Shown: positions 1 to 64,000 of the stretch, piece after piece
How the letters are laid out: each line of letters starts with the position of its first letter
How positions within the stretch are numbered: the stretch's first letter is position 1
Assembly (NCBI RefSeq): GCF_007970805.1
Contig: NZ_CP042433.1
Coordinates: 248,001-312,000, forward strand
Length of the DNA: 64,000 nt
From: Flavisolibacter ginsenosidimutans
GTDB lineage: Bacteria; Bacteroidota; Bacteroidia; Chitinophagales; Chitinophagaceae
Direction of reading: 5' to 3'
Position numbers and translations under genes: made by a program
The notes under the pieces: model-generated
What the model saw: the letters and a program-made list of their open reading frames with translations, nothing else
Database searches by the model: none
What the model was told of the DNA's origin: nothing

Positions 1-394
1 GCAATACGCACCAACGTTTTTATTGTTGATGGCTGCATCTTTTTCTTCAGCAACAGCCGACACCGTTTCTTCGGAATTAGGCAGCGTGTACGGACGAAAA
101 TTTTACGACATTCTTTCGTTTAAAAAAGGCCGCCGCGGCGCCGACGGTGTCATCAGTGTGGAAGGAATTTTCTTTGGTCTTGCGGGAAGTGCAATTGTTG
201 CTACGGTATATGCAATTGGCAGCGGATGGCGTCGCGAATATTTATGGATTGTTGTTGCCGGAACAATCGGCAATCTTGCTGATTCTTACCTTGGCGCAAC
301 CCTAGAGCGAAGAGGCATTATGGGGAACGATGCCGTTAATTTTTTAAACACGGCAATTGCCGCTTTATGTGCTTTTTTACTTCTCTACATTTAA
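1..394 (+). CDS. DUF92 family membrane protein, C-terminal part (5' end off the window)
   Basis: The reading frame is open from base 2, so the gene enters from the left edge and only about 130 residues are visible. The segment has the DUF92 signature SSATADTVSSELG followed by hydrophobic stretches (FFGLAGSAIVATVYAI, a second near IVVAGTIGNLADS, a third at the C terminus). DUF92 proteins are integral membrane proteins; plant relatives act in phytyl or prenyl phosphate phosphorylation, but no bacterial substrate can be read from this fragment. The stop codon overlaps by 4 bases the stop of a small convergent gene. Confidence 0.8.
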   Translation, partial: QYAPTFLLLMAASFSSATADTVSSELGSVYGRKFYDILSFKKGRRGADGVISVEGIFFGLAGSAIVATVYAIGSGWRREYLWIVVAGTIGNLADSYLGATLERRGIMGNDAVNFLNTAIAALCAFLLLYI

Positions 395-519
395 GCCGGA
401 CTGTTGATCAATACGTAAAGCATGAGTGCAATAAACCCGATGCAAAGAAGTGAGATGGACAGATTGCGAAGAAGCTCTGCAGGCTTGGCAAGAAGCAATT
501 TTTTTGTAAGGGCTTTCAT
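391..519 (-). CDS. Small single-pass membrane protein, 42 aa
   Basis: I place the start at the ATG 517-519 and not at an upstream GTG at 576, because a good Bacteroidota promoter match lies at 549-579, inside the longer version. The product has a basic N terminus (KALTKKLLLAKP) and one hydrophobic segment (LLCIGFIALMLYVLI). It overlaps the end of the DUF92 gene tail to tail by 4 bases. No function can be assigned. The short length makes this a moderate-confidence call supported mainly by the promoter placement. Confidence 0.5.
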   Translation of the reverse strand: MKALTKKLLLAKPAELLRNLSISLLCIGFIALMLYVLINSPA

Positions 520-548
520 TGTTGATGGCTTTAAAAGGAATTGTGTTT

Positions 549-579
549 CTAAAATAAAGAAGGCATTAGCAAACACAAA
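549..579 (-). promoter_or_regulatory. Candidate promoter for the 42-aa gene
   Basis: On the minus strand a TTTG (576-579) is followed after exactly 19 bases by TATTTTAG (549-556), one mismatch from the Bacteroidota -7 consensus TAnnTTTG. Spacing and position upstream of the ATG at 519 fit a primary sigma factor promoter. Confidence 0.4.
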
Positions 580-664
580 GCCACAGGGTTACAGTTTTTA
601 AAAATTGCGTACTACTGCGCAACCGCTTATCGGAAAACTACGACAACCGCAAAGCCGCTTGCTT

Positions 665-672
665 TACCTTCG
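665..672 (+). promoter_or_regulatory. Candidate -7 box, MATE gene
   Basis: TACCTTCG differs from TAnnTTTG at one base and ends 11 bases before the ATG of the MATE gene. The same octamer lies 9 bases before the yigZ start at 6924. The -33 element is not clear. Confidence 0.3.
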
Positions 673-683
673 TCCTTTTTTCA

Positions 684-2021
684 ATGTTTATGCGAAAAGA
701 AGCTTTGCAAACGATAAAGCTTGCCTTGCCCATCATCGTTGGCGAACTGGCGCAGATGGCCTTGCACATCATTGATACGGCTATGGTTGGCGGCATCAGT
801 TACAAACAACTGGCTGCGGCTGCGTTGGTGATTCAGGCTACCAACATTCCCTTTGTACTTGGCATCGGCATGACGATATCGGTTTCGCAAATGGTTTCAT
901 TAGCGCACGGCAAAGGCGATGAAAAAGCCGTCTCGCATTATTTCTTCAACGGTTTTTGTTTGTGTGCGCTAACGGCTTTCGTCATTTCTTTTTCGCTGGT
1001 ACTGGGACGAAATTTTTTGCATCATCTGGGGCAAGACCCTGAGGTGGTTCAATACGCTTTGCCCTTTATGAAGATGATGAGTCTTTCCATTGTTCCCATG
1101 CTTTTGTTCATGACCTTAAAGCAGTTTGCCGATGGCTTGCAATACACACGAACGGCCATGGCGCTCTCGCTTCTGTCCATGCCGCTGAATGTTTTTTTGA
1201 ACTGGCTTCTTATTTACGGCAACTGGGGTTTTCCACGGCTTGAACTGGTGGGTGCGGGCTGGGCTACGCTTATCACACGTTCGCTTGCCTTTCTCATTTT
1301 ATTGATCGTGGTGTTGCAACACAAAACCTTCAAACCCTTTACGCTGGTGCACAAAAGCCAGTGGTTGTTTCAGAAAAAAACCTGGCGTGAATTACTGGGC
1401 ATTGGTGTCCCCAGTGCTTTGCAAATTGGCATGGAGGCCGGCGCCTTTGCGGTATCGGGTATTATCATTGGTACTATCGGTGCGGTGTCGCAGGCGGCAC
1501 ATCAAATTGCGTTAAGCTGCGCTTCCTTTACGTTTATGGTTTCGATGGGATTGGGACAAGCGGGTTCTATTCGCGTAAGCAATACGTCTGGTACGGGCAA
1601 CTGGAAAAAAATTTCTGTCATAGGCCGAAGCACTTTGATCACGGCTTTTGCCTACGGTGTTTTTTGCGCCGCCATGTTTGTTTTGTTCCGAAACAAATTA
1701 CCCGGCTTGTTCACCACAAACAAAGAAGTGTACGCAATGGCCACACTGTTGATTTTGTTTGCGGCCATCTTTCAAATTTCCGATGCAACGCAGGCCATTG
1801 GCGCAGGCTTACTACGTGGCATTAAAGATGTGAGAACGCCGACGATTCTTATCGGCATTGCGTATTGGGTTGTCGGCATCCCGGTGGGTTATTTGCTGGC
1901 TTTCAAAGCCGGCATGGGCGCTGCGGGCATGTGGACGGGCTTTGTGATCGGTCTTACGTTTGCGTCTGTTTTTTTAATCACTCGCTTTTTAAAGATGACA
2001 AAGAAAATGGGCCATCAGTAA
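684..2021 (+). CDS. MATE family multidrug/toxin exporter
   Basis: The 445-residue product has the length and roughly 12 hydrophobic helices of NorM-like MATE transporters. The N terminus matches the family opening (LALPIIVGELAQMALHIIDT, then AMVGGISYKQLAAAAL), and the two six-helix halves can be followed through a second repeat beginning near LGIGVPSALQIGMEAGAF. MATE proteins export cationic compounds in exchange for sodium or protons across the inner membrane. The substrate here is unknown. The gene stands alone between a convergent SET gene and the small gene upstream. Its stop codon lies inside a degenerate 7-bp repeat array (2014-2041). Confidence 0.92.
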   Translation: MFMRKEALQTIKLALPIIVGELAQMALHIIDTAMVGGISYKQLAAAALVIQATNIPFVLGIGMTISVSQMVSLAHGKGDEKAVSHYFFNGFCLCALTAFVISFSLVLGRNFLHHLGQDPEVVQYALPFMKMMSLSIVPMLLFMTLKQFADGLQYTRTAMALSLLSMPLNVFLNWLLIYGNWGFPRLELVGAGWATLITRSLAFLILLIVVLQHKTFKPFTLVHKSQWLFQKKTWRELLGIGVPSALQIGMEAGAFAVSGIIIGTIGAVSQAAHQIALSCASFTFMVSMGLGQAGSIRVSNTSGTGNWKKISVIGRSTLITAFAYGVFCAAMFVLFRNKLPGLFTTNKEVYAMATLLILFAAIFQISDATQAIGAGLLRGIKDVRTPTILIGIAYWVVGIPVGYLLAFKAGMGAAGMWTGFVIGLTFASVFLITRFLKMTKKMGHQ

Positions 2022-2041
2022 TCAGCCGTCGGTTATGAGTT
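2014..2041 (+). repeat. Solitary heptad repeat arm at the MATE stop codon
   Basis: Four 7-base units (ATCAGTA, ATCAGCC, GTCGGTT, ATGAGTT) run through the last two codons and the TAA of the MATE gene. I see no inverted partner. The unit type resembles the paired arrays elsewhere in the window. Confidence 0.35.
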
Positions 2042-2099
2042 TGGAACTATAAATGGTGCATTGTAACGAAATTTCTATTGATAGTAGAAAACTGGTTGC

Positions 2100-2522
2100 T
2101 CACTGCTTTGCTTTATCAATTGCACTGTTCTTTCTCACCGTATCCCAATACTTTTTCCCGTAGCTCACAAAAATTTCTTCGCCGGCTTTTATGTCTTTTG
2201 TTGCCACCAGGAAAACACGCAAGCCATCGGCTTCAAACCTTGCGTTGTTTCCTTTGTCTTTTGCGCGAACCAAACCGGCCGCATCGTTTGCGTATCGTGC
2301 CAATGATTTTGGATGATCTCTTCCGTCAATAACATAATTGGGCTTTAAAAAATAGATATAACCGTTTGTGGCGTCCTTCTTTGCTTCTTCCCACGTGGTG
2401 ATCGTGCCTTTGTATTCAACGATGCGGGTGCCTTTAGCAACGGCTGTTTTTGTGAACAATCCTTGTCCCGCACCGGGAAGTCCGGATGGTTTTATTTCGA
2501 GATCCTTTTCCAACAACGCCAT
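2100..2522 (-). CDS. SET domain protein, putative protein-lysine methyltransferase
   Basis: The 140-residue protein is essentially a bare SET domain: GLPGAGQGLFTKTAVAKGT near the start, YVIDGRDHPKSLARYANDA in the middle, NNARF, and the C-terminal EEIFVSYGKKYW. SET domains transfer a methyl group from S-adenosylmethionine to protein lysine; small bacterial versions have few known targets. I chose the start at 2522 (MALLEKDLEIKPSG), which matches the usual N terminus; a start at 2561 would overlap the upstream GNAT gene by 19 bases. The two genes probably form a minus-strand operon. Confidence 0.85.
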   Translation of the reverse strand: MALLEKDLEIKPSGLPGAGQGLFTKTAVAKGTRIVEYKGTITTWEEAKKDATNGYIYFLKPNYVIDGRDHPKSLARYANDAAGLVRAKDKGNNARFEADGLRVFLVATKDIKAGEEIFVSYGKKYWDTVRKNSAIDKAKQ

Positions 2523-2542
2523 AATGAAAACTAATTGATCGT

Positions 2543-2983
2543 TCAGTGATTGTTTCCCCACTGCTCTTTCGCCATTTCAAACTTTATTTCGCCTTTGCCG
2601 TAAATGCCTGTTTCCGTCCAGCCGGCTTTGCGGTAAAAACGTTCGGCACGCGAACGCGGCGCGGTACTCAACCAAACCGTTTTATCCGTCTGCGAAAAAT
2701 ACCAGTCGAGCATCAGTTGATGTAATTTTTTGCCAATGCCTTTGCGCTCAAATTCAGGTTCAACAAACAAGGCCCAGATGTTATTGCCTTTGACATCGGC
2801 AATGGAAAAACCAACGATGCGTTCGCCGTCTTCACAAACCCAGCCCTTGCCGCGTTGCGTGATGTAATCGAGAACATCACTATCGGGTACGAGGGCCGGA
2901 TCGGACAAAACATTTTCATTCACCGAATGCCGCACTCTTTGTATTTGCGCAATGTCATCTGCTCTTGCTTCCCGAAACTGCAT
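2543..2983 (-). CDS. GNAT family N-acetyltransferase
   Basis: The 146-residue product has the GNAT layout, with the acetyl-CoA pyrophosphate loop visible as FERKGIGKKLHQLML (R/Q-x-x-G-x-G/A form) after the beta-4 strand NNIWALFVEPE, and a late FYRKAGWTETG motif typical of the family. It would acetylate an amine using acetyl-CoA; the substrate is not apparent. It lies just upstream of the SET gene on the same strand and is probably cotranscribed with it. Confidence 0.88.
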   Translation of the reverse strand: MQFREARADDIAQIQRVRHSVNENVLSDPALVPDSDVLDYITQRGKGWVCEDGERIVGFSIADVKGNNIWALFVEPEFERKGIGKKLHQLMLDWYFSQTDKTVWLSTAPRSRAERFYRKAGWTETGIYGKGEIKFEMAKEQWGNNH

Positions 2984-3028
2984 GAATTAAAGATAAAGGC
3001 ATCTCCCTTATTTCGTTTCTTTACGGGC

Positions 3029-3433
3029 ATGAACCAACGCATTGCACAACTGGCTTTGGTGGTGGCTGATTACGACGAAGCCATTGCCTTCTATACACAA
3101 AAATTAAGCTTCGAATTGGTAGAAGACGCAAGAATGAGCGAAACAAAACGCTGGGTCGTGATAAAGCCAAAAGGCGAAGACGGATGCCGTTTGTTGCTTG
3201 CCAAAGCGGCCAACGAGGAACAACAAAACGCTGTGGGCAATCAAACTGGTGGACGGGTTTTTTTATTTCTTCACACAGATGACATTGCAAGAGACCTCGC
3301 CAACCTGAAAGCGGGCAATGTAAAAATCGTTCGCGAATTAAGCGAAGAACCTTACGGCAAAGTCCTTGTGTTTGAAGACTTGTACGGCAACCTGTGGGAT
3401 TTGATTCAGCCCGCCCTTCACACCAAACGTTAA
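3029..3433 (+). CDS. VOC superfamily (glyoxalase-like) protein
   Basis: The 134-residue product begins RIAQLALVVADYDEAIAFYT, the classical vicinal-oxygen-chelate opening, and ends GKVLVFEDLYGNLWDLIQP, the second beta-alpha-beta-beta-beta module with its metal-ligand glutamate position. Members include glyoxalases, dioxygenases and resistance proteins; the reaction cannot be told here. The frame is open upstream to 2855, but that part lies antisense to the GNAT gene, so I start at the ATG 3029, 45 bases from the divergent GNAT start. Confidence 0.88.
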   Translation: MNQRIAQLALVVADYDEAIAFYTQKLSFELVEDARMSETKRWVVIKPKGEDGCRLLLAKAANEEQQNAVGNQTGGRVFLFLHTDDIARDLANLKAGNVKIVRELSEEPYGKVLVFEDLYGNLWDLIQPALHTKR

Positions 3434-3530
3434 ATGTCTCTTTCTGATGAATCATTTTTCCGCCGCGTGTTTATCATTGCAAAAATAAAAACTGCCCGAC
3501 GGCGTTATTTTTACCACCAAAGACAAAAGC

Positions 3531-4223
3531 ATGTTCAACTTGTTTTTTTTATTGCAAACCGATTCCCTTGCACAAGCTGCCTCACAAACCGCCGCGGCCA
3601 GTAAAGGCGTTAGCTTAATTGAATTGCTGACACTCGGTGGCTGGGTAATGATTCCGCTGGCGGCGCTTTTCTTCGTGACCGTTTTTGTTTTCTTCGAACG
3701 TTTTCTTTCCATTCGTAAGGCCTCGGCCATCGAAGGCAATTTTATGAACATCATTCGCGACCACATTGTGAACGGCAACGTAACCGCTGCCCGCAGCTTT
3801 GCCAAAAACACGGCCAATCCCGTTGGCCGCATCATTGACAAAGGGATTCAGCGCATCGGCAAACCCATTGAAAATATTGAGCGCAGCATGGAGAACGTTG
3901 GCAAGCTGGAGATCTACAATCTCGAACGCAATCTTTCTGTTTTGTCGCTGTCCGCAGGCATTGCGCCGCTGCTTGGTTTCTTGGGAACCATTATCGGCAT
4001 GTTTCAATTGTTTTACAGTCTTGCAACGGGTGGTGAGTTCAGCATTCAAACGATGGCCAACGGTATTTATACAAAAGTCATCACGTCGGCCACGGGTTTG
4101 ATCATTGGTATGTTGGCTTACGTGGCTTATAATTTTTTAACGACGCAGGTGGACAAAACCGCTTACAAAATGGAAGCGGCCAGCGCAGAGTTCCTGGATA
4201 TTTTGCAAGAACCAACGAGATGA
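3531..4223 (+). CDS. exbB: MotA/TolQ/ExbB proton channel family protein
   Basis: The 230-residue product has a short N-terminal extension, a first membrane helix (GWVMIPLAALFFVTVFVF), a cytoplasmic loop and two further helices (APLLGFLGTIIGMFQLFYSL and ITSATGLIIGMLAYVAYNF), as in ExbB/TolQ. These form the pentameric stator that couples proton flow to outer-membrane transport or envelope work. An ExbD/TolR gene follows 172 bases downstream. No TonB gene is in the window, so whether the pair serves TonB or Tol/gliding functions is open. The symbol names the family only. Confidence 0.88.
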   Translation: MFNLFFLLQTDSLAQAASQTAAASKGVSLIELLTLGGWVMIPLAALFFVTVFVFFERFLSIRKASAIEGNFMNIIRDHIVNGNVTAARSFAKNTANPVGRIIDKGIQRIGKPIENIERSMENVGKLEIYNLERNLSVLSLSAGIAPLLGFLGTIIGMFQLFYSLATGGEFSIQTMANGIYTKVITSATGLIIGMLAYVAYNFLTTQVDKTAYKMEAASAEFLDILQEPTR

Positions 4224-4277
4224 TGACTTAGCTGATTTGACGATTAGCGGATGTGCCGAAGCAAATGTGATTCGATG
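4222..4277 (+). repeat. Heptad repeat array after exbB
   Basis: Starting at the exbB stop codon there is a run of 7-base steps (GATGACT, TAGCTGA, TTTGACG, ATTAGCG, GATGTGC and so on) with loose conservation. It is less regular than the paired arms elsewhere and lacks a clear inverted partner. Confidence 0.3.
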
Positions 4278-4321
4278 AAAAAATTTTATGAGCCGGAAGT
4301 CTGTCTATCCATTGAACTTTC

Positions 4322-4338
4322 GTTGCGTCGCACTCTTG
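4322..4338 (+). repeat. Dispersed 17-bp motif, copy 1
   Basis: GTTGCGTCGCACTCTTG recurs with few changes at 10805, 19689 and, inverted, at 29351. It contains the near-palindrome TGCGTCGCA. All copies are intergenic. Confidence 0.4.
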
Positions 4339-4361
4339 TACGTTCTTATCGCTTTGCAGCC

Positions 4362-4396
4362 ATTTTGATTTTTGACTTTTGAATTTTGACTTTCCA
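4362..4396 (+). repeat. Heptad repeat array directly before exbD
   Basis: Units ATTTTGA, TTTTTGA, CTTTTGA, ATTTTGA and CTTTCCA follow each other with an exact 7-base period and end on the A of the exbD ATG. The array therefore forms the translation leader of exbD. Confidence 0.45.
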
Positions 4397-4794
4397 TGAA
4401 CATCAGACGAAAACTCAGAGCCCATACCGAAGTGCACACAGGACCGCTCAACGACATCCTGTTCATTCTGCTGCTGTTCTTTTTGATTGCCTCTACGCTT
4501 GCCAATCCAAATTTAAAAAAGGTAAACAATCCCCGCGGTACCAAGGATACAAAAGCGAAGCAAACTATTGTTGTGTCCATTGACAAAGACAACAACTTCT
4601 TCATCGGCACCAAAAAAGTGGAAAGCAACATGCTCGACTCGTTGTTAAAATACAGCGTGGACGAAGCCCGGAAAAAAGTGGACACGCCTTCGGTGATTGT
4701 CAATGCCGACACGGCTTCGTCTTACGGTGAAGTCTTCCGCGTACTCAATCTCGCCGAAAAACTGAAAGTGAAAAAAGCGGTGAACATTAAGTGA
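4396..4794 (+). CDS. exbD: ExbD/TolR family biopolymer transport protein
   Basis: The 132-residue product has a basic cytoplasmic N terminus, one membrane helix that carries the conserved aspartate (GPLNDILFILLLFFLIAST) and a periplasmic domain with FFIGTKKV and the C-terminal GEVFRVLNLAEKLKVKKAV. This is the ExbD/TolR pattern, partner of the ExbB-like protein upstream. The translation leader is a heptad repeat array, and the TGA stop lies inside the first unit of a second, paired array. Separation from exbB by repeat-derived sequence is unusual, as the two are normally nearly contiguous. Confidence 0.88.
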   Translation: MNIRRKLRAHTEVHTGPLNDILFILLLFFLIASTLANPNLKKVNNPRGTKDTKAKQTIVVSIDKDNNFFIGTKKVESNMLDSLLKYSVDEARKKVDTPSVIVNADTASSYGEVFRVLNLAEKLKVKKAVNIK

Positions 4795-4870
4795 AACGTC
4801 AAACGTGAGACGTGAAACAGTAAAGTCTTTTACTATTAAGTTCGCGTTTGTCTCACGTTTCACTTCTCAC
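4791..4870. repeat. Paired heptad hairpin between exbD and prmC
   Basis: The left arm 4791-4818 is four 7-base units (GTGAAAC, GTCAAAC, GTGAGAC, GTGAAAC). The right arm 4843-4870 contains GTCTCAC, GTTTCAC and TTCTCAC, the reverse complements of such units. Together they can fold into a long imperfect hairpin with a loop of about 25 bases. The stop codons of both convergent flanking genes (exbD at 4792-4794, prmC at 4853-4855) are inside the arms. Confidence 0.7.
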
Positions 4871-5755
4871 AGCCTTTACCATTCGGTCTTTGCCTTGCAT
4901 GTCCTTTCTTAGTTCCACCGCATAACCTTCCTGTTCAAAAAGACTTACGACTTCCTTGCCCAAATTTTCGTGTATCTCCAGGTAAATAGCGCCGTGTTTG
5001 TACAAACGCTTCTTTGCAAAATGCGCGATGGCTTTATAAAAAATCAACGCATCATTATCGGGAACAAACAAAGCGGTATGCGGCTCGTGCTGTACAACAT
5101 TCAAAGGCATTGTGTCTTTCTCGGCTACGGGAATGTAGGGCGGATTACTCACGATGATGTCAACCGTTGGCAACGATTTTTGCTGCGCTTCGTCTAAAAT
5201 GTCAACGCTTTGAAAGTCCACACGAATGTTCAATTGCGCACCGTTTCTCCTGGCCACATTCAGGGCTTCATCGCTCACATCGCAGCCCCAGACTTCGGCT
5301 TTTGGGATCGCGTTCTTCAGGGCCAGCGCAATGCACCCGCTGCCGGTGCCAATGTCCAAAATCTTTAATTCTTTTGTGGCATCAGCCTGCGTTAAATAAT
5401 CTTCAAAAACTTTCTTTTTCGAAGCCTTCACGTCTTTTACAATCCAGTCGACCAGTTCTTCTGTTTCAGGTCGTGGTATCAAAACGGCATTGTCCACATA
5501 TAAATCCAATCCGTAAAAGTGAGCTTGTTTCATTACGTACTGTACCGGCTCTATTCCTTTTGATTTCCGAATCAAGTCATTCACCTTTCTGACCTGTTCT
5601 TCGGTCAACTCCTGGTCATTGAAAAATGAAAAATGATTGTCATCCGGCCCGCAAAATATTGTGAGGATAAAATTCGCCATGGCCTTGCTTTCGCTTTTGT
5701 CGTGGTCTTTCTCAAAATGTTCAATTAACCGTTTTCTGGCTTCGCGACGATTCAT
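4853..5755 (-). CDS. prmC: Release factor glutamine methyltransferase PrmC
   Basis: The 300-residue protein has an alpha-helical N-terminal domain, the SAM-binding motif LKILDIGTGSGCIALAL near the middle and the signature VSNPPYIP that holds the substrate glutamine. PrmC methylates the glutamine of the GGQ motif in peptide-chain release factors and is needed for efficient termination. The last residues (about AVRSET) are encoded by the right arm of the heptad hairpin, so this terminus was probably set by the repeat. It is divergent from ribD with only 34 bases between. Confidence 0.93.
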   Translation of the reverse strand: MNRREARKRLIEHFEKDHDKSESKAMANFILTIFCGPDDNHFSFFNDQELTEEQVRKVNDLIRKSKGIEPVQYVMKQAHFYGLDLYVDNAVLIPRPETEELVDWIVKDVKASKKKVFEDYLTQADATKELKILDIGTGSGCIALALKNAIPKAEVWGCDVSDEALNVARRNGAQLNIRVDFQSVDILDEAQQKSLPTVDIIVSNPPYIPVAEKDTMPLNVVQHEPHTALFVPDNDALIFYKAIAHFAKKRLYKHGAIYLEIHENLGKEVVSLFEQEGYAVELRKDMQGKDRMVKAVRSET

Positions 5756-5789
5756 GATTCAAACTTAAACCATTCTTTATTTTTGGCGC

Positions 5790-6866
5790 TTGCACGCACA
5801 CGAAACATACATGCGCCGTTGTCTTCAACTTGCAAAACTTGCAGGCGGCAACGTAGCGCCCAACCCGATGGTCGGTTCGGTGTTGGTTTACGAAGACCGC
5901 ATCATCGGCGAGGGTTATCACCAGCAATACGGGCAAGCTCATGCCGAAGTAAATTGCCTTGCTTCGGTAAAAGAGGCCGATTTGCATCTCGTTCCAAAAG
6001 CAACGCTTTATGTTTCGCTGGAACCTTGTGCGCATTGGGGCAAAACGCCGCCCTGCGCGGATTTGATCGTTTCGAAAAAAATACCCACCGTCGTTGTCGG
6101 TTGCCGCGATCCTTTTCCGCAAGTGAACGGCAAGGGGATTGAAAGATTAAAAGCAGCGGGAGTGGAGGTGAACCTTGGTGTTTTGGAAAACGAATGCAAA
6201 GAATTGAACAAACGTTTTTTCACTTTTCATACGGCGCACCGACCCTACGTTGTTTTGAAGTGGGCGCAAAGCGGCAATCAAAAGATCGGCTGTACAAACG
6301 CTGAAAGAGTTTTTATCAGCAACGAATACAGCAACCGCCTTGTGCACAAATGGAGAAGTGAAGAAGCGGCCATTCTTGTTGGTACGAACACGGCCTTGAA
6401 CGACGATCCGCAATTAAACACAAGGCTATGGCCAGGAAGAAATCCGGTTCGCATTGTGGTAGACATGAACCTGCGTTTGCCGCGTTCGTTGCGCTTGTTT
6501 GATGGAACGATACCAACGATTGTTTTCAACAAACATCAACACAGTTTGCCTTTTGAAAAAATAAGCACAAAAGAAGTAAGCGGCACGCATTACTACCAAA
6601 TTACGGACGACGCAAGCCTTGTTCATCAATTTCTTAACGGGCTTTACCGTTTGGGCATTCAAAGTGTTTTGGTGGAAGGCGGCGCAAAACTTTTGCAATC
6701 GTTTATTGACGAAGGTGAGTGGGACGAAGCAAGAATCATTACCAACGAGCAATTGCTAATTGACAAAGGTTTGCCCGCACCGATGCTTTCAAACGAACGA
6801 TTGACAAGCAGCGAAAGAATCATGAATGATACGCTTCGTTACTATCGAAACTGCCACACAAAATAG
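5790..6866 (+). CDS. ribD: Bifunctional riboflavin biosynthesis protein RibD
   Basis: Residues 1-145 form the deaminase with zinc-binding HAEVN and PCAHWGKTPPCA; residues about 150-358 form the reductase (VLKWAQSGNQKIG, WRSEEAAILVGTNTAL, VLVEGGAKLLQSFI). RibD deaminates and then reduces the pyrimidine intermediate from GTP cyclohydrolase II. The start is probably TTG at 5790 (giving HAHETYMRRCLQLA), because the conserved helix before YMRRC would be lost with the ATG at 5811. At 358 residues it is a normal full-length enzyme. No FMN riboswitch is visible in the 34-base leader. Confidence 0.93.
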   Translation: MHAHETYMRRCLQLAKLAGGNVAPNPMVGSVLVYEDRIIGEGYHQQYGQAHAEVNCLASVKEADLHLVPKATLYVSLEPCAHWGKTPPCADLIVSKKIPTVVVGCRDPFPQVNGKGIERLKAAGVEVNLGVLENECKELNKRFFTFHTAHRPYVVLKWAQSGNQKIGCTNAERVFISNEYSNRLVHKWRSEEAAILVGTNTALNDDPQLNTRLWPGRNPVRIVVDMNLRLPRSLRLFDGTIPTIVFNKHQHSLPFEKISTKEVSGTHYYQITDDASLVHQFLNGLYRLGIQSVLVEGGAKLLQSFIDEGEWDEARIITNEQLLIDKGLPAPMLSNERLTSSERIMNDTLRYYRNCHTK

Positions 6867-6871
6867 TTTTG

Positions 6872-6906
6872 GACTCCTAACGCCCAACTCCAAACCGCAA
6901 ACCGTT
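6872..6906 (+). repeat. Solitary heptad array between ribD and yigZ
   Basis: Five units (GACTCCT, AACGCCC, AACTCCA, AACCGCA, AACCGTT) run with an exact 7-base period and fill most of the short intergenic space. There is no inverted partner. Confidence 0.4.
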
Positions 6907-6914
6907 TACCTTCG
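6907..6914 (+). promoter_or_regulatory. Candidate -7 box for yigZ
   Basis: TACCTTCG, one mismatch from TAnnTTTG, ends 9 bases before the ATG. It abuts the heptad array, so the array would occupy the spacer and -33 region. Confidence 0.3.
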
Positions 6915-6923
6915 CCGCCGCAC

Positions 6924-7520
6924 ATGACGCATTACAAAACCGTTTCAACGCCTTCGCAGGCCGAATACAAAGATCGTGGCAGCCGCTTTTGGGCTTATGC
7001 TTTTCCAATTACAACCGTTGATGATTTCAAAAAGGGCTTGAAGACTTTAAAAGAAGAACATCCAAAAGCGGCGCACCATTGTTTTGCTTACCGCATCGGC
7101 ACTGATGGAAATAATTTTCGCGCAAGCGATGATGGTGAACCTTCCGGCTCGGCGGGCAAACCCATTCTTGGACAGATAGACAGCAAGGGATTAACGAACG
7201 TTGCGGTGGTCGTTGTGCGTTATTTTGGTGGAACTCTGCTTGGCGTTCCGGGTTTAATCAACACCTATAAAACGGCTGCATCATTGGCGCTGCAACTGTC
7301 GCCCATTGTTGAAAAGCCAATCCTCGTTGAATACGAATTACAATTTGATTACACGCGGATGAACGAGGTAATGATTTACGTAAAACGTTACGGCGGCGTG
7401 GTGCTGCAAAACGAAACACAGCTTTTTTGTATGTTGAAAGTGGGCGTGCCCAAGGCTGAAGAAAAAGTCTTTACAGAACGCATCGGTGATTTGCGGGGTG
7501 TAGAACTTCGAAAGGTTTAA
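6924..7520 (+). CDS. yigZ: YigZ/IMPACT family protein
   Basis: The 198-residue protein has the UPF0029/IMPACT N-terminal domain (SRFWAYAFPI, HHCFAYRIG, SDDGEPSGSAGKPIL, VVVRYFGGTLLGVPGLI) and a C-terminal ferredoxin-like DUF1949 domain. Eukaryotic IMPACT modulates the GCN2 stress kinase; the bacterial role is unsettled, with links to translation and nucleic-acid binding suggested. The gene probably has its own promoter right after ribD. Confidence 0.9.
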   Translation: MTHYKTVSTPSQAEYKDRGSRFWAYAFPITTVDDFKKGLKTLKEEHPKAAHHCFAYRIGTDGNNFRASDDGEPSGSAGKPILGQIDSKGLTNVAVVVVRYFGGTLLGVPGLINTYKTAASLALQLSPIVEKPILVEYELQFDYTRMNEVMIYVKRYGGVVLQNETQLFCMLKVGVPKAEEKVFTERIGDLRGVELRKV

Positions 7521-7611
7521 ACGTTCGAAGAGGAAAGGTTGCGAACCTTCTTTGTTTGCAGGCATTCACAAATGAATTTGCGTATTTTACACGTTCATCA
7601 ATTTACCTTCT

Positions 7612-8730
7612 ATGCGTTCAAGTTTTGCAAGCTTTTGCCTTCTGTTTTGCCTTGCCGCAAGCGGTCAAAAATATTATCTTTTCATCGGCACCTACACCGG
7701 CACGGGCAGCAAAGGAATTTACGTTTACCAATTTGATGCAAGCACGGGAAAAGCAAAATGGGTCAGCAACACCGATAGTGTAGTGAATCCTTCTTACCTC
7801 GCCGTTGCGTCCGGCGATACTTTGCTGTATGCCTGCACCGAAACACGCACCGTAAACGCCGGCGGGGTTACGGCTTTCAAATTCAACCGTTCGACGGGAA
7901 GACTAACGCAATTTAACAAGCAATCCAGCGGCGGAGACAACCCCGCTTATGTATCGGTAAGCAAAAGCGGCCGGTGGGTGATTGCTGGAAATTATTCGGG
8001 GGGAAGTTTAGCCGCCTTTCCCGTGAACAAAGACGGCAGCCTGCAACCGTACAGCCAGTTGATACAACACGAAGGCAAGGGCGCCAACAAAGAGCGGCAG
8101 GAAAAAGCGCACGTGCATTCCACTGTATTTTCACCGGCACAGGATTATCTTTTTGTACCCGACCTTGGCTTGGACAAGGTGATGATTTATCGTTTCAATC
8201 CCGCGCAAACAAAACCCTTGCAACCGGCTGCAATGCCGTATGCCGCAACAACGCCTGGCAGCGGCCCGCGGCATTTTGATTTTCATCCAAACGGGAAGTG
8301 GGCTTATTTAGTTGAAGAAATGGCCGGTGCGGTGGTGGCTTATCAATACACTAACGGAAAGCTCACCGAACTGCAACGCATCTTCTCGCACCCTGACACG
8401 TTAAGCTCTCAACCCGGCAGCGCCGATGTTCACGTTTCACCCGACGGAAAATTTTTATACGCCAGCAACCGCGGAAAAGAAAATAACATTGCCATTTTTA
8501 AGATAGACGACAAAACAGGAAAGCTGACATTAAAGGGTTTTCAATCTACTTTGGGCGAAACGCCGCGCAATTTTTGCATCGAGCCTTCGGGCAAATATTT
8601 GTTGGCGGCAAATCAGGAGACGGATAACATTGTCGTTTTTAAACGCGACGCAAAAACGGGTATGCTGACTTACACAGGCGAACAAATCAAATTGCCAAAA
8701 CCGGTTTGTTTGAAGATGATAAAGTTTTAG
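7612..8730 (+). CDS. Secreted lactonase-family beta-propeller protein
   Basis: The 372-residue product starts with a signal peptide (SSFASFCLLFCLAASG) followed by YYLFIGTYTGTGSKGIYVY, the opening of the Pgl-type seven-bladed propeller. Family landmarks such as GSGPRHFDFHP and GETPRNFCIEPSG are present. Cytoplasmic relatives hydrolyse 6-phosphogluconolactone; exported Bacteroidota versions probably act on other lactones. The gene is convergent with the response regulator at 8785, with a hairpin terminator between. Confidence 0.88.
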   Translation: MRSSFASFCLLFCLAASGQKYYLFIGTYTGTGSKGIYVYQFDASTGKAKWVSNTDSVVNPSYLAVASGDTLLYACTETRTVNAGGVTAFKFNRSTGRLTQFNKQSSGGDNPAYVSVSKSGRWVIAGNYSGGSLAAFPVNKDGSLQPYSQLIQHEGKGANKERQEKAHVHSTVFSPAQDYLFVPDLGLDKVMIYRFNPAQTKPLQPAAMPYAATTPGSGPRHFDFHPNGKWAYLVEEMAGAVVAYQYTNGKLTELQRIFSHPDTLSSQPGSADVHVSPDGKFLYASNRGKENNIAIFKIDDKTGKLTLKGFQSTLGETPRNFCIEPSGKYLLAANQETDNIVVFKRDAKTGMLTYTGEQIKLPKPVCLKMIKF

Positions 8731-8748
8731 CAAACGACAGGAAACAAA

Positions 8749-8770
8749 AACGGCTCTGAAAGGAGCCGTT
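8749..8770 (-). terminator. Terminator of the response regulator gene
   Basis: AACGGCTC and GAGCCGTT pair around a 6-base loop. On the minus strand the hairpin is followed by TTTTTGTTT, so it serves the gene ending at 8785; the plus side lacks a T run. Confidence 0.7.
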
Positions 8771-8784
8771 CACCAATGTTGTAT

Positions 8785-9189
8785 TTATGCTTTGTCAAGG
8801 TAGCTGTTTAAGAGCTTTCGCACTGCTTCTTTTAAGCTGCTGTATTGCGGCGGCTTGGTAATCATCTCCACACCAAAGCGTTTGCAATACATCTTGTCCA
8901 ACTCGCTGTTAGAAGTTGTAAAAAACACCAGCGGAATTTCGCTTAAGGCACTGTCCTTTTTAATAATGCTTAACGCTTCTTTACCGTTCAGCACCGGCAT
9001 GTTCATGTCAAGAATCACCAAAGAAGGAAGGTCATTCTTGCGTTTCGCATTTTCAAGGTAATCCAGCGCTTCCTGCCCGTTGCTCACCTCGGCAATGTCA
9101 TAATCCTGGCCAATGTCCTGAAGCACGTGGCGCATCAACATCAGGTCGTCCATGTCATCGTCTGCCCAAAGGATGTGTCGTTTGCTCAT
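8785..9189 (-). CDS. Stand-alone response regulator receiver protein
   Basis: The 134-residue protein is a single receiver domain: acidic pair WADDDMDD, phosphoacceptor aspartate in LVILDMNMPVLNGKEAL, threonine switch in LVFFTTSN and conserved lysine in MITKPP. There is no output domain. It belongs to the Rcp1-like group often paired with phytochrome-type or hybrid kinases, but no kinase is adjacent, so its partner is elsewhere. Confidence 0.92.
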   Translation of the reverse strand: MSKRHILWADDDMDDLMLMRHVLQDIGQDYDIAEVSNGQEALDYLENAKRKNDLPSLVILDMNMPVLNGKEALSIIKKDSALSEIPLVFFTTSNSELDKMYCKRFGVEMITKPPQYSSLKEAVRKLLNSYLDKA

Positions 9190-9247
9190 AAGTTTTAACC
9201 AACGCTGGCGGGTGTGCGCCTGTCCGGTTCATTTGGTGAAGAAAATT

Positions 9248-10276
9248 TTATAACACTTCCACCACTTCTTTTCGTTCGTCTTTGTTCATCTCCGCATCCG
9301 GTTTCGATTCATCGGTCAGCGCCACCTTGCCGCGGTTCTTGCGTACAATGCGCGACCACAGCGACAATTCCTGGTCGAAAAGAAAACGGAAAAAGAGTTT
9401 GGTCCACGACGTATGATAATGAAGCGTATCATAATAACCCGAAGCCTGCCGGCGTATCTGCGGCAACTTGTTCCAGGGAATTGACGGAAAATCGTGGTGC
9501 TCGTTATGATAGCCAACGTTAAAGGCTACCTTGTTCAACGGGCCGTAATAGCTATAGGTTTCCTGATGACCGTGCACCAGGTAATGTTCCTGAATCCAGC
9601 GGCCGCCGAGCGGATGAAGGCCTACGGAAAAGAAAAAGCTCAAGGTTAAAAAGGCTACGGCTTTAGGTCCGAGAAAATACCAAACACCTGCCGTAAATAG
9701 AATACAGGCCGCCCAGTTCAGTGCCATCCAGCCATCAAAAGGTTTGATCTCTTTTAACCGCGCTACGCGAAAGGCCTGAAAGAGCGGGTAGAACAAAAAC
9801 CAAATCACTTTGCCGATAAAATAATTGTTGATCAGTTTTGCTTCCCAGCGGTTGGGCAGGTCAGCGTCCAACTCGTGCACACCTTGAAAAGAATGGTGTT
9901 TAATATGATAACGCTCAAAGGCTACGGCACTCGGAAACAATTGCGGCAGGTTAGCCAAAATGCCGGCCAACCGGTTAGCAACAGGGTTTTTAAAAATCAA
10001 TTTGTGCGTGGCTTCGTGAATCATTACAAACAGCGCATGATCGGCAAAGGCCCCTAACAAATAAGCGGCGCCAACAATCCACCACCACGATTTGTCGGCC
10101 AGCAACCAGGCGCCTGTTAATTGAAAAGCCACCAAAAAAACAATGGCGTAAAACGTACCGATGTTTTTGCCAATGAGGTGACGGATTTGTGGGTACTGTT
10201 TTAAAATCTGTTTGGTGCGGATGCGGTGCGGTTCGGGTGCATCGGAAAAAATAAAATCATTCGGTTTCATACGCAT
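9248..10276 (-). CDS. Fatty acid desaturase of the sphingolipid (dihydroceramide) delta-4 desaturase type
   Basis: The 342-residue membrane protein carries three histidine boxes, HEATH, HIKHH and HNEHH, that bind the di-iron centre. The long conserved block ETYSYYGPLNKVAFNVGY running into HNEHHDFPSIPWNKLP, and the N-terminal motif ILKQYPQIRHLIG, resemble eukaryotic ceramide desaturase DEGS1/DES1 more than bacterial acyl-lipid desaturases, as I recall those sequences. Sphingolipids are made by many Bacteroidota, so the substrate could be dihydroceramide or a related long-chain base; this is inference. Four hydrophobic segments fit the family. It has no cotranscribed neighbour. Confidence 0.85.
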   Translation of the reverse strand: MRMKPNDFIFSDAPEPHRIRTKQILKQYPQIRHLIGKNIGTFYAIVFLVAFQLTGAWLLADKSWWWIVGAAYLLGAFADHALFVMIHEATHKLIFKNPVANRLAGILANLPQLFPSAVAFERYHIKHHSFQGVHELDADLPNRWEAKLINNYFIGKVIWFLFYPLFQAFRVARLKEIKPFDGWMALNWAACILFTAGVWYFLGPKAVAFLTLSFFFSVGLHPLGGRWIQEHYLVHGHQETYSYYGPLNKVAFNVGYHNEHHDFPSIPWNKLPQIRRQASGYYDTLHYHTSWTKLFFRFLFDQELSLWSRIVRKNRGKVALTDESKPDAEMNKDERKEVVEVL

Positions 10277-10493
10277 TGATTGAGATTTGTAAATATAGGA
10301 AGCCCCGCTTCGCAGAATCAGAACAATTCGATAAAGTATGCAAATCGCGGGTTACAGGCAAGCATTTATCCTTTTTAAAGTCTTGTTTCGCAAGGCCTGT
10401 TTTATTTTAAAAAATAAACTTAAGCCCTTCGCTCTTGGCCGAAGTTTTCTGCGGTTTTGCCGAGAACCAAAAGGCTGAAAACTTTATCCGGCC

Positions 10494-10501
10494 TATATTT
10501 G
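10494..10501 (+). promoter_or_regulatory. Bacteroidota -7 box TATATTTG
   Basis: An exact TAnnTTTG lies 46 bases before the ATG of the 59-residue gene. No TTTG is found at the expected -33 distance. Confidence 0.4.
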
Positions 10502-10547
10502 CCCGTACAGTTACCTCGTGTAAAATCCACCACCTAACCAGTAAATC

Positions 10548-10727
10548 ATGAAAAAATATTTCTCCGAAAAAAATGCTCTTACGGTCATGGTCAGCATCTT
10601 CTGCTTTGTAATGATGCTCATTGCATTTTTCAAAGAAGGTTCTATCTGGCAGGGCATTGCTTTTGCCTTGGCTTTTAGCTTTTCGGTTGAAGTCATTCAG
10701 CACCGTGCCAAAGAAGGTAATTCGTAA
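10548..10727 (+). CDS. Small two-helix membrane protein, 59 aa
   Basis: ATG at 10548, TAA at 10725-10727. The product has two hydrophobic stretches (ALTVMVSIFCFVMMLIAFF and GIAFALAFSFSV) with a short loop and a charged C terminus (HRAKEGNS). An exact -7 box lies upstream. The family is unknown to me. It is divergent from the desaturase gene, with 271 bases between them. Confidence 0.6.
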   Translation: MKKYFSEKNALTVMVSIFCFVMMLIAFFKEGSIWQGIAFALAFSFSVEVIQHRAKEGNS

Positions 10728-10804
10728 GTTTCGTTTCCCTTTTAACCCGGCTGCGTTTTTCTTCCGATCTTTTGTTTCCGGCTGCACAGCTACTGTCATC
10801 TTCT

Positions 10805-10821
10805 GTTGCCTCGCACTCTTG
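10805..10821 (+). repeat. Dispersed 17-bp motif, copy 2
   Basis: GTTGCCTCGCACTCTTG differs from copy 1 at a single base. It is followed by a GC-rich imperfect palindrome near 10822-10853 (CCTGCC ... GGCGGG). Confidence 0.4.
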
Positions 10822-10978
10822 CCTGCCTGGCGATAGGCGGGTACGCTTTATAATCCTGTTCAGCATAGCTCAATCACATCTTGCGCATTCAATCTCGCAA
10901 TTACGTTCACACGGGCGAAAAGGAGGTTGCGCAGGCAGCCTTTATGATATTGACATTTTCTTTTGAAGAGATGAACGG

Positions 10979-11935
10979 CTAATTCCGAAACTCCTGCGAG
11001 ATCATCAAGCCGTAAATCCCGCCGTCCAAAATGCCAATGCCCAAACGCCCAAATGACGGGTTTAAAATATTGGCTTTGTGCCCCGGCGAATTCATCAATC
11101 CTTCGTGACAAATTTTAAGCGTTCGGCCAAGCGCCAAATTTTCGCCGGCGGTTGTAAATGTTATACCTGCCGCTTTCATCCGGTCAAATGGATCGGTTCG
11201 TTCAGGCGTGTAATGTGAAAAATAACCGCGGGCAAACATGTCGGAAGAATGCGCTCTGGCCACTTGCGTTAATTGTGGATCCAGTCGCAGCGGTGCAAAG
11301 CCGCGTTTGGTTCTTTCTCCATTTACCAACGTCAGCATTTGCGCTTCAAGGTCCGGCCGGGCTGTGGCATCGTTTACGGTGTAATGCAGTTCTACCGTTT
11401 CTTCGGTTTCCGGTTTTACCATGATGCGGTTTACCGTTTCCTTTGCGGCTTCGCCAAAAATGGGCGAGAATTTTTCGTCGAGCCAGCCTACTTGTATACC
11501 CAGGCCGTTGGCAATTTTGCTTTCACGGGCTTCCCGTGCAAGGCCGTTCCACATGGGGATGCTCAGAAGCAAAGCCGCGGCAATGGCTGCGTAAATGGTT
11601 CCGGTAATGAATCCGGGAACAAGGCCAAACGCACGGTTCACCGTTGCCTGGTGTGTTTCCCGCGGCGTGTGCCGTATAAAGCGATTCAGGATAAAAGAAA
11701 AAAGCAAGCGGGTAAACAGAATCGTTGCAATGAAAGCAATCGGCAGGTTCCAGACGCCGAGCGAGGGGAAGACTTTTTGGAGAAGAAGACCAACATCCTG
11801 GTAAAAGAAAAACCCGGTGAGCAAACTTCCGAGCCAAACCGAAAGATTCACGATGCCAAGGATAAATCCTTTTGCCCATCCGGCCCACATGGCCAGCACA
11901 ACGATGAGAATAAGCAGCACATCAATCAGGTTCAT
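10979..11935 (-). CDS. CvpA membrane domain fused to a CAP (SCP/PR-1) domain
   Basis: Residues 1 to about 165 form a CvpA-type membrane domain (NLIDVLLILIVVLAMWAGWA, four hydrophobic segments). Residues about 195-318 form a CAP domain: LVNGERTKRGFAPLRLDP, a histidine in ARAHSSDMFARGYFSH, GENLALG, and MNSPGHKANILNPSF. CvpA proteins support envelope integrity and colicin V export; CAP domains are extracytoplasmic and bind lipids or act as peptidases. The fusion puts the CAP domain outside the membrane next to CvpA. Single gene; terminators lie on the far side of the next gene. Confidence 0.9.
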   Translation of the reverse strand: MNLIDVLLILIVVLAMWAGWAKGFILGIVNLSVWLGSLLTGFFFYQDVGLLLQKVFPSLGVWNLPIAFIATILFTRLLFSFILNRFIRHTPRETHQATVNRAFGLVPGFITGTIYAAIAAALLLSIPMWNGLAREARESKIANGLGIQVGWLDEKFSPIFGEAAKETVNRIMVKPETEETVELHYTVNDATARPDLEAQMLTLVNGERTKRGFAPLRLDPQLTQVARAHSSDMFARGYFSHYTPERTDPFDRMKAAGITFTTAGENLALGRTLKICHEGLMNSPGHKANILNPSFGRLGIGILDGGIYGLMISQEFRN

Positions 11936-12073
11936 ATCATGCCGTTTATAAGAAGAGCCAATCCCTTTTACACTTCTTTATACTGTTTCTCTTGCAGGAC
12001 CCGAGCGGTAAGAGTGTAATCACAGGTTAACATTTACCTACCTAAAAACTAATGCCAAAAATTTGAGCCACAG

Positions 12074-12108
12074 ATAACGGAAGTCAAAAAGTGGAAGACG
12101 GATAAGCT
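12074..12108 (+). repeat. Solitary degenerate heptad array
   Basis: Units ATAACGG, AAGTCAA, AAAGTGG, AAGACGG and ATAAGCT follow a 7-base period in the space between the CvpA-CAP and aldolase genes. Conservation is weak. Confidence 0.3.
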
Positions 12109-12155
12109 ATGTACAAGGCAAGTGCAGAAAATATTGGATAGTAAAAGTGCTGTAA

Positions 12156-12190
12156 ACAAAGAAGCCTTCAACTCCTGAAGGCTTCTTTGT
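12156..12190 (-). terminator. Terminator of the class I aldolase gene
   Basis: A perfect 15-bp stem (12156-12170 with 12176-12190) around ACTCC lies 27 bases after the stop on the minus strand, with AGCCTTC paired to GAAGGCT at its heart. Confidence 0.75.
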
Positions 12191-12216
12191 AATTTGAAAT
12201 TTATTAGACAGATTGT

Positions 12217-13275
12217 TTACGCTACCGTAATGTTTTGATCAAGATAAACATCCTGAATGGCGTTTAAAAATTCAATGCCTTCCGCAAACGGACGCTGAAA
12301 CGCTTTGCGGCCCAAAATCAGTCCCATGCCTCCTGCACGTTTGTTTATAACGGCCGTGGTTACGGCTTCCTGCAAGTCGCTGGCACCCTTGCTTTCGCCG
12401 CCGCTGTTAATCAAACCCACGCGTCCGCTAAAGCAATTCAACACCTGGTAACGGCAGAGGTCAATCGGGTGATCGGAGGTTAATTTTTCATATACGAGTT
12501 TGTGTGTTTTGCCAAACTTAACGGCGTTGTAGCCGCCGTTGTTGGTGGGCAGTTTTTGCTTGATGATGTCAGCCTGCAAAGTCACGCCCAGGTGATTGGC
12601 CTGGCCCGTTAAATCCGCCGCTGTATGATAATCCACACCGTCAACTTTAAACGCATTGTTGCGCAGGTAACACCACAAAATGGTGCACATGCCCAACTCA
12701 TGTGCGTATTGAAAAGCTTCGGCAATTTCTTTCAGTTGCCTTGTGCTTTCCGCACTTCCCCAATAAATGGTGGCGCCAACGCCCACGGCGCCCATGTCCC
12801 AGGCACTCTTTACTGTTCCGAAAAGCGTCTGGTCAAATTTGTTGGGATAGCTTAAAAACTCGTTGTGATTGATCTTGACAATAAAAGGAATTTTGTGCGC
12901 ATACTTTCGGCTCATGATGCCCAGAACACCGAAGGTTGAGGCTACACCGTTGCAACCGCCTTCAACGGCCAAACGAATGATGTTCTCCGGATCGAAGTAC
13001 ATTGGGTTAGGCGCAAACGATGCACCGGCGCTGTGCTCAATTCCCTGGTCAACGGGAAAGATGCTGCAATAACCCGTACCGCTTAAACGTCCATGATTTA
13101 ACAGCGTTTGCAGGCTGCGCAAAACCTGGTTGCTTCGGTTGCTGTTAATCCAAATGTCGTCAATGTGTGTAGGAGAGGGAAGATGCAAATCCTTTTTGTC
13201 AACCGTAGTTGATGTGTGATTCAAAAGATAGCCGGCTTTGTCGCCAAGAATTTCAGCAATGTTCTTTGAGGACAT
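12217..13275 (-). CDS. fbaB: Class I fructose-bisphosphate aldolase (DhnA/FbaB type)
   Basis: The 352-residue protein matches the archaeal-type class I aldolase family: [16 protein letters not shown] near residue 75, [42 protein letters not shown], and the late glycine-rich phosphate site [14 protein letters not shown]. These enzymes cleave fructose 1,6-bisphosphate through a lysine Schiff base and need no metal. The class II aldolase lies just upstream on the same strand, separated by its own terminator, so the two are independently transcribed. Confidence 0.92.
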
Positions 13276-13323
13276 AAATCAGTTGGTTTAAATAGCAAGC
13301 AATTTTTTACACCCTTAAAGATA

Positions 13324-13358
13324 GAAGAAGTTAGAGGTTGGATGTTTGAGGCCGGAAG
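13324..13358 (+). repeat. Solitary degenerate heptad array between the aldolase genes
   Basis: Units TTAGAGG, TTGGATG, TTTGAGG and CCGGAAG follow a 7-base period. No inverted partner is visible. Confidence 0.3.
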
Positions 13359-13399
13359 ATGATTTTTGCAACGGGTATTGACGTGAAGTAAAAGAAAAA

Positions 13400-13420
13400 A
13401 CTCCGCCAGATAGCCGGAGT
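13400..13420 (-). terminator. Terminator of the class II aldolase gene
   Basis: ACTCCG and CGGAGT pair around a 9-base loop, and on the minus strand the hairpin runs into a T-rich tract (complement of 13390-13400). It lies between the two aldolase genes. Confidence 0.65.
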
Positions 13421-13473
13421 TTATAAAATAAGAATCACAATTTACGCTTGTGTAGCTTTAGCCACCAACTTAA

Positions 13474-14541
13474 TTACGCGTTGCGGTTGATGCAGTTCAA
13501 ATCTTCAAAAGCTACTTCCAGCCGCTTCACAAAATTCTCCTCGCCTTTGCGCAGCCACACACGCGGATCGTAGTATTTTTTGTTGGGTTTGTCATCGCCA
13601 TCAGGGTTGCCAAGCTGGCCTTGCAAATAGCCCTCGTTCTTTTTGTAGAAGCCGAGAATGCCTTCCCAAAAAGCCCATTGCAAATCGGTGTCAAGGTTCA
13701 TCTTTATTGCGCCGTAACCAATGGCTTCGCGAATCTGGTTTTGCGGCGAACCGCTGCCGCCGTGAAAAACAAAATACACCGGTTTTTCGCCAAGGCCGTA
13801 TTCCTGTTGAATGTATTGCTGGCTGTTGTTTAAAATTTCCGGACGAAGCTCTACGTTGCCGGGTTTGTACACGCCGTGCACGTTTCCAAAGGCCGCGGCT
13901 ACGGTAAACAAATCACCAACCTTGCGCAATTCTTCAAAAGCGTATGCAACTTCTTTTGGCTGCGTGTAAAGCTTGTCGTTTTCCACGCCGCTGTTGTCCA
14001 CGCCGTCTTCTTCGCCACCGGTTACGCCCAGTTCTATTTCAATGCCCATGCCTAACGGGACAAGGCGCTTGAAAAATTCAACCGAGGTTTCAATGTTTTC
14101 TTCAATCGGTTCTTCGGAAAGATCAAGCATGTGCGAGGAGAAAAGGGGCTGTCCTTTTTCTTTAAAAAATTGTTCGCCGGCGTCAATCAATCCGCTTACC
14201 CAGGGCAGCCATTTTTTTGCGGCGTGGTCGGTATGCAAAACCACGGGCACGCCGTAATATTTAGCCACGTTGTGAATGTGCAGCGCACCGGAAACGGCGC
14301 CGGAAATATTTCCCTGCAACTTGTCGTTGGGCATTCCCTTGCCGGCAATGAACTGCGCACCACCGTTGGAGAATTGAATGATGACGGGTGAGTTTACTTT
14401 GGCTGCGGTTTCCAGCGTTGCGTTAATGGTGTTGGTGCCGATGGTGTTTACGGCAGGCAGTGCAAACGCGTTTTCTTTTGCATCTTGGTAAAGCGCTTTC
14501 AGTTCGTCGCCGAAGAGCACACCGGGATTGTATTTTTTCAT
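13474..14541 (-). CDS. fbaA: Class II fructose-bisphosphate aldolase
   Basis: The 355-residue enzyme has the class IIA pattern with the zinc ligands visible in VVLHTDHA, NVHGVYKPGN and VFHGGSGSP, and the substrate motif MNLDTDLQWAFW. It is a zinc-dependent aldolase of glycolysis and gluconeogenesis and is close to the E. coli FbaA length. It sits beside an unrelated class I enzyme for the same reaction. An inverted-repeat terminator follows, and the next gene upstream is in the opposite direction. Confidence 0.95.
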   Translation of the reverse strand: MKKYNPGVLFGDELKALYQDAKENAFALPAVNTIGTNTINATLETAAKVNSPVIIQFSNGGAQFIAGKGMPNDKLQGNISGAVSGALHIHNVAKYYGVPVVLHTDHAAKKWLPWVSGLIDAGEQFFKEKGQPLFSSHMLDLSEEPIEENIETSVEFFKRLVPLGMGIEIELGVTGGEEDGVDNSGVENDKLYTQPKEVAYAFEELRKVGDLFTVAAAFGNVHGVYKPGNVELRPEILNNSQQYIQQEYGLGEKPVYFVFHGGSGSPQNQIREAIGYGAIKMNLDTDLQWAFWEGILGFYKKNEGYLQGQLGNPDGDDKPNKKYYDPRVWLRKGEENFVKRLEVAFEDLNCINRNA

Positions 14542-15007
14542 TTTATTCTTTTGGGGTGGTGAAGATAATTGGTTTACCCAAAAGCAAGCAATCGTGGGTA
14601 GCGGCTAAGATAAGGAATTCGGGTTGCAAGCAATGACTGCGTTGAAAGCAAGGCTGGCAGTTAATAGTTAAACTTGTTTAGTCATTCCTTTAGGTTGTGC
14701 TAAGCAGATTCTATTACCCTCCTTTTTTTGCCTTTCTTTTTTGTGACGGTCTGTCTCTATTTGATTTTATTTAAGCTGCAGAGCCCTGCTCCTTGTTTTC
14801 GTGGGAGAAGTTTTGTCATTTTGCGGCAACGCCGAAATCCAAGAAATATGAAAAACCAATGCAAACGCAATCACGTTCCTTCTTTCTGTTCACGGTCATT
14901 CTGCGCAGCGGAATTGCGATCCTCCGAGCATATAGAAAAGCAGTCCGGTTTCATCTCCCAATACATCGGATTAACCAACGCCTTCGTCACCGCAAACAAA
15001 CGTTTTC
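14542..15007. other. Intergenic region without a convincing gene
   Basis: The region separates the divergent class II aldolase and histidine kinase genes. It contains T-rich tracts near 14720-14750. At 14896-14930, read on the minus strand, it carries a copy of a widespread bacterial intergenic motif (GGATC ... CAGAATGAC form). The two plus-strand open frames here have no recognisable protein character. Confidence 0.5.
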
Positions 15008-17089
15008 ATGCGATCATTTTTTAACAGGCATCGCAATTTTGTGGGTTTGCTGGTGTGGTTTTACCTGTTGCTGACGTTTCTAATTTGGGAACAGCTTACG
15101 CGGCAAATAGAAAACGACCGGTCGGAAACAATCCAGGCGGCTATCCAACATCATCACAATCTTGTGATTTCGCTTGAGCAGCATACCATCCGAACCATTC
15201 GCGATGCCGATGCGGTATTGCAACTGGTAAAGATGGAGAACAGCCGGCTGGGCCGAAAAACGAATCTACAAAAACTGTTTGAAAACGGGTTGATTGACCT
15301 GCCTTCTTTTGACGGCCTGGTTGTAACCGACAGCAGCGGAAACGTTGTTATGGCTTATCCGCTGCAAACCGAAGCGTTACGCATAAATGTCTCGGGGCGC
15401 AAGGGGTTTCAATGGCACAAAGAACACAAGGACTCGCTGATCATCAGCAGGCCTATTCAATCAAAAACCATCGGGAAAACCGTGATTGTGTTAAGCCGCC
15501 GCATCGACGATAGCAAGGGGCATTTTGGCGGAACAGTCGCTATTCAATTGCAGCCGTCCACGTTCATGGCCTTCTACAACCAGGCAAGCATGAACCGGTA
15601 CGACCTCATGTCGCTCATCTCTCCTGAAGGAATTACCTACTCGCGGCGCACGGGTTCGGTGGAAAGCAGCGGCGAAGACATTAGCCGCAGCCCGCTGTTT
15701 GATCATGTAAAAAAGCAACCCGTCGGAATGTATTTTGCCAAAGATGCCATTCGCGAATTCCCCACATTTTTCAGCTACCGGCAATTAAAAAATTACCCCA
15801 TCATTGCTACGGTAGGCAGCCGCGAAGCCGACGTGCTTGCACACTTCCGGATACGCCGGAAACGGGAATATATTTTTGGCGGCATCATCAGTTTTTTGTT
15901 GCTGGTGTTTTTGCTCGCCATCTATTTCTTTTTCCTGCAACGAAAAAAATCAACCAGGATTCTGAAGAAGAGTGAAACCCGCTACCGCTCAATATTTGAA
16001 GGCAGCCAGGACGGGATTTTGTTGCTGAAGCCAGACGGCAGTATCGAGGCCATGAACCATGCGGCTTGCGCACTTTTTCAATTGAGTGTTTCGGAAAATT
16101 CGGGTATTTATTTTTCACAACTTTTTGATGTCGTTCTGCCGGAGATTGATACGGCTTGCCTAAGCAAGCAATTGCACGACCAGGGCAAAAAAGAATTTGA
16201 GTTTACCTGTTTGGACGGCAGCCACTTTATAGGCGAGATTGCCTGCTCCATTTTTAACGATCAACTGGATCAGCCGCACACCATTGTTTTGATCAGGGAT
16301 ATTACCCGGCGCAAGCAAATAGAAAAAAGACTGGAACGGGAGCAGAAGCGCTACCAACAAAGCCTGACAAGACAAATCATTGCCGCGCAGGAAAGAGAAA
16401 GAGCAACACTCAGTCACGAACTTCACGACAACGTGAATCAAATTCTGACCACAGTAAAACTTTACCTTGAAACGGCTTTGGTAAACGAAGCGGAAAAAAA
16501 CAATTTGCTTACCAAGTCCATGACACACGTCATGCACTGCATACGCGAAATCAGAAACCTTTCTCACCGCTTGTTGCCGCCTTCCATTTGTGCGGAGTCG
16601 CTTGTTGAATCCATTGAAGGACTGATTGAAAACCTTTCGCCGTGCACCACTTTCGACATCAATTTCCAGGTGGACAATTACCGCCAGCCCGTAAGCAAAG
16701 AACTGGGCCTGGCCGTGTACCGAATTTTACAGGAGCAATTAAACAACATCGTTAAACACGCAAATGCTTCCGTTGTAAACATTTGTTTGTGGCAAAGCGA
16801 AAAGGAAACGCATCTGTTGATTGAAGACGACGGTAAAGGTTTTGACCCGGGCATTCAAAGCAAGGGCATTGGCCTGAACAATATTTCGAGCCGCATCCGG
16901 GCCTTTAACGGAAAGTTTTCGTTGAACGCAGGCCGGGGCAAAGGATGCCGGTTGCAAATCCGTTTCCCGTTTTCAGAAGAAAGTTCAGAAGGCTATTGCG
17001 AAAAAAAATTGATGCCGGAAGATAAAATCGAAGTCTCAATCGGTGATCTTTCCCAAGTTTCGCTGGATGCGAAAAAGGTGCGGCTTTAG
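15008..17089 (+). CDS. NarL-type membrane sensor histidine kinase with Cache-like and PAS domains
   Basis: The 693-residue protein has an N-terminal membrane helix (FVGLLVWFYLLLTFLIWEQ), an extracytoplasmic Cache-like sensor to about residue 285, a second helix (GGIISFLLLVFLLAIYFFF), a PAS domain (about 320-430), then the dimerisation/phosphoacceptor segment ERERATLSHELHDNVNQIL and an ATPase domain with N box LNNIVKHANA and G boxes DDGKGFDPG and GIGLNNISSRI. This is the HisKA_3 class that normally phosphorylates LuxR-type regulators; none is adjacent. Its 3' end overlaps the convergent gene by 54 bases. Confidence 0.92.
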   Translation: MRSFFNRHRNFVGLLVWFYLLLTFLIWEQLTRQIENDRSETIQAAIQHHHNLVISLEQHTIRTIRDADAVLQLVKMENSRLGRKTNLQKLFENGLIDLPSFDGLVVTDSSGNVVMAYPLQTEALRINVSGRKGFQWHKEHKDSLIISRPIQSKTIGKTVIVLSRRIDDSKGHFGGTVAIQLQPSTFMAFYNQASMNRYDLMSLISPEGITYSRRTGSVESSGEDISRSPLFDHVKKQPVGMYFAKDAIREFPTFFSYRQLKNYPIIATVGSREADVLAHFRIRRKREYIFGGIISFLLLVFLLAIYFFFLQRKKSTRILKKSETRYRSIFEGSQDGILLLKPDGSIEAMNHAACALFQLSVSENSGIYFSQLFDVVLPEIDTACLSKQLHDQGKKEFEFTCLDGSHFIGEIACSIFNDQLDQPHTIVLIRDITRRKQIEKRLEREQKRYQQSLTRQIIAAQERERATLSHELHDNVNQILTTVKLYLETALVNEAEKNNLLTKSMTHVMHCIREIRNLSHRLLPPSICAESLVESIEGLIENLSPCTTFDINFQVDNYRQPVSKELGLAVYRILQEQLNNIVKHANASVVNICLWQSEKETHLLIEDDGKGFDPGIQSKGIGLNNISSRIRAFNGKFSLNAGRGKGCRLQIRFPFSEESSEGYCEKKLMPEDKIEVSIGDLSQVSLDAKKVRL

Positions 17090-18109
17090 CGCCACGCGAA
17101 GCGTCGTCTTTACCAGCTCGCCCATTGTTTTGCAGCGGTTGAAGGTGGTTGTTTGAAAATGTTCGGCCAGTTCATGTTTGAGTTGCTTTCTTTTTTCGTC
17201 GGTCGAGATGCTGTCCTTCGACATGATTTTCAGCAAGTCCATGATGCGGTAACGCGAGGCCGCAATGCGGTAAGCAATCAACGTTCGTTCTTCGGCGCGG
17301 TATTGCTCAATCGAATCTTTGTTCAGGTACTTCAGCGTTAATTCAACAAAGGGATAATTTTCTTTGAAAAATTGCGGCAGGTATAAATTCTTTCGGCCTT
17401 CGTAGGATTGCTGGTCAAAGTCAATTGCGCGAATGCGGTATTGGTAATCTTCAATGTCGGGTGTAATCTCCACCACAAAATTGTAGCTGCGCATGTCGCC
17501 CAACAGGCGTAAAAAGCAACGTTCGTTGAACTTCACAAATTCTTTGGCAATGCGAATCTTGTTCGTTTCCGGCCGGTCGAAATAATCTTTCACAAACACG
17601 TCGCCGGGAATGCCGGGAATGTGTTCTTCCACCAGCGTGTTGTTGTGCGTAAGAAAGGTCATGCGGTTGGGCGAAAGAATGTGTTCCAGTTCCAGGCCGT
17701 ACACCCGCGAGGCATCTTCTTTTTTGATGTAATAATGGTCGTAGTTATCGTTGTAGCGGTTGACGATGCGGATGCGAAAAGGGTGCGAATTGCCGAAGGT
17801 GCAATAATCAATGCGGGCTACGTCGAGGTGCTTGGTAAACGTGTAATCACCTTCGGTTTTTAAAATCGCGTACAGGTTTATCAGTCCTTCTTTGAGGTAA
17901 TGCCAATGGTTTTTTTCGTAAAGGGCTTTTTCCCACAAGGTGTCTTTACCGGCCTTGTCGAGCAGCGGCACGGCGTATTTAATTTCCAGTAAATCGCTGT
18001 AAGAAACGGGCAACACACTTTCGCGTCCGTGTGTTTTCAAATACTGCCGCAACTCCGTACTGATGGGAAAGAATTTTTTCTTTCGCGATGGTTTATCCTC
18101 ACCGTGCAT
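17036..18109 (-). CDS. Conserved protein of unknown function with a kinase-like catalytic signature
   Basis: The family of this 357-residue protein is not one I can name. Near residues 210-250 it has LGDMRSYNFVVE followed by RIRAIDFDQQSYEG, which resembles the catalytic loop (GDxxxxN) and metal-binding aspartate (IDFD) of aminoglycoside, choline and HipA-type kinases. An N-terminal lobe is not obvious by eye. The gene follows the BtuF-like gene by 9 bases and is probably cotranscribed with it. Its last 54 bases overlap the end of the sensor kinase gene on the other strand. A phosphotransferase role is only a hypothesis. Confidence 0.8.
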   Translation of the reverse strand: MHGEDKPSRKKKFFPISTELRQYLKTHGRESVLPVSYSDLLEIKYAVPLLDKAGKDTLWEKALYEKNHWHYLKEGLINLYAILKTEGDYTFTKHLDVARIDYCTFGNSHPFRIRIVNRYNDNYDHYYIKKEDASRVYGLELEHILSPNRMTFLTHNNTLVEEHIPGIPGDVFVKDYFDRPETNKIRIAKEFVKFNERCFLRLLGDMRSYNFVVEITPDIEDYQYRIRAIDFDQQSYEGRKNLYLPQFFKENYPFVELTLKYLNKDSIEQYRAEERTLIAYRIAASRYRIMDLLKIMSKDSISTDEKRKQLKHELAEHFQTTTFNRCKTMGELVKTTLRVALKPHLFRIQRNLGKITD

Positions 18110-18118
18110 GAGCCGAAT

Positions 18119-18913
18119 TTACAGCATCGCTTCGATTTGTTCCCGCAGTTGCAGGAAATACGCAGGTGCATGAAGAAGGCGGCTTCCGTACCAGCTAAAC
18201 ATTTCGCCATCGGCTAAAATTATTTTCGTGTTGGGCAGCTGTTTTTGCAATTCTTCAATGTGTTTTTGCCTGAACGGGTAAGGTTCGGATGAGAGGATGA
18301 GCAATTGGCAACTGGCAATGAGCAACTCTTCGACGCCAATAACCGGATAACGGTTTTTGTTTTGAAAAATATTTTCAAATCCGGCTCTCGTCAACAGGTC
18401 GTGAATAAATGTGTCGCCGCCCACAGTCATGTAGGGTTCTTTCCAAATGAGATAAGCCATTTTACGTTTAACGTCTTGAGTTTGGAGGCTAGTAAAACCG
18501 GTTTGAATTTGTTCAATCAGCGTCGTAGCTTTTTCCTTTCGCCCGGTGATTTCACCAACGGCGCTTATCATGTACAGCGCATCTTCCAGCGTATTGACAT
18601 CGCTTACCCAAACCGGAAAATGTTTCGCCAGTTCTTCTACCTGTTCTTGCGTATTTTCTTCTTTATTGGCAAGAATTAAATCCGGTTGCAGGGACTTGAT
18701 CTTTTCAAAATTGAGCGTCTTTGTTCCGCCAATTCTTGTTTTGGTTCGAAACCATTCTTGCGGATGCACGCAAAATTTGGTGATGCCGACAACCTCTTCG
18801 CGCAAGCCCAAATGGAACAGTAATTCCGTTTGCGAAGGCACGAGGGAAACGATGCGTTGCGGCTTTTGCTCCATCGTTATTCTTCGTTGCATTTGATCGG
18901 TAAAGACAAACAT
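18119..18913 (-). CDS. BtuF-like helical-backbone metal/corrinoid receptor, cytoplasmic form
   Basis: The 264-residue protein has the periplasmic binding protein pattern of the cobalamin/haem group: PQRIVSLVPSQTELLFHLGL, VVGITKFCVHP, GGTKTLNFEKIKSLQPDLIL, and the long connecting helix. It lacks a signal peptide, so it may act in the cytosol. I start it at 18913 (FVFTDQMQRRI), which matches the usual opening of these proteins; 18928 is also possible. Two short 7-bp repeat arrays lie within the coding sequence (18299-18326 and around 18461-18490), one of them encoding LLIASCQLLI. Confidence 0.85.
   Translation of the reverse strand: MFVFTDQMQRRITMEQKPQRIVSLVPSQTELLFHLGLREEVVGITKFCVHPQEWFRTKTRIGGTKTLNFEKIKSLQPDLILANKEENTQEQVEELAKHFPVWVSDVNTLEDALYMISAVGEITGRKEKATTLIEQIQTGFTSLQTQDVKRKMAYLIWKEPYMTVGGDTFIHDLLTRAGFENIFQNKNRYPVIGVEELLIASCQLLILSSEPYPFRQKHIEELQKQLPNTKIILADGEMFSWYGSRLLHAPAYFLQLREQIEAML
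18299..18326 (+). repeat. Heptad array inside a coding sequence
   Basis: Units GAGCAAT, TGGCAAC, TGGCAAT and GAGCAAC follow an exact 7-base period within the BtuF-like gene and are translated on the minus strand as part of LLIASCQLLI. The unit type is the same as that of the hairpin at 42532-42627. Confidence 0.45.
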
Positions 18914-18997
18914 GGCGCAAAGATGCAAAAGCCGCCGTCATCTTCGCTCTGGCACGGTATTCGGACAGGCCAACTTGAGAAACCAAAATCGTGAGTT

Positions 18998-19588
18998 ATG
19001 AAACAGTGGATTACTCTTCTGGCCGTTGCGGCCTTCTTTACCGCTTGCTCAAAACAAGACCTCAAGGAAAACAACACCACAAACGCAGGCATTGATCAAA
19101 CCGCTTCCGCTACAACGCAGGACGGCGCTTTTGTTTCGGCTTGGGAACAATCTGCCAACTGGACGAAAACAAACGAAGGCGGCGTTAGCAAATTCAAACT
19201 GTTGCGCCAAACGCCAGAAGTTGGCCGCGGAGCCCTAAACGGTGGGATAGTAATGACATATGCGAAATATGCAAACGCCACCGGTAGCTATGCGGATTTT
19301 GTGAACCCGACTTTGATGCCCTTTTATTTTCTGCCGCCCGCCGAAAGGCCCAACACCCACATGAATTATTTTTCCGATGCAAGCACCGAAGGCAACGTGT
19401 CGGTTGAGTACGCCGTGCCGTTAACCGAAGGAAGTTTGCCCCTAATGGGCAACGGCGCCACGCTAAAGGATATGCAGTTTCAGTACGTGGTAATGACAAA
19501 AAAATTTTTGGACAGTCGCGGTCTTGATGCGCAAACGGTAAAAAATAATTACAGCTACAAGCAGGTGATGGCCTTGGCGGGGCAGTAG
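18998..19588 (+). CDS. Putative lipoprotein, unknown function
   Basis: The 196-residue product has a lipoprotein signal with a lipobox (LLAVAAFFTACSK), so the mature protein should start at the cysteine near residue 17 and be anchored in an outer or inner membrane leaflet. The rest is a soluble domain of about 150 residues with no motif I recognise. It starts divergently from the BtuF-like gene. It is a single gene followed by about 300 bases without coding signal. Confidence 0.8.
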   Translation: MKQWITLLAVAAFFTACSKQDLKENNTTNAGIDQTASATTQDGAFVSAWEQSANWTKTNEGGVSKFKLLRQTPEVGRGALNGGIVMTYAKYANATGSYADFVNPTLMPFYFLPPAERPNTHMNYFSDASTEGNVSVEYAVPLTEGSLPLMGNGATLKDMQFQYVVMTKKFLDSRGLDAQTVKNNYSYKQVMALAGQ

Positions 19589-19688
19589 CGGCCTTGTTTT
19601 TCGACGATGCTTAAAACGTTCAATCAACTTGAATGATTGGGCGTTTTCTCTTTTTGGAAACCGGCTTTTGTCATTCTAATCATCGCCG

Positions 19689-19705
19689 GTTGCGTCGCAC
19701 ACTTC
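19689..19705 (+). repeat. Dispersed 17-bp motif, copy 3
   Basis: GTTGCGTCGCACACTTC lies in the gap before prc and matches the other copies at all but two or three positions. Confidence 0.4.
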
Positions 19706-19843
19706 AGCGTTCAGAACAACAACGGGCAGATTCCAATTCACTTTGCCGCTAACGGCTTTCGTTCGTGGAAGCGCAGGCCAGAACCGCTCATCAAAAATCC
19801 GCGTTAAAAACCCCCAAAGACTTTTCAGGCTTTCTTTTTGTTC

Positions 19844-19851
19844 TAAATTTG
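19844..19851 (+). promoter_or_regulatory. Bacteroidota -7 box for prc
   Basis: TAAATTTG is an exact TAnnTTTG match. It predicts a transcript starting near 19856 and thereby rules against the upstream in-frame starts and favours the ATG at 19888. A TTTT lies 18 bases upstream as a weak -33 element. Confidence 0.5.
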
Positions 19852-19887
19852 AGAGGTATGCGTAAAGCACTAAACTACATTTTTGAT

Positions 19888-22038
19888 ATGAAGAGATTAC
19901 CCATTGTCCTGGCACTGGTTTTGGCCGGCGTTTTCTTTGCCTTCCGTTCCCAGGGAAAAACCAACACCTTGCCTCCCGGCAAGTACGAAAAAATCCTCCA
20001 AATCGTAGGCGCCATCCTTACACAAGGCCACTACGAACCCAAAACATTTGACGATGATTTTTCCCGGAAAATCTTCAACAAATATTTTGAAGACCTCGAC
20101 CCCGAAAAAAACATTTTCCTGCAAGCTGATGTAAAGTCGCTCGACAAATATTCCACCACCATTGACGAAGAAGTGAAAGGCGCTGCGCCGGTCACCTTTT
20201 TCAAAGAAGCCGGTAAAATCTTCGACGTTCGCATTAAAGAAGCCGAAGCTTATTATAAAGAAATTTTGGCCAAGCCTTTTGATTTTACAAAAGACGAAAC
20301 TTATAATGCCGACGCGGATAAAAAACCGTTTCCTGCAACCGAAGCCGCCCGCAAAGAAGAGTGGCGCAAATACCTGAAGTACCTGACGCTTCAACGCTAT
20401 GCCGATTTGCTCGATAGCCGAGAGAGCAGCAAAGGGAAAGAAGGTGCGATTAACAAGACAGACGCAGAATTAGAGAAAGAAGCCCGCGACAAAGTATCGG
20501 CTGCCATGGCCCGCACGTTTGACCGTTATCACAACAAGTTTACCGAAGAAGACAAGTTTGACGTGTTTGTGAATACCATCACCGAGATGGAAGATCCGCA
20601 TACGGAATTCATGCCGCCGCTGGACAAACGTTATTTTGACGAAACAATGAGCGGTAAGTTTTACGGCATCGGCGCACAACTCCAATACGACGAAGGCAAC
20701 ATTAAAATTGCCAGCATTTTGCCCGGCGGCCCCGCACAAAAAAGCGGACAGGTTGAAGCCGGCGATATTATTGTTCGTGTGGCACAAGGCAAAGAAGCCC
20801 CGGTTGAACTTTCCGGATTTACGGTGCAGGATGCGGTGAAGCTTATTCGCGGTAAAAAAGACACGGAAGTAAAACTCACCCTTCGTAAAAAAGACGGAAC
20901 GCTGAAAACGATTGACCTCGTTCGCGATGAAATTGTGCAGGACGAAGCGTATGTAAGAAGCGTAGTGATTAACGAAGGTTCACAAAAAACAGGCTACATC
21001 TACCTGCCGGAATTTTACGCTGACTTCAACGAAATGAACGGGGTGCGCAGCGGTATGGACGTGGCCAAAGAAGTAAATAAATTAAAAGCCGAAGGCGTTG
21101 ACGGCATCGTGATTGACCTGCGTAACAACGGCGGCGGCGCTTTGTACGACGTAATTCAAATTGCGGGCTTGTTCATTGACCAGGGACCAGTCGTTCAGGT
21201 ACGCGACCGCCAGGGTAAACCGCAAGTAATGAAAGACCGCGATGAAGGCGTTGTTTACGACGGCCCGCTGGTAGTAATGGTAAACGAAATGAGCGCATCG
21301 GCTTCCGAGATTTTAGCGGCAGCCATTCAGGATTACGGTCGCGGTGTGATCATTGGCAGTACCAGCACATACGGCAAAGGCACGGTGCAGCGTACCATTG
21401 GCCTTGATCCCGAATCAAATTTCTCCAATCAAAATTCGGAGTTGGGTTCGTTAAAGCTGACGCTGCAAAAATTTTATCGCATCAGCGGTGGTTCTACGCA
21501 ACAAAGAGGCGTGCAGCCCGATATTGTTGTTCCCGATTATCTGGAGCGTTTGAAGATTCGCGAAAGAGACAATCCGTATTCGTTGCCTTACGACGAGATC
21601 AGTAAAGCAACTTACAACAAATGGAAAGCCGGGTACAATCTTGATGTTGTGAAGCAGGCAGCCAGCACACGTATTGCCGCTGATACCACCTTCAAGCGCA
21701 TTCAGGATGCAAGCGTTTACGTGGGCAAGCAAAACGACAAAGCGTACTCTCTGCAACTGGACAAATACCGCCAGGATCAGAAGCAAATACGCGACGCGAT
21801 CAAGCGCATTGACAATTTGACCAAACTGCAAAAACCTTTGGCAACGTCGTTCTTAAAAGTTGACGAAAGCAAATACGTTTCGGCCGACAAAGACAAAAAC
21901 GAACGTTACAAACAATGGTTGAGTGGCGTAAGCAAAGACGTTTACGTTGACCAGGCTGTAAAGGTGATCAAAGACATTGTTTCGCAACAAAACCTGGCGA
22001 AATCATCGGAGAAAAAAGAGCCGGTGAAAGCATTTTAA
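19888..22038 (+). CDS. prc: Carboxy-terminal processing protease Prc (tail-specific protease, S41)
   Basis: With the start at 19888 the protein has 716 residues and a signal peptide (KRLPIVLALVLAGVFFAFRS). It has the N-terminal helical domain typical of Prc, a PDZ domain (IASILPGGPAQKSGQVEAGD), and the S41 core with GIVIDLRNNGGGAL, the catalytic serine in MNEMSASASEILAA and the lysine in TSTYGKGTVQ, followed by the C-terminal extension of the Prc subfamily. It degrades or trims periplasmic proteins from the C terminus. The open frame extends upstream to 19765, but that part lies before the predicted promoter. A strong terminator follows. Confidence 0.94.
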   Translation: MKRLPIVLALVLAGVFFAFRSQGKTNTLPPGKYEKILQIVGAILTQGHYEPKTFDDDFSRKIFNKYFEDLDPEKNIFLQADVKSLDKYSTTIDEEVKGAAPVTFFKEAGKIFDVRIKEAEAYYKEILAKPFDFTKDETYNADADKKPFPATEAARKEEWRKYLKYLTLQRYADLLDSRESSKGKEGAINKTDAELEKEARDKVSAAMARTFDRYHNKFTEEDKFDVFVNTITEMEDPHTEFMPPLDKRYFDETMSGKFYGIGAQLQYDEGNIKIASILPGGPAQKSGQVEAGDIIVRVAQGKEAPVELSGFTVQDAVKLIRGKKDTEVKLTLRKKDGTLKTIDLVRDEIVQDEAYVRSVVINEGSQKTGYIYLPEFYADFNEMNGVRSGMDVAKEVNKLKAEGVDGIVIDLRNNGGGALYDVIQIAGLFIDQGPVVQVRDRQGKPQVMKDRDEGVVYDGPLVVMVNEMSASASEILAAAIQDYGRGVIIGSTSTYGKGTVQRTIGLDPESNFSNQNSELGSLKLTLQKFYRISGGSTQQRGVQPDIVVPDYLERLKIRERDNPYSLPYDEISKATYNKWKAGYNLDVVKQAASTRIAADTTFKRIQDASVYVGKQNDKAYSLQLDKYRQDQKQIRDAIKRIDNLTKLQKPLATSFLKVDESKYVSADKDKNERYKQWLSGVSKDVYVDQAVKVIKDIVSQQNLAKSSEKKEPVKAF

Positions 22039-22056
22039 AAGTATTCTTTCCAACAT

Positions 22057-22088
22057 AAAAAATCCCTCGCAAGTGTGAGGGATTTTTT
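22057..22088 (+). terminator. Terminator of prc
   Basis: AAAAAATCCCTC and GAGGGATTTTTT pair perfectly over 12 bases around an 8-base loop, 18 bases after the stop. The flanking A and T runs make it usable from both sides. Confidence 0.88.
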
Positions 22089-22096
22089 CTTTAACA

Positions 22097-22184
22097 GTGA
22101 GACGTGAGATGACAGACGTGAAACCGCAGGGCGTGTCAAATCGAAAAGTCATCACGGTTTCACGTCTCACCTCTGCCATCTCAC
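22097..22184. repeat. Paired heptad hairpin between prc and the DinB gene
   Basis: The left arm 22097-22124 holds GTGAGAC, GTGAGAT, GACAGAC and GTGAAAC; the right arm 22157-22184 holds GTTTCAC, GTCTCAC, CTCTGCC and ATCTCAC. The arms are inverted relative to each other with a 32-base loop. The unit is related to that of the exbD-prmC hairpin. It lies in a convergent intergenic space just after a normal terminator. Confidence 0.75.
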
Positions 22185-22193
22185 TATTTGTCC

Positions 22194-22703
22194 TTACAAG
22201 TATCGTTCCTTCAAAATATTTACGTGATGCTGTACGTGACCGGGAATGATATAGCCAAGACCATTTACCGTAATCGGGTTGTTGTTGGAAATCCCTTTTG
22301 CGGAGAGTTGTTCATCATCCAACGAAGCAAAGAGCTTTTCTGTTCCTTCACGCACGGCTTTTAATTCTTCTATCAATTCTTCTTTTGACCGGTTATGAGC
22401 CTTTGATTTTTCTGCGTAGGTGTTTTCGTCAAAACCCGGAAGCGAAACCGTTTCACCACGGGCAATGCACAAAGCCCGGTAATCGAAAATGCGTTCGGCA
22501 TCAATAAGGTGTTGCACCACTTCTTTAATGCTCCACTTGCCTTCGGCATAACGGTGCGTCCATTTTTCTTCGGGAATGGATTGCAGAAAAGGAAGAACAG
22601 CGGTCGTGTTGGCGCGCATGGCTTCGCTGGCATCGTCTTCTTTTACAAGTTTTACGTACTTGTGAAACCATTCGGGAATGGTGGTTAAATCGGCTTTTGG
22701 CAT
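22194..22703 (-). CDS. DinB family protein
   Basis: The 169-residue product has the DinB four-helix pattern with the metal-binding histidines visible in VVQHLIDAERIFDYRAL and YIIPGHVQHHVNILKERY. DinB-like proteins include thiol transferases that use bacillithiol or mycothiol, and the window also encodes BshC, so a bacillithiol-linked role is possible but not shown. I use the ATG at 22703; a start at 22742 would overlap the upstream hydrolase gene. The two genes are probably one operon. Confidence 0.88.
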   Translation of the reverse strand: MPKADLTTIPEWFHKYVKLVKEDDASEAMRANTTAVLPFLQSIPEEKWTHRYAEGKWSIKEVVQHLIDAERIFDYRALCIARGETVSLPGFDENTYAEKSKAHNRSKEELIEELKAVREGTEKLFASLDDEQLSAKGISNNNPITVNGLGYIIPGHVQHHVNILKERYL

Positions 22704-22722
22704 TGCTTGCTGATTGAAAATT

Positions 22723-23574
22723 TTAATGAAGAATTTTTGCAAAGAAGGCTTTCATGTCATTCCATGAAGCTGTGTCAGCGGCGGCGTTATACGAAATGGG
22801 CATGTTGAATTGTTTGCCTTTTTCCGTGGCGGCCGGATTGGTGAAAGCATGTGTGGCTCCGGGGTAAACCTTAAAGGTATAAGCAACGCCTGCAGAGTCC
22901 ATGCTTTTCTTAAATGCATCTACCTGGTCTTGCGGCACAAAGGAATCTGCGCCGCCGTGGCAAATTAGAAATTGTGCTTTGGTACCTTTTTGCGGCGGTA
23001 CGGTTTGAAGTCCTCCGTGAAAGCTAACAACACCCAAAACGGGTGCACCCATCTTGGCATAATTTAACACCATCGAACCGCCAAAGCAATAACCAATGGC
23101 AACGGCTTGCGAGGTATCGGCCTGCGCAAAGGTTTTGGCTTTTGCCAGTGCCGCGTCCAAACGCTCTTTGCCCATTTGCGGGTTTGAATAAAAAGGTGTT
23201 GCGGCGGCTTGTGCTTCTTTCGGATCGGCCGCAATTTTCCCGTCGCCGTACATATCCACAGCCATTGCGAAGTAGCCAAGATCGGCCAGCATTTTTGCCC
23301 GCATTCTCGGGTAATCCGTCATGCCCCACCATTCGGGCACAACCAAAATAATCGGCCGCTTGCCAGTTTTCTTTTCGTCGTAAGCAACGTAGCCTTTTAA
23401 AGTAGTTCCGTTCGCCGAATACGTTACGGGTTCTTCTTTGATGGTGGCACTTGTGGTAGTCGTTTGCATACTGTCTTTTTTGGTTTCTGTTGATTGACTC
23501 TCGTTTTGGTTGTTGCAGGAAAGCAAGCCGAGAGCAAAGCAACAGGAGAGAAGGAATGCTGGTTTTGTTTGCAT
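22723..23574 (-). CDS. Dienelactone hydrolase family lipoprotein
   Basis: The 283-residue product begins with a lipoprotein signal (LLSCCFALGLLSCNN, cysteine near residue 20) and a Ser/Thr/Gln-rich linker. The hydrolase domain shows the DLH triad: cysteine nucleophile in AIGYCFGGSMV, aspartate in GGADSFVP and histidine in GATHAFTNP. Secreted DLH-family proteins are general esterases. The DinB gene follows on the same strand. Confidence 0.9.
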   Translation of the reverse strand: MQTKPAFLLSCCFALGLLSCNNQNESQSTETKKDSMQTTTTSATIKEEPVTYSANGTTLKGYVAYDEKKTGKRPIILVVPEWWGMTDYPRMRAKMLADLGYFAMAVDMYGDGKIAADPKEAQAAATPFYSNPQMGKERLDAALAKAKTFAQADTSQAVAIGYCFGGSMVLNYAKMGAPVLGVVSFHGGLQTVPPQKGTKAQFLICHGGADSFVPQDQVDAFKKSMDSAGVAYTFKVYPGATHAFTNPAATEKGKQFNMPISYNAAADTASWNDMKAFFAKILH

Positions 23575-23637
23575 AGAAAAAATTTAAGGGTTTGTATTGG
23601 AGACTAAAGTTCAAGAAAAAAGGTCAACAAAAAAGAA

Positions 23638-23655
23638 CCCCGCAAAGTTGCGGGG
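23638..23655 (-). terminator. Terminator of the exported subtilase gene
   Basis: CCCCGCA and TGCGGGG pair around AAGT. On the minus strand the stem is followed by TTCTTTTTTG. It lies about 90 bases after the stop at 23746. Confidence 0.75.
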
Positions 23656-23675
23656 TCTGTTGAATTTTATTGCTG

Positions 23676-23710
23676 GAGACGATCCTTCGTCAAGCTCAGG
23701 GTGACCATCC
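23676..23710 (+). repeat. Copy of a widespread intergenic motif
   Basis: The segment GACGATCCTTCGTCAAGC continuing into CTCAGGGTGACC matches a motif seen between genes in many unrelated bacteria (GATCCTTCG ... CTCAGGATGAC). A diverged inverted copy lies near 14896-14930. Confidence 0.4.
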
Positions 23711-23745
23711 TTTCGGCGAGTAGAGGACGCCTCAGACAGCTTAAA

Positions 23746-25449
23746 CTAAGCTGATTTTACTTTTTCCTTTTTCTTTTCGGCGCCTTGTTGTTTTTTAATC
23801 TTCACTTCTTTGCTGTCAACTTTTATTTTGCCGCCGGGAGTTTTAAACTTGCCGGTACGCGCCAGTTCATCGGCCATGATTACCGCGGAGTAAGCGTTCA
23901 CCACGCCGCCGGTGCGGCTAAGCGATGAAAGCTTAACTTTTTCGCCGGTTTCCGGGTTCGTCACATCGCCCGTAAACGGCACAGCACTCTGCTCAATAAT
24001 TGCTTTTACCTGTTGCGGTGTAAACTGCGGATAGTATTCAAGAATCAACGCCGCAACACCGGCAACTACTGGCGAAGCCATTGACGTACCCGAAAAATTT
24101 GCGTACGTATTGCCGCCCGGTACCGAAGAATAAATGTTCACACCCGGTGCAAACACGTCCACTTCTTCTTTGCCGTAATTTGAAAAATTGGCGACCAAAT
24201 TATTTTTCTCTGCGCCGCTTGCACCCACCGTAATCCAATTGGTTGCGCGGTGCTTGTCGGCTTTGAAAACAGGATTGGGAAAGTTCCAGGTCGTGTCATT
24301 GTCAGCAGACTCGTTGCCCGCAGCGTGAACCAACAAAACGCCTTTGCTTTCCGCATAACGTACTGCATCGTCTACCCAGGATTTTTCCGGCGAAACGCCT
24401 TTGCCAAAACTCATGTTGATGACCTTCGCACCGTTGTCAACCGCGTAGCGAATGGCGTTTGCAATGTCTTTGTCGTGCTCGTCGCCATCCGGTACGGCAC
24501 GCACCATCATGATGCGAACGTTATCGGCAATGCCGTCAATGCCTTTGCCGTTTTTGCGGGCGGCGGCAATGATGCCGGAAACGTGTGTTCCGTGATCAGC
24601 ACCCAATGCCTCCACATCGTTGTTGCCGTAATAACGGTCGTTGATGTCGGCTTCGTTATCTTTTACAATATCGCCGCGATAATTTGGCGGCGGCGTTTGA
24701 GCTGATTCGGCTTTCGCCATTTCGGATTCCAATTCATCCAACAGGTTTTTGTTGGTGATGTCGGTGTTGTTGTTGTTTTGCGCACTGGTGCCAACCATGA
24801 TGTTCTTAAACGCAGCCGCTTCTTTCGATTTGGGCGTGTAAGCCTGCAAGTCTTTCACGGAATAAACCGACTTGCCCAAGTCTTTTACAATAGCAGAATC
24901 GCCGGTTTTTACTTCGGAATAAATGCGCTTGATGAGCATGATGCTTGACGGATCAACGCCTTTGGTTACGTCCTTTGCGGCCTTGCTCCACATGGTGTAC
25001 AATTCCTGGTCGTCTTTGCTCAGGGTTGACGGATCTTTTATGTTCTCAAACTTGGCTTTGTAACGATGGTAAACACGGGCGGCTTCGTAACTGTCTTTGC
25101 CAACGTTGCGTCCGTCTTTGTTGCCGAGAAAGTTCCAGCCATGAACGTCGTCCACGTAACCGTTTTTATCGTCATCAATGCCGTTGCCGGGAATTTCTTT
25201 TGGGTTCGTCCACAAGATGGGACGCAGGTCTTCGTGGGTTGTGTCCACGCCGGAGTCAATCACAGCCACAACAACCGTTTGACTTTTCTTTCCTTTTAAA
25301 AAATTGTAGGCTTTATCAAGGCTTATGCCGTAGTAACCGCTTGTTTGCGGATCGGAAAGATGCCAGCCGTTGGGTGCCTGTTTTTGTGCGTAGGTTGCAA
25401 GGCTAAGGCCTGCCATTAACAGGGAGAGCAGGGTGCGTTTTACGTTCAT
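23746..25449 (-). CDS. Exported subtilisin-like serine protease (S8)
   Basis: The 567-residue protein starts at 25449 with a signal peptide (KRTLLSLLMAGLSLATYAQ). The catalytic residues are visible: Asp in VVAVIDSGVDTTHEDL (about residue 65), His in DHGTHVSGIIAA, Asn in HAAGNES and Ser in NFSGTSMASPVVAG. Between Asp and His lies an insertion of well over 150 residues, larger than in classical subtilisins, and there is a lysine-rich C-terminal tail. No separate I9 propeptide is evident. Probable envelope or secreted protease. Confidence 0.92.
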   Translation of the reverse strand: MNVKRTLLSLLMAGLSLATYAQKQAPNGWHLSDPQTSGYYGISLDKAYNFLKGKKSQTVVVAVIDSGVDTTHEDLRPILWTNPKEIPGNGIDDDKNGYVDDVHGWNFLGNKDGRNVGKDSYEAARVYHRYKAKFENIKDPSTLSKDDQELYTMWSKAAKDVTKGVDPSSIMLIKRIYSEVKTGDSAIVKDLGKSVYSVKDLQAYTPKSKEAAAFKNIMVGTSAQNNNNTDITNKNLLDELESEMAKAESAQTPPPNYRGDIVKDNEADINDRYYGNNDVEALGADHGTHVSGIIAAARKNGKGIDGIADNVRIMMVRAVPDGDEHDKDIANAIRYAVDNGAKVINMSFGKGVSPEKSWVDDAVRYAESKGVLLVHAAGNESADNDTTWNFPNPVFKADKHRATNWITVGASGAEKNNLVANFSNYGKEEVDVFAPGVNIYSSVPGGNTYANFSGTSMASPVVAGVAALILEYYPQFTPQQVKAIIEQSAVPFTGDVTNPETGEKVKLSSLSRTGGVVNAYSAVIMADELARTGKFKTPGGKIKVDSKEVKIKKQQGAEKKKEKVKSA

Positions 25450-25597
25450 ATACGATTTCGTTTTTTTGAATAGCGGTAAAAGTAGGCCAAAGAGTTTATA
25501 GGACTTGTGAAAACTACCGCCGGTTTCTGGCCGCAAAGCCTGATGCCGCTTACTTTACAGGCCTTTGTTTAAAGAAAATTTCAAGCGTGTATTTATA

Positions 25598-25633
25598 AGC
25601 AAAAGCCTTCCGGTTTGACGGAAGGCTTTTGCT
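25598..25633 (-). terminator. Terminator of the TPR gene
   Basis: A perfect 15-bp stem around GTTTGA with the core AAGCCTTCCG and CGGAAGGCTT lies 16 bases after the stop at 25649. Confidence 0.8.
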
Positions 25634-25648
25634 GAAATAAAAGCGTCT

Positions 25649-27112
25649 TTAGCTTTTTTTCTTTGCCTCTGTTCTCACCAATGCGTAGCCAATGGAGTTG
25701 AAATTATAAACAGCGATTTGTGCGTACAGCTTTTTTGCCATGTCCGATTGCCCGTCGGCTTCGTAGGCTTTTGCCAGCCAGTATTGGTTGTAAATGTCTT
25801 GTTTGTTCGCCATCATAAAATAGCCGATGGCTTTCTTGTACTCTTTTTGCCGGTAGGCAATTTGCCCCATGACAAATTCATACGTTTCCAGCTTGCGCGG
25901 GTTGTGAATGTTTGCCAACGCTGTTTTCATTTCCACGGCTCTGGCGTTTGCTTCTTCAACTTTGTTGTTTGCCAGTGCGGCCAAGACCTTCCACGAAAGC
26001 AAATAACTTTTTTCCGTTGCCTGCGCATCGGCGTCTTTAAAGCTTTGCCCAAGCTCATTGGAAAGCGTTTCAAGTTGCGGAAGCATCGTTTGTGTCAGTT
26101 GTCCTTTATTGGTATGATATGCAATGGTGATGATGTCGGTGAGATAATTGTATTTGGCCGCATCGGCTTTTTGCGCATCGCTGATGCCGCTGCCCGTTTT
26201 TAATTCATTGGTTAAAAAATTAATGGCCTTGTCCGGTGCGTTTTGGTGGAGATAAGTAGCGGCAACGTTTTCCATGGCGAAGGTTGGCGTTGCATCGAGC
26301 GCCGCAGCCTTGCGGTAAAGCTCTCTTGCCTTATCGTATTCGCCGGCGAAGGACAGTACGTGTCCTCTTTTGTAGTAAGCTTCGGGAGCTTCTTTGTCGG
26401 CTTCAACCGCCATTGCATACGCGGCGTCTGCCTTTTGCAAATTGTTTTGCGCCCGGTAAGTATCGCCCAGCAAAATGTAGGCACCGCTGGTAGGCATCAG
26501 GCTTACGAGTTTGTTGGCGTACAGTTCAGCCTTTTTAAAATCCTTGGGTTCTTCAAACAAAAACGAACTGGAAATAACATTGAAGCCACCGGGCCATGAA
26601 GGTTCGATTTCCACGGCTTTCATGTACGAAGATCTTGCCTTGTCGTAATCGCCGCCATCGGCGTAGGCCTGGCCCAGCGTAGTGTAAGAGCGGCCAAGGG
26701 TTGGGAATTGCGAAACCATTTGTTTGGCGGCGGACAGGCGTTTCTCCACATCGTTGTTCAGATACGTTTCGGCTATTTGGTAGAAAAGCTTTTCCCAATC
26801 GTTTGCGTTGCCAAGATTTTCTTTGGCTTTGTTGAGGTTTGCTGTAAACTCCTGCGGCGTTACCGAAACCAGTGCGAGGTAGGTGTAACCGACGGCGAGT
26901 TTTGGATCGAGGCCTACGGCTTTTTCAAAATAGGTTCTTGCTTTTTTGGCTTCACTCAGGTCGGCGAATTTCAGTCCTTCTCTGAAATTGGTGACGGCCT
27001 CGCCGGAAGTGGACGTGAATTGAATGTTGGACGATCCCGTGGGTTGCGACCATCCAATTGTAGAAAGCAACAGCAGAAGCAGGAACAGAACGGTGTGCAC
27101 GAGCTGTTTCAT
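25649..27112 (-). CDS. Periplasmic TPR-repeat protein
   Basis: The 487-residue product has a signal peptide (HTVLFLLLLLLSTIGWSQ) and at least six tetratricopeptide-like units, for example ARTYFEKAVGLDPKLAVGYT, ARSSYMKAVEIEPSWPGGF and ARELYRKAAALDATPTFAME. Such proteins are scaffolds; no enzymatic motif is present. It is a single gene with its own terminator. The exported subtilase follows on the same strand about 200 bases later. Confidence 0.88.
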   Translation of the reverse strand: MKQLVHTVLFLLLLLLSTIGWSQPTGSSNIQFTSTSGEAVTNFREGLKFADLSEAKKARTYFEKAVGLDPKLAVGYTYLALVSVTPQEFTANLNKAKENLGNANDWEKLFYQIAETYLNNDVEKRLSAAKQMVSQFPTLGRSYTTLGQAYADGGDYDKARSSYMKAVEIEPSWPGGFNVISSSFLFEEPKDFKKAELYANKLVSLMPTSGAYILLGDTYRAQNNLQKADAAYAMAVEADKEAPEAYYKRGHVLSFAGEYDKARELYRKAAALDATPTFAMENVAATYLHQNAPDKAINFLTNELKTGSGISDAQKADAAKYNYLTDIITIAYHTNKGQLTQTMLPQLETLSNELGQSFKDADAQATEKSYLLSWKVLAALANNKVEEANARAVEMKTALANIHNPRKLETYEFVMGQIAYRQKEYKKAIGYFMMANKQDIYNQYWLAKAYEADGQSDMAKKLYAQIAVYNFNSIGYALVRTEAKKKS

Positions 27113-27470
27113 AATGCAAGTTTTAAGGCGTGAAGAAATAGAGGAGGCGTTTTGGTAGAGTGGTGGATGGGGGAGCGATTGTCTCTTAAAGTTAGGCTTT
27201 TATAAGGAAGAAAGAAATAGGCGGGTGGGCAACGTTAAAGTGTTGTCGAAGCGCAAGAAATAAAATTCCCTCAGACCGGCTAACGGCTGCTGAGTAAAGA
27301 TAAAAGATGTTGAGCTGTGCATCGTTCAATAGATCCGGTCAAGCTGGTTCTGTGGCTGAACAGAGTACTGCAGTTGAAACAAGACTTCCGTCAGCCTGCA
27401 TTTTTGCAATCCCTTATTAGCGTATGCCTTTTACATTAACAGTACAAGTAAAAGCTTGTCTTTCCAGCAT

Positions 27471-27486
27471 CTTACCTTTTGGTAAG
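27471..27486. promoter_or_regulatory. Palindromic operator candidate CTTACC-TTTT-GGTAAG
   Basis: A perfect 6-bp inverted repeat around TTTT lies 28 bases upstream of the -7 box of the cupin gene, covering the -33 region. Its form TTAC-N6-GTAA resembles sites bound by DUF24/HxlR regulators such as CatR (TTAC-N5-GTAA), and an HxlR gene is the convergent neighbour of the cupin gene. Confidence 0.45.
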
Positions 27487-27513
27487 TTCAATGTTTTCGC
27501 ATCGGTAACCCTG

Positions 27514-27521
27514 TAGGTTTG
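27514..27521 (+). promoter_or_regulatory. -7 box TAGGTTTG of the cupin gene
   Basis: An exact TAnnTTTG lies 20 bases before the ATG. Confidence 0.45.
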
Positions 27522-27541
27522 CCCTATAAAGATTACCGATT

Positions 27542-28105
27542 ATGCCAACGAGAAAAATATTTTTAAAAACAATGGGAATAATGAGCAGCCTATTTATGGT
27601 TCCTGAAGCATTTGCCAACAGGGAAAAAGAGGAAGCACAACTGACACCAATGCTTGCCAACAGGAATAAAGAAAATTCCTATTGGTACATAGGTCATTTA
27701 ATGTCACTGCTCGTTACGTCTAAAGACACGAATGGGCGTTATGCTTTGCTTCGAGCCACAGAACGCCGGGGGCTGGAACCGCCGCCTCATACCCACACAA
27801 AAGAAGACGAAGCTTTTTTGATACTGGAAGGCGAAGTTGTGTACACGGTAGGCAATCAAACATTCCACGCAAAAGAAGGCGATCTTATGTTTTTGCCTAA
27901 AAACATCCAGCACTCTTTTAAAATACAATCTGAAAAGCTGGAAACGTTGATTTTGCTTACTCCCGGCGGATTGGAAAATTACTTTGTTGAAATGAGCAAT
28001 CCTGCGGAAAAATTGCAGCTTCCACCTATGCCTCAAGGACCGCCTGATATTAAAAAGCTGGTTGCGACAGCGTCAAAATATGGTGTCAAGTTTCCAAAGA
28101 TGTAA
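27542..28105 (+). CDS. Cupin domain protein (quercetinase-like)
   Basis: The 187-residue product contains one cupin domain with metal ligands in PPPHTHTKEDEAFLILEGEV (two His and a Glu) and KNIQHSFKI. The N terminus (RKIFLKTMGIMSSLFMVPEAFA) looks like a weak signal peptide. Related proteins are annotated as quercetin 2,3-dioxygenase-like, but the substrate is unknown. The convergent HxlR gene ends 12 bases after it. An operator-like palindrome upstream suggests control by that regulator, possibly in response to quinones or aromatic compounds. Confidence 0.85.
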   Translation: MPTRKIFLKTMGIMSSLFMVPEAFANREKEEAQLTPMLANRNKENSYWYIGHLMSLLVTSKDTNGRYALLRATERRGLEPPPHTHTKEDEAFLILEGEVVYTVGNQTFHAKEGDLMFLPKNIQHSFKIQSEKLETLILLTPGGLENYFVEMSNPAEKLQLPPMPQGPPDIKKLVATASKYGVKFPKM

Positions 28106-28117
28106 ACAATAAAACCT

Positions 28118-28519
28118 TTATTCTCTTTCAGCCATACCGTCTTCTATAGCTTCGATAACAGGCACAGGTGTCAGGCTCATTTCTTTGCTAACCTGTTCAT
28201 CCTGTAAGTTGAAATAACCCCATTCCACTATCGCATTGATGACGGGGATTAAGCTTCGGCCCATAGACGATAACGCATATTCGGTTTTGGCCGTTGGAAA
28301 TTCAAAACTGTTACGGTTAATAATTTTTTTCTGAACAAAAAAGTCCAGCTCCTGCATCAGTATTTTATCTGATAGGCCGGGCAGTTTACTTTTAATTTCA
28401 CCGAAGCCCATGGATTGATTGCTTAAATTCCACAGGATGCCCATTTGCCATTTACCGGCAATGAATTGCCTGGCATGCTGAACCGGGCAGCCAGTATATA
28501 GCTCATCTGTATTGTTCAT
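28118..28519 (-). CDS. HxlR/DUF24 family transcriptional regulator
   Basis: The 133-residue winged-helix protein shows the family core: CPVQHARQFIAGKWQMGILW, FGEIKSKLPGLSDKILMQEL and the wing TAKTEYALSSMGRSL. The single cysteine near residue 11 is the conserved redox or electrophile sensor of YodB, CatR and HypR. Upstream on the minus strand a TTTG is followed after 19 bases by TAACTTGA (weak -7), with the inverted repeat CCACATTTGTGG (28539-28550) in the spacer, suggesting autoregulation. Confidence 0.92.
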   Translation of the reverse strand: MNNTDELYTGCPVQHARQFIAGKWQMGILWNLSNQSMGFGEIKSKLPGLSDKILMQELDFFVQKKIINRNSFEFPTAKTEYALSSMGRSLIPVINAIVEWGYFNLQDEQVSKEMSLTPVPVIEAIEDGMAERE

Positions 28520-28538
28520 AACGTCAAGTTAGACTACT

Positions 28539-28550
28539 CCACATTTGTGG
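28539..28550. promoter_or_regulatory. Inverted repeat in the HxlR promoter spacer
   Basis: CCACA and TGTGG flank TT, 20 bases upstream of the HxlR start codon, between a TTTG and a weak -7 box. This is a plausible autoregulatory operator, although its sequence differs from the palindrome before the cupin gene. Confidence 0.3.
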
Positions 28551-28582
28551 CAAAGCGCTTTCTGAGATTTCCACTAACGGAA

Positions 28583-28705
28583 CAGGTGTTTATGAAGTAG
28601 CGGTATTCAGTGTTACTTCAGCCTCACGCTTGTTCCAATGATAAATAAAGATATGTTGTTGAGCACTTGCTGTCAAGCCGCTATTTTATAAACACCATGT
28701 TGTGC
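28583..28705 (-). other. attC-like recombination site of the putative cassette
   Basis: The inverted arms 28585-28603 and 28678-28696 match at 17 of 19 positions around a 74-base interior. The outer box GTTGTGC (28699-28705) is complementary to the other cassette end at 29250-29255. The 123-base length is within the usual attC range. Deviation: the R boxes GCACAAC/GTTGTGC differ from the RYYYAAC/GTTRRRY consensus at one position. Confidence 0.45.
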
Positions 28706-28729
28706 GTTCGCTTTTCCTCAAGCAGCGTC

Positions 28730-29215
28730 TTAAATCAAGTGCTTAAGTTTGTTGTAACTGTCTTTTGGAAACTCAAATAGACGCCACTGTTTTTTATATT
28801 CTTCCATTGTGGTTCTACCCAGTAGGTCTTCTATACCAGCAAGTACAGTCTTTGTAAAGTTCTTAAGCGTGTCAGTGTCCTGATAAACAAGCTTTTTATT
28901 TGTCACAATTGTTGGCACTATTGCTATTTCTTCCCATTCGTCACTCCAATAAACCTCAATCTTCAAATGGCTGTCACTAACTGTTGTCAAGACAAGGCTA
29001 TGCTCTCCTGGCTCATCTGCAAAAACGACCTTTTCCGAAGTAGTTTCCTTTTGTAATAAACGTTGTAGTGCTTCAAAAAAATCAGATAGAGGGTCGCTCA
29101 AATATGAAACCTCAAAGGTGATGGTTTGTTTGTCGTTGGCGAAGGTAACTTCAGCCCAACCTGTTCCAGTCAGCCAGTAATTAAAATGTCTTGTTATGTT
29201 AGGAAGATTATTCAC
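28730..29215 (-). CDS. Hypothetical cassette-borne protein, 161 aa
   Basis: I do not recognise this protein. It is soluble and acidic, with FEVSYLSDPLSDFFEALQ and EVYWSDEWEEIAIV among its better-defined stretches, and lacks signal peptide or membrane segments. It fills the putative integron cassette: start codon 40 bases from one end, stop codon 24 bases before the attC-like site. Its base composition and codon use are more AT-rich than the surrounding core genes, which fits lateral acquisition. Many cassette proteins are single-domain and uncharacterised like this one. Confidence 0.75.
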   Translation of the reverse strand: MNNLPNITRHFNYWLTGTGWAEVTFANDKQTITFEVSYLSDPLSDFFEALQRLLQKETTSEKVVFADEPGEHSLVLTTVSDSHLKIEVYWSDEWEEIAIVPTIVTNKKLVYQDTDTLKNFTKTVLAGIEDLLGRTTMEEYKKQWRLFEFPKDSYNKLKHLI

Positions 29216-29255
29216 GGTATTTTGGAAACGGACTGTTATGTAAAGTGACGCACAA

Positions 29256-29370
29256 CACGTAAATATATGCTACTGCGGGTATAACTTTCTCTTGGTTTCC
29301 AACACAAATTTATACCCGCAACCGCTTGCCAAATAGACTTACAAAACACACAAGTGTGCGACGCAACAAA
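29256..29370 (-). other. Second attC-like or attachment region next to the cassette
   Basis: A perfect 11-bp inverted repeat (29274-29284 and 29310-29320, GCGGGTATAA type) lies here with a 25-base interior. The outer arms are poorly matched. The region ends at the same G/TT point as the cassette start and contains an inverted copy of the dispersed 17-bp motif (29351-29367). It could be the attC of a lost upstream cassette. Confidence 0.35.
29351..29367 (-). repeat. Dispersed 17-bp motif, copy 4
   Basis: On the minus strand GTTGCGTCGCACACTTG is the most complete copy of the motif seen at 4322, 10805 and 19689. Confidence 0.4.
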
Positions 29371-29488
29371 AGCCAAATGGATAGACGAACTTCTGATTTA
29401 TAAAAATTCATCGCATACCCTTATTGAACTTTGCAAAAGAAAGTAAAACCCGTGGCCTCAACTTTGTAACCGCCAAACTAAAAATCGC

Positions 29489-29746
29489 ATGGTTGAAAAG
29501 CATTCCGTCGGCGGAAAAGACGTGTGGATTAAAGTGGACCCGCGTCCGGTACATCGTGAAAATCCAAATGTTATTCCTACCGAATATTTTACGGCAACGA
29601 TCTTTTTCAAAGAACCAACTGAAAACGAAAGCGGTGGCGAAACAATAACCGAAGACGGCGAAGCAAAGTTGTTTGAGTCGCCGGTGGCGGCCTTGAGCTT
29701 TGCCCGGAAAGCCGCTGAAAAAAAGCAGCCTGAACAATTGGAATGA
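29489..29746 (+). CDS. Small conserved hypothetical protein, 85 aa
   Basis: The frame encodes a charged soluble protein with VWIKVDPRPVHRENPNVIPT and a C-terminal helix ending SFARKAAEKKQPEQLE. I chose it over the overlapping 74-residue frame because it has a normal amino acid make-up and a near-match -7 box (GAACTTTG) upstream around 29426-29433. There are no recognisable domains. It is 80 bases before a response regulator on the same strand. Confidence 0.6.
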   Translation: MVEKHSVGGKDVWIKVDPRPVHRENPNVIPTEYFTATIFFKEPTENESGGETITEDGEAKLFESPVAALSFARKAAEKKQPEQLE

Positions 29747-29826
29747 TTTTTTCTTTACTGCCGGTGCAAATGAAAATTGCCTGAGAACTTTTAATCGTAC
29801 ACACATTCACCAAAAGAACCTACATC

Positions 29827-30210
29827 ATGGAACAACCGACTCTCGAAAGCACCAAAACCAAGAAGGTGCTTATCATTGAAGACGAAGGCGACATGTGCCT
29901 TCTGTTGAATATTTTACTCAACGGAAAAGAAATGGAGCTTGAACACGTAAAAGACCTTGCGGCGGCGCAAGCTTATCTTGAACAAACGCAACCGGCCGTT
30001 GTCATCCTCGACAACAAACTGCCCGACGGTTACGGCGTTGATTTCATCGGCTTCATTAAAAAGAATTATCCGAACATCCGCATCATCATGATCTCGGGTT
30101 TTGATGCGTCGGCGGAGGACGTGGCGCTGGAAAACGGTGCGGACGTTTTTTTGCAAAAACCTTTTACAAGAGACCAGCTTTACCAGGCCATTAAAGGGTT
30201 GATGAATTAG
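29827..30210 (+). CDS. Stand-alone response regulator receiver protein
   Basis: The 127-residue receiver domain has IIEDEGDMC, phosphoacceptor Asp in VVILDNKLPDGYGVDF, the switch serine in IIMISGFDAS and Lys in VFLQKPFTRDQL. It has no DNA-binding or enzymatic output. A rho-independent terminator follows directly, so the gene (perhaps with the 85-residue gene before it) is a unit. Its partner kinase is not adjacent. Confidence 0.92.
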   Translation: MEQPTLESTKTKKVLIIEDEGDMCLLLNILLNGKEMELEHVKDLAAAQAYLEQTQPAVVILDNKLPDGYGVDFIGFIKKNYPNIRIIMISGFDASAEDVALENGADVFLQKPFTRDQLYQAIKGLMN

Positions 30211-30216
30211 TTTGAA

Positions 30217-30242
30217 AAAGCCCGGTTGAAAAACCGGGCTTT
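30217..30242 (+). terminator. Terminator of the response regulator
   Basis: AAAGCCCGGTT and AACCGGGCTTT pair perfectly around GAAA and are followed by GTTTTT. Confidence 0.88.
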
Positions 30243-30276
30243 GTTTTTACGCAATGTTGAAAGAAGAAAGCCGTTG

Positions 30277-30630
30277 TTAGCCTTCTACAAAATGCCAGCA
30301 AACACCCGCAAGATCAATGACGTTTACTTCGCGGCCGTAGGGTTGATTTACCGGTTCGCCCAAACGAATACCGTACTTCTCTACTAAACCTTTCTCTTTT
30401 ACTTCTTTCCAAAACTCATCGGCACTCGTCACGCGAACGCTGATCATAAAATTTTCCGCAAAGGCTTTGTCATCATACTTCTGTAAAATGAACTTGCATT
30501 CACCGCTTTCAAAACCGGCATAGTCGCCGGCATCCCAGGTAAGCGTAAAACCCAGTTCCTGAAAAAAATCTTTGGCTTTGGCAATGTCGGTGCCCGACGG
30601 CACAAAAGGCTGAAGAGAAAGAAAAGTCAT
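30277..30630 (-). CDS. VOC superfamily protein
   Basis: The 117-residue protein has the glyoxalase/bleomycin-resistance layout: LQPFVPSGTDIAKAKDFFQE at the start, GFESGECKFILQ in the middle and REVNVIDLAGVCWHFVEG at the end. It resembles the small one-domain proteins that dimerise to make one active site. No substrate is implied. The decarboxylase gene starts upstream on the same strand beyond its own stop at 30665, leaving a 34-base gap, so cotranscription is possible. Confidence 0.85.
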   Translation of the reverse strand: MTFLSLQPFVPSGTDIAKAKDFFQELGFTLTWDAGDYAGFESGECKFILQKYDDKAFAENFMISVRVTSADEFWKEVKEKGLVEKYGIRLGEPVNQPYGREVNVIDLAGVCWHFVEG

Positions 30631-30664
30631 GGTTGTTTTTTATGAATGATTGGCAAGATTACAC

Positions 30665-32110
30665 TCAAACGATTTCCCTTTGCCCAATCATTTCGGCTTC
30701 AACTTCCTTGCAGGTTTGCTTGAGCAAGGCGTACAAGGCATCCATCGTTTCAAGCGTTGTATGAATGTTTACGGGGTTGATGCGAAACCAGGTCTTGCCT
30801 TTCATTTCGGTAGAAGCAAACCAAAATTTTCCGCCGCGTTCCATGCGGGCCGCCACTTCGTAATGCAAGGCCTTGGATTGCTCTTTAGTTAAGTCGTTGC
30901 CTTTGTAATGCAGACAGATGGCCGACATCGGCGGCTCAATGGCTGATTCAAATAAGCCATCTTTTATGGCAAGACGGTGCAAGTGTTTTGCCTGCGCAAT
31001 ATTCTGGTCAATCCATTCACCAATTTGTTCTTTTCCGTAGTGCTGAAAACTGGCCCAGACTTTCAAACTCCTGAAACGTTTTGATTGTTCGAAACCGTGA
31101 ACGTAAAACTGGTAGCGTTCCGATTTTTGATTTGTTCTGTCCGTAAGATAAGCGTGTTGAATGCCGAAGGATTTTGTAAGGCGCTGATGGTCTTTTACCA
31201 ACACGGCGCCGGCATCAAGCGGTGCGTAAAACCATTTGTGCGGATCAATGGTAACAGAATCAGCAAGGCTCAATCCTTTCAACGCAGTCGGATATTTCTG
31301 CGAAAGCAACATGCCACCGCCGTAAGCCGCATCTACATGAAACCAACAGTTCTCTCTTTTTGCAATTTTTGATAATGCCTCCAAATCATCTACTGCGCCA
31401 AGGTTTGTCGTTCCAGCAAGTCCAACAATGCAAATGGGTTTTATCCCTTTTGCTTTGTCATTGGCAATCGCTTCTTCCAGCGCATCAATCCGAACGCGGT
31501 AAGATTCATCGGTTGGCAGTGCACGCAAATAATTTCTTCCAATGCCCGCGGCATCTACCGATTTATCAATGGATACGTGGCGTTCTTCGGAAACATAAAC
31601 AGCCCACTCGCCGTGCAAACCTTCGTGCTGCGCCGTGTCGCCGGTGGTCCAGTCGCGGCCCAGTTTAATGCCGATGAAATTTGCCATCATACCGCCGCTG
31701 GTTAAGTTGCCGCCGGCGTTTTCATCGTAACCGATCAAATCATTCAACCAACGAATTACTCTTCTTTCCATCGCAACGGCTGAAGGGCCGATGGTGTAGG
31801 CGCCAACGTTTTGATTGATGGCCGATGCAAGAAGATCGGCAAGAATTCCGGCGGGATTTGGCGAAGGCGTGATGAGGCCCATATAGCCTGGATGATTGAC
31901 GTGTGTGAGATAAGGCATCAATTTTTCTTCGAGTTCTTTTTGTAATTGCGCAAGGGGTTTTGGCTTTTGCGGAATGGCTTCGTCAAAGAGTTCGTATAAA
32001 AAAGAAGGCTCTACATCGGGAAACAAAGCTTTGCCGGAAACGTTGTTTAAATAATCCGCGATGTAATCAACAAGGTAATGGCCGGCCTGCCTGAATTCTT
32101 CGTGTTGCAT
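30665..32110 (-). CDS. Group II PLP-dependent decarboxylase (aromatic-L-amino-acid decarboxylase type)
   Basis: The 481-residue enzyme matches the AADC/DDC group: NPAGILADLLASAINQNVGA, FTSGGMMAN-like LTSGGMMANFIGIKLGRD, the PLP-stacking region WFHVDAAYGGGML and the Schiff-base lysine in DPHKWFYAPLDAGAVLVKD. The C-terminal domain has WFRINPVNIHTT. Members decarboxylate DOPA, 5-hydroxytryptophan, tryptophan, tyrosine or phenylalanine to amines; the exact substrate cannot be read by eye. An O-methyltransferase and an N-acetyltransferase lie upstream on the same strand. Confidence 0.9.
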   Translation of the reverse strand: MQHEEFRQAGHYLVDYIADYLNNVSGKALFPDVEPSFLYELFDEAIPQKPKPLAQLQKELEEKLMPYLTHVNHPGYMGLITPSPNPAGILADLLASAINQNVGAYTIGPSAVAMERRVIRWLNDLIGYDENAGGNLTSGGMMANFIGIKLGRDWTTGDTAQHEGLHGEWAVYVSEERHVSIDKSVDAAGIGRNYLRALPTDESYRVRIDALEEAIANDKAKGIKPICIVGLAGTTNLGAVDDLEALSKIAKRENCWFHVDAAYGGGMLLSQKYPTALKGLSLADSVTIDPHKWFYAPLDAGAVLVKDHQRLTKSFGIQHAYLTDRTNQKSERYQFYVHGFEQSKRFRSLKVWASFQHYGKEQIGEWIDQNIAQAKHLHRLAIKDGLFESAIEPPMSAICLHYKGNDLTKEQSKALHYEVAARMERGGKFWFASTEMKGKTWFRINPVNIHTTLETMDALYALLKQTCKEVEAEMIGQREIV

Positions 32111-32144
32111 GAGTGGATTTTGGTTTGCTTAAAGGTAATTGAAA

Positions 32145-32307
32145 TGGCAATCGGCTGTCGGCTGTCGGCTGTCGGCAATCAGCTGCCAGCCAAGAACATA
32201 GATCCAACAATACTGTGTCAAAATATTTTCGCCAAACAAAACGCCTGAATTTAGTTCAGGCGTTTTGGGTTTATTGCTAATTGCTGACGGCCGATTGCTG
32301 GTAGCTC
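32145..32307. repeat. Paired heptad hairpin around a terminator
   Basis: The left arm 32145-32193 contains TGGCAAT, three copies of CGGCTGT, CGGCAAT and CAGCTGC with an exact 7-base period. The right arm 32273-32307 has ATTGCTA, ATTGCTG, ACGGCCG, ATTGCTG and GTAGCTC, inverted with respect to the left. The 79-base interior contains the terminator of the methyltransferase gene. Confidence 0.65.
32238..32266 (-). terminator. Terminator of the methyltransferase gene
   Basis: AAAACGCCTGAA and TTCAGGCGTTTT pair perfectly around TTTAG. It lies between the methyltransferase and decarboxylase genes, which argues that the two are not one simple operon. Confidence 0.8.
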
Positions 32308-32314
32308 ACCGCCT

Positions 32315-33388
32315 TCATTTGTGCGCAACGGCGGCGCTTGTCGGGCCGGCCAATGGAATGCGTTCCGTGCGTTTAAAGCCTGCGGCTTTTGTCCAGCGTT
32401 CAAAGTCAGCCATCGTGTAATCAAAAGCATCGCCGTTTTCAATCAGCATGTTTAAACTCATAAGCAAGCCGAATGTGTTTTGCCGGCGTTCGTCGTCAAT
32501 GATGTTTTCAATCGCCATCAAAGCGCCGCCTTCGGGTAAGAGGTCATAAACTTTTTTCACCAATTGGGCTTTGGTTTCTTCGTTCATGCCGTGCAGGATA
32601 TTTCCCATTGTAACGATGCCGGCTTTTGGTAACTCGTCTTTTAAAAAATCGCCACCGGCAACGCGAATGCGGTTGGATAAACTGAACTGCGCAATTTTTC
32701 GTTCAGCCAATGGCTTAACCGGCGGCAAGTCATAGGTTGTGCATTGAATGGATGGATGCCGCAAGCAAACCTGAACACTCAACCATCCATCGGCGCCGCC
32801 AACGTCCAACATCGTATCGTATGTGTTGAAGTCAAATTTGTTAACGAGCAGCATAAAGTTCCCGGCCTGAATACCGCTCATGGCATCCATAAATTCCTGT
32901 AGCCTTTCTTCGTTTTGATAGAGTTCGGTAAAAAATTCCATGTTGCCTTGCGGCTTGCCCTTGCCTTCGTTTTGGGGTTGTCCCGTACGCAAGCCGTCTT
33001 CTAAATCGTTCCAAAATTTATAGAGACGGTTGTTGGCCATTTCCAGTATTCCGCCGGTGTAGCTGCGCTTGTTTTTATCAAGAAAAAAATCCGTGTCTTC
33101 GGCGTTGCTGTAAAGCGCTTCGTCCAGCAGGCCTTTGCGCTCCAAAAGCCCAAGTGAAACAAGAGCGTCAAGCCAATCGTACACATGCCGGTCGGATGCG
33201 CCCAGGCCCAATTTCTCTTTGATGCCTTTTGCGGATAAAGCACCGCTGGCCAGATGTGTGAATAAATTCAGTTTTACAGCCGTAAGCAAAACTTTTGAAG
33301 CCCAAAAGCCCATGCCGAATTGCATGATGCGTGAAGGATCTAACGTTACGGGGACGTTTGTTTGTTTGGCAGTTGATTCAGCAAGCAT
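32315..33388 (-). CDS. O-methyltransferase, acetylserotonin O-methyltransferase-like
   Basis: The 357-residue protein has the two-domain plan of plant and animal small-molecule O-methyltransferases: an N-terminal winged-helix dimerisation domain (FWASKVLLTAVKLNLFTHLA) and a SAM-binding domain with MLDVGGADGWLSVQ, the motif around GDFLKDELPKAGIVTMGN, and the catalytic His in ILHGMNEE. The usual acceptor is a hydroxyl on an aromatic or amine-derived molecule; Bacteroidota members are mostly uncharacterised. It lies between an acetyltransferase and a decarboxylase gene. Confidence 0.87.
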   Translation of the reverse strand: MLAESTAKQTNVPVTLDPSRIMQFGMGFWASKVLLTAVKLNLFTHLASGALSAKGIKEKLGLGASDRHVYDWLDALVSLGLLERKGLLDEALYSNAEDTDFFLDKNKRSYTGGILEMANNRLYKFWNDLEDGLRTGQPQNEGKGKPQGNMEFFTELYQNEERLQEFMDAMSGIQAGNFMLLVNKFDFNTYDTMLDVGGADGWLSVQVCLRHPSIQCTTYDLPPVKPLAERKIAQFSLSNRIRVAGGDFLKDELPKAGIVTMGNILHGMNEETKAQLVKKVYDLLPEGGALMAIENIIDDERRQNTFGLLMSLNMLIENGDAFDYTMADFERWTKAAGFKRTERIPLAGPTSAAVAHK

Positions 33389-33459
33389 AACGTGTGAGGT
33401 TTAACGGTGAGGAAAGACTGTTTCCTTAAAGTTAAAAATTCTGACTTGGATAAAGTCGT

Positions 33460-33972
33460 TCAGTCGCGAAGGCTTTTCTCCATCACCATAAACTGAAGCG
33501 GTTGTTTCGGAATGCCGAAGGCCGGATCCTTTGGAAAATCTTCGCGGAAACCTGTGTCCACAAAACCTTTGCGGCCGTAATAAGCAATGAGTTCGTCTCT
33601 TGCGGTGATGACGGTCATTTTTATTTTTTTGCAGCCAATTTGTTTTGCGTGCTTTTCCGAAGCGGCCATCAACTGTGCACCCAAACCCTTGCCTTGCAAT
33701 TCGGGCTTTACGGTCAACATGCCGAGGTATAATGCATCGTTCTGTTTTTCAAGATAAACGCAACCGTTTAACTCGCCGTCTTCTTCTGCCAACAGAACGA
33801 TGGCGTCGTTGCGATTTATCGTTCTTCTTAGTGAGTCCTCGCTGGTGCGAACGCCGTCCAACAAATCGGCTTCGGTGGTCCAGCCTTTTTTTGAGCTATC
33901 GCCGCGGTAAGCGCTGTTTACAAGCTTGTTCAATGCGGGAGCATCGGAGGTTGTTGCCGTGCGAAAATTCAT
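33460..33972 (-). CDS. GNAT family N-acetyltransferase
   Basis: The 170-residue product (start chosen at 33972, NFRTATTSDAPALN) has the acetyl-CoA loop LTVKPELQGKGLGAQLMA and the late motif AYYGRKGFVDTG. The N-terminal SAYRGDSSKKGWTTEADLLD is typical of a common bacterial GNAT subgroup with no fixed substrate. It precedes the O-methyltransferase by 71 bases on the same strand. Confidence 0.88.
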   Translation of the reverse strand: MNFRTATTSDAPALNKLVNSAYRGDSSKKGWTTEADLLDGVRTSEDSLRRTINRNDAIVLLAEEDGELNGCVYLEKQNDALYLGMLTVKPELQGKGLGAQLMAASEKHAKQIGCKKIKMTVITARDELIAYYGRKGFVDTGFREDFPKDPAFGIPKQPLQFMVMEKSLRD

Positions 33973-34179
33973 AACGCGAAGATAAAACGGCAAAGCGTTG
34001 AAAAAGGAACTGCTTGCTCTGGAGCGTCCAACGCAATTGATCTTTTTTGAAGCTGAACATTTATTGCGGCATGTTTTTTAAGGCGCATAACAAATGCAAT
34101 TTGTTTTGAGGAACAGATAAGACGATCATCAATTTAAAGGGAAGCAACAAATTTTTTACGAACGAAAAAACAACGCATT

Positions 34180-35340
34180 ATGTTAGCCATGAATTACCGC
34201 GGGCCCTTCCGTGTGCGGGCCGATCGCAACAAACCTTATCCCGAAATTCTGCACCCTGGCGACGCCATTGTGCAGGTGACACGTTCGTGCATTTGCGGTT
34301 CTGACTTGCACCTCTATCACGGCCTTGTTCCGGACACAAGAGTAGGCATGACCTTCGGCCACGAGTTCACCGGCATTGTTGTAGAAACAGGTTCGGCCGT
34401 ACAGAAACTTAAAGTTGGCGATCACGTGCTGGTACCCTTCAACATTGCTTGCGGCATGTGTCCGTTTTGCAAGCAGGAACTCTACGGCAATTGCCACGAA
34501 TCCAACCCCGAAGCCACCGCCGTTGGCGGCATTTTTGGCTATTCGCACACAGCCGGTGGCTACGACGGCGGACAGGCAGAATACGTTCGCGTGCCTTATG
34601 CCGACGTTAGTCCAACCGTAATTCCACAAGGCATGGATCTGGACGATGCTGTGTTGTTAACCGATGTTGTGCCGACGGGTTATCAGGCAGCCGAAATGGG
34701 CGGTATTAAAAAGGGTGATACGGTGGTAGTGTTTGGCGCGGGTCCAATCGGCATCATGGCAGCACGTTGCTCGTGGTTGTTCGGCGCGGCGCGGGTGATC
34801 GTGATTGATCAACTGGATTACCGGCTTGAGTTTGCAAAGAACTACGCGAAGTGCGAGGTTTACAATTTCCGATCAATTGGCGATCCGGTCTTGTTCTTAA
34901 AAAAACAAACCGATTATTTCGGCGCTGATGTTTGCATAGATGCCGTTGGATGCGAAGCTGCGGGCAGTGCCATGAACACGTTAACCGGCCGGAAAACTTT
35001 GCTGCAGGCCGGTTCCACAACGGCTTTGTTCTGGGCCATTAATTCGGTGAAGAAAGGCGGCATTGTTTCCATTGTTGGAGTTTACGGACCCACGTGGAAT
35101 TTCGTGCCCATTGGTAACGTGGTGAACAAAGGCATTACCATTCGCGCCAACCAGGCATCGGTAAAACGATTGCTTCCGCGTTTGATTGATCACGTGATGT
35201 CGGGCCGATTGAATCCAAAGGAAATCATTACGCACCGCATTCCGCTGGAAGAAGTATCAGACGCTTACCACATCTTTTCCGCGAAGCGTGACAATTGTAT
35301 CAAACCCATTTTGATTCCTTCATCTGCCAAGGCAGCGTAA
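34180..35340 (+). CDS. Zinc-dependent alcohol/formaldehyde dehydrogenase family protein
   Basis: The 386-residue enzyme has catalytic zinc ligands in RSCICGSDLHLY and TFGHEFTG, structural zinc cysteines in CGMCPFCKQELYGNC, and the NAD-binding motif VVVFGAGPIGIMAARC. The inserted loop after NC and the general layout match the glutathione-independent formaldehyde dehydrogenase-like group. An alternative start three codons later is possible. The next gene starts 5 bases after the stop, so the two are one transcript. Confidence 0.92.
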   Translation: MLAMNYRGPFRVRADRNKPYPEILHPGDAIVQVTRSCICGSDLHLYHGLVPDTRVGMTFGHEFTGIVVETGSAVQKLKVGDHVLVPFNIACGMCPFCKQELYGNCHESNPEATAVGGIFGYSHTAGGYDGGQAEYVRVPYADVSPTVIPQGMDLDDAVLLTDVVPTGYQAAEMGGIKKGDTVVVFGAGPIGIMAARCSWLFGAARVIVIDQLDYRLEFAKNYAKCEVYNFRSIGDPVLFLKKQTDYFGADVCIDAVGCEAAGSAMNTLTGRKTLLQAGSTTALFWAINSVKKGGIVSIVGVYGPTWNFVPIGNVVNKGITIRANQASVKRLLPRLIDHVMSGRLNPKEIITHRIPLEEVSDAYHIFSAKRDNCIKPILIPSSAKAA

Positions 35341-35345
35341 ACAAA

Positions 35346-35885
35346 ATGATTATGGAAAACGTAGCAAACGTAGACGTACAAAAACGTACAGACGAAACGT
35401 ACAAAGACATACCGGGTTGGGGCATTGATGCCGATCCGGAGAACGAGCCGACCTATCCAATGAAGCATTACACCGGCGACGATCACCAACGGTTGCATTA
35501 CGAACGTCCGCCTTTGCAACCCGTGGACGTTGAGGTGTTGCATTCCAACGAGCGGCCTAACGTGACAGCGGCTTTTGGCACCGTGTCGCCCCCATCGGGA
35601 TTAAGCGGTATGCTTCGGCGTTATGCTTTTCAACACAGCGAAGGCAGTTCTTTGCACTGGTTGCCGCTGATCATGGCCGACCGCATCAACGCCATTGAAG
35701 GCATCGTGGATGATTTGGCGCACGGCCACATTCCCAATGTTTTCGCCGAACGCGGATGGAATGCGGAATGGAAGTACAACCGGAAAGGATTGATTACAAA
35801 AATTGCGGTGACAACACTTGTTGCAACAACGGTGATTGCCTTGCTCTCAACAAAAAAGAAAAAAAAGAAACGGTTCTCGTTTTGA
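35346..35885 (+). CDS. Conserved hypothetical protein paired with the dehydrogenase
   Basis: The 179-residue product is hydrophilic through most of its length (PGWGIDADPENEPTYPMKHY near the N terminus, LHWLPLIMADRINAIEGIVD in the middle) with one C-terminal hydrophobic helix (IAVTTLVATTVIALLS) followed by a lysine-rich tail, so it may be a tail-anchored membrane protein. I do not know its function. It follows the zinc dehydrogenase directly and is followed by a hairpin; the pairing suggests a shared role. Confidence 0.75.
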   Translation: MIMENVANVDVQKRTDETYKDIPGWGIDADPENEPTYPMKHYTGDDHQRLHYERPPLQPVDVEVLHSNERPNVTAAFGTVSPPSGLSGMLRRYAFQHSEGSSLHWLPLIMADRINAIEGIVDDLAHGHIPNVFAERGWNAEWKYNRKGLITKIAVTTLVATTVIALLSTKKKKKKRFSF

Positions 35886-35900
35886 ATTCAACGTGTTCTT

Positions 35901-35930
35901 AACGGCCTGCGCATTTCATTGCAGGCCGTT
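35901..35930 (+). terminator. Hairpin after the dehydrogenase-partner gene
   Basis: AACGGCCTGC and GCAGGCCGTT form a perfect 10-bp stem around a 10-base loop, 16 bases after the stop. A T run is lacking, so termination is probable but not certain. Confidence 0.55.
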
Positions 35931-36017
35931 TGCAGTTATTCGGGTAGAGCACAATTGTGCGGCGCAAAACCCAAAAGAAAATTGAAAAGGAAAGTTGGCT
36001 TGTACAAGAGAATGCCC

Positions 36018-36056
36018 TATACTTGTAAAACAAAGTCCGCTGTGGAAACAGCGGAC
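36018..36056 (+). ncRNA. Candidate small RNA start with 5' hairpin
   Basis: TATACTTG (one mismatch from TAnnTTTG) with TTGG 19 bases upstream would start a transcript near 36031, immediately before a perfect 9-bp stem (GTCCGCTGT with ACAGCGGAC) closed by GGAA. No ORF follows. This is only a structural candidate. Confidence 0.25.
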
Positions 36057-36062
36057 GATCTA

Positions 36063-36140
36063 ACGATTGCTTGCTATATGAAAAAAGTTATTTCTTCTTT
36101 TTTATCTACGGTTGCCCGCTAATTTTACGGTTGCTTGCTA
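36063..36140 (+). repeat. Three short direct repeats
   Basis: ACGATTGCTTGCTA (36063), ACGGTTGCCCGCTA (36108) and ACGGTTGCTTGCTA (36127) are copies of one 14-bp unit in a gene-free space. Confidence 0.5.
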
Positions 36141-36278
36141 CTTGAACCATTGATGCCACTAAAATAGCCCGGCGTTTTGTCCGAACCGGTTAATTTTTAA
36201 CCGGGGACACGATGCCAAAACGAAACCAAATTCGCTGAAAGACGCGCCGGCCGTGTCTTTCAGCATTTTTTAGGAGGA

Positions 36279-37868
36279 ATGTCCAAACGCTCAAACGATA
36301 TATTGTTTCAATTGATCCATTCGCTGGAAAAAGCGGAAAAGAGGCATTTTAAGCTCTTTATCAAACGCAATTCGGCCAACGAAAACCTCAAGATCATTCA
36401 GTTGTTTGATGCCATGGACAAGATGGAGGAATACGACGAAGCCAAATTGCTAAAGCGGCTTCCGGCGGTACAAAAGGTGCAACTCTCTAATTTAAAAGCG
36501 CATTTGTACAAACAAGTTCTGGCAAGTCTTCGCCTGCTCAAAAGTGCCGACAGTCTCGACCTGCAATTGAACGAGCAGTTCGACTATGCGCACATTCTTT
36601 ACAAGAAAGGTTTGTTTCTGCAAAGCCTGAAAATTCTTGAGAAGACGAAGGAACTGGCAAAGGCCAATCAGAAGATGACCTTTCTGGCGCAAGCCATTGC
36701 GCTGGAAAAAAGAATCGAATCGCTGCACATTACCCGCAGCATGCAAGACCGTGCGGAAAGCCTTTCGGCAGAAGCATTGGAAGTGAGTACGCACATTGAC
36801 ATGGTGACGCGGCTTTCCAATCTGGCCATTCAACTTTACAGTTGGTACATCAAGCACGGGCACACCCGCGACGAAGAAGACGAAGCAGCCATTAAAACTT
36901 TCATGCAAACGCATTTGCCGGGCAACGCTTCGGCGCAGCAAGGCTTTTACGAAAAACTTTATCTCTACCAAAGCTTTACCTGGTATTCGTTTATCCGGCA
37001 GGACTGGGTAATGTATTACCGCTACACGCAAAAGTGGGTGAACCTTTTTGAGGAGCAACCGTTGATGAAACGGGTAGAAACAGGCCACTACATTAAAGGG
37101 TTGCACAATCTTCTGAACGCACTGTTTGATTTGCGTCACCACCAAAAATTAGATGACGCCATCAAGCGCTTGGAAACCTTTGCGCAGACAGAACGTGTGC
37201 AGGAAAACGACAACTTTCGCGTACAATCTTTTCTTTACGTGGTGCAGGCAAAAATCAACACGCATTTTTTAAAAGGAACGTTTAAGGAAGGCTTGTTATT
37301 GATACCGCACATCGAAGAAAAGCTCAAGGAGAATGCGGTTTTTATTGACCCGCACCGTGTGATGGTGCTTGATTATAAAATCGCCTCGCTTTACTTTGGC
37401 AGCGGCGATTTTGATACCTGCATTGACTACCTGCAGAAGATTATTAACGATGATGTGGGCCTGCGTTATGACCTGCAATGTTATGCACGGCTGCAACACT
37501 TGCTGGCACATTACGAATTGGGCAATTACGAGTTGGTTGAATACCTCTCGCGATCGGTTTACCGCTTCATGGCCAAGATGAAAAACCTGACCTTGCTGGA
37601 AGAAGAGATTCTCAAATTCCTTCGCCGTTCCTTCAGTCTTTCCCCCGATAAAATCAAGAAAGAATTGCAGGTGTTTTTGCAGCGCATCAAAAAGTTCGAA
37701 CGCAACCGTCTTCAAACCCGGGTGTTTGTTTACTTGGACATTGTCTCATGGGTGGAGAGCAAAGTTTACCAACGTCCGCTTGCCGAAATCATTCACAAAA
37801 AATATTTAGCCGACCTGGTAAGACGCGAACACCGCATGATTGCGGCAAAAAATTCTGGCTCTTTATAA
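36279..37868 (+). CDS. Helical-repeat (TPR-like) conserved Bacteroidota protein
   Basis: The 529-residue protein is almost entirely alpha-helical, with TPR-like stretches such as AHILYKKGLFLQSLKILEKT and ASLYFGSGDFDTCIDYLQK. It has no signal peptide or catalytic motif. Similar long helical proteins of unknown role are common in this phylum. An AGGAGG at 36272-36277 is rare for the phylum but only one base from the ATG, too close for a standard ribosome site. A hairpin with a T run lies just before it, so an attenuator is possible. Confidence 0.8.
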   Translation: MSKRSNDILFQLIHSLEKAEKRHFKLFIKRNSANENLKIIQLFDAMDKMEEYDEAKLLKRLPAVQKVQLSNLKAHLYKQVLASLRLLKSADSLDLQLNEQFDYAHILYKKGLFLQSLKILEKTKELAKANQKMTFLAQAIALEKRIESLHITRSMQDRAESLSAEALEVSTHIDMVTRLSNLAIQLYSWYIKHGHTRDEEDEAAIKTFMQTHLPGNASAQQGFYEKLYLYQSFTWYSFIRQDWVMYYRYTQKWVNLFEEQPLMKRVETGHYIKGLHNLLNALFDLRHHQKLDDAIKRLETFAQTERVQENDNFRVQSFLYVVQAKINTHFLKGTFKEGLLLIPHIEEKLKENAVFIDPHRVMVLDYKIASLYFGSGDFDTCIDYLQKIINDDVGLRYDLQCYARLQHLLAHYELGNYELVEYLSRSVYRFMAKMKNLTLLEEEILKFLRRSFSLSPDKIKKELQVFLQRIKKFERNRLQTRVFVYLDIVSWVESKVYQRPLAEIIHKKYLADLVRREHRMIAAKNSGSL

Positions 37869-37944
37869 AAAATATTTTTACACACGCAACCGCCTGCCTT
37901 TTGAAGACGTATTAAGGGTTAACTTTAAGACACAAACCCTAAAC

Positions 37945-39912
37945 GTGTCCCTTTTTGGCCCCTTTCATACAACTTGCAAGAAACACCAGCCGTTGCTCCG
38001 TGCCTTTTTAATGAGCCTCGCGGCTTGTTTTTTTTATGTAGAAATGATGGCGCAAGGCTGCCCGCCCAACATAGATTTTGAAGCGGGCAATTTCAACAAC
38101 TGGACTTGCTACACGGGCTTTACGGCTTCGGTTGGCGGTGTCAACCAAATTAATCTTACGGTTTCTGGACCAACCTTCAACAGGCATACGATGTACACGG
38201 CCAGCACAGGCGAAACGGATCCTTATGGCGGCTTTTCGGTCCATTGCCCGAACGGGAGCCGGCACTCCATTCGTCTGGGCAACGACCAGGGAGGCGGCGA
38301 AGCCGAAGGCATTTCATACGAGTTTGCCATCCCTGCAAACCGCAACGAATATTCACTCATCTACCAATACGCGGTTGTATTTGAAGACCCGGTACACGAA
38401 GTATCGCAGCAACCGAGGATGGTAGTGGAAATAACCAACGTAACCGATAACGAAATAATATCCTGTTCGTCGCTCACCTTTATTCCGTTTGGAAACATTC
38501 TTCCCGGTTTTTTTGAATCATCCACCAAAGGACCCGACGGAACGCCGATATGGTGTAAGGATTGGTCGGCCGTTTCCATCAACCTTGACCACCTTGCCGG
38601 CAAAACCATCAAGCTTTTTTTTAAAACCGCCGATTGCACCTTCCGCCGGCATTTCGGCTATGCTTACATTGACGTAAACTCGGAGTGCAGCAGCGAATTT
38701 GTAGGCGCAACGTTTTGTGCAGATGATACAGCCGTCACCGTTACGGCGCCTTACGGTTATCAAAACTATACGTGGTACAACAACAACTTTACACAAGTAC
38801 TGGGCAACGAACAAAGGCTGCGTTTTTATCCGCCGCCGCCTGTAGGAACAACGGTTGCTGTTGAAGTTATTCCCTATAATGGTTACGGTTGCATTGATAC
38901 TTTGTATGCGCGGTTGGTGGATACGCTGAAGTTGCGTGCCCACGCAGGTTCAGACGCACTTTATTGCGGCAACGAACCGGTAATGATTGGCGAAAATCCC
39001 AAGCCCGAAGTGGTGTATAGTTGGAGCCCGGCCATCGGGCTTAGTGATCCGAATATTGCGGATCCGTTGGCAAGCCCGCAAACAACAACTACTTATTTAC
39101 TTACGGTCCGAAGCAGCGGCGGTGGCTGCCGCAATCAGGACTCGGTAGTAGTTCGTTCTTCATCTCTCGACAGTACATTAACCGTGCTTGGCAAAACGGT
39201 TTATTGTTTGGGCAACGACGATAGCACCGTTTTAAATGTACAAGCGGCCGACAAAATACAATGGTATAAAAATGGCGTTCCTGTAACCGGCGCAAACAAG
39301 CCGCGTTACGAGGTTACACAGACAGGCTCTTACTCGGCGGTACTTTCAAGTAATCTTGGCTGCACCGTCAATACCCGGTCACAATCCGTATTGATTGACC
39401 AGGCAAAGCCTGGCATCACTTACCCTGTTGAATACGCTGCCATTAACCTCCCTTATTCATTGCAAGCCCGAACTTTTGGGACAAGCGTTTTATGGCAACC
39501 TTCCACTTATCTCGACAATCCTTCTTCTGTAACACCAATGTTTAAAGGTGCGACGGAACAATCTTACACTATCCGCATTGAAACCGTTACCGGCTGTGTT
39601 ACGGTGGACACGCAATTGGTGAAAGTCGTACCGCAAGCCGACATCTTTGTGCCTACCGCGTTTACGCCAAACGGCGACGGAATGAACGATATTCTTCGCC
39701 CTGTACTAATGGGGATTAAGCAACTAACTTATTTCCGTATTTACAATCGCTGGGGACAATTGCTGCACGAAACAAGAATTGCCAGCGCAGAATGGGACGG
39801 CAAAGTAGGCGGTGTGCCGCAGCCAAGCGGCGTAGTTGTTTGGATAGCCGAAGGCATTGGTTCCGATGGACGCATTTACACCCGAAAAGGCACGAGTGTA
39901 TTAATAAGATAA
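37945..39912 (+). CDS. Secreted protein with type IX (CHU_C/gliding-type) C-terminal sorting domain
   Basis: The C-terminal 85 residues are the type B type IX sorting domain: FVPTAFTPNGDGMNDILRP, YFRIYNRWGQLL and SGVVVWIAEGIG. Upstream are Ig-like/PKD-like stretches (YSWSPAIGLSDPNIADPLAS) and a cysteine-containing N-terminal domain that begins GCPPNIDFEAGNFNNWTCYT, resembling lectin-like jelly-roll domains. The start is uncertain: I use GTG 37945, which yields a signal peptide ending near MMAQG; ATG 38011 is an alternative. The protein is presumably attached to or released from the cell surface. Confidence 0.85.
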   Translation: MSLFGPFHTTCKKHQPLLRAFLMSLAACFFYVEMMAQGCPPNIDFEAGNFNNWTCYTGFTASVGGVNQINLTVSGPTFNRHTMYTASTGETDPYGGFSVHCPNGSRHSIRLGNDQGGGEAEGISYEFAIPANRNEYSLIYQYAVVFEDPVHEVSQQPRMVVEITNVTDNEIISCSSLTFIPFGNILPGFFESSTKGPDGTPIWCKDWSAVSINLDHLAGKTIKLFFKTADCTFRRHFGYAYIDVNSECSSEFVGATFCADDTAVTVTAPYGYQNYTWYNNNFTQVLGNEQRLRFYPPPPVGTTVAVEVIPYNGYGCIDTLYARLVDTLKLRAHAGSDALYCGNEPVMIGENPKPEVVYSWSPAIGLSDPNIADPLASPQTTTTYLLTVRSSGGGCRNQDSVVVRSSSLDSTLTVLGKTVYCLGNDDSTVLNVQAADKIQWYKNGVPVTGANKPRYEVTQTGSYSAVLSSNLGCTVNTRSQSVLIDQAKPGITYPVEYAAINLPYSLQARTFGTSVLWQPSTYLDNPSSVTPMFKGATEQSYTIRIETVTGCVTVDTQLVKVVPQADIFVPTAFTPNGDGMNDILRPVLMGIKQLTYFRIYNRWGQLLHETRIASAEWDGKVGGVPQPSGVVVWIAEGIGSDGRIYTRKGTSVLIR

Positions 39913-40025
39913 ATCAGGACAAGTAACAACGTCTTCAAAGCGGGCACTCGATCAAAACCTGAAGAAGTTTATCTTTCATTATCACAAACAAATTTGCATT
40001 GCTCATCCCCAATCCAAAACAAACA

Positions 40026-40211
40026 TCAGGCTCTCTTTAATAATTCCATTTCTGTTTGTTTAATGCCCAATTGCTGATCCAACTCATCCAACATATCGGC
40101 CACTTGTTTTTGGTTGATTCCTTCAGGATACATGGATAAGGTTTTTTTCATTGCTGTCATCACCGTGATCATTCCCAACTTGAAATACTTTTCATAATTC
40201 TCCATAGTCAT
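40026..40211 (-). CDS. Small hypothetical protein, 61 aa
   Basis: The product is a compact helical protein (YFKLGMITVMTAMKKTLSMY, then QKQVADMLDELDQQLGIKQT) without membrane segments. The codon pattern and the phased helices suggest a real gene, but nothing in it is recognisable. It is divergent from the subtilase at 40479 and lies in an AT-rich stretch. Confidence 0.5.
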   Translation of the reverse strand: MTMENYEKYFKLGMITVMTAMKKTLSMYPEGINQKQVADMLDELDQQLGIKQTEMELLKRA

Positions 40212-40478
40212 TGAATTTTAATTCACACACGCAAGTAAAATTCCAAACAATATGCCAATGATAACAAACAGGCATTATGATAATTGCGGTCAATTTATCA
40301 GAAGTCAACTATCATTTACTTAGCAGAATGAACTGCATTTGTGAAACAGATTGCACATCAAAAAACAAAGATGAGCTTGTATAAAATTAATTTCGAATAC
40401 GATTTTAATATTTTAGCTTAGATAGTGGTAAGCCAAACACTGTCCCAAAACCATTCTCTCACTCTAAAACCTAACGTT

Positions 40479-41837
40479 ATGGCAAAGAAAAAAGCTTCAC
40501 CAAACACAAATCCGAAAAACAATGGCGCCACTGCTACTTCAGCATCCGTTGAACAATTGCTCACAACGGCGTTGGAACGTGGCAGTGATACACTCGAAAC
40601 CGGCCGTTACATTGTTACCTTCAAAGAAGGAGCCGGCGAAGCAGCACTGGATTCGTTTAGCAGCGAACACGGTTTGCGTGTTGCCGATGCTCGCGATTTC
40701 AAAGACCAAGCTGCCGTTTTAGAAGCCGCCGATGATGCCGATGTTTTTCATTTCCCGGAAATCGGCGCTGCACTCATTAGTGGAGGTGCCGCACAATCAC
40801 GCAGCCTTACGGCACAAGCTGAACTGACTACAGACAGTCCGTACGAAACAATCGAACCTGAATACTTTGCTTTTTCCGACCAGGTAACCCGTGAATTTAT
40901 GCGCACCTACGGCACCAAAACCGAAAAGACATCAGGTGATTTTTTGCGCGGCTTTTTGCAGGCAGCCGAAATGATCGCACGTGAATTTGGTTTTGATCAG
41001 GAAGGCGCCATTGAAGAAGGAGTAGAAGCCGAAGTGGTGGGTGCAACCTGGGGCTTGAATGTGTGCAAAGTGCCGCCGAGTGTTCGCAGCGGATTGGGCA
41101 TCCGCGTAGCCGTTTTGGATACCGGCTTCGCTTTAAATCATCCCGACTTTATCGGACGGCCAATTGCAAGCGCAACGTTCGTAGGCCAGCCGGTACAGGA
41201 TTTAAACGGACACGGAACGCATACTGCCGGCACTGCATGTGGACCCAAAGCACCCGCTGGTACAACACCGCGCTATGGAATAGGCTATCGTGCTTCGATG
41301 TTTATTGGAAAAGTTTTACAGAACAATGGTTCGGGTACAACGGCAACCGTATTAGCCGGCATGAACTGGGCCATCGCCAATCGCTGTCCCGTCATCTCCA
41401 TGTCGCTCGGTGCACAAACAGGAGTACAAGCTGCTTACACCGCCGCCGGACAATCGGCACTAAACAACGGCCTTCTGATGATTGCCGCCGCAGGCAATGC
41501 TGCCGCACCAACCGGAGCTCCGGCCAATTCGCCAACCATCATGTCGGTAGCTGCACTTGACCAAAACCTGCGGCCCGCTTCCTTCTCGGATTTTGGGAAG
41601 ATTGAAATTGCAGGTCCGGGCGTTGATGTCTTTTCTTCCTGGTACATGCCGGTACGTTACAAAATCATCAGCGGAACCAGCATGGCCACACCGCACGTTT
41701 CGGGTTGCGCTGCACTTTGGGCAGAAACTTCGCCCAATCTTCGTGCACTTAATTTGTGGAAGAAACTACAGGCAACAGCCAAGCATCTTCCATACCCCGC
41801 TACACGGGTTGGCGCAGGGCTTGTGCAGGCACCATAA
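40479..41837 (+). CDS. Cytoplasmic-type subtilisin (S8) with N-terminal I9-like prodomain
   Basis: The start at 40479 gives 452 residues beginning AKKKASPNTNP, with no signal peptide. Residues about 45-130 (GRYIVTFKEGAGEAALDSF to TIEPEYFAF) look like an inhibitor I9 propeptide. The catalytic residues follow: Asp in VAVLDTGFALNHPDF, His in DLNGHGTHTAGTA, Asn in MIAAAGNAA and Ser in SGTSMATPHVSG. Between prodomain and catalytic core lies a linker rich in Glu. A separate small gene for another I9-like domain follows 69 bases later across a terminator. Confidence 0.9.
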   Translation: MAKKKASPNTNPKNNGATATSASVEQLLTTALERGSDTLETGRYIVTFKEGAGEAALDSFSSEHGLRVADARDFKDQAAVLEAADDADVFHFPEIGAALISGGAAQSRSLTAQAELTTDSPYETIEPEYFAFSDQVTREFMRTYGTKTEKTSGDFLRGFLQAAEMIAREFGFDQEGAIEEGVEAEVVGATWGLNVCKVPPSVRSGLGIRVAVLDTGFALNHPDFIGRPIASATFVGQPVQDLNGHGTHTAGTACGPKAPAGTTPRYGIGYRASMFIGKVLQNNGSGTTATVLAGMNWAIANRCPVISMSLGAQTGVQAAYTAAGQSALNNGLLMIAAAGNAAAPTGAPANSPTIMSVAALDQNLRPASFSDFGKIEIAGPGVDVFSSWYMPVRYKIISGTSMATPHVSGCAALWAETSPNLRALNLWKKLQATAKHLPYPATRVGAGLVQAP

Positions 41838-41858
41838 GATGGTCGCTGCTTTAATTTT

Positions 41859-41888
41859 GTACCCGTTGGATTTTTTTTCAACGGGTAC
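41859..41888 (+). terminator. Terminator between the subtilase and its inhibitor-like gene
   Basis: GTACCCGTTG and CAACGGGTAC pair perfectly around a T-rich 10-base loop and are followed by TTTCTTT. Confidence 0.7.
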
Positions 41889-41906
41889 TTTCTTTAAAAC
41901 CATTTT

Positions 41907-42146
41907 ATGCCAGAAAAAAAACAATGGATTGTTGTCACCTCTGGTGACCAGTCTTTAAACGACATCGCCAAAGAGTTGGAAAAAAAAGGCTTCACAATTG
42001 ATTCGAAACTTGAGGCCATTGGGCAAATTGTTGGTACAGGCACCGAGGACATGAAAACGCAAGCGATGAAAATAAAAGGCGTTTCTTCAATAGAACCATC
42101 GCACGAAATCAACATTGGGCCTCCAAACTCTGACCTTACTTGGTAG
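41907..42146 (+). CDS. Stand-alone peptidase inhibitor I9 (subtilisin propeptide)-like protein
   Basis: The 79-residue protein has the beta-alpha-beta-beta-alpha-beta order of the I9 fold: strand QWIVVTSG, helix SLNDIAKELEKKGF, strands DSKLEAIGQIVGTG, helix DMKTQAMKIKG, strand VSSIEPSHEINI. This is the fold of subtilisin propeptides and of fungal proteinase inhibitors such as POIA1. It follows the subtilase and is probably its inhibitor or folding helper; that is inference from fold and position. A terminator follows. Confidence 0.75.
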   Translation: MPEKKQWIVVTSGDQSLNDIAKELEKKGFTIDSKLEAIGQIVGTGTEDMKTQAMKIKGVSSIEPSHEINIGPPNSDLTW

Positions 42147-42168
42147 AGCGGTTTCTAGTTTACTGAAT

Positions 42169-42198
42169 GCATGAGCAAAACAATTTGTTGGCTCGTGC
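42169..42198 (+). terminator. Terminator of the inhibitor-like gene
   Basis: GCATGAGC and GCTCGTGC pair with one G-T, with further AACA/TGTT pairing inside, and are followed by TTTTTCTTTTTTT. Confidence 0.7.
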
Positions 42199-42274
42199 TT
42201 TTTCTTTTTTTGTGAAAAATTGAAAGTGAAAAGTTGGCCGTGACTGCTTTGCAAATTGCTTGCAAAAAATACAA

Positions 42275-42445
42275 TCAGCTATTTGCCTCCACGCAGTTTT
42301 TTAAACTGTCAAGAATGGTTCGCCAGTCGCCGGGGGCTTAACATCATTGCGTAATGTACTCGGGTGCCGATCAATATTGCCACACTTTCTCCGGAACGTA
42401 AATTGTGCTTTCAACATTAATGAGGATTTTGTTTGCTGTTTTCAT
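42275..42445 (-). pseudogene. Decayed AHSA1/SRPBCC family gene
   Basis: On the minus strand an ATG at 42443-42445 opens the typical AHSA1 start (KILINVESTIYVPEKVWQY), then in the same frame come TGA where the family has tryptophan, SAPEYITQ, a second TGA at a tryptophan position, TAA, and then DWRTILDSLKNCVEANS, which matches the family's C terminus. The roughly 90 residues between are missing. So this is a gene with an internal deletion and three in-frame stops. A paired heptad hairpin lies just upstream. Confidence 0.65.
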
Positions 42446-42531
42446 GATGCGTTTAATTGATAGCGCAAACGCCTCTTGTAAAACGAGCAGAGTGCAATGA
42501 CGGCAATTAAAAGGGCGATTACGAAGGCTTA

Positions 42532-42627
42532 TATCAATAAGCAACTTGCAATAGGCAATTGGCAACCTGACAAAGACCCGACAGCGTTGCGTATTGCTTA
42601 TTGGAAATTGCCGATTGCAAGTTGATA
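42532..42627. repeat. Paired heptad hairpin beside the AHSA1 pseudogene
   Basis: The left arm 42532-42573 contains TATCAAT, AAGCAAC, TTGCAAT, AGGCAAT and TGGCAAC. The right arm 42586-42627 contains GTTGCGT, ATTGCTT, ATTGGAA, ATTGCCG, ATTGCAA and GTTGATA. Both have an exact 7-base period and are inverted, with a loop of only about 12 bases. The hairpin could reach roughly 40 bp of imperfect stem. Confidence 0.75.
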
Positions 42628-42638
42628 TAGATTCCTCT

Positions 42639-43091
42639 TTAAGGAACCAGAGGACTTTCCTCGGCTTCTTTTTCCGGCTTTACTTCAATGGTGTCGCTGA
42701 TGATGAAAACGCCTTTGGGAAAAATAGTGTTCATCAATTCCTGGTAACGTTTGGCCTCGTCGCGTGTTTGGTAATTGCCGGCCTTTAGCTTAAAGAAAGG
42801 CGATTGATAAGTAAGGTACGCTTTCTGGTCGGGGAAGTGCGTGTAGATTTTTGTTTTGGCAGCGATGGCTTCATCGCGGCTATTGGTATTGATGACGAGA
42901 AGCCGATAGCCGCGCATGGTATGTCCTGATGCTTTCTTTGCTGTGATGTTGATGTAAGCTTGTTTCTTCACCAGCAAATCAAGCCGCGGATCTTTGTGTA
43001 CAATCACAGCCGGTCCATCATACGCAATTGTATCCTGTGCAAAACAAGCCGCGCCAACGAACAAGCAAAGAAGAAGAAGAAGTTTTTTCAT
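42639..43091 (-). CDS. Exported SPOR-like domain protein
   Basis: The 150-residue product has a signal peptide (KKLLLLLCLFVGAACFAQ) and a C-terminal SPOR-like domain (YRLLVINTNSRDEAIAAKTK, FFKLKAGNYQTRDEAKRYQE). SPOR domains bind denuded peptidoglycan. There is no membrane anchor after signal cleavage, so the protein should be periplasmic or a soluble cell-wall binder. Single gene, convergent with the accessory region to its left. Confidence 0.85.
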   Translation of the reverse strand: MKKLLLLLCLFVGAACFAQDTIAYDGPAVIVHKDPRLDLLVKKQAYINITAKKASGHTMRGYRLLVINTNSRDEAIAAKTKIYTHFPDQKAYLTYQSPFFKLKAGNYQTRDEAKRYQELMNTIFPKGVFIISDTIEVKPEKEAEESPLVP

Positions 43092-43163
43092 GCGGAAACA
43101 ATTTACGCCGATGGCTCAAAAATACGTCCGGGTTCAGCAGCGTTTTTGTTAAGGAAGAGAGGA

Positions 43164-43205
43164 AAATTGTAAAATGTAGAATGTAAAATATAGAACGCTG
43201 AATTT
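43164..43205 (+). repeat. Solitary heptad array
   Basis: AAATTGT, AAAATGT, AGAATGT, AAAATAT, AGAACGC and TGAATTT follow a 7-base period between the SPOR and deoC genes. No inverted partner is visible. Confidence 0.35.
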
Positions 43206-43268
43206 AAAAATGTCTTTCACTGATGAAGAGCTTTTGAAGAGCGACTTCTTTTTTGCGTTAGATTTCAC

Positions 43269-43937
43269 TTAGTAATTCCCGCTGCCGCTTTCGCCTTTGA
43301 CAATGGCAACGCCGGCACTGCAACCCAGGCGGGTGGCGCCGGCATCAATCAACTGCTGTGCAAATTCAGCGGTGCGAATGCCGCCGCTGGCTTTAATTTG
43401 AATGCTCGCCGGCAAATGTTTTCGCATGAGCTGAACCGCGTGTACCGATGCACCTTCGCCGCCAAAGCCAGTGGATGTTTTTAAAAACTGCACCGGGTAA
43501 TGCTGATAGATTTCGCAACAGCGAACAATTTCTTCATCGGATAAAACGCCGCTTTCGATGATCACCTTCAAGGTTTTGCTTTTATCGCTTGTCAGTTTTG
43601 AAAGAACGCCGATTTCGGTTTCCACGTAAGCAAGGTCGTTGCTTTTAAACGCGGCGATATTCATCACCACGTCCAATTCATCAGCGCCTTCTTCTATGGC
43701 GATATTGGTTTCCTCCAATTTGGTTTTGTAATGATGATAGCCAAACGGAAAACCAATCACCGTGGCCACTTTCACTGCCGAATTTTCCAGCAGTTTTCTT
43801 GCGTCGCTTACAAAATACGGAGGTACGCAAACGGCCGCAAAGCTGTGGTGTACGGCTTCTTCGCAAATTTTGTCAACGTCAGCAATCGTGGTCGTGTTTT
43901 TCAAAATTGTATGATCAATAAATTGGGCTAACGACAT
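43269..43937 (-). CDS. deoC: Deoxyribose-phosphate aldolase
   Basis: The 222-residue enzyme has the DeoC signature: SLAQFIDHTILKNTTTIADV at the N terminus, VATVIGFPFGYHHYKTKLEE, ADELDVVMNIAAFK, the Schiff-base lysine in FLKTSTGFGGEGAS and the second lysine in IQIKASGGIRT. It splits deoxyribose 5-phosphate into glyceraldehyde 3-phosphate and acetaldehyde in nucleoside catabolism. The start is 43937; the longer frame to 44132 overlaps the divergent amidohydrolase and is not used. Confidence 0.95.
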   Translation of the reverse strand: MSLAQFIDHTILKNTTTIADVDKICEEAVHHSFAAVCVPPYFVSDARKLLENSAVKVATVIGFPFGYHHYKTKLEETNIAIEEGADELDVVMNIAAFKSNDLAYVETEIGVLSKLTSDKSKTLKVIIESGVLSDEEIVRCCEIYQHYPVQFLKTSTGFGGEGASVHAVQLMRKHLPASIQIKASGGIRTAEFAQQLIDAGATRLGCSAGVAIVKGESGSGNY

Positions 43938-44022
43938 GGGAAATACTGTATTTTTAAGGCCTCCGGTGTTGAACTCGAGACTGCGCAACACCTGCCTCAA
44001 AGTAAATCTAAAAACGTAACAC

Positions 44023-47000
44023 ATGAGAAGAACCAGACAATTTCTTTTGCTCTGTGGCGCTTCGCTTCTTTCACTCCTTGGCAAAACGCAAACGACGTTT
44101 CCTGTAAACGACGTCGCCGATCCGAAGTACACGCATTATGCGTTTACCGGCGCCACCATTGTAAAAGACGCGAACACCACCATCACAAACGCAACGCTGA
44201 TTATTAAAGACGGAAAAATCGTGGCCGTTGGACAGGGCCTGAAAGTGCCCGACGGCGCCATTGAAATCAGCGCCAAAGGCAAGTACATCTATCCGTCGTT
44301 TATTGACATTTACAGCGATTACGGCACACCGCCCGTTCAGGCGAGACAAGGCGGCTTTGATTTTTTTGCCCGCGGACAAATTACCACCAACACCAAAGGC
44401 GCTTACGGCTGGAACCAGGCCGTACGCCCCGAAGTAGATGCCTATAAAATTTTTGCAGCCGATGAAGCAAAGGCAAAAACCTTGCGTGACCTTGGCTTTG
44501 GCACCGTGCTCACGCACGTAAAGGACGGCATTGCCCGTGGCACCGGAACGGTTGTTACCCTTGCCGATGAAAAAGAAAACCTGGCGATGCTAAAGCAAAG
44601 GGCTTCAGCAAATTATTCCTTCAACAAAGGCTCGTCCACGCAAAGCTATCCCGGTTCGATGATGGGCATGATTGCGCTGTTGCGCCAAAGCTACCTGGAT
44701 GCGCAATGGTACAAATCGGGCGGCGCTTCAAAGGAAGGTGTGAACCTGAGTTTGGAAGCCTGGAACAACAACCAAAACCTGCCGCAAATTTTTGATGCGG
44801 GTGATAAATGGAACGACCTGCGTGCTGACCGCATTGGCGACGAAGCCGGCGTACAATACATCATCAAAGGCGGCGGCAACGAGTACCAGCGTATGGACGA
44901 TATGAAGGCGACAAAAGCCACGTTCATTCTCCCGCTGAACTATCCGCAGGCGCAGGATGTGGAAGATCCAGCCGATGCACGTTTTGTTTCGTTGACTGAT
45001 TTAAAAAATTGGGAGTTGGCGCCAACAAATCCTGCAGCCTTTGAAAAAGCAGGCATCCCGTTTTGCTTAACCACTTCGGATTTGCGGGATTCCAAAACCT
45101 TTCTAACAGCCGTTCGCACCGCCATTAATTATGGACTGAGTGAGAAAGCTGCAATGATTGCGTTGACAAAAACACCCGCTGAAGTTTTGGGGATTTCGAA
45201 CATGGTGGGAAGTTTGGAAGCTGGCAAACTCGCCAACTTTTTAATCACCAGCGGGCCAATTTTTGGCGAACGCACAACTATCTATCAAAACTGGATTCAA
45301 GGCATCAAGCACAACGTAAAAGACGAAGTGTACAACGAGATGCGCGGCAAATACAATCTTGTATTGACAACGCCATCCGGCACCGCGAATTACCTGTTGG
45401 ATTTTAAAACGCCAACGCAAGCAACGACGCTGTTGGGCAAAGACACCGTTACATCCCGCTTTTATTATGACGGCCGCAACGTTCGCATTAACGTGGCGCC
45501 CGAAAGAAGAGGCGATGCAAACCTTCGCCTGACGGGAACCGTGAACGGCAACGAATGGACGGGATACGGCGAAGACAGCGCAGGCAATCGCTTTACCTGG
45601 TCTGCACGTTATTCGGCCACGCAAGATTCAATAAGGGAAAGAAGAGACAGTGCAAGAAAACGTCCGATGGTTTTAGGAAAAGTTACGTATCCTTTTCTGC
45701 CTTATGGTTGGGAAGAAGGGCAGATGCCAAAGCAAGAAACGATTCTGATTAAAAACGGAACGGTGTGGACAAGCGAGGATGCCGGCATCTTGCAAAACAC
45801 CGATGTGCTGTTGAAGAACGGCAAGATTGCAGCCATCGGAAAAAATCTTTCTGCCGAAGGTGCAAGAGTGATTGATGCAACGGGCAAATTTGTAACGCCG
45901 GGCATCATTGACGAACACTCGCACATCGCGGCTGCATCCATCAACGAAGGCGGGCAAAGTGTAACGTCCGAAGTTCGCATCGCTGACAACCTGAATCCGG
46001 ATGACATCAATATCTATCGCCAGTTGAGCGGTGGTGTAACGACATCGCACATCTTACACGGTTCTGCCAACACCATTGGTGGACAAACGCAATTGATCAA
46101 ATTGCGTTGGGGCGCTGATGACGAAGGATTGAAGTTTAAAGGCGCCGATGGCTTCATCAAATTTGCTTTGGGCGAAAACGTAAAACGTTCCCCCACGCAA
46201 GCCGGCCAAAACAATCGTTTCCCTGATACCCGCATGGGCGTAGAGCAAGTGTTGGAAGATGCGTTCACAAGAGCAAAAGATTACGAACGTGAATGGAAGA
46301 CATACAACAACAGCGGCAAAAAGAGTCCTGCGCCTCGCCGCGATTTGGAACTGGATGCGTTGGCTGAAATTTTAAACAACAAACGCTTCATTACTTGTCA
46401 CTCGTATTTGCAAAGCGAGATCAACATGGCAATGCACATTGCCGATAAAATGGGCTATCACTACAACACCTTCACGCACATTTTGGAGGGCTACAAAGTA
46501 GCCGATAAAATGAAGGCACACGGTGCAAACGCTTCTACTTTCTCTGATTGGTGGAACTACAAAATGGAAGTCGTTGATGCCATTCCTTACAATGCTTACC
46601 TGATGCAGAAAGCCGGTTTGAACGTAGCCATTAATTCTGATGATGCGGAAATGGCAAGACGCTTAAACCAGGAAGCTGCCAAAAGTGTGAAGTACGGCGG
46701 CATGACGGAAATTGATGCGTTGAAAATGGTCACTATCAACCCTGCAAAAATGTTGCACGTTGACAAACAAGTTGGCAGCATCAAAGTGGGCAAAGACGCA
46801 GACGTTGTTGTTTGGAGCGATCATCCGTTGAGCATTTATGCAAAATCGCTCTACACCATTGTTGACGGAACAATTTATTTCGACCGCGAGAAAGATGCAC
46901 AAATGGAAAAGCAAATTGCTGCAGAAAGAATGCGCATCGTGAAAAAGATGAACGGCGAAAAGCAACGTGGAATGCCGGTTCAATCGGTTCAACCAAGTTA

Positions 47001-47070
47001 CCAGGTAATCCAAACTTGTGGCGAAGACCATCATGCCTTTGGCATACTGGCTGTAGAAGACGGCAATTAA
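44023..47070 (+). CDS. Large exported amidohydrolase with two modules, first one degenerate
   Basis: The 1015-residue protein has a signal peptide (RQFLLLCGASLLSLLGKTQ) and two tandem imidazolonepropionase-like modules. In the N-terminal module the HxH metal motif is replaced (YPSFIDIYSDYG). The C-terminal module is intact: PGIIDEHSHIAAAS, ITCHSYLQSEI, YNTFTHILEGYK and NVAINSDDAEM, with the C-terminal VGSIKVGKDADVVVWS. So hydrolysis should occur in the second module; the substrate is unknown. A second amidohydrolase gene follows after an inserted four-helix-bundle gene. Confidence 0.88.
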   Translation: MRRTRQFLLLCGASLLSLLGKTQTTFPVNDVADPKYTHYAFTGATIVKDANTTITNATLIIKDGKIVAVGQGLKVPDGAIEISAKGKYIYPSFIDIYSDYGTPPVQARQGGFDFFARGQITTNTKGAYGWNQAVRPEVDAYKIFAADEAKAKTLRDLGFGTVLTHVKDGIARGTGTVVTLADEKENLAMLKQRASANYSFNKGSSTQSYPGSMMGMIALLRQSYLDAQWYKSGGASKEGVNLSLEAWNNNQNLPQIFDAGDKWNDLRADRIGDEAGVQYIIKGGGNEYQRMDDMKATKATFILPLNYPQAQDVEDPADARFVSLTDLKNWELAPTNPAAFEKAGIPFCLTTSDLRDSKTFLTAVRTAINYGLSEKAAMIALTKTPAEVLGISNMVGSLEAGKLANFLITSGPIFGERTTIYQNWIQGIKHNVKDEVYNEMRGKYNLVLTTPSGTANYLLDFKTPTQATTLLGKDTVTSRFYYDGRNVRINVAPERRGDANLRLTGTVNGNEWTGYGEDSAGNRFTWSARYSATQDSIRERRDSARKRPMVLGKVTYPFLPYGWEEGQMPKQETILIKNGTVWTSEDAGILQNTDVLLKNGKIAAIGKNLSAEGARVIDATGKFVTPGIIDEHSHIAAASINEGGQSVTSEVRIADNLNPDDINIYRQLSGGVTTSHILHGSANTIGGQTQLIKLRWGADDEGLKFKGADGFIKFALGENVKRSPTQAGQNNRFPDTRMGVEQVLEDAFTRAKDYEREWKTYNNSGKKSPAPRRDLELDALAEILNNKRFITCHSYLQSEINMAMHIADKMGYHYNTFTHILEGYKVADKMKAHGANASTFSDWWNYKMEVVDAIPYNAYLMQKAGLNVAINSDDAEMARRLNQEAAKSVKYGGMTEIDALKMVTINPAKMLHVDKQVGSIKVGKDADVVVWSDHPLSIYAKSLYTIVDGTIYFDREKDAQMEKQIAAERMRIVKKMNGEKQRGMPVQSVQPSYQVIQTCGEDHHAFGILAVEDGN

Positions 47071-47557
47071 TTGTTCACTTGTTCACGTGTTTACATGTTC
47101 ACTTGTTAGTTTCTTCGTATGGCAACGTTTAAAACATTTGAAGAAATACACGCTTGGCAAAAGGCGAGGGAGTTGAATATGCTTGTTGGAAACTTTATTG
47201 ACTCCGGCAGGTTTAAAAGCAACTTCCGGCTGATCAACCAAATTGAAGGATCCGCCGGTTCAATTATGGACAATATTGCCGAAGGCTTTGAACGAAGCGG
47301 TAACAAAGAGTTTCTTCAATTTTTATATATCGCCAAAGGATCATGCGGAGAGTTTCGCTCACAACTCTATCGAGCGACGGATCGTAATTACATCCAGAAA
47401 CCGGAATTTGATGAACTCTTTGCTTTGTCTAAAGAAATCATTAACTGGTTACAAAAGCTTATTGATTACTTGCAAACCTCTGAACTCAAAGGAACGAAGT
47501 ATATGACCCGAAAGGAAGACAACAAGTGAACAGGTGAACAGGTAAACATGTGAACAA
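47071..47557 (+). mobile_element. Octad-armed element enclosing a four-helix-bundle (IVP family) gene
   Basis: The left arm 47071-47107 and right arm 47521-47557 are inverted copies matching at about 32 of 37 bases. Each is an 8-base tandem array (TTGTTCAC, GTGTTTAC, ATGTTCAC on the left; AACAGGTG, AACATGTG type on the right). The arms enclose one gene, whose stop codon lies in the right arm. The element starts at the base after one amidohydrolase stop and ends just before the next gene, as if inserted between two members of one operon. Confidence 0.6.
47119..47529 (+). CDS. Four-helix-bundle protein of the 23S rRNA intervening-sequence (IVP/S23) family
   Basis: The 136-residue protein shows the PF05635 pattern: FEEIHAWQKARELNMLV, the conserved core FRLINQIEGSAGSIMDNIAE with GFERSG, KEFLQFLYIAKGSCGEFRSQ and a last helix EIINWLQKLIDYL. 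Members were first found in insertions within 23S rRNA genes, and relatives (Avd) assist diversity-generating retroelements. Here the gene sits between two amidohydrolase genes inside an inverted pair of 8-bp repeat arrays, and no rRNA, reverse transcriptase or template repeat is near. Molecular function is unknown; a nucleic-acid binding role is likely from the family. Confidence 0.9.
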   Translation: MATFKTFEEIHAWQKARELNMLVGNFIDSGRFKSNFRLINQIEGSAGSIMDNIAEGFERSGNKEFLQFLYIAKGSCGEFRSQLYRATDRNYIQKPEFDELFALSKEIINWLQKLIDYLQTSELKGTKYMTRKEDNK

Positions 47558-47569
47558 AAAATAAAATCA

Positions 47570-48895
47570 ATGAAAAAAATATTTTTAAGTTTCTCTGCTT
47601 TGTGTTTTTTGATGACTGTTCGTTCACAGGAAACAATAGCACCTGCGCCAAAGCAATCGCAACCGATAGTGATTACCAATGCCACTATTCACGTTGGCAA
47701 CGGACAAGTGATTAACAACGGCTCTATCGTTGTGGTTAATGGAAAGATTACGGCCGTGGGTGCAAGCGTAACACCGCCAGCCGGCGCGAAAACAATTGAC
47801 GCACAAGGCAAGCAGGTTTATCCCGGTTTGATTTTAGCCAACAGCAATCTTGGTCTTGTTGACGTGAACTCTGTTCGAGCAACGAGTGATGTTCGCGAGA
47901 TTGGCGACATGAATGCGAGCATTCGCTCCATCATTGCTTACAATGCCGAGAACAAGGTCATCAACACTCTCCGGCCAAGCGGTATTCTATTGGCGCAGGT
48001 TGCACCCGAAGGCGGCATGTTGAGCGGCTCATCTTCTGTGGTGCAATTGGATGCATGGAACTGGGAAGATGCCGCATACAAAACCGACAACGGCCTTCAT
48101 TTCAACATGCCTTCTTTTCTTCCACGCCCACGCTTCGGCTTTGGCGGCGGTGGCGGCCGTGGCGCGGGTGGAGAAGCGCCTGCCGATCCGGTAAAAGAAG
48201 CCTTGGAAAAGATTGATGGCTTCAAGGCTTTTCTTCGCGAAGCAAAAGCTTACAACGGCGTGAAGAAGCCGGAGGAAACAAACCTGAAATACGAGGCCGT
48301 AAAAGGCTTGTTTGATCGTTCGCAAAAATTGTTTGTTCACGCAAGCACGGTGAAGCAAATTTTGGTGGCGGTTGATATGGCGAAGGAGTTTAATCTTGAC
48401 ATGGTGATTGTTGGTGGTGAAGACAGTTGGCAAGTTGCCGACCTGTTGAAGCAAAACAACATTTCGGTTATTTTAAGCCAGCCGCACAGCCTTCCGATAC
48501 TTCCCGATGACGACGTGGACCAGCCTTACAAAACGGCGGCGCTTTTGCAAAAAGCCGGCGTCAACTTTGCCATCAATGACGATGACGGACAAACCCGCGG
48601 CCGCAATCTTCCGTTTAACGCAGGCACTGCTGTGGCTTATGGATTAACCAAGGAACAAGCGCTGGCCGCCATCTCACTTAATGCGGCAAAAATTTTGGGC
48701 GTGGGTGATAAAACCGGTAGCATCGAAGTAGGCAAAGATGCCAACATCGTTATCAGCACCGGCGATATTTTAGACATGCGCACCAACAACATCACGCAGG
48801 CTTTTATTCAGGGCCGCGAGATTAGTTTGGAAAGTCATCAAACCCAGTTGTACGACAAGTACAAAAAGAAATTGGGCGTGAAAGACGCATTTTAA
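47570..48895 (+). CDS. Amidohydrolase-like protein, probably lacking the first metal motif
   Basis: The 441-residue product has a signal peptide (KKIFLSFSALCFLMTVRSQ) and an imidazolonepropionase-like domain with the N-terminal composite strand region (ITNATIHVGNGQVINNGSIV). Where HxH is expected it has YPGLILANSNLGLVD, while the late aspartate region FAINDDDGQTRGR and C-terminal TGSIEVGKDANIVIS remain. It resembles the degenerate first module of the large protein upstream, so it may be a non-catalytic partner. A terminator follows. Confidence 0.85.
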   Translation: MKKIFLSFSALCFLMTVRSQETIAPAPKQSQPIVITNATIHVGNGQVINNGSIVVVNGKITAVGASVTPPAGAKTIDAQGKQVYPGLILANSNLGLVDVNSVRATSDVREIGDMNASIRSIIAYNAENKVINTLRPSGILLAQVAPEGGMLSGSSSVVQLDAWNWEDAAYKTDNGLHFNMPSFLPRPRFGFGGGGGRGAGGEAPADPVKEALEKIDGFKAFLREAKAYNGVKKPEETNLKYEAVKGLFDRSQKLFVHASTVKQILVAVDMAKEFNLDMVIVGGEDSWQVADLLKQNNISVILSQPHSLPILPDDDVDQPYKTAALLQKAGVNFAINDDDGQTRGRNLPFNAGTAVAYGLTKEQALAAISLNAAKILGVGDKTGSIEVGKDANIVISTGDILDMRTNNITQAFIQGREISLESHQTQLYDKYKKKLGVKDAF

Positions 48896-48900
48896 ACAGA

Positions 48901-48924
48901 AAGAGGATGAGCAATCATCCTCTT
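48901..48924 (+). terminator. Terminator of the second amidohydrolase gene
   Basis: AAGAGGATGA and TCATCCTCTT pair perfectly around GCAA and are followed by TTTTT. Confidence 0.88.
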
Positions 48925-48953
48925 TTTTTAACCGTATTTATTTATTTTTAGAA

Positions 48954-50120
48954 ATGCACCGTTTTAAAATTTTTCTTGTTGCCTTTATTTTTCTTGTTGC
49001 CTTTTTACTGTTTCATTTTTATGCATCCGCGCAAAAGCTTTATTATCCCGATTCGGTTTGGCTGCACAAAAAGCCTGAAGAATTGCGGATGAGTGCGCAG
49101 GCGGTTGACAGTGCCGTATCCTTTGCGCTTCGCAACGAATCGAAAACAGATTATGATTTGCGCATTGCCAATTTAAAGGCTTACGCTAATGAACCCGCTT
49201 ACCGGATGCTTGGGCCCATGAAAGAACGCGGCAAGCCTGCAGGGCTCATTATCAAAAACGGATACATCGTTGCCGAATGGGGCGATGCAAACCGCGTGGA
49301 TATGACCTTCAGTGCTACCAAATCTTATCTCTCTACAGTAGCCGGCTTGGCTCTTGATGCGAGGCTGATAAAAACCATTGACGACAAAGTAGCCGCATAC
49401 GTAACAGATGAAAAATTTGAGGGCGGGCACAATGCAAAAATTACGTGGCGACATTTGCTTACGCAATCTTCCGACTGGTCGGGTTGTTTGTTTGACGTTT
49501 GTGATTGGGCCGATCGTCCGCCGAAAACCGGCGGCATTGACAATTGGAGGAACCGCAAATTGAACGAACCGGGCACGGTGTTCAAGTACAACGACGTGCG
49601 GGTGAATTTAACCGCTTACGCCTTGTTGCAGGTTTGGCGAAAGCCTTTGCCAATGGTGCTGAAAGAAAAGCTGATGGACCCGATTGGCGCTTCCACAACC
49701 TGGCGTTGGTATGGCTATGAAAATTCTTTTGTGAACGTTGACGGCCTGATGATGCAATCGGTAAGTGGTGGCGGTCATTTTGGTGGTGGTCTTTTCATCA
49801 ACACATTTGACCAGGCTCGCTTTGGCTTGCTGTTTTGCCGCAAGGGAAAATGGAAAGAGCAGCAATTGATTTCTTCGCAATGGACAGACGCCGTGCATCA
49901 ATCTTCCTTTGCCAACAAATCTTATGGCCTCATGTGGTGGACCAATGCGGAAAACCATCTTGGCAATGTTTCAAAAAACATTTACGCGGCCGAAGGCTTC
50001 GGTGGAAATTTTGTGGTGGTGGACAGCGAAGATGACCTGGTGATTGTTGCCCGCTGGTTAGAGCCATCGAAGATTGGCGAAATGATACAAATTGTGGTGA
50101 ATTCTTTGCAAAAGAAATAA
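48954..50120 (+). CDS. Serine hydrolase of the beta-lactamase (class C/PBP) fold
   Basis: The 388-residue protein has an N-terminal hydrophobic signal or anchor (FLVAFIFLVAFLLFHFYAS) and the SxxK motif in MTFSATKSYLSTVAG, the YxN motif in VFKYNDVRVNLTAY and a late GGNFVVVDSEDDLVIV in place of KTG. Such proteins are esterases, amidases or D-aminopeptidases. No resistance role is implied. It is convergent with htrA over a shared terminator. Confidence 0.9.
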   Translation: MHRFKIFLVAFIFLVAFLLFHFYASAQKLYYPDSVWLHKKPEELRMSAQAVDSAVSFALRNESKTDYDLRIANLKAYANEPAYRMLGPMKERGKPAGLIIKNGYIVAEWGDANRVDMTFSATKSYLSTVAGLALDARLIKTIDDKVAAYVTDEKFEGGHNAKITWRHLLTQSSDWSGCLFDVCDWADRPPKTGGIDNWRNRKLNEPGTVFKYNDVRVNLTAYALLQVWRKPLPMVLKEKLMDPIGASTTWRWYGYENSFVNVDGLMMQSVSGGGHFGGGLFINTFDQARFGLLFCRKGKWKEQQLISSQWTDAVHQSSFANKSYGLMWWTNAENHLGNVSKNIYAAEGFGGNFVVVDSEDDLVIVARWLEPSKIGEMIQIVVNSLQKK

Positions 50121-50154
50121 CGGCAAAGTCCTTTTGACATCCTTTATACAAATA

Positions 50155-50182
50155 AAAAAGCGGTCAAAGTTGACCGCTTTTT
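50155..50182. terminator. Bidirectional terminator between the serine hydrolase and htrA genes
   Basis: AAAAAGCGGTCAA and TTGACCGCTTTTT form a 13-bp stem that has a T run on both strands, in a convergent space. Confidence 0.85.
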
Positions 50183-50199
50183 GTTTATCGTTTTGCGTT

Positions 50200-51732
50200 T
50201 TATTGCCCAAGGTTCAGCGGAACGGTGTACGCTTCGCCATAGCCGGGATAAACGCCCGTTACCCTTACCGTACCGAAACGATTTTGCAATGCTTCGTTTA
50301 AGTCATCCAGACTGCTGATCTCCATTTCACCTTCACTGGTAATGATACCCGTAATCACAAAGCCCGGTTGTATTTTGGCATTCGCCAATACGCCTGTCGG
50401 GTTTATCTTGTTCACGATCACGCCGCCTCCAATTCCGTAACGCGATGCTTTGGTTTTATCCAGCGTTGCCAGATCGCCGCCGAGTCGTGCGCTGATGTTG
50501 GTAACGACGGGTGTTGCTTTCTTTGTTAGTGTAATTTGGGTAGTGAGTTCCTTGCCGTTGCGCATGTACGTTACGGGCACTTTGTCGCCGGGACGGAAGC
50601 CTGCAATTTGTGCGCTCATCTGCATACCCGAAGCAACGGGAGTGTTGTTTACTTTGGTGATCACGTCACCTTTTTTAAGACCGGCAGCATAAGCGCCACC
50701 GTCCGTAGGAACTTCTGAAACGTAAACGCCTTCAATGTTTGTGGGGATGCCGAGGCTTTTGATTTGTTCGTCGTTCAAGCCATCGGTAGGAATGTAGCTT
50801 ACGCCGAGGTAACCTCTTTGTACGTCGCCAAACTGAATGATGTCGCCCACAATTTTTTTAATGATGTTCACCGGAATGGCGAAGGAATAACCGGCGTAGG
50901 TTCCGGTAGGCGCAAGAATGGCGGAGTTAATGCCGATGAGCGTTCCGTCGCTGTTTACCAACGCGCCGCCACTGTTGCCCTGGTTCACGGCCGCATCGGT
51001 TTGAATAAAGGATTCAATCGGCGTCTCGCCCTTCTTCGTATTGCGTTTGTTGATGTCAATGGTGCGTCCCGTTGCCGAAACAATGCCGGCGGTAACGGTG
51101 GCATCAAGCGTCAGCGGGTAACCGATAGCCAGTACCCACTGTCCGAGTTTTATTTGATCAGAATTGCCGTAAACAAGGAAAGGAAGTTTGCTGCCGTCAA
51201 TTTTCAAAACGGCAATGTCGCTGTTGGGGTCGCGGCCAATGACTTTTGCTTTAAAGGTCTTGCGGTCCGACATGGTTACGGTAATCTCGTCCGCAACGTT
51301 GCCGTTGGCTTCGTTTGTAATCACGTGGTTGTTGGTCACAATGTAACCGTCTTCGCTAATGATAACGCCACTGCCCGACGCTCTTTGCTCGGGAATGATG
51401 TTGGGGCCGTAATCGTTAAAGAAGTTGTCGAAAAAATCATCCAGGTTGCTGCGGCGTCGCGGCAGGTCGTTGGAAATTTTTTTTGCGGGAATTTTTGTTT
51501 TGATGTGAACCACGGCGGGAGCTGCGGTGGCGGCAGCTTTTGTCAGGTCAACGGGATCGGCGGGGGAATAAACTTTCCCGTCAAAGTAGCCTGCATAATT
51601 AGCAGGCAAACCGTTTTCTGCTGTTCCCACACCGGCCACAGGGTTGCGGGTGAATTTGTTGTACAGTGCCACGCTTCCTACTGCCGAAGTGGCGCTGATG
51701 GCAACGATCAACAAGACTTGTTTAAATTTCAT
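50200..51732 (-). CDS. HtrA/DegP-type periplasmic serine protease
   Basis: The 510-residue protein has a signal or anchor (VLLIVAISATSAVGSVALYN), a trypsin-like domain with the triad His in YIVTNNHVITNEA, Asp in PNSDIAVLKIDG and Ser in NQGNSGGALVNSDG, and two PDZ domains (VSEVPTDGGAYAAGLKKGD; TGVLANAKIQPGFVITG). It is an envelope quality-control protease and chaperone. No sigma-E-type operon partner is adjacent. Confidence 0.93.
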   Translation of the reverse strand: MKFKQVLLIVAISATSAVGSVALYNKFTRNPVAGVGTAENGLPANYAGYFDGKVYSPADPVDLTKAAATAAPAVVHIKTKIPAKKISNDLPRRRSNLDDFFDNFFNDYGPNIIPEQRASGSGVIISEDGYIVTNNHVITNEANGNVADEITVTMSDRKTFKAKVIGRDPNSDIAVLKIDGSKLPFLVYGNSDQIKLGQWVLAIGYPLTLDATVTAGIVSATGRTIDINKRNTKKGETPIESFIQTDAAVNQGNSGGALVNSDGTLIGINSAILAPTGTYAGYSFAIPVNIIKKIVGDIIQFGDVQRGYLGVSYIPTDGLNDEQIKSLGIPTNIEGVYVSEVPTDGGAYAAGLKKGDVITKVNNTPVASGMQMSAQIAGFRPGDKVPVTYMRNGKELTTQITLTKKATPVVTNISARLGGDLATLDKTKASRYGIGGGVIVNKINPTGVLANAKIQPGFVITGIITSEGEMEISSLDDLNEALQNRFGTVRVTGVYPGYGEAYTVPLNLGQ

Positions 51733-51889
51733 AGTTCGTTTGCTTTATCGGTGAGTTAAGTGTTTCAAAATACATGCCTTTGCCCGACAAAATAACAATG
51801 TGTCAGTTCAAATACGTTACCGTTCGGCCAGTTTAACAAATACTACAAGTTTCGTACTTCTTTTACGGTCTCTTGTATCAAACTATACC

Positions 51890-52888
51890 TCAACTTAACG
51901 ACAGCAAAAACTCCACCGTGTCCACGCCGTCGGCAAAGTCGCAGATGCTGGGTTGCTGCGCTGCGCCAAAAGCAACGGAATCTTTGCTCACTACGCATTG
52001 GATTTGTTCTGTGTCTTTCAACCGCTGCTTAAGACTTTCCCAATCGGAGTAGTATTCATAATTTAATTGGCTGATGGGAGAGAAGACCGAACTGTCTTCT
52101 ACCAGCAAAAGACTCTCGTTGCTCATGTAGGGCTTGTGATTGAGCAAAAGAATTGCCAGGTGATAATCGTAATTGTTTTTGTATTTCTGGTAATCGGTTA
52201 AATAATCGTATTTCTCAAAGACGGTGAGCAGCCGTTCAAAATTGAAGTTGCGCGGCACAAAAATCTTCGTCACGTTGCGGCAACCCAAACCAAAAAATTG
52301 ATAAACGTCATCGGCGAGTGCTGCAAGCTCTACGTCTGTTTCATTTCCGGTTAAAACAGCAACAGAGGTTCGGTTCTTGCGAATGATGTGCGGGTATTTG
52401 CTAAAATAATATTGAAAATAAGTAGAGGAATTGTTGCTGCCCGTAGCAATGTAAGCATCGCAACCTTTAAGCATCTCGCTAACAGTGAAATAAGGTATTG
52501 CGTCCGGGTTTAATTCTTTCAGTTTTTTAATCAGGAAAGTGACAAGCGCCTCGTCTTTTGACGAAGGTTTTATCATTGCGTAATGTCCCGTCAACAAAGT
52601 GCACATCAGGTCGTGAAAGCCCACCAGCGGAATGTTGCCCGCCATCACAATGCCTACTTTTTTTGGCTGCAAAGGTTCGGTGATTTTGTAGCGGCCGATC
52701 AGGCCTTGCAGCGCTTCTTCGGATAGAAACTGTTCAACGATGTTGTTGACCGAAAGATTAATAAACTCAGGAATGAACCAGGGGTTTTCGGCCGTCGCTT
52801 TCCGTTTTGCATTTTGCCAGCCTTCGTCATCCGAAGCCATAAGGCTTCCGAGCCTTATCAACAAATCTTTTCTTTCTTGTAAATTCAT
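51890..52888 (-). CDS. Acyl-CoA reductase (LuxC-like)
   Basis: The 332-residue product belongs to the LuxC/acyl-CoA reductase group within the aldehyde dehydrogenase superfamily, with VGIVMAGNIPLVGFHDLMC, HYAMIKPSSKDEALV, ATGSNNSSTYFQYYF and the catalytic cysteine region FFGLGCRNVTKIFVP. It is expected to reduce acyl-CoA to an aldehyde with NADPH. It is divergent from a ferredoxin gene with a 54-base shared promoter region. In Bacteroidota the acyl-CoA reductase and ferredoxin are often neighbours. Confidence 0.88.
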   Translation of the reverse strand: MNLQERKDLLIRLGSLMASDDEGWQNAKRKATAENPWFIPEFINLSVNNIVEQFLSEEALQGLIGRYKITEPLQPKKVGIVMAGNIPLVGFHDLMCTLLTGHYAMIKPSSKDEALVTFLIKKLKELNPDAIPYFTVSEMLKGCDAYIATGSNNSSTYFQYYFSKYPHIIRKNRTSVAVLTGNETDVELAALADDVYQFFGLGCRNVTKIFVPRNFNFERLLTVFEKYDYLTDYQKYKNNYDYHLAILLLNHKPYMSNESLLLVEDSSVFSPISQLNYEYYSDWESLKQRLKDTEQIQCVVSKDSVAFGAAQQPSICDFADGVDTVEFLLSLS

Positions 52889-52906
52889 TCCCCGCGATTA
52901 TTTTTG
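52876..52906 (+). promoter_or_regulatory. Promoter of the ferredoxin gene
   Basis: CTTG (52876) and an exact -7 box TATTTTTG (52899-52906) are separated by 19 bases. The predicted transcript start near 52911 leaves a leader of about 32 bases before the ATG 52943 and excludes the upstream in-frame start at 52904. Confidence 0.5.
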
Positions 52907-52942
52907 TTGCAAAACTACTTCACAACAAAGCAACGAAGACTT

Positions 52943-53287
52943 ATGGCTATAAAGATTACCGAAGAATGTATCAACTGTGGCGCCTGCGAACCGGAATGCC
53001 CGAACAACGCGATTTATGAAGGCGGCGTGGAATGGGCCATCGCCGATGGTACTTCCGTAAAAGGTGATTTTACTTTAATTGACGGAACCGTTGTTGACGC
53101 CGCCCAACGCAATGCCCCGATCGCTGTGGATACCTACTATATTGTTCCCACTAAATGCACGGAGTGCCAAGGCTTTCACGAAGAACCGCAATGCGCGGCG
53201 GTGTGTCCCGTGGACTGCTGCGTACCCGACGAAATGTACCGCGAAACCGTGGAAGAATTGCTGGCAAAAAAAGAACGGATGCATTGA
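52943..53287 (+). CDS. 2[4Fe-4S] ferredoxin
   Basis: The 114-residue protein begins AIKITEECINCGACEPECP, the first cluster motif, and has the second as CTECQGFHEEPQCAAVC with PVDCC. Between them is an insertion of about 45 residues. This is the long-type bacterial ferredoxin (YfhL-like) with two clusters. It would deliver low-potential electrons in the cytoplasm. It is divergent from acyl-CoA reductase, suggesting coordinated expression. Confidence 0.93.
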   Translation: MAIKITEECINCGACEPECPNNAIYEGGVEWAIADGTSVKGDFTLIDGTVVDAAQRNAPIAVDTYYIVPTKCTECQGFHEEPQCAAVCPVDCCVPDEMYRETVEELLAKKERMH

Positions 53288-53458
53288 TAAACGCATTACC
53301 TTTAGTTCACAAACCTCAAGGCAGTTCCCAACTGCTTAATTCAAACAGGTGATATTTCCTGTTGTAAAAAGGTGAAGATCTCAACAGACTTCACCTTTCT
53401 TATTTCCTGCTCTTCGTGCGGTGCAAAAGCTTCAATTTTGCAAAAGAATTATCCCGGC

Positions 53459-54949
53459 ATGAAATACGTTGATGCAACAGTTGAAGAAGTAAACGAAGCC
53501 TTGCTTCAATCAGCGAAAGCCTTTCAGCTTTACGGCAAGCGGAGCCTAAAGGAGAGAGCAAATTTTCTTTACGCGGTGGCCGAAGAAATGAAGAACATTT
53601 CTTCCGAATTGTTATCCATTGCGCAAAAAGAAACACACCTTGATGAAGCACGGCTAAAGGTTGAACTCAATCGCACACTTTTTCAACTGACTTCGTATGC
53701 CGATGCCTGTGCCGAAGGTACATGGCTTGACTTGCGCATTGACACCGGCGATAAGGCTCGCAATTCGCCGAAGCCTGATTTGCGCAAAATGCTCGTGCCG
53801 CTTGGCCCTGTTGTGGTCTTCGGGGCGTCCAATTTTCCCTTTGCTTATTCCACGGCCGGCGGCGATACCGCTTGTGCGTTGGCGGCTGGTTGTTCCGTCA
53901 TCATCAAAGCGCATCCCGCACACGCCGGAACATCAGAACGGGTTGCAGCAGCGGTTCAAAAAACCGCCAAGAAACAAGGCTTGCCCGAAGGCATCTTTTT
54001 GCATTTACACGGTGCGGGTTTTGAAGTTGGAAAAGCGTTGATTCAACATCCGCTCACCAAAGCCGTTGGCTTTACGGGTTCGTTTGAAGGTGGCAAAGCC
54101 CTGTTTGATTTGGCTGCACAGCGCAATGAACCCATTCCTGTTTTTGCCGAAATGGGCAGCGTGAATCCCGTTTTTCTCCTGCCCCAAAAATTGGCAAATG
54201 AAACCGGCAAACTGGCTTCCATGCTGGCGGCTTCCATCACGCAAAGCGTTGGACAGTTTTGCACAAATCCGGGAATTTTAGTAGGCGTAAAAAGCAAGGT
54301 GCTTGACGAATTCAAAGAATTCTTGGGGGAGCAAATAAAGCAGACTTCACCCACATCAATGTTGCATCCCGGTATTGCCAAAAGTTTTCAAAAGAACAGG
54401 GCAAAAGCAATTGAAGAAGGCGCAGTAGTTGTTGCAACAAATGAGGCCGACGTTGAAGAAGACGAAAGCATTCCCACGCTTGCTGAAGTTCCGGCTGAAC
54501 AATTTTTACAAAATACTCTTTTGCACAAAGAAGTTTTTGGCCCTTATTCTTTGTTGGTTGAATGTGCAACAAAGGAAGAGATGTTGGAAGTGGCAAAAGC
54601 AATCGAAGGCCAATTAACCTGCACGTTGATGGCAACCGATGAAGAAGCGAATAAAAATTCTGAATTGATTGACGCATTGAAAGAAAAATGCGGACGCTTT
54701 GTTTTTAACGGCGTACCCACGGGTGTGGAAGTGGCGTTGAGCATGCAACACGGCGGCCCGTATCCCGCTACCACCGACAGTCGTTTTACCGCTGTCGGCG
54801 CCGACGGCATCAAACGTTTTGCACGGCCTTTGTGTTTTCAAAACTGGAACAACGATCTTCTGCCTGATGAACTGAAGAATGAAAACCCGCTCGGCCTTTG
54901 GCGCACCGTTAATAATGTGCTAAGCAAAGATCCGGTTAACGCCGATTAA
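53459..54949 (+). CDS. Aldehyde dehydrogenase (NADP+), alpha-ketoglutarate semialdehyde dehydrogenase-like
   Basis: The 496-residue enzyme (ATG 53459) has the ALDH motifs with the catalytic glutamate in VFAEMGSVNPVF and cysteine in SVGQFCTNPGILVG, the cofactor loop region GPVVVFGASNFPFAYSTAGG and TGSFEGGKALFD. The EMGSxNP form and the GQFCTNPG active site match the group containing alpha-ketoglutarate semialdehyde and fatty aldehyde dehydrogenases. The open frame begins at 53372, but the conserved domain begins at the later ATG. A CoA-reductase product aldehyde is a conceivable substrate. Confidence 0.9.
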   Translation: MKYVDATVEEVNEALLQSAKAFQLYGKRSLKERANFLYAVAEEMKNISSELLSIAQKETHLDEARLKVELNRTLFQLTSYADACAEGTWLDLRIDTGDKARNSPKPDLRKMLVPLGPVVVFGASNFPFAYSTAGGDTACALAAGCSVIIKAHPAHAGTSERVAAAVQKTAKKQGLPEGIFLHLHGAGFEVGKALIQHPLTKAVGFTGSFEGGKALFDLAAQRNEPIPVFAEMGSVNPVFLLPQKLANETGKLASMLAASITQSVGQFCTNPGILVGVKSKVLDEFKEFLGEQIKQTSPTSMLHPGIAKSFQKNRAKAIEEGAVVVATNEADVEEDESIPTLAEVPAEQFLQNTLLHKEVFGPYSLLVECATKEEMLEVAKAIEGQLTCTLMATDEEANKNSELIDALKEKCGRFVFNGVPTGVEVALSMQHGGPYPATTDSRFTAVGADGIKRFARPLCFQNWNNDLLPDELKNENPLGLWRTVNNVLSKDPVNAD

Positions 54950-54972
54950 AGACCGCACTATAATTTTACGGC

Positions 54973-56571
54973 ATGTTTGCTGCAAAACACATCCCTTACA
55001 ACCAAACCACGAGCTTTTCGAAAATTGTAACAGGCTATCTCGGCGGCACGGAATCCTTGCGTCCCTTTTACGGTCAGCCGCCAACACTTGAAGGCATTCG
55101 GGAAAAGCTGAAAGAACGAAGCGGAAAAGCGATCGACCGTGAGATGTTGGTCAGCGTATTAAAGCAGCAATACGAAGGCATGAATGCTTCGGCAACCGTG
55201 CAGCAGAACATTGAAAGCCTTTTGTCTTCCAATACGTTTACGATTACCACTGCGCACCAACCGAATTTGTTTACCGGGCCTTTGTATTTTCTCTACAAAA
55301 TTTTACACGTCATCAAACTCGCGGCAAGCCTGAACGAACAATGTCCTTCCAACCGTTTTGTTCCGGTTTATTACATGGGTTCGGAAGATGCGGACTTTGC
55401 TGAGTTGAATCACACATACGTTGACGGAAAAAAAATTGAATGGAAGAAAGAACAAAGCGGCGCGGTGGGCCGCATGGTAGTTGACAAGACCTTGGTGCAA
55501 TTGATTGACGAACTGGAAGGACAATTGAGTGTGGAAGAAAAAGGCGCCGAAGTGATCCAACTTTTGCGGAAGGCTTACATAAACGGTAAAACCATTCAGG
55601 CCGCAACGTTTGAACTGATCAACGAATTGTACGGTTCGTACGGACTTGTGGTGCTCATTCCCGATCATCCGTTGTTGAAGGCACAAATGAAAGACTTGTT
55701 TGCCGATGATTTGTTTGCCAACAAACCATTTTCGATTGTGCAGAAAACATCGGAAAGAATCAGTGAAAACTATCACGCACAAGCCTATCCGCGTGAGATA
55801 AATTTATTTTACCTGAAAGATTCAATCCGCGAACGCATTGAAAAAAAAGAGGACCGCTTCTTTGTGCTGAACACCGAAATTTCTTTCACCGAAGAAGAAT
55901 TAAAAAACGAATTAAACGAGCATCCCGAACGCTTTAGTCCGAACGTGATTTTGCGGGGCATTTACCAGGAAACAATCTTGCCAAATCTTGTTTTTGTCGG
56001 CGGTGGCGGCGAACTGGCTTATTGGCTTCAATTAAAAGATTTGTTTGAGACCTACGGTGTTTCATATCCAGTGCTGGTCTTGCGCAATTCATTTTTGGTT
56101 ATCGAAGAAAAGTGGAAGAAAAAAATTGAACGCCTCGGCATTTCGACCCAACAACTTTTTTTGCCGGAAGAAGAACTGATCAAAGTGCTTGTAAAAGAAA
56201 GAGCCGAGCACCCGGTTTCACTGAACGGAAATTTTGAAACTGCCGTTGAACTTTATGGCCGCATTAAAGAGCAGGCAACAAATGTTGACGCAACGTTATC
56301 GCAACACGTTGCGGCTATACAGGCACGTTCGTTGAAAGCCTTGCAGGAACTTGAAAAGAAAATGCTTCGCGCCGAAAAGCGCAAGCACACGGATTTGCAA
56401 TCACAGGTGCACAAAATAAAGGCGACGCTTTTTCCCAACAACGGCTTGCAGGAAAGAGTTGAAAATTTTAGCCGGTTTTATGCAAAGTGGGGAAGAAGTT
56501 TTATCGAGGAGTTGTATAATAACTCATTAACGTTGGAGCAACAGTTCACAGTGCTTGAAGAACGCGGCTAA
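54973..56571 (+). CDS. bshC: Putative cysteine ligase BshC (bacillithiol biosynthesis)
   Basis: The 532-residue protein has the BshC core TITTAHQPNLFTGPLYFLYK near residue 95, RFVPVYYMGSEDADFAELNH, VIPDHP-like LVVLIPDHPLLKAQMK and the coiled-coil insertion with LQELEKKMLRAEKRKHTDLQ near the C terminus. BshC adds cysteine to glucosaminyl malate to give bacillithiol. Length is typical. The stop overlaps that of purE by 4 bases (convergent). BshA and BshB are not in the window. Confidence 0.92.
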   Translation: MFAAKHIPYNQTTSFSKIVTGYLGGTESLRPFYGQPPTLEGIREKLKERSGKAIDREMLVSVLKQQYEGMNASATVQQNIESLLSSNTFTITTAHQPNLFTGPLYFLYKILHVIKLAASLNEQCPSNRFVPVYYMGSEDADFAELNHTYVDGKKIEWKKEQSGAVGRMVVDKTLVQLIDELEGQLSVEEKGAEVIQLLRKAYINGKTIQAATFELINELYGSYGLVVLIPDHPLLKAQMKDLFADDLFANKPFSIVQKTSERISENYHAQAYPREINLFYLKDSIRERIEKKEDRFFVLNTEISFTEEELKNELNEHPERFSPNVILRGIYQETILPNLVFVGGGGELAYWLQLKDLFETYGVSYPVLVLRNSFLVIEEKWKKKIERLGISTQQLFLPEEELIKVLVKERAEHPVSLNGNFETAVELYGRIKEQATNVDATLSQHVAAIQARSLKALQELEKKMLRAEKRKHTDLQSQVHKIKATLFPNNGLQERVENFSRFYAKWGRSFIEELYNNSLTLEQQFTVLEERG

Positions 56572-57071
56572 ACAGTTTTCATTTTCTCCACCTTCTTCAT
56601 TACTTCATCGCTCAACGACTGCTTGTAATCCGCTATCCGTTTGCTCACTTCTTCGTCAAAGCTGCCGATGATTTGCGCCGCAAGAATGCCCGCGTTTTTT
56701 GCGCCGTTTAACGCAACGGTTGCCACAGGCACACCGCCGGGCATTTGTAAAATCGAAAGCACCGAATCCCAACCGTCAATGGAATTGCTTGATTTGACGG
56801 GCACGCCAATCACGGGCAAGGTCGTAAGCGAAGCCACCATGCCGGGCAAATGCGCCGCACCACCGGCGCCGGCAACAATCACTTTTAAGCCACGGCTTTT
56901 CGCCGACGTTGCGTAGTCAAACATCCATTGTGGCGTGCGGTGTGCGGAAACAATGGTAAGCTCAAACGCAATTTGGAATTGCGTGAGCATGTCGGCAGCG
57001 GCTTGCATTACGTTTAAATCGCTATCGCTGCCCATGATGATACCGACGAGCGGTTTTGTTTCAGCCATCAA
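56568..57071 (-). CDS. purE: N5-carboxyaminoimidazole ribonucleotide mutase
   Basis: The 167-residue enzyme has the PurE class I motifs VGIIMGSDSDLNVMQ, VSAHRTPQWMFDYA with the catalytic histidine, and GAGGAAHLPGMVASLTTLPV. It converts N5-CAIR into CAIR in purine synthesis. Its partner gene purK lies 5.8 kb away at the right edge, on the same strand, with an efflux operon between. A TolC-family gene ends 36 bases upstream of its start codon (57108). Confidence 0.95.
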   Translation of the reverse strand: MMAETKPLVGIIMGSDSDLNVMQAAADMLTQFQIAFELTIVSAHRTPQWMFDYATSAKSRGLKVIVAGAGGAAHLPGMVASLTTLPVIGVPVKSSNSIDGWDSVLSILQMPGGVPVATVALNGAKNAGILAAQIIGSFDEEVSKRIADYKQSLSDEVMKKVEKMKTV

Positions 57072-57107
57072 AAAAGTTTCAACGAAAATAAAGCATCAGA
57101 CAAGAAG

Positions 57108-58421
57108 CTATCTCACCAAATCTCCACGCAACCGAAGCAACTCCGTTTCCGCCGCTTTTAAATTATACCGTGCGTTAATTAAATTGGTGATGGTGGTGGA
57201 AACATTTTCTTCGGCCTGTCGCAGTTCAATGAAGGTTGTTTTTCCCAGGCGGTAACGTTCGCGTTCGATGAATAAATTTTCTCTCGCAAGGCCTACGCTT
57301 GAGTCAAGTGTTTCCACTACTTGGCGTTGCGCTTCGTAACTGCGGAAAGAATTTATAAGATTAGTGTTGAGCAACGACGTTTGGCTTTCGTATTGGAGTT
57401 CGTGGTAGCGCACCGTCAGTTCGGCTTGCCGTATTTGCTGCCGCACCGTAAAGTTGTTCAGGATTGGGACCGTAGCCGTGATGCCGTAATTAAATCCTTT
57501 GTTTAAGTTGAACAGCGGCGAAAATTGATTAATCACCTGGTTGTTGCTGGTGCGGCTAAAGTTATAGGCAGAGATGAGCGAAACGGTGGGATAACGTTGC
57601 GCCTTTACTAACCGCACGTTTAATTCCGCTGCTTTAATGTTGGCTCTCGTCAGTTGCAAATCGGGTGTGGAAAGATTGCTTAACAGGGCCGCCAAAACCA
57701 AATCGCTTCGCACGGGAATGGTGTCGGAAACTTTGTAATTAACCGAAGGAGCGGTATTCATCAATTCATTCAAGGTTTGCCGACGCTGGTCAATCAAAGC
57801 AAGTTGATTTAACTGCGCGGCTTTGCTGTTGTTAAAATCAATTTTCGCTTGCAGCACATCAGGCTTAATGCCAACGCCGATGTCGAATTTGTATTGGGCC
57901 AATTTCAAGCGGTCGGATGCCAACTGCATTTGTTCTTCCACGTTTCGCAGTTGCTGCTGTTGGCGTACAATGTCGTAATAGGTTGTAACAACGTTTGCCA
58001 CGGTATTGATGACGGCACTCTTCACCACAAGATTTCCCTGTTCAACCGCAATGTCCAACTGGTTGCGTAGCAAAAACATCCGAAAGCCGTCAAACACCGT
58101 CCAGTTAAGGTTTATTGATGCCGTGAGGCTGTTGGATTTAATTCCTTTCCGCTCTTTTTCCGAACCGTCGGCAAGCGTTTGCCGCTGGTTGTTGTTGTTG
58201 GCGAGATAGGTACCGTTGCCGTTCAGCCGCGGATAAAAACCTGCATTGCGGTACAAGTAATTAATAGCCGCAACGGCCGAATCCTGCCGCGAAAGTTGAA
58301 TGTCGTAATTGTTACGAAGAGCATAAGCAACCGCTTCTTCCACTGTCAGCGAATCCTGTTGCGCAAGTCCCTCTTTGCCTGCGACGGCAATAACGAGCAA
58401 GAAAAAAAATCGTTTCATCAT
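57108..58421 (-). CDS. TolC family outer membrane efflux protein
   Basis: The 437-residue protein starts at 58421 with a signal peptide (KRFFFLLVIAVAGKEGLAQ) and has the two OEP repeats with long helices (VVTTYYDIVRQQQQLRNVEE; SFRSYEAQRQVVETLDSSVG) of the outer membrane channel. The start lies 4 bases after the RND stop, so translation is coupled. It completes the tripartite pump with the next two genes. Confidence 0.92.
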   Translation of the reverse strand: MMKRFFFLLVIAVAGKEGLAQQDSLTVEEAVAYALRNNYDIQLSRQDSAVAAINYLYRNAGFYPRLNGNGTYLANNNNQRQTLADGSEKERKGIKSNSLTASINLNWTVFDGFRMFLLRNQLDIAVEQGNLVVKSAVINTVANVVTTYYDIVRQQQQLRNVEEQMQLASDRLKLAQYKFDIGVGIKPDVLQAKIDFNNSKAAQLNQLALIDQRRQTLNELMNTAPSVNYKVSDTIPVRSDLVLAALLSNLSTPDLQLTRANIKAAELNVRLVKAQRYPTVSLISAYNFSRTSNNQVINQFSPLFNLNKGFNYGITATVPILNNFTVRQQIRQAELTVRYHELQYESQTSLLNTNLINSFRSYEAQRQVVETLDSSVGLARENLFIERERYRLGKTTFIELRQAEENVSTTITNLINARYNLKAAETELLRLRGDLVR

Positions 58422-58425
58422 GCGT

Positions 58426-61400
58426 TTAGTATCGTGCTTTCTCGGCTTCAACCGCTTCTTTTTCTTTGTCCATTTCATCCAGCGGGTTTCGTTTGTGCTT
58501 TGATGAAAGATAAGAATACATGGCCGGTATAACGAACAAGGTTAAGACAAGTGAAAAAATGATTCCGCCAATGATGACAATACCCAGCGGAATGCGGCTG
58601 GTGGCTGCTGCGCCCAACGACAGCGCAATGGGCAAGGCACCCAAAGCCATCGCCAGAGACGTCATTAAAATGGGGCGCAAACGTTGGGTAGATGCGTAAA
58701 TGGCCGCGTCCGTTTTGCCCATTCCTTTTTCGCGGTTTTGGTTGGCAAACTCCACAATCAAAATGCCGTTCTTGGTTACAAGGCCAATGAGCATGATCAT
58801 GCCGATTTCGGAAAAGATGTTGAGCGTTTGCCCAAACACCCACAGCGATAAAAGCGCACCGGCAAGGGCCAGCGGCACGGTAATCATGATGATGAACGGA
58901 TCAATGAAACTTTCAAATTGCCCGGCCAAAATGAGAAAGATTAAACCAAGCGCCAAAAAGAAAGCAAAGCCAATGTTGCTGCTGCTTTCGGCGTATTCAC
59001 GTGAAGAGCCGGCAAGGGATGTTGAAAAGGTATCGTCAAGCAAAGGCTTTGCAATGCGTTCCATTTCGGCAATGCCGTCTCCGATGGTTTTTCCGGGTTG
59101 TAGCCCTGCAGATATGGTGGCTGATTTAAAACGGTTAAAGTGGTAAACAGTCGAAGGCGTGGTGGCTTCGGTAAAGCTTACTACGTTATCAAGACTGATC
59201 ATTTGGCCTGAACTGTTGCGCACGTAAATGTTTTTCAAATCCGTTGGGTCATCGCGGTCGTTGCGGGCCACTTGTCCAAGCACCTGGTATTGCTTTCCTT
59301 CTTTGGTAAAATAGCCAAGCCGCCTGTTGCTCAGGGCAAGGTTCAGGGTGTTGGAGATGTCTTGTACGGATACGCCAAGCTGCGAAGCTTTTAAGCGGTC
59401 AACTTCAATGCGCAGTTCGGGCTTGTTGAATTTTAAATCTGCGTCGGCTTGCATCAACACGTTGCTTTTGTTCACCTCTTCCAAAAAGCGTGGCAGCACT
59501 TTGGCCAGCTTGTCGAAGTCGTTGTTTTGAATCACAAACTGAACCGGCTGTCCGCCGCGGCGGTTTTGCTGAATGGTTTGTTCTTCGATAGCCACGGCCC
59601 GTCCTTCGCTGAACTTTGGAAGGTTGCGGTTGATCATGGCGACGATTTCTTTTTGCGAACGGTTGCGGTCCTTTGCATCAACCAGCGTAGCCCGCACAAA
59701 ACCTGAGTTGGCGGCACCGCCCGAAGAACCCGGCGCGGTCAGCGACAACACCGTTCGTTTTTCCGGAACAGAATCCAACACAAGGTTTGTTATCTTGTCA
59801 ATGTAGGCATCGGTGTATTCGTACGAGCTTCCTTCAGGAGCTGTAATCTGCAAACGAAACTGGCTGCGGTCCTCCATCGGCGCCAGTTCGGACTGCAACG
59901 ATCCGCCAATAAAATAAATGATGATACCACAGATGGCAACGATGACAAAGGCAATCCAGCGCACCCGCATAAAGCCCGTAAGCAGTGCCTTGTAACCGTT
60001 CTCCATACCGCGGAAAAACGGTTCGCTTTTGCGGTAAAACCACGAGTGCTTGTGCACGTTTCTGGTCAGCTTTACGTTCAGCACCGGCGTAAGCGTGAGT
60101 GATACGAAAGCGGAAATCAAAACCGCACCGGCCACCACGATGCCGAACTCGCGGAACAGTCGTCCGACAAAGCCCTGCAAAAAGATGATGGGTAAAAACA
60201 CCACGGCCAGCGTTATGGAAGTAGCGATAACGGCAAAGTAAATTTCTTTTGAACCGGCAACGGCAGCCTTGTATTTGTTCATGCCGCCTTCCATTTTTTT
60301 GAAAATGTTTTCCGTCACCACAATGCCGTCGTCCACCACCAAGCCTGTTGCCAGCACGATGGCAAGCAGCGTGAGCACGTTGATGGTGAAGCCGCAGATG
60401 TACATGATGAAGAAAGCGCCGATCAACGACACCGGGATGTCAATCAGCGGGCGAAAGGCAATGGCCCAGTCGCGGAAGAAAAGGTAAATGATGACCACCA
60501 CGAGGATGAAGGAAATGGCCAGGGTTTCTTCCACTTCCGAAATGGAGTTCTTGATAAATTTTGTTTGGTCAAGCGCAATGTTCAGCGTGAAGTCGGCGGG
60601 GATTTCTTTCTTTAATTGATCGAGGCGTTTGTAAAATTCATCCGAGATGGAAACGTAGTTGGAACCGGGCTGCGGAATGATGGCAAGCGCAATCATCGGG
60701 ATGTTGCTTTCACGCAGGGAACTCTCTTCGTTCTCGGGCCCAAGTACGGCTTCGCCGATGTCGCGAACGCGGATGTCGCTGCCGTTTTGGGTTTTAATGA
60801 TGATGTTGTTGAACTCCTCTTCGGTATTCAATTGGCCAAAAGTGCGCACAATTAATTCGGTTGTATTTCCCGACAGCTTGCCGCTCGGAAGTTCCACGTT
60901 TTCGCGGGCCAGTGCGGCTTGAACATCGGCAGGAGTGAGGCTGTAAGACGAAAGCTTTTTCGGGTCGAACCAAATGCGCATGGCGTAGCGTTTCTCGCCC
61001 CAGATTTGAATGCCGCTTACGCCGGGAATGGTTTGCAAACGTTCTACTAAAACGTTGTTGGCGTATTCCGTTACCTCCAATTGGTTGCGGGTGTTGCTTT
61101 GCACCGTCATGGAAATAATCGGGTCGCTCGACGCATCGGCTTTTGATACAACCGGCGGTGCGTCCAGATCGTTGGGCAGCGAACGCGAAGCTTGCGAAAC
61201 TTTGTCGCGGACGTCGTTGGCCGCCGTTTCCAAATCAACGCTCAGGTCAAATTCAACGTTGATGTTGCTGCGTCCCTGGCTGCTGCTCGAGGTAATGTTT
61301 TTAATGCCCGCAACGCCGTTGATGGCTTTCTCCAACGGCTCGGTGATTTGCGTTTCGATGATGTCCGGATTGGCGCCGCCGTAGGATGTGCTGACGTTGA

Positions 61401-61533
61401 TGTTGGGCGGATCAATGGCGGGATAATCGCGAACGCCCAAAAACTTAAAACCGATGACGCCAAACACAACGATGATGATGTTGAAGACGATGGCAAGAAC
61501 GGGCCTTCGTATGCTTAATTCAGAAATATTCAT
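58426..61533 (-). CDS. RND efflux transporter permease (HAE1 type)
   Basis: The 1035-residue inner membrane protein has the 12-helix RND layout: N-terminal IRRPVLAIVFNIIIVVFGVI, the porter domain with YGGANPDIIETQITEPLEKA, TM4 with the proton-relay aspartates in ATGLVVDDGIVVTENIFKK, and the C-terminal half with GLVTKNGILIVEFAN. It exports hydrophobic or amphiphilic compounds with the adaptor and TolC genes of the same operon. No regulator gene is adjacent, so control may be from elsewhere. Confidence 0.95.
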   Translation of the reverse strand: MNISELSIRRPVLAIVFNIIIVVFGVIGFKFLGVRDYPAIDPPNINVSTSYGGANPDIIETQITEPLEKAINGVAGIKNITSSSSQGRSNINVEFDLSVDLETAANDVRDKVSQASRSLPNDLDAPPVVSKADASSDPIISMTVQSNTRNQLEVTEYANNVLVERLQTIPGVSGIQIWGEKRYAMRIWFDPKKLSSYSLTPADVQAALARENVELPSGKLSGNTTELIVRTFGQLNTEEEFNNIIIKTQNGSDIRVRDIGEAVLGPENEESSLRESNIPMIALAIIPQPGSNYVSISDEFYKRLDQLKKEIPADFTLNIALDQTKFIKNSISEVEETLAISFILVVVIIYLFFRDWAIAFRPLIDIPVSLIGAFFIMYICGFTINVLTLLAIVLATGLVVDDGIVVTENIFKKMEGGMNKYKAAVAGSKEIYFAVIATSITLAVVFLPIIFLQGFVGRLFREFGIVVAGAVLISAFVSLTLTPVLNVKLTRNVHKHSWFYRKSEPFFRGMENGYKALLTGFMRVRWIAFVIVAICGIIIYFIGGSLQSELAPMEDRSQFRLQITAPEGSSYEYTDAYIDKITNLVLDSVPEKRTVLSLTAPGSSGGAANSGFVRATLVDAKDRNRSQKEIVAMINRNLPKFSEGRAVAIEEQTIQQNRRGGQPVQFVIQNNDFDKLAKVLPRFLEEVNKSNVLMQADADLKFNKPELRIEVDRLKASQLGVSVQDISNTLNLALSNRRLGYFTKEGKQYQVLGQVARNDRDDPTDLKNIYVRNSSGQMISLDNVVSFTEATTPSTVYHFNRFKSATISAGLQPGKTIGDGIAEMERIAKPLLDDTFSTSLAGSSREYAESSSNIGFAFFLALGLIFLILAGQFESFIDPFIIMITVPLALAGALLSLWVFGQTLNIFSEIGMIMLIGLVTKNGILIVEFANQNREKGMGKTDAAIYASTQRLRPILMTSLAMALGALPIALSLGAAATSRIPLGIVIIGGIIFSLVLTLFVIPAMYSYLSSKHKRNPLDEMDKEKEAVEAEKARY

Positions 61534-61549
61534 GCGCCTCTGTTAAAGG

Positions 61550-62683
61550 TTAAGGTTTGGCAGCAGCGGCCTTGGTTGAATCTTTTGCCTGTGCGTTCGG
61601 GCCCTTTACGGGTTTGTTGTTCAATTTCGACAAAACAACTTTCGCATCTGGCCTCAAACTAAGCAAGCCGGTAAGCAAAACCGTATCACCGGGGTTCAAG
61701 CCTTTTGTAATTTGAACGTTAGCCGAATCGCGGACACCGGTTTCCACGTCAGTAAATTTTGCAATGCCGCCTTTGTACAAATAAACTTTCTTTCCTCTTG
61801 CCTGTGGTATCACCGCCTGTGTGGGAATCATGATCGCATTCGGGTCGGGAGCAAAATCCAGCGTCACCTTTGCAAAGCCGCCCGGTGTCAATCCTTTCGT
61901 ATCGCCTTGCACGGCGGCACGCACACCCAGCGTTCTTGTGTTTTCGGTGATGTTCGATTGCGTAGCCACAATTCGCCCGGTAAATTTTTTGCTCACGCCT
62001 TCTACCGTGAAGTTTACGAACTGGCCGGTGCGTATTTGCGGAATGTATTTCTCCGGAACGGTGAAATCAACTTTCAAATTACCTGTTTGGCTAATGGTCG
62101 TCATTACCGTTGCGGGACTTACATAAGCGCCTACACTCACCATCCGAAAACCAATCTTGCCGCTAAAGGGTGCACGCACAATGGTTTTGGCAATTTGTGT
62201 TTGTACAACGGCCATGTCTGCGGCGGTATTGCTTGTTTGCAATTGCGTGGCTTCGTAGTCCTGTTGGCTGATGCCGCCGATTTTTAAAAGCTCTGCCGAA
62301 CGGCTTTCGTTTTGCCGTGCAATTTTTTGCTGCACCTGAAGTTTGCGTAACTGCGCCTGCAGGTCGGCATCATTCAATCTAAACAGCGTAGTGCCTTTGC
62401 TTACATAAGCGCCTTCTTTAAAATAGATGCCGGTAATAAGGCCCGCAACCTCCGGGTGAATTTCGGTGGCTTCGGTGGCGGAAATAGAGCCCGGAATTTC
62501 GATGTTGTCAAGAAGAGTTGTGGTGGCCACGGTTATGGCTTCTGCCCGAACGGGTGGCCGTTGCGTACCGCCTCCTTTTTGCGTTTGTTGCGCTTCTTTT
62601 TTGCGTTCGGTAGAACTACAGGAGAAAAAAAGAAAAAGGCCGAGGCTAAGGATAAGGTTGAGCGTAATGCGATTTAAGTTCAT
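61550..62683 (-). CDS. RND efflux periplasmic adaptor (membrane fusion lipoprotein)
   Basis: The 377-residue adaptor begins with a lipoprotein signal (LNLILSLGLFLFFSCSS) and contains the biotinyl-lipoyl-like half (GSISATEATEIHPEVAGLIT), a helical hairpin and the beta-barrel domain, ending with a Lys/Ala-rich tail. The start at 62683 is favoured over 62695 because a -7 box at 62707-62714 predicts a transcript start near 62702. It is the first gene of the pump operon, 16 bases before the permease. Confidence 0.92.
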   Translation of the reverse strand: MNLNRITLNLILSLGLFLFFSCSSTERKKEAQQTQKGGGTQRPPVRAEAITVATTTLLDNIEIPGSISATEATEIHPEVAGLITGIYFKEGAYVSKGTTLFRLNDADLQAQLRKLQVQQKIARQNESRSAELLKIGGISQQDYEATQLQTSNTAADMAVVQTQIAKTIVRAPFSGKIGFRMVSVGAYVSPATVMTTISQTGNLKVDFTVPEKYIPQIRTGQFVNFTVEGVSKKFTGRIVATQSNITENTRTLGVRAAVQGDTKGLTPGGFAKVTLDFAPDPNAIMIPTQAVIPQARGKKVYLYKGGIAKFTDVETGVRDSANVQITKGLNPGDTVLLTGLLSLRPDAKVVLSKLNNKPVKGPNAQAKDSTKAAAAKP

Positions 62684-62706
62684 TCGGGGTTGCATGGCTT
62701 AAGGCG

Positions 62707-62714
62707 CAAAAGTA
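62707..62714 (-). promoter_or_regulatory. -7 box of the efflux operon
   Basis: On the minus strand TACTTTTG is an exact TAnnTTTG match upstream of the adaptor gene. No TTTG lies at the usual -33 distance. Confidence 0.4.
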
Positions 62715-62790
62715 ATCAGGAATGCTTTGCGGAACGGCGTTAATGTTGTGCGGAGGAGTTATCCGTTAACCATAATTAACGTGAGGGAAA

Positions 62791-62900
62791 GTTCACGTGT
62801 TGACTTGTTCACTTGTTCACAAGTTCATAAGTCGGTGTCCGAAACCAGAAGGCCGCTTCAATCGTTTAAGACGAACAAGTGAACCCGTGAACAAGTGAAC
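62791..62900. repeat. Paired octad hairpin next to purK
   Basis: The left arm 62791-62830 is a tandem of 8-base units (GTTCACGT, GTTGACTT, GTTCACTT, GTTCACAA, GTTCATAA). The right arm 62871-62900 carries GAACAAGT, GAACCCGT and GAACAAGT in inverse orientation, ending one base before the purK stop codon. The unit is close to that of the arms around the four-helix-bundle gene at 47071-47557, but no gene lies inside. Confidence 0.75.
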
Positions 62901-64000
62901 TTAAGACACCACCTTCAGCAGTTGTTTTACCTTGTTCGCTTTGTGAACAAGGTCTGCTTTTTCGGCGCTGATCACGGTAACGTGCCCCATTTTTCGCCCC
63001 GGTTTTGTATGCGTTTTGCCGTAAATGTGAACGAAGGCGTTATCAATTTGCAGTACGTCGTTTAACCCTTCGTATTTGGCCGGACCGCTGTAACCTTCGC
63101 TGCCCACAAGGTTGATCATGGCTGAAGAAAAAATGGCTTTTGTATTGCCCAGCGGATAGCCGAGAAGAATGCGCCACAGCATGTCAAACTGCGAACTGTA
63201 ATGTGCTTCAATGGTATGGTGTCCGCTGTTGTGCACCCGCGGCGCGGTTTCGTTCACCAGCACGTCGTCATTTTCATCCACGAACAATTCAACGGCGAAC
63301 AATCCCGGCGAGCCGAAGTTGCGAACAACCGACAGCGCAATAGCTTCCACTTTCCACAATACCTTTTGCGAAATGTCGGCGGGAGAAAGCTGGTAATCCA
63401 GCAGGTTTAAATCTTTGTTGAAGATCATTTCCACCGGCGGATACAAAGCGGTTTTTCCGTCCTGACCTACGGCCACGATTTGCGCCACTTCTTTTTTGAG
63501 CCTTACTTTTTTTTCCAGCACGCTTTCTTCTTCAAAACCTTTGTGCGCATCGTTAAGGCTTTCAATTATTTCAACGCCTTTCCCGTCGTAGCCGCCTTCG
63601 GCTAATTTTTGCACGGCGGGCAAAAGGTGTTGGTGCAAAGCGATTTCATTGCGGTGCGAAAGAATGGAATAGGCTGCCGTGGGTATGCTGTGTTGGGAAT
63701 AATATTTTTTTTGCGCTGCCTTGTTTTTAATAATTCGTAGCACGGAAGGCTTTGGAAAAATTTTCACGCCTTCGCTTTCCAGTTTTTCCAGGGCCTCAAT
63801 GTTTACGTTTTCGATTTCTATGGTTACGGCATCAAGCGATTTTCCAAAATTGTAAACGGTGTCAAAATCGCGGATGCTGCCTTTTACGAAATACCGGCAT
63901 AAATGAGCCGCCGGACAATCATCGTCGGCTTCCAGCACGTGCGTTTCCACGGGATAATTTGCCGCGGCCTGCAACAACATTCTGCCCAATTGTCCGCCGC
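62901..64000 (-). CDS. purK: N5-carboxyaminoimidazole ribonucleotide synthase, 5' end off the window
   Basis: About 366 residues are visible, from the glycine-rich GGQLGRMLLQ that follows the start in PurK proteins to the stop at 62901, so only a few N-terminal residues are missing. ATP-grasp features include AEGGYDGKGVEIIE, FAVELFVDENDDVLVNETAP and RVHNSGHHTIEA. PurK makes N5-CAIR, the PurE substrate. The stop codon directly follows the right arm of an octad hairpin. Confidence 0.95.
   Translation of the reverse strand, partial: GGQLGRMLLQAAANYPVETHVLEADDDCPAAHLCRYFVKGSIRDFDTVYNFGKSLDAVTIEIENVNIEALEKLESEGVKIFPKPSVLRIIKNKAAQKKYYSQHSIPTAAYSILSHRNEIALHQHLLPAVQKLAEGGYDGKGVEIIESLNDAHKGFEEESVLEKKVRLKKEVAQIVAVGQDGKTALYPPVEMIFNKDLNLLDYQLSPADISQKVLWKVEAIALSVVRNFGSPGLFAVELFVDENDDVLVNETAPRVHNSGHHTIEAHYSSQFDMLWRILLGYPLGNTKAIFSSAMINLVGSEGYSGPAKYEGLNDVLQIDNAFVHIYGKTHTKPGRKMGHVTVISAEKADLVHKANKVKQLLKVVS

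What the first reader, a model, noticed from the sequence alone, without database searches (positions are those of the whole stretch)
47071..47557. Four-helix-bundle (23S rRNA IVP family) gene enclosed by octad inverted repeats: possible mobile unit
The gene lies exactly between two inverted 8-bp-period arms (about 32 of 37 bases matching), the same architecture as the empty hairpins elsewhere. It separates two related amidohydrolase genes that would otherwise be adjacent. Known IVP genes in 23S rRNA also sit inside an imperfect inverted-repeat stem that is cut out of the RNA. Inference: this may be the protein-coding form of an element family and the empty hairpins its derivatives, comparable in logic to REP sequences and their RAYT genes. 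The protein could bind or process the hairpin RNA or DNA.
Basis: partly seen in the sequence, partly recalled or inferred. Interest (0 to 1): 0.8.

Follow-up and report, generated by a model that had tools for sequence, protein, structure and literature searches.

The report
Mobile gene-hairpin unit with heptamer arms
A small gene of unknown role, known until now mainly from insertions in ribosomal RNA genes, sits inside a pair of mirror-image arrays of 7- or 8-letter repeats, and this gene-plus-arms unit turns out to be a widespread mobile element found in about twenty phyla, with gene-less hairpin offshoots scattered through its host genomes.

Summary
The window's PF05635/TIGR02436 gene (47119-47529) lies between 8-nt-period inverted arms (47066-47107 / 47521-47562, 83% complementary). 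Of 155 such genes from many phyla, 110 pass a strict test for 7/8-nt-period inverted arms, against 6 of 1,959 control positions. Two own-genome paralogues share homology that starts and stops exactly at the outer arm edges (455 bp) in unrelated surroundings. In Azospirillum one 23S rRNA copy carries the same unit and another, with identical flanks, does not: rRNA 'intervening sequences' are a special case. Arm motif and period follow the protein clade, not the host. Gene-less hairpins in two genomes carry motifs of the resident genes (10/14 and 7/9; 0/2,000 null draws each). One Chryseobacterium junction shows absent, full, decaying and gene-less states. Units sit in sense orientation at stop codons (112 versus 8). 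The protein is a pentamer-fold relative of DGR Avd under strong purifying selection (dN/dS 0.04-0.12). At the window's own locus the insertion is old, shared by three species and absent from thirteen. How the DNA moves is not shown. Logic resembles REPIN-RAYT, with an unrelated protein.

The parts
47066..47107 (+). 5' arm: 8-nt-period array (TTGTTCAC-like, about 4.6 units), reads inward; starts at the TAA stop of the upstream gene
47119..47529 (+). IVP gene, four helix bundle protein (PF05635, TIGR02436), 136 aa; fold of XCC0516 (2GSC), BT_0352 (2RLD) and DGR Avd (4DWL)
47521..47562 (+). 3' arm: inverted 8-nt-period array (AACAGGTG-like, about 4.5 units); first unit holds the IVP stop codon
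47068..47557 (+). the whole unit, about 487 bp, in sense orientation between two co-directional amidohydrolase genes; absent from the junction in 13 of 16 congeners
44023..47070 (+). upstream amidohydrolase (1015 aa); flank of the insertion site
47570..48895 (+). downstream amidohydrolase (441 aa); flank of the insertion site
62789..62902 (.). gene-less hairpin with the same 8-nt motif (30-nt arms, 54-nt loop); its edge lies at the stop codon of the minus-strand gene 63989-62901; not seen in the relatives whose gene end was read
22093..22188 (.). gene-less hairpin, GTGAGAC motif (7 nt), as in resident IVP elements L007 and L009
4791..4870 (.). gene-less hairpin, GTGAAAC/GTGAGAC motif (7 nt), as in resident IVP elements L007 and L009
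42542..42624 (.). gene-less hairpin, GGCAATTG motif (7 nt); no resident IVP with this motif found in this genome, but congener elements have similar ones (L039, L041)

Best explanation
Arm + IVP gene + inverted arm is one mobile unit of about 400-570 bp. Shown: the unit's ends are the outer ends of the arms; it occurs with the same arm motif in unrelated places; gene and arms are both conserved; gene-less hairpins with the same motif populate the genomes that hold the gene; the 23S rRNA intervening sequences that carry this gene are the same kind of unit. Inferred: the pentameric IVP recognises the repeated unit (about one 7- or 8-nt unit per subunit, 4-5 units per arm), probably when the strand is exposed as a hairpin, since 7-8 nt is out of step with the DNA helix. 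By holding both arms it promotes copying or transfer of its own unit and, in trans, of the gene-less hairpins (the REPIN-RAYT logic with an unrelated protein); cutting and joining would be done by host enzymes. Units survive in tight operons and rRNA because they land at stop codons or hairpin tips, often carry stop codons in all frames, and fold out of the transcript.
For: 110/155 genes against 6/1,959 controls, 12/12 in G017; paralogues L007/L009 with homology exactly arm to arm, about 94% identical arms despite dS 1.64; motif follows protein clade at non-homologous sites, Mantel 0/2,000, unrelated elements of one genome no more alike than chance; period follows the protein tree, 10 changes against 18.9 shuffled, 0/500; hairpin motifs match resident genes, 10/14 and 7/9, 0/2,000; Chryseobacterium series from absent to full to deleted; Azospirillum filled/empty 23S copies with identical flanks; dN/dS 0.04-0.12; unit core AG in 96 seven-nt elements; solved relatives have five chains and XCC0516 is described as five four-helix bundles (title cited in PMC10053308).
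Against: No movement was observed, no target duplication found, and IVP has no recognised catalytic site. Binding of IVP to arms is not tested anywhere I found. G002, with no IVP hit, still has a few periodic hairpins (6 counted, 2-3 convincing, in 400 kb), so hairpins can outlive or do without a resident gene. Interiors of hairpins with the same motif are unrelated, which simple internal deletion of the gene does not explain. A minority of genes lack visible arms (e.g. L001, L012, L130, L181). Coxiella S23p may not be expressed (PMC4990558).
Confidence: 0.7

Rival explanations
1. RNA element: the arms serve the transcript. IVP binds or guides processing of the RNA stem that encloses its gene, and RNase III cuts the stem out of mRNA or rRNA, making the insert harmless. 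Mobility, if any, goes through RNA.
For: Sense orientation in operons and rRNA (112 versus 8); stable stem across the gene, z -8.2; rRNA stems are cut by RNase III in Coxiella and others (PMC4990558); fold relative Avd is a subunit of a reverse transcriptase complex.
Against: Mismatches in the arms are G-U as often as A-C on the sense strand (133 versus 130), so no sign of selection for an RNA stem on that strand; reverse transcriptase was not found in 12 of 18 congeners, including G005 (17 IVP hits) and G015 (18); an inverted repeat forms the same stem in either orientation, so sense bias may only reflect the need for IVP expression.
Confidence: 0.3
2. The hairpins belong to another mobile system (RAYT / Y1 transposase and REPs, or an IS), and IVP genes are passengers caught between them.
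For: The own genome has two Y1 transposase genes; REP and REPIN hairpins are similar in size and intergenic placing (PMC3116915, PMC2817692).
Against: The two Y1 genes have other inverted repeats nearby, without the 7/8-nt period; arm motif and period follow the IVP tree across phyla, which a passenger would not do.
Confidence: 0.06
3. No mobility: short tandem repeats grow by slippage beside IVP genes and are matched by hairpin-templated repair; scattered hairpins are independent slippage products.
For: Repeat number varies among Coxiella strains (PMC4990558); both arms changed together between G000 (8 nt) and G013 (7 nt) at one locus, so some concerted change within a unit is real.
Against: Paralogues in unrelated places with exact arm-to-arm homology, filled and empty rRNA copies, hairpins sharing motif with resident genes, motif kept by clade at non-homologous sites.
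Confidence: 0.07
4. At the window's own locus the IVP is an operon gene proper, kept for a host function with the amidohydrolases.
For: One old insertion shared by three species; purifying selection on related IVPs.
Against: Absent from the junction in 13 of 16 congeners and frameshifted in G017; other IVPs sit beside every sort of gene.
Confidence: 0.05

Closest known systems
23S rRNA intervening sequences with S23p/IVP gene (Coxiella, Leptospira and others)
   Same: Same protein family; gene inside an inverted-repeat stem; element replaces a hairpin tip. The Azospirillum 23S copy has the same 7-nt-period arms, and the Coxiella element has GACAGAT heptamers (PMC4990558).
   Different: Nearly all units found here are outside rRNA, at stop codons in operons (none of the 80 GTDB loci matched 23S); periodic arms, clade-specific motifs and genome-wide gene-less derivatives were not described in the papers I could search.
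REPIN / RAYT (TnpA-REP) system
   Same: Few genes per genome flanked by inverted copies of a motif, many gene-less inverted pairs with the same motif scattered between genes.
   Different: Protein is a four-helix bundle with no Y1/HUH domain; arms are tandem 7/8-mers, not single palindromes; many different families coexist in one genome.
DGR accessory protein Avd
   Same: Same fold (4DWL TM 0.85 on target); homology also noted in PMC10053308.
   Different: No adjacent reverse transcriptase, template or variable repeat; most congeners lack any RVT_1 match.
GGGAATC heptamer repeats of Xanthomonas (PMC4692102)
   Same: 7-nt tandem arrays, 70-75 inverted pairs per genome in convergent orientation, close to stop codons; Xanthomonas campestris also holds XCC0516, the IVP of known structure.
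   Different: Described as G-quadruplex repeats without link to IVP; whether XCC0516 has GGGAATC arms could not be tested here.
MITEs
   Same: Short non-coding inverted-repeat elements related to a gene-bearing form.
   Different: No transposase, no target duplication seen.

Membership tests
PF05635 / TIGR02436 IVP family | Profile match over curated cut-off | tested here: met
   103.5 bits vs 33.8; 99.4 vs 24
PF05635 / TIGR02436 IVP family | Four-helix-bundle fold of 2GSC | tested here: met
   AF2 pLDDT 90, TM up to 0.93 on 2GSC chains
23S rRNA intervening sequence | Located inside a 23S rRNA gene | tested here: not met
   Window unit lies between two amidohydrolase genes; it is not an rRNA IVS although built like one
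23S rRNA intervening sequence | Gene enclosed by an inverted-repeat stem | tested here: met
23S rRNA intervening sequence | Stem cut by RNase III | not testable with these tools
   needs RNA end mapping
REPIN/RAYT | Y1/HUH transposase encoded | tested here: not met
   Only PF05635 matches; fold is a helix bundle
REPIN/RAYT | Gene flanked by the repeat whose gene-less pairs are dispersed in the genome | tested here: met
DGR (Avd) | Adjacent reverse transcriptase and TR/VR repeats | tested here: not met
   None among the window ORFs around the gene; RVT_1 not found in 12 of 18 congeners
Insertion sequence / MITE | Target-site duplication | tested here: inconclusive
   None in the Azospirillum filled/empty pair, where 14-19 nt of hairpin tip are replaced; no close filled/empty pair for the window unit
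Mobile element (general) | Same unit at unrelated sites with fixed ends | tested here: met
   L007/L009, Azospirillum 23S copies

The most novel reading that the evidence does not exclude
A new class of bacterial and archaeal mobile element: its ends are inverted tandem arrays of 7- or 8-nt units read by a pentameric, apparently non-enzymatic protein that moves its own unit and gene-less hairpins in trans by host enzymes. rRNA intervening sequences, the heptamer repeats of Xanthomonas, and perhaps the cyanobacterial heptamer repeats would all be its members or remnants.
Probability: 0.45. Interest if true: 0.95.

Novelty: new variant of a known kind. Interest (0 to 1): 0.86.

Why it matters
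PF05635 genes are in 232 of 296 Bacteroidota genomes sampled and in about twenty phyla, often 5-18 per genome, and are annotated as proteins of unknown function. Reading them as a mobile unit with defined ends explains the origin of gene-bearing rRNA intervening sequences, a puzzle since 1990; gives a source for many heptamer repeats between bacterial genes; and adds a repeat-and-gene partnership that works without a known transposase. It makes direct tests possible: each genome offers several protein-motif pairs for binding and swap experiments.

Tried and rejected
Reverse-transcriptase route: RVT_1 not found in most congeners rich in IVP. RNA-stem selection: no G-U excess. Y1 transposase as owner of the hairpins: its neighbouring repeats are different. 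Interiors of same-motif hairpins as deleted IVP genes: not recognisable in own-genome hairpins, though a remnant is visible in Chryseobacterium G325. Phage carriage: no match in 50,697 phage records. Recent insertion at the window locus: rejected, the three IVPs form one clade. A search of Xanthomonas genomes to test XCC0516 arms was not possible: a Pseudomonadota centre could not be set. A first alignment was too diverse to scan with.

Full report
OBSERVATION. The window holds, as stated, a PF05635 gene (47119-47529, 103.5 bits; also TIGR02436) enclosed by two inverted arrays of 8-nt period, 47066-47107 and 47521-47562, about 35 of 42 positions complementary. The pattern is far above chance (13 matches to the unit pair against 0.5 expected, all here and at one empty hairpin), and this is the longest inverted pair of the window. 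The 5' arm starts at the TAA stop of the upstream amidohydrolase and the IVP stop codon lies in the first unit of the 3' arm. As RNA the arms pair across the gene (z -8.2).

IT IS A GENERAL RULE. The own genome (5.08 Mb) has 13 PF05635 genes; 10 pass a strict arm test, with many different motifs: GTTCACTT, GTTGATAG, AGGTTGG, GTGAGAC, GGATGAC, TTATGAG, AATGTAA and so on. I then examined loci from the genus, the phylum, plasmids and one scan of GTDB genomes. Of 155 genes, 110 have an inverted pair with score >= 12 and best period 7 or 8; of 1,959 control positions in the same loci and the window, 6 do. Many of the 'failures' have visible weaker arms. The period is 7 in 96, 8 in 14, 9 in 2 of those with score >= 12. 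Hosts include Bacteroidota, Cyanobacteria, Acidobacteriota, Verrucomicrobiota, Planctomycetota, Chloroflexota, Bacillota, Nitrospirota, Omnitrophota, several Patescibacteria, Gemmatimonadota, Alphaproteobacteria, and an ANME-1 archaeon (L156). In G017 all 12 genes examined have such arms. The 80 GTDB loci were chosen by similarity to a consensus and many species are related, so counts are not independent; the contrast with controls is nevertheless very large.

THE UNIT AND ITS ENDS. L007 and L009 are two copies in the own genome, 84% identical as proteins, at 3.61 and 4.95 Mb. Their DNA homology begins at the outer edge of the 5' arm (AAGTGAGAGGTGAGACG) and ends at the outer edge of the 3' arm; surroundings are unrelated. 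Synonymous sites are saturated (dS 1.64) while the arms differ at only a few positions (about 94% identical by my count of the alignment), so the arms are constrained. In Azospirillum lipoferum 4B, plasmid AZO_p2 has an IVP unit inside a 23S rRNA gene (cmscan) with 7-nt-period arms TCAGAGGACGGATGACAGAGGACGG..., whereas the 23S gene of AZO_p3 lacks it. The compared flanks are identical and the 469-473 bp unit, arms at its very ends, replaces the 14-19 nt tip of the native hairpin. So gene-bearing rRNA intervening sequences and stand-alone units are the same kind of thing. The Coxiella rRNA element is reported to have tandem GACAGAT heptamers before its S23p ORF, with strain-variable number, inside a 28-bp terminal stem (PMC4990558).

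GENE-LESS RELATIVES. In 464 kb of the own genome I found 14 strong periodic hairpins without gene (about 30 per Mb). Ten share the motif of an IVP element resident in this genome; with arm sets drawn from other species about one would (0 of 2,000 draws). The same test in G017 gave 7 of 9 (0 of 2,000). G002, with no IVP match, had 6 by the same criterion in 400 kb, only 2-3 of them convincing: a lower but not zero density. The hairpin at 62789-62902 has the window unit's motif, sits at a stop codon, and is not seen in the relatives whose gene end could be read. In Chryseobacterium one operon junction (moxR-like gene to a DUF58-type gene, names from my reading of the sequences) shows every state: 1-5 bp spacer without element (G367, G376); full element with AGGTNGC arms (G223, G333, G330, G354, G375, G378, G326); arms left after loss of the gene (G347, G340, G379, G318), in G325 with a remnant of its 3' end; and in G315, G322 and G327 a hairpin of another motif, GGGATTAGGATTTAG, the motif of another Chryseobacterium IVP clade (L122, L184). 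With the element the upstream stop reads TAG instead of TAA, so the element begins within the stop codon.

ARMS AND PROTEIN BELONG TOGETHER. At sites with non-homologous flanks, arm similarity rises with protein identity (5-mer Jaccard 0.025 at 20-40%, 0.10 at 60-70%, 0.26-0.35 above 70%; Mantel 0 of 2,000), while unrelated elements in one genome are no more alike than chance (0.023). Period is clustered on the protein tree (10 changes against 18.9, 0 of 500 shuffles), and one 8-nt clade spans Flavobacteria, Verrucomicrobia and Nitrospirota, suggesting transfer between phyla. Across 96 seven-nt elements the unit has a common core, A (0.88) G (0.91) followed by five freer positions (information 2.92 against at most 2.00 in the null), with a median of 4.2 units per arm; the inward strand is poor in C (10%). 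The window's own motif, GTTCAC in 8 nt, departs from the AG core.

WHERE IT INSERTS. Of 110 units, 95 follow a co-directional ORF; the stop codon lies within about 10 nt of the outer edge of the 5' arm in 67, and in about half the next gene starts within 20 nt after the 3' arm. Where both neighbours point the same way the IVP gene agrees with them in 112 cases and opposes them in 8; ordinary neighbours agree in 67%. Examples: between cas6 and cas4 of a type I-D CRISPR operon in Anabaena sp. 90 and between an AAA-ATPase (parA-like) and a ParB gene in Geminocystis; an opposite-strand exception lies between the ribonucleotide reductase genes of Nostoc edaphicum. The 5' arm holds stops in all three frames in 44 of 110 against 10.9 after shuffling, as periods 7 and 8 allow because they are not multiples of 3. 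Sense bias is expected if IVP has no promoter of its own; it does not prove an RNA route.

THE WINDOW LOCUS ITSELF. At the amidohydrolase junction only G000, G013 and G017 of 16 species have an IVP; the nearest relatives (G005, G008, G010, G015) have a spacer of about ten bases. The three IVPs form one clade (SH-aLRT 98): one old insertion, repeatedly lost (frameshifted in G017), or spread locally. Their arms differ, 8-nt GTTCAC in G000 and G017 and 7-nt GTTTAAG in G013, with both arms changed together.

PROTEIN. The AlphaFold model (pLDDT 90) is a four-helix bundle like XCC0516 (2GSC) and BT_0352 (2RLD), each deposited with five chains, and like the DGR protein Avd (4DWL, 8UB7). The title of the XCC0516 structure paper, cited in PMC10053308, describes five four-helix bundles. 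Pairs of IVP genes show dN/dS 0.04-0.12 where it could be measured, so the protein works. No catalytic signature is known for the family (my knowledge).

MECHANISM. Shown: unit, ends, dispersal, motif-protein coupling, gene-less relatives, constraint. Inferred: IVP binds the units (4-5 per arm, five subunits per ring) and promotes movement or copying of its own unit and of hairpins, with host enzymes for cutting and joining. Recognition as an exposed strand or hairpin fits a 7/8-nt spacing, which is out of step with 10.5-bp helix turns. Against a purely RNA role of the stem: G-U and A-C mismatches are equal (133 and 130) and reverse transcriptase was not found in most congeners. Not excluded: an RNA role in silencing the insert, as RNase III does for rRNA elements.

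KNOWN OR NEW. The rRNA intervening sequence with S23p is known; its mobility was only a hypothesis in the literature read (PMC4990558). I found no paper on periodic inverted arms around stand-alone IVP genes (open-access library only). GGGAATC heptamer pairs of Xanthomonas (70-75 inverted pairs per genome, near stop codons, PMC4692102) look like the gene-less form, a testable prediction.

Noticed in passing
G017:C1:5158791-5159026 and 1854742-1855196: Long regular arrays matching the window unit's 8-nt motif with 24-nt and 32-nt steps (3 and 4 units), as if an arm had expanded into a minisatellite.
   Followed up: no
L320 and L321 (own genome, 4.59 and 4.14 Mb): Two Y1 (RAYT-like) transposase genes with other inverted repeats nearby (TGACCCGAAGGGTC; ACCTTATTACCTT), without the 7/8-nt period.
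   Followed up: partly
L158 (Syntrophomonadaceae): The IVP match spans 532 bp for 115 residues, so the gene seems interrupted by an insert inside intact 7-nt arms.
   Followed up: no
L001, L012 (own genome): Two PF05635 genes without detectable periodic arms; L001 has an in-frame TAA and is probably a relic.
   Followed up: partly
L276, L277, L278 (Chryseobacterium): A gene-less hairpin of one motif family occupies the same operon junction that other species fill with a gene-bearing unit of another family: a shared hot spot.
   Followed up: partly
G002 (same genus, 7.0 Mb): No PF05635 match at all, while congeners have 3-18; a few periodic hairpins remain, a natural test case for relic hairpins.
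   Followed up: partly
window 35356-35412 and 48969-49004: Other short tandem repeats: a 23-nt unit (AAAACGTACAAACGTAAACGTACA) and a perfect 18-nt duplication near the start of the gene at 48954.
   Followed up: no
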